From: Bacteroidia bacterium
GTDB lineage: Bacteria > Bacteroidota > Bacteroidia > Bacteroidales > UBA12481
Direction of reading: 5' to 3'
DNA: 5,563 bases
NCBI GenBank assembly: GCA_026391235.1
Contig: JAPLDV010000470.1
Coordinates: forward strand, 1-5,563
The notes beneath the pieces were generated by a model. It searched no databases, was not told the origin of the DNA, and saw only the letters and a list, made by a program, of their open reading frames with translations. This document shows positions 1 to 5,563 of the stretch, piece after piece. Each line of letters starts with the position of its first letter. Position 1 is the first letter of the stretch. The translations under genes were made by a program, and so were the position numbers.

Positions 1-7
1 TCAGCAT
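1..7 (-). CDS. recN: Start of next operon gene, probably DNA repair ATPase RecN (first two codons only)
   Basis: Only ATG CTG A is visible on the minus strand, encoding Met-Leu, with the gene running off the left edge. The start lies 16 bases after the stop codon of the DUF4835 gene, typical of operon spacing. RecN proteins commonly begin Met-Leu, and recN often follows the DUF4835 gene in Bacteroidota; both points come from memory of the families. The alternative ATG at 10-12 runs into a stop after three codons, so it is not the start. The identity rests on context, since two codons cannot identify a protein. Confidence 0.4.
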
Positions 8-23
8 AGCATTAAAGGTTTCA

Positions 24-926
24 TCAGAGCCCTGACTTCGCGATCCGGTCCCACTTGGCGGTATTAGCGGGATCGATTTCTTTGAGAGCGTTTATCACCC
101 TGTTCTTTTCATCAGGAAACGACTCCGAGAAAATATTGACAATTTCATCCGATTTAGAGGTAAAGAATACCTGGAATATCATAGCTGTGGGGTTCTCACG
201 GTATGCGGGGCGCATTTCAATCAAGGCTTCAGCAATCTCAGCCCTGGCTTCATCAACCCTATCCACCAAGCGATCGAGTCCCATGCGGTGATATCTGTAT
301 ATGCAGGAACGCACTGACCGGTATTTATCATTTAAAATATTCTCAATCAACCAGTAACGGTTTTTAATTCCTTCAAAAGCCTTCCAGCCTGATTCTGCGG
401 CATTCTGTGCATTGCTTTTAATAGCCTCGGCCCTCTGGAAAAAGAGGCTCCCACCTTCAAGTGCAAAGGAATCATAATCAAGTCCTAAGATAATATTGAC
501 ATAATAAGCCAGCAAAGAAACCAGATTGGATGTAAATTGGGTTTCATTGAATCGAAGGGGTTCAAAATCGTCATACTTGAAATGAATATCGTTATCGCGG
601 TGATTTAACATGACAGTTGTTTGGGAGGTTCCGAAAATCGGACGGCTCGACTGAATCTGGAGGGTACCCTGAAATTCATTATCGGAGATCCGGTCGGTAA
701 TATTAAACATCAGCTGACATTGAATCCGTTCCTCATCTTTGAAAATATGATCGGTCCAATTCTGATTATTAACGAATTCCATCATTGCTTTTTGCATATT
801 GTCGTATATCTCTCTGTTGGATCCTTGAACGAGCTGGGATACGACACTGATCATACAATTCAATTCCTGAGCTGAAACCACCCGAAAAAAGAGGGAAATC
901 AAAACGAGGAGAAATATCTTACGCAT
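24..926 (-). CDS. porD: DUF4835 family secreted protein (PorD-type, type IX secretion associated)
   Basis: The protein has 300 residues with a classical signal peptide: Met-Arg-Lys, a hydrophobic stretch to about residue 16, and a likely signal peptidase I site at VSA|QE near residue 19. It should therefore be periplasmic or at the outer membrane. The mature start QELNC, then QGSN and an EFVNNQNWT-like segment near residues 49-57, is the signature I recognise for DUF4835. Recent annotation names this family PorD, a type IX secretion system component; that is recalled and cannot be shown here. Length fits the family. The start at 926 puts Met directly before the signal peptide and overlaps the end of coaBC by 8 bases. 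An in-frame ATG at 935 would only add three residues. No strong Shine-Dalgarno is seen, so expression probably depends on the upstream operon. Confident for the family, moderate for the role. Confidence 0.88.
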   Translation of the reverse strand: MRKIFLLVLISLFFRVVSAQELNCMISVVSQLVQGSNREIYDNMQKAMMEFVNNQNWTDHIFKDEERIQCQLMFNITDRISDNEFQGTLQIQSSRPIFGTSQTTVMLNHRDNDIHFKYDDFEPLRFNETQFTSNLVSLLAYYVNIILGLDYDSFALEGGSLFFQRAEAIKSNAQNAAESGWKAFEGIKNRYWLIENILNDKYRSVRSCIYRYHRMGLDRLVDRVDEARAEIAEALIEMRPAYRENPTAMIFQVFFTSKSDEIVNIFSESFPDEKNRVINALKEIDPANTAKWDRIAKSGL

Positions 927-2133
927 ATAAATCATTTATCATCAAATTAAACACTTCATCTACAATATCCCTTGCAACTTCCTGCTTCGACTTTAACTCG
1001 AAATCTTTCCGATTATTGTCTTTCCCGATGATGATAATCTTATTCGTGTCCACGATAAATCCGGCACCCGGTTCATTCAGACGGTTCAGGATAATTAGAT
1101 CGAGGTTCTTCTCTGAAAGTTTTGCGGAGGCGTTAGTTAAAGCATTCTCCGATTCGAGTGCAAATCCTATGAGGATCTGGCCTTTCAATCGCTGACGGCC
1201 AAGTTTGGCTGCAATATCTTCAGTAGGAATTAAAGTCAGAACCAGCTCATCTCCTGCTCGTTTGATCTTTGAAGCCAATTGATTCGCCGGTTTATAATCA
1301 GCAACGGCAGCTGCAAAAACAATAATATCCATATCAGGGAACAAAGCACTGGCCATATTGTTCATTTCCTCAGCAGATACAACCTGATGGGTTTTCACAC
1401 CGGGATCTCCAATGCTGATATTAACGGGCCCGGACACCAGTTCAACGATTGCACCTTCTTCAGCAAAAGTTTTGGCCAGGGAATACCCCATTTTTCCTGA
1501 GGAAAAATTACCAATAAACCGCACCGGATCGATTTTCTCAAAGGTGGGTCCTGCGGTAATCAGTACTCTTTTGCCATTAAACCGGCTTTTTTTTTTAAAG
1601 TAATCTTTCAGCCAGGCGACTATAATCTCCGGCTCTTCCATCCGGCCCTTACCCTCCAATCCGCTCGCGAGCTTACCTGCAGCAGGTTCGATAATAAAAT
1701 TCCCATAAGATTTCAGGGTTTCCAGGTTTTTAAGAGTAGCCGGGTGTTGAAGCATATCGAGGTCCATTGCCGGAGCAACCACTACCGGGCATCTAGCTGA
1801 TAGATAAGTAGTTAGCAAAAGATTATCGGCAATGCCGTGAGCCATTTTAGCGATTGTGTTGGCTGTTGCCGGGGCAATCATCATAAGATCGGCCCAGATT
1901 CCAAGATCAACATGGGAATTCCAGGAGCCGTCGTCATGCCGGAAGAAATCGGTTAAAACAGTGTTTTTTGACAGGGTAGCCAGCGTAACCGGGGTAATGA
2001 ATTCCTTACCGTAGGGAGTAAGGATGATTTTCACCTCTGCACCTTCGCGTATCAGCAATCGCGTCAGGAAAGCTGCTTTATAGGCAGCAATACTGCCCGT
2101 AATGCCAAGGATGATTTTTTTCCCCTGCAACAT
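919..2133 (-). CDS. coaBC: Bifunctional phosphopantothenoylcysteine decarboxylase / phosphopantothenate-cysteine ligase
   Basis: This cytosolic enzyme carries out two steps of coenzyme A synthesis: it ligates cysteine to 4'-phosphopantothenate (CoaB) and decarboxylates the product to 4'-phosphopantetheine (CoaC). The 404 residues match the usual length. The N-terminal FMN-binding CoaC domain (about 1-178) begins with GITGSIAAYK, has catalytic His74 in SHVDLG, and PAMD at 121-124. The CoaB domain (about 186-400) shows ITAGPT at 192-197, IGNFSSGKMG at 207-216 with Asn209, AAAVADYKP around 274-282, Lys289 in SKIKR, and KNLDLI near 342-347. Unlike the E. coli enzyme, CoaC has Asp124 where Asn125 is expected and Ser157 where Cys158 is expected; I recall the same pattern in other Bacteroidota. 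The gene starts 15 bases after the omega gene with a weak AGG-type ribosome site, so it is co-transcribed. A run of ten A residues lies in the interdomain linker. Confidence 0.96.
   Translation of the reverse strand: MLQGKKIILGITGSIAAYKAAFLTRLLIREGAEVKIILTPYGKEFITPVTLATLSKNTVLTDFFRHDDGSWNSHVDLGIWADLMMIAPATANTIAKMAHGIADNLLLTTYLSARCPVVVAPAMDLDMLQHPATLKNLETLKSYGNFIIEPAAGKLASGLEGKGRMEEPEIIVAWLKDYFKKKSRFNGKRVLITAGPTFEKIDPVRFIGNFSSGKMGYSLAKTFAEEGAIVELVSGPVNISIGDPGVKTHQVVSAEEMNNMASALFPDMDIIVFAAAVADYKPANQLASKIKRAGDELVLTLIPTEDIAAKLGRQRLKGQILIGFALESENALTNASAKLSEKNLDLIILNRLNEPGAGFIVDTNKIIIIGKDNNRKDFELKSKQEVARDIVDEVFNLMINDLYA
1587..1596 (-). repeat. A10 homopolymer in the CoaC-CoaB interdomain linker
   Basis: Ten consecutive A residues on the coding strand encode Lys180-Lys182 and the first base of Ser183, just after the CoaC domain and before CoaB. 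The reading frame is intact. Runs of this length are known to promote polymerase or replication slippage, which here would uncouple the two domains. No evidence in the sequence shows that this occurs. Confidence 0.9.
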
Positions 2134-2148
2134 AACCTGCGGGGAAGA

Positions 2149-2484
2149 CTATTGCTCTTCCGTTGTGGCGATATCAGGAGTCCTGTAATATACTTTGCCG
2201 TCCATAAATTCCTGGATGGCAATGAGAGTCGGTTTTGGCAACCGTTCGTAAAATTTTGATATCTCGATCTGTTCGCGGTTTTCAAAAACTTCTTCCAGGT
2301 TATCAGTAAAGGAAGTGAATTCTTCGAGCTTGGTATTCAGTTCCTGCTTCATTTGCATACTGATCTGATTTGCCCGTTTGGCAACGATGGCTACAGTTTG
2401 ATAAAGATTGCCGGTTGGATTATCCATATCATAAAGATTCCGTGTAACAGTGGTCAAAGGGGCGTTACTTTTTTTGTAATCCAT
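2149..2484 (-). CDS. rpoZ: DNA-directed RNA polymerase omega subunit (Rpb6/RpoZ family)
   Basis: This small 111-residue protein is most likely the omega subunit, which binds the beta-prime subunit and helps RNA polymerase assemble. The supporting region is residues 21-41, DNPTGNLYQ followed by TVAIVAKRANQI, which matches the omega/Rpb6 pattern of an Asn-x-Tyr motif, a hydrophobic helix and a conserved Lys-Arg-Ala. The C-terminal half (about 42-111) is charged and helical and is a lineage-specific extension compared with E. coli omega. Its ATG shares one base with the bamD stop codon (TAATG at 2482-2486), which suggests translational coupling. It lies 15 bases before coaBC; rpoZ next to coaBC also occurs in Firmicutes, which supports the call. 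No separate promoter is apparent. Confidence 0.85.
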   Translation of the reverse strand: MDYKKSNAPLTTVTRNLYDMDNPTGNLYQTVAIVAKRANQISMQMKQELNTKLEEFTSFTDNLEEVFENREQIEISKFYERLPKPTLIAIQEFMDGKVYYRTPDIATTEEQ

Positions 2485-3281
2485 TATTTCAAATATTTAG
2501 TTGTATTAGTATAAATACGCTCTGCTTCCTTTAAATGTTTGGATTGAGGGAATTCCTCTTTAAATCCAAGATAGGCTTCAGTAGTATTTTGGAAGCGTTC
2601 TTTCATTTTTTCATAAACTGAGCGAATGGCGAGTTCATAACTGGATTTCAATACCAGGAACAGCAACTCCTCGCGATAATGAGTATCCGGAAACTCTTTC
2701 AAACCGTTGTTGAGGGCAGTAATTGCTGCTTTAAAATCGCTCAGTTTGTAATACAGGCTTGCACTATCGAAAGATTTTTTAACCAGTTTTTCCCTTAGTT
2801 CATCGATAAGCTTGTTGCAATCAGTGATCCTCTTACTTGCAGGATGCTGATTCATAAACATTTGCAGCTCATCCAATGCTTTATAAGTATTTGCCTGATC
2901 CAGGCTGGATATGGGAGATTGCTCATAAAAACAATAGGCATACATATAGGCACATTCCTCGGCATAAGGGGAATTCGGGAATGAGGTAACAAAGTTTTTA
3001 AAGTAATAGCTGGCCATTTCGTATTCCTGCTGGTGGTAATAGCAGTATGCATATCGATAATTAACCTCTTCGGCCTTGTCGGTTCCGCGATAGATGGGTA
3101 ATATCATCTCCATAAGTGCTGAGGCTCGAGTATAATCTTTCTTGTCGAAGTATTCGATAGCCCTTTTATATTTCAGATCCGTATCGGCACTGGACAAAAG
3201 CTTCTGGTAATCACTGCATGAAGCCAGAAGAAGTGCCAGTAATCCAATGGTTAAGAACCCAGTACCCGATTTTTTTAGCAT
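2484..3281 (-). CDS. bamD: Outer membrane protein assembly factor BamD (TPR lipoprotein)
   Basis: BamD is the periplasmic lipoprotein of the BAM complex that folds beta-barrel proteins into the outer membrane, working with BamA. The 265-residue protein has a lipoprotein signal peptide: MLKK, a hydrophobic segment at about 8-20, and lipobox LASC with the lipidated Cys22. It continues with SDYQKLL and then TPR-like helical repeats through most of the chain. Examples are the A-x-EYF-x-KKDY-x-RA-type helix near 41-54 and the YYHQQEYEMASYYF segment near 81-94, a pattern typical of BamD. The start at 3281 was chosen because it puts a normal signal peptide at the N terminus; an upstream in-frame ATG at 3296 would add MYLCA and overlap the -7 box. 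It is the first gene of the operon and its stop overlaps the omega start. Confidence 0.92.
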   Translation of the reverse strand: MLKKSGTGFLTIGLLALLLASCSDYQKLLSSADTDLKYKRAIEYFDKKDYTRASALMEMILPIYRGTDKAEEVNYRYAYCYYHQQEYEMASYYFKNFVTSFPNSPYAEECAYMYAYCFYEQSPISSLDQANTYKALDELQMFMNQHPASKRITDCNKLIDELREKLVKKSFDSASLYYKLSDFKAAITALNNGLKEFPDTHYREELLFLVLKSSYELAIRSVYEKMKERFQNTTEAYLGFKEEFPQSKHLKEAERIYTNTTKYLK

Positions 3282-3285
3282 GGCG

Positions 3286-3293
3286 CAAAGATA
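3286..3293 (-). promoter_or_regulatory. Bacteroidota-type -7 promoter box for the bamD operon
   Basis: On the minus strand TATCTTTG matches the Bacteroidota -7 consensus TAnnTTTG perfectly. It ends only four bases before the bamD ATG at 3281, so a start site at the usual distance would fall on or next to the start codon and give a leaderless message. A clear TTTG -33 box is missing; the best candidate is a TTTT run about 24 bases further upstream. The box match is seen directly; its activity is inferred. Confidence 0.55.
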
Positions 3294-3379
3294 CATTTTT
3301 TTGCGGTATTTATACTGAAAACTGCTGAGGTGGAAAAATAGTATTTTAGCATGCAATATAAAATCAAAAACTGATAGCC

Positions 3380-4674
3380 GTGGACGTATTTGAAAAAGTC
3401 AAAGGGAATAAGGGGCCGCTTGGGCAATATGCCAAAGAAGCCGATGGATACTTTGTGTTTCCGAAACTTGAAGGGGAGATAAAACCGCGCATGATGTTCC
3501 GCGGTAAAGAAGTGCTGGCCTGGAGTTTAAACAATTACCTGGGTTTGGCCAATCATCCTGAAGTCAGAGAAGCCGACGCAAAAGCAGCGGCTGAATGGGG
3601 GCTTGGTTATCCCATGGGTGCCAGGGCAATGTCGGGACATACCCGTCAGCACGAAATACTGGAAGAACAGCTTGCTGAATTTGAAGGTAAAGAATCGTGT
3701 TACCTGTTGAACTACGGTTACCAGGGGATGGTTTCGATCATCGACTCGATCCTCGACCGGAAAGATGTTGTAGTATATGATAGGTTTCGATCATCGACTC
3801 GATCCTCGACCGGAAAGATGTTGTAGTATATGATACCGAAGCTCATGCCTGTATTATTGATGGTTTGCGGATGCATATCGGCAAACGCTTTGTGTTCCCG
3901 CATAACGACATGGAGAATCTCGAAAAGCAGTTGAACCGTGCCGTAAAAATTGCAGAAGCAGCCGGAGGCGGGGTTCTGGTCATCACCGAAGGAGTTTTCG
4001 GCATGTCGGGCGATTTAGGCAAATTGAAAGAAATCGTTGAGTTGAAAAAGAAATATCCATTCAGATTCCTGGTTGATGATGCGCACGGTTTTGGAACCAT
4101 GGGCGCAACCGGTGCCGGTACGGGTGAACATCTTGGAGTACAGGATCAGATCGATCTGTATTTCGGGACCTTCGCAAAATCAATGGCCCTGATCGGAGGA
4201 TTCGTTGCCGGCAGTGAAGAAGTCATTAAATTCCTGAAGTACAATATGCGTTCGCAGATATTTGCCAAATCGCTCCCGATGCCATGCGTAATCGGAGCCA
4301 TGAAGCGGCTCGAACTGCTGAGGACAAAGCCTGAACTCAAGAAACAACTCTGGACCATCGTTGATGCCCTGCAATCCGGTCTGAAAGCCAAGGGATTCAA
4401 CCTGGGCAACACCGAATCGCCGGTGACTCCGGTATTCCTCAACGGAACCACTCCTGAGGCCACCAACGTGGTGTTCGATCTTCGGGAAAATTACGGTGTT
4501 TTCTGCTCCGTCGTTGTCTATCCCGTTGTGCCAAAAGATGTCATCATGCTCCGGCTGATCCCAACGGCAGTGCATACCCTGGAAGATGTCGACTATACCA
4601 TTCATGCTTTTTCGTCGATCCTTGGAAAACTGCGGAACCACGAGTATAACCGGGATACGCTTCCCACGGTGTAA
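3380..4674 (+). pseudogene. Alpha-oxoamine synthase family PLP enzyme (SPT/KBL-like), frameshifted by a 53-bp duplication
   Basis: Family members condense an amino acid with an acyl-CoA, releasing CO2. In Bacteroidota close relatives are annotated as 2-amino-3-ketobutyrate CoA ligase or serine palmitoyltransferase, the latter making the first sphingolipid intermediate. As read, the frame starting at GTG 3380 stops at 3824-3826 after 148 residues, the last 14 being foreign. Removing one copy of the 53-bp repeat joins it to the frame ending at TAA 4672-4674 and gives 413 residues, normal for the family. In that restored protein NNYLGLANHP is at 51-60, the cofactor-stacking His138 in EAHAC, Asp215 and His218 in VDDAHG, and the Schiff-base Lys249 in GTFAKS. 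Lys followed by Ser rather than Ala or Gly favours a serine palmitoyltransferase-like member (inference). GTG is the start because MDVFEK matches family N termini and an in-frame stop lies at 3359-3361. Neither fragment has a full active site. Confidence 0.9.
3730..3835 (+). repeat. Perfect 53-bp tandem duplication inside the PLP enzyme gene
   Basis: Copy 1 spans 3730-3782 and copy 2 spans 3783-3835; they are identical base for base, each beginning GGTTTCGATC and ending TATATGATA. Since 53 is not a multiple of three, the reading frame is lost. Inside each copy two 12-base units differ at one position (3734-3745 and 3746-3757 in copy 1), encoding Ser-Ile-Ile-Asp and Ser-Ile-Leu-Asp, so the region is already repetitive. 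The flanking bases show no further homology beyond the copies. Confidence 0.97.
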
Positions 4675-4677
4675 GGA

Positions 4678-4719
4678 GCAAGGCGCAAGGCGCAAGGCTC
4701 AAGGCGCAAGGCGCAAGGC
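4678..4719 (+). repeat. Six tandem GCAAGGC heptamers between convergent genes
   Basis: Six head-to-tail 7-base units run from 4678 to 4719; five are GCAAGGC and the fourth is TCAAGGC. The array begins three bases after the stop of the PLP enzyme gene and is followed at once by nine T residues (4720-4728) that include part of the stop codon of the convergent lipoprotein gene. The T tract could aid transcript termination on the plus strand, but the heptamers do not form an evident stem, so a standard intrinsic terminator is not supported. Regular GG pairs might allow a weak two-layer quadruplex. Confidence 0.95.
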
Positions 4720-4726
4720 TTTTTTT

Positions 4727-5056
4727 TTATTCGTCGAGGACCAATTTACTGACCCGGATCTCATCTCCCAGGCAAACTGTGTCTTTCTTTTTCCAATCCA
4801 GTTTCACCTTTAAAGGGTACTTTACAGTATAAAAATCGATTACACAATCCGGAGGAACCTGATCAAAGCGGCGCACGGTATCTTTAATCTCGATAAACCA
4901 TCCTCCGCAACACATACAATCGCGAGGATCCAGTCCTGTAATGGTACCGGAATTCATGAATTTCCCCTCTATTGAACCGGGATCTTTGCAATTCTTATCC
5001 TTTGAGCAACCTGTAAGAATGGTCAGTATGACGGCAATCCATAATAATCGTTTCAT
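4727..5056 (-). CDS. Small cysteine-rich lipoprotein of unknown function
   Basis: The 109-residue product is a lipoprotein: MKR, a hydrophobic segment at 4-15, and lipobox LTGC with lipidated Cys17, so it should be anchored in the cell envelope. The start at 5056 is fixed by the signal peptide and by a strong AAGGAG ribosome site eight bases upstream. The mature part has six further cysteines at 23, 47, 49, 50, 71 and 95. The core CMCCGGW (47-53) is followed by FIEI and alternating hydrophobic residues that suggest a small beta fold. Late in the chain lies KLDWKKKD followed by VCLGDEI. I do not recognise a named domain, although CCGGW motifs seem familiar from small Bacteroidota lipoproteins. 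The clustered cysteines could form disulfides or bind metal; this is speculation. The stop codon lies inside the T tract shared with the repeat junction. It appears to be a stand-alone gene. Confidence 0.82.
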   Translation of the reverse strand: MKRLLWIAVILTILTGCSKDKNCKDPGSIEGKFMNSGTITGLDPRDCMCCGGWFIEIKDTVRRFDQVPPDCVIDFYTVKYPLKVKLDWKKKDTVCLGDEIRVSKLVLDE

Positions 5057-5064
5057 CGGGCGTT

Positions 5065-5070
5065 CTCCTT
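5065..5070 (-). promoter_or_regulatory. Strong ribosome binding site of the lipoprotein gene
   Basis: AAGGAG on the minus strand is followed by eight bases and then the ATG at 5056. It decides the start over the longer in-frame possibilities further upstream. It is stronger than any ribosome site seen in the bamD operon. Confidence 0.75.
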
Positions 5071-5076
5071 TCACTA

Positions 5077-5110
5077 TAAAGATAGCTTGGCTCCGGATCA
5101 TTTTGGCAAA
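5077..5110 (-). promoter_or_regulatory. Possible Bacteroidota-type promoter for the lipoprotein gene
   Basis: On the minus strand a TTTG (5107-5110) is separated by 22 bases from TATCTTTA (5077-5084), which matches seven of eight positions of TAnnTTTG. The spacing is at the long end of what is usual. Transcription would start near 5070, leaving a leader of only about 14 bases that still contains the AAGGAG site. Tentative. Confidence 0.4.
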
Positions 5111-5163
5111 CCGGCCATGAAAAAAAGCTTCATTGTTCGTAATCGACCAGTTCTATTCAACAA

Positions 5164-5209
5164 AGACGCAAGTATGCAGACGCAAATAAGCAGACGCAAG
5201 TATGCGTCT
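5164..5209. repeat. Three 14-bp tandem units ending in a perfect hairpin
   Basis: Units at 5164-5177 and 5192-5205 are identical (AGACGCAAGTATGC); the middle one at 5178-5191 differs at two positions. The last unit runs into GTCT, making an inverted repeat: AGACGCA (5192-5198), loop AGTA, TGCGTCT (5203-5209). This resembles interspersed GAGACGC/GCGTCTC elements common in intergenic DNA of Bacteroidota (recalled). It sits directly after the stop codon of the minus-strand gene on the right. The hairpin could protect or end that transcript, but no T run follows on that strand. Confidence 0.85.
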
Positions 5210-5563
5210 CTACAGCTGATAGCGGTACAACCTTACATAAAACGGATATTTCTTTTCCGGATAGAGAAAATAGACCGCATTGCCAAAAACAGTTATTTTG
5301 AACATATCCGGGAATTCCGGCAGTATAACCGGTAGAGAAACCGTCCCGGTATTGCTATTCAAAGGAAGCATTATCCAGTTGAATCCACGGCGCTCCAAAA
5401 GATACAAGCCGCTTCCGATCGGATCGGCCTGGACGGTGATCCTTTTGTACATCACCCCCCCATCCAGGCCGCCAAGCAAGACATCACGGCAATAGGTAAA
5501 TGGTACAGATCTTTTAAAATTCCCGTCGGGACCAAACGAAAGAAGCGAATCCTCGTATTGATT
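5210..5563 (-). CDS. C-terminal 117 residues of an unrecognised protein, cut by the window edge
   Basis: The minus-strand frame is open from the right edge (first codon at 5561-5563) to TAG at 5210-5212, giving 117 residues with no stop. Its start lies outside the window; the TTG at 5477-5479 is internal, since the frame upstream reads as plausible protein (LLSFGPDGNF, then VPFTYCRDV). The chain alternates short hydrophobic stretches with turns rich in Gly, Asp and Pro, for example SGLYLLERRGFNWIMLP and ITVFGNAVYFLYPEKKYPF, which suggests a beta-sheet or beta-propeller protein. No catalytic motif or named domain is recognised. It lies upstream of the lipoprotein gene on the same strand, but the 153-base gap with repeats argues against a tight operon. 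Confidence 0.7.
   Translation of the reverse strand, partial: NQYEDSLLSFGPDGNFKRSVPFTYCRDVLLGGLDGGVMYKRITVQADPIGSGLYLLERRGFNWIMLPLNSNTGTVSLPVILPEFPDMFKITVFGNAVYFLYPEKKYPFYVRLYRYQL

Follow-up and report, generated by a model that had tools for sequence, protein, structure and literature searches.

The window, by which we mean the whole 5,563-nucleotide stretch of DNA analyzed, carries an exact 53-bp tandem duplication inside a gene whose sequence places its product with the cysteate fatty acyltransferases (SulA/CFAT), PLP-dependent enzymes of sulfonolipid synthesis. The presence of the duplication in the given sequence is confirmed. We tentatively prefer to read it as a real, very recent, one-off event that created a null allele of the sulA/CFAT gene, a reading to which we give slightly less than an even chance; between a real duplication and an assembly error the balance is close to even. 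Most likely, this is a one-off, be it an artefact or a real event of a kind already known, with no sign of an evolved switch.

An exact 53-bp duplication interrupts the reading frame

A repeat search and Tandem Repeats Finder agreed on two 53-nt copies, 100% identical and head to tail (Table 1), as an earlier reading made from the sequence alone (the sequence-only reading) had described. The repeat is the longest exact self-match in the window over all shifts of 15–400 bases. In 100 simulated sequences with the window's dinucleotide frequencies the longest self-match was 16 bases, which excludes a chance origin. At both ends the self-match has the same limits as the unit, with 0 bases of exact microhomology on either side, leaving only a loose GAT...GG likeness at the junction. 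Searched in viral contigs, the junction sequence gave 0 matches.

Because 53 is not a multiple of three, the extra copy shifts the frame, and the gene in the window does not form a single uninterrupted frame: residues 1–134 of the upstream frame match relatives, its last 14 residues are out of frame, and the early stop bears out the earlier claim that the duplication breaks the gene. The downstream frame is open from 3784 only, the earliest codon at which it could start is a TTG at 3865, and it holds the codons for the PLP lysine (4177) and for a SulA-specific lysine (4267). The unit itself corresponds to residues 118–134, directly behind Gly115 and Tyr116 (AfSulA numbering), which bind PLP in SulA. 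His140 and all later residues, the PLP lysine included, lie behind the stop, and the 148-residue product is presumably inactive.

Table 1. Coordinates of genes, reading frames and repeat copies in the window
Feature	Position	Strand	Remarks
porD (type IX secretion)	24..935	-	intact; NF052317 over cut-off
coaBC	919..2133	-	intact; TIGR00521 over cut-off
RNA polymerase Rpb6/omega-type gene	2149..2484	-	intact; PF01192
bamD-type outer-membrane lipoprotein gene	2484..3281	-	intact, divergent neighbor; TIGR03302 over cut-off
Broken sulA/CFAT-type gene, upstream frame	3380..3826	+	GTG start, 148 codons, stop 3824-3826
Copy 1 of 53-bp unit	3730..3782	+	residues 118-134 plus one base of each flanking codon
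Copy 2 of 53-bp unit	3783..3835	+	identical to copy 1, abutting it
Same sulA/CFAT-type gene, downstream frame	3784..4674	+	residues 118-413 plus stop

The two frames overlap for 40 bases (3784–3823), an arrangement in which ribosomal frameshifting could conceivably still yield a full-length product. We regard this as extremely improbable: by eye no heptamer of the classical slippery type is seen in the overlap, about 18 residues would be added to the product directly behind the PLP phosphate-binding loop, and the arrangement is absent from all 79 related loci that could be tested (see below).

The interrupted gene is of the SulA/CFAT type

The second half of the gene matched two PDB entries far above all others, cysteate-C-fatty acyltransferase 28EH (E 1.1e-126, 425 bits) and the cysteate acyl-ACP transferase SulA of Alistipes finegoldii, 7U7H (E 3.7e-124, 417 bits), followed by serine palmitoyltransferase (SPT) 3A2B (E 7.2e-58, 199 bits). 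The same two entries led for the first half (28EH, E 2.5e-56, 193 bits; 7U7H, E 1.2e-54, 187 bits), where the next match reached 60 bits and 3A2B 39 bits (E 5e-09). An intact relative, P0001, was likewise closest to SulA and CFAT (residues 2–405 and 2–410). SulA and Spt can be told apart by one active-site residue, Lys281, in place of which Spt has alanine (PMC9304779). The equivalent of Lys281 is a lysine in the window and in 80/80 related loci (the best 80 of 406), alanine in all four SPT paralogues of the four nearest genomes, and asparagine in three further paralogues below the SPT cut-off. All ten mapped active-site residues (Asn53, Gly115, Tyr116, His140, Asp217, His220, Thr248, Lys251, Lys281 and Arg376) are kept in the window gene, split over its two frames; the frame interruption is what sets it apart from 7U7H and 28EH.

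Four intact relatives scored 301–310 bits against the SPT profile NF047600, whose curated cut-off is 640 bits, and reached no other NCBIfam cut-off either; the two halves of the window gene scored 71.4 and 237.9 bits. A separate gene exceeds the 640-bit cut-off in each of the four nearest genomes. We therefore rejected an SPT identity, and the possible 'sphingolipid-type enzyme' of the sequence-only reading becomes a putative sulfonolipid enzyme, which would use cysteate and acyl-ACP to make 3-ketocapnine; its description as a PLP enzyme of 413 residues stands, with the active-site residues present and the 28 best-scoring relatives all 413 amino acids long. Bacteroidota SPT shares the alpha-oxoamine synthase family with the window gene, but the window halves score far below the SPT cut-off and a lysine takes the place of the SPT alanine. 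Although one source names many of the relatives 'glycine C-acetyltransferase', the gene would, on these sequence features, be better called sulA/CFAT-type than by that name or as a sphingolipid enzyme.

The sulA-type gene (3380–4674) lies divergently beside bamD, the Rpb6/omega-type gene, coaBC and porD (24–3281). Counted regardless of orientation, and with some loci cut by contig ends, bamD and the Rpb6-type gene each occurred within the fetched flanks of 26 of 80 loci, coaBC of 25 and porD of 23. Two further repeats lie in the window. Directly behind the sulA-type stop codon, at 4673–4719, is an imperfect 7-bp tandem repeat of AAGGCGC (6.7 copies), whose 13-base core had no exact match in 92 fetched loci. 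At 5164–5205, a 14-bp unit, AGACGCAAGTATGC, occurs three times, after which its first part appears in inverse form, resembling a small palindromic repeat element; its 11-base end had no exact match in the same 92 loci.

Relatives carry a single copy in an open frame

We compared the best 80 of 406 confirmed related loci, leaving L071 out of the copy count since it begins at the unit, at a contig end. All 79 testable loci have a single copy of the unit with both sides in one frame and no extra bases; 78 of them reach a stop at 412–418 codons and one, L004, runs off its contig. A set of 60 genomes related to the nearest one also took in the four nearest. Of these 60, 41 had a match of at least 57% identity with no internal stop, spanning nearly the whole protein in 40 and reaching the contig end in one (G004). 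Three more (G005, G010 and G025) had only pieces reaching a contig end, of which that of G005 (residues 1–289) runs through the unit without a change of frame and stops two bases short of the contig end. The remaining 16 genomes had no match as close as this. The comparison with related genomes, proposed as a check in the sequence-only reading, thus returned one copy at every testable locus, so a null allele as the consensus would need a local loss.

The 80 related loci, 922,817 bases in all, contained no exact tandem duplication with a period of 34–399, and those with a period of 15–33 occurred in 4 of the 80. A protein search with the 148-residue product gave 1005 N-terminal fragments, and the 120 listed had abrupt ends or other tails, none of them the duplicated-frame tail. 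C-terminal fragments starting at residue 117 or 118 numbered 17 among 120 listed, 14 at 117 (all Met) and three at 118 (P0032, P0253 and P0312). We did not take this pile-up as evidence of a lesion at the same site, since a gene finder is likely to choose Met117 as the start where a contig end truncates the gene.

Two other observations concern the N-terminal fragments. P0121, a close relative that is 97% identical over 91% of the query, has a different tail after residue 198, as would a copy of the same gene broken elsewhere, for instance by a frameshift. Nine of the 120 listed (P0143, P0165, P0171, P0174, P0192, P0193, P0210, P0228 and P0234) have tails such as IGRAHV or KSTRLNSSHVRISYAVFCLK, probably translated from sequencing adapters; in that case some of the protein collection's broken copies would be library artefacts.

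Both sides of the break look constrained

We detected no further stop or frameshift: ahead of the unit and beyond it the gene stays open and can be aligned with relatives. None of 412 positions (residues 2–413) has a residue absent from all 35 compared proteins, namely those of exactly 413 amino acids among the 38 best matches. The earlier statement that the gene has no further lesion is supported. Codon 135, next to the unit, encodes Thr where most others have Ser; Thr occurs there in 2 of 62 listed 413-residue proteins.

Compared with the related loci L001–L004, pN/pS was 0.03–0.07 before the unit and 0.07–0.11 behind it, figures that do not exceed the 0.06–0.20 spanned by the neighbors coaBC, bamD, the Rpb6-type gene and porD. 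For L007, which is more distant, the values were 0.09 before the unit, 0.19 behind it and 0.15–0.26 for the neighbors. All these values are rough because synonymous sites are nearly saturated. Constraint on both halves of the gene thus looks like that in intact relatives, and there is no sign of decay. The part behind the unit had the higher pN/pS in 5/5 comparisons with the window; we rejected relaxed constraint behind the break as the cause, because the same pattern appeared in 10/10 comparisons among five intact relatives, which makes it a property of the gene and not of the break. We also considered the unit as a specially conserved recombination site. It shows fewer differences from L002–L004 than the part behind it does, and its divergence from L001–L004 is about that of the part before it; the case was not convincing.

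A real duplication and an assembly error predict the same picture

With no decay on either side and a single copy in the testable relatives, the event would be very recent or artificial, in agreement with the sequence-only reading. In the real duplication that we tentatively prefer, replication slippage or end joining would have doubled 53 bp within the sulA/CFAT gene, giving a null allele for the step that begins sulfonolipid synthesis, in a bacterium that its relatives would place in the Bacteroidota. Both copies would be present in the cell, the product would end after 148 residues without the PLP lysine, and activity would be lost; the tandem copies could collapse back to one, with no dedicated switch indicated. 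The exact head-to-tail copies and their out-of-frame effect support such a duplication, the position of the active-site residues from His140 on behind the stop supports a true null allele, and intact constraint on both sides suits a young event. Bacteria do undergo duplications of such length: the mutations that arose spontaneously in lrp of Xenorhabdus nematophila include tandem duplications of 26–116 bp (PMC6786866), and a short one is known from pneumococcal wchA (PMC4022640). In these reports, as presumably here, a duplication located within the reading frame inactivates a gene, but theirs come from cultured isolates, whereas ours is one assembled sequence of a lipid gene. The blunt junction, the lack of comparable duplications in the related loci and the uninterrupted gene at all testable ones count against a real event.

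The same facts also fit a false duplication, in which stretches ending and beginning with the same 53 bases were joined without merging their overlap, splitting a normal single-copy gene. To this we assign a probability somewhat below even. A self-match that stops exactly at the unit ends is what an unmerged overlap gives, and the single copy in testable relatives and the constrained halves free of private residues are equally in its favor, but modern de Bruijn assemblers need reads spanning a junction, which speaks against it. The internal repeats to which the sequence-only reading had appealed in support of an assembly duplication showed no notable folding: three stretches over the unit folded no better than shuffles (z 0.63, 0.71 and 1.68). 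According to PMC11017572, many bacterial pseudogenes are assembly errors, and those described there resemble ours in that the frame is broken while the rest of the gene is well preserved. An unmerged 53-base overlap and a young blunt duplication give the same picture.

Little points to an on/off switch

The sequence-only reading had also proposed an on/off switch. Applied to sulfonolipid synthesis, this would make it phase-variable, the second 53-bp copy coming and going among the cells of a population, either at a repeat that the lineage keeps or through duplications that form anew. We consider this improbable. Precedents exist: tandem-repeat copy number in a bacterium has been termed phase-variable (PMC12817950), pneumococcal capsule phase variation is attributed to spontaneous duplication within reading frames (two papers by Waite and colleagues, cited in PMC4022640), new tandem repeats in a beta-lactamase gene are reported to be reversible (PMC4169377), and reversible duplications are described in fungi (PMC13207564). 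The fungal ones are microhomology-mediated and, like ours, intragenic with a premature stop, but the window is bacterial and has 0 exact bases of the short homology that marks their break points. A repeat kept by the lineage should show as copy-number variation among relatives, and the 79 testable loci (from the best 80 of 406) hold no second copy, which speaks against it, as do the fragments (120 listed out of 1005), none of which has the duplicated-frame tail, and the want of exact microhomology or notable DNA folding at the unit. The claim of a switch found no support in these comparisons. A duplication that newly arises and then collapses would leave no trace in relatives. In Xenorhabdus, where three duplications were among the lrp mutations, the phenotypic reversions sequenced in PMC6786866 were none of them genetic, in a test of eight isolates that may not include the duplication isolates.

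There is a slim chance that, in some cells of a natural Bacteroidota population, sulfonolipid synthesis is switched off by a 53-bp duplication that can revert. By analogy with the pneumococcus, but for a membrane lipid, such cells could then regain an outer-membrane lipid by losing the second copy.

Discussion

Spontaneous intragenic duplications, some of them reversible, are already known in bacteria, and a real event here would be of that known kind. The useful correction is the identity of the enzyme. A link between this sulfonolipid gene and its neighbors for the outer membrane and type IX secretion might be of interest. If the duplication is false, the window holds one more assembly-made pseudogene. 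If, as we tentatively prefer, it is real, it would mark a fresh loss of the synthesis of sulfonolipids, lipids that, according to PMC9304779, contribute to gliding motility, set off multicellular development in choanoflagellates and, in mouse models, suppress inflammation.
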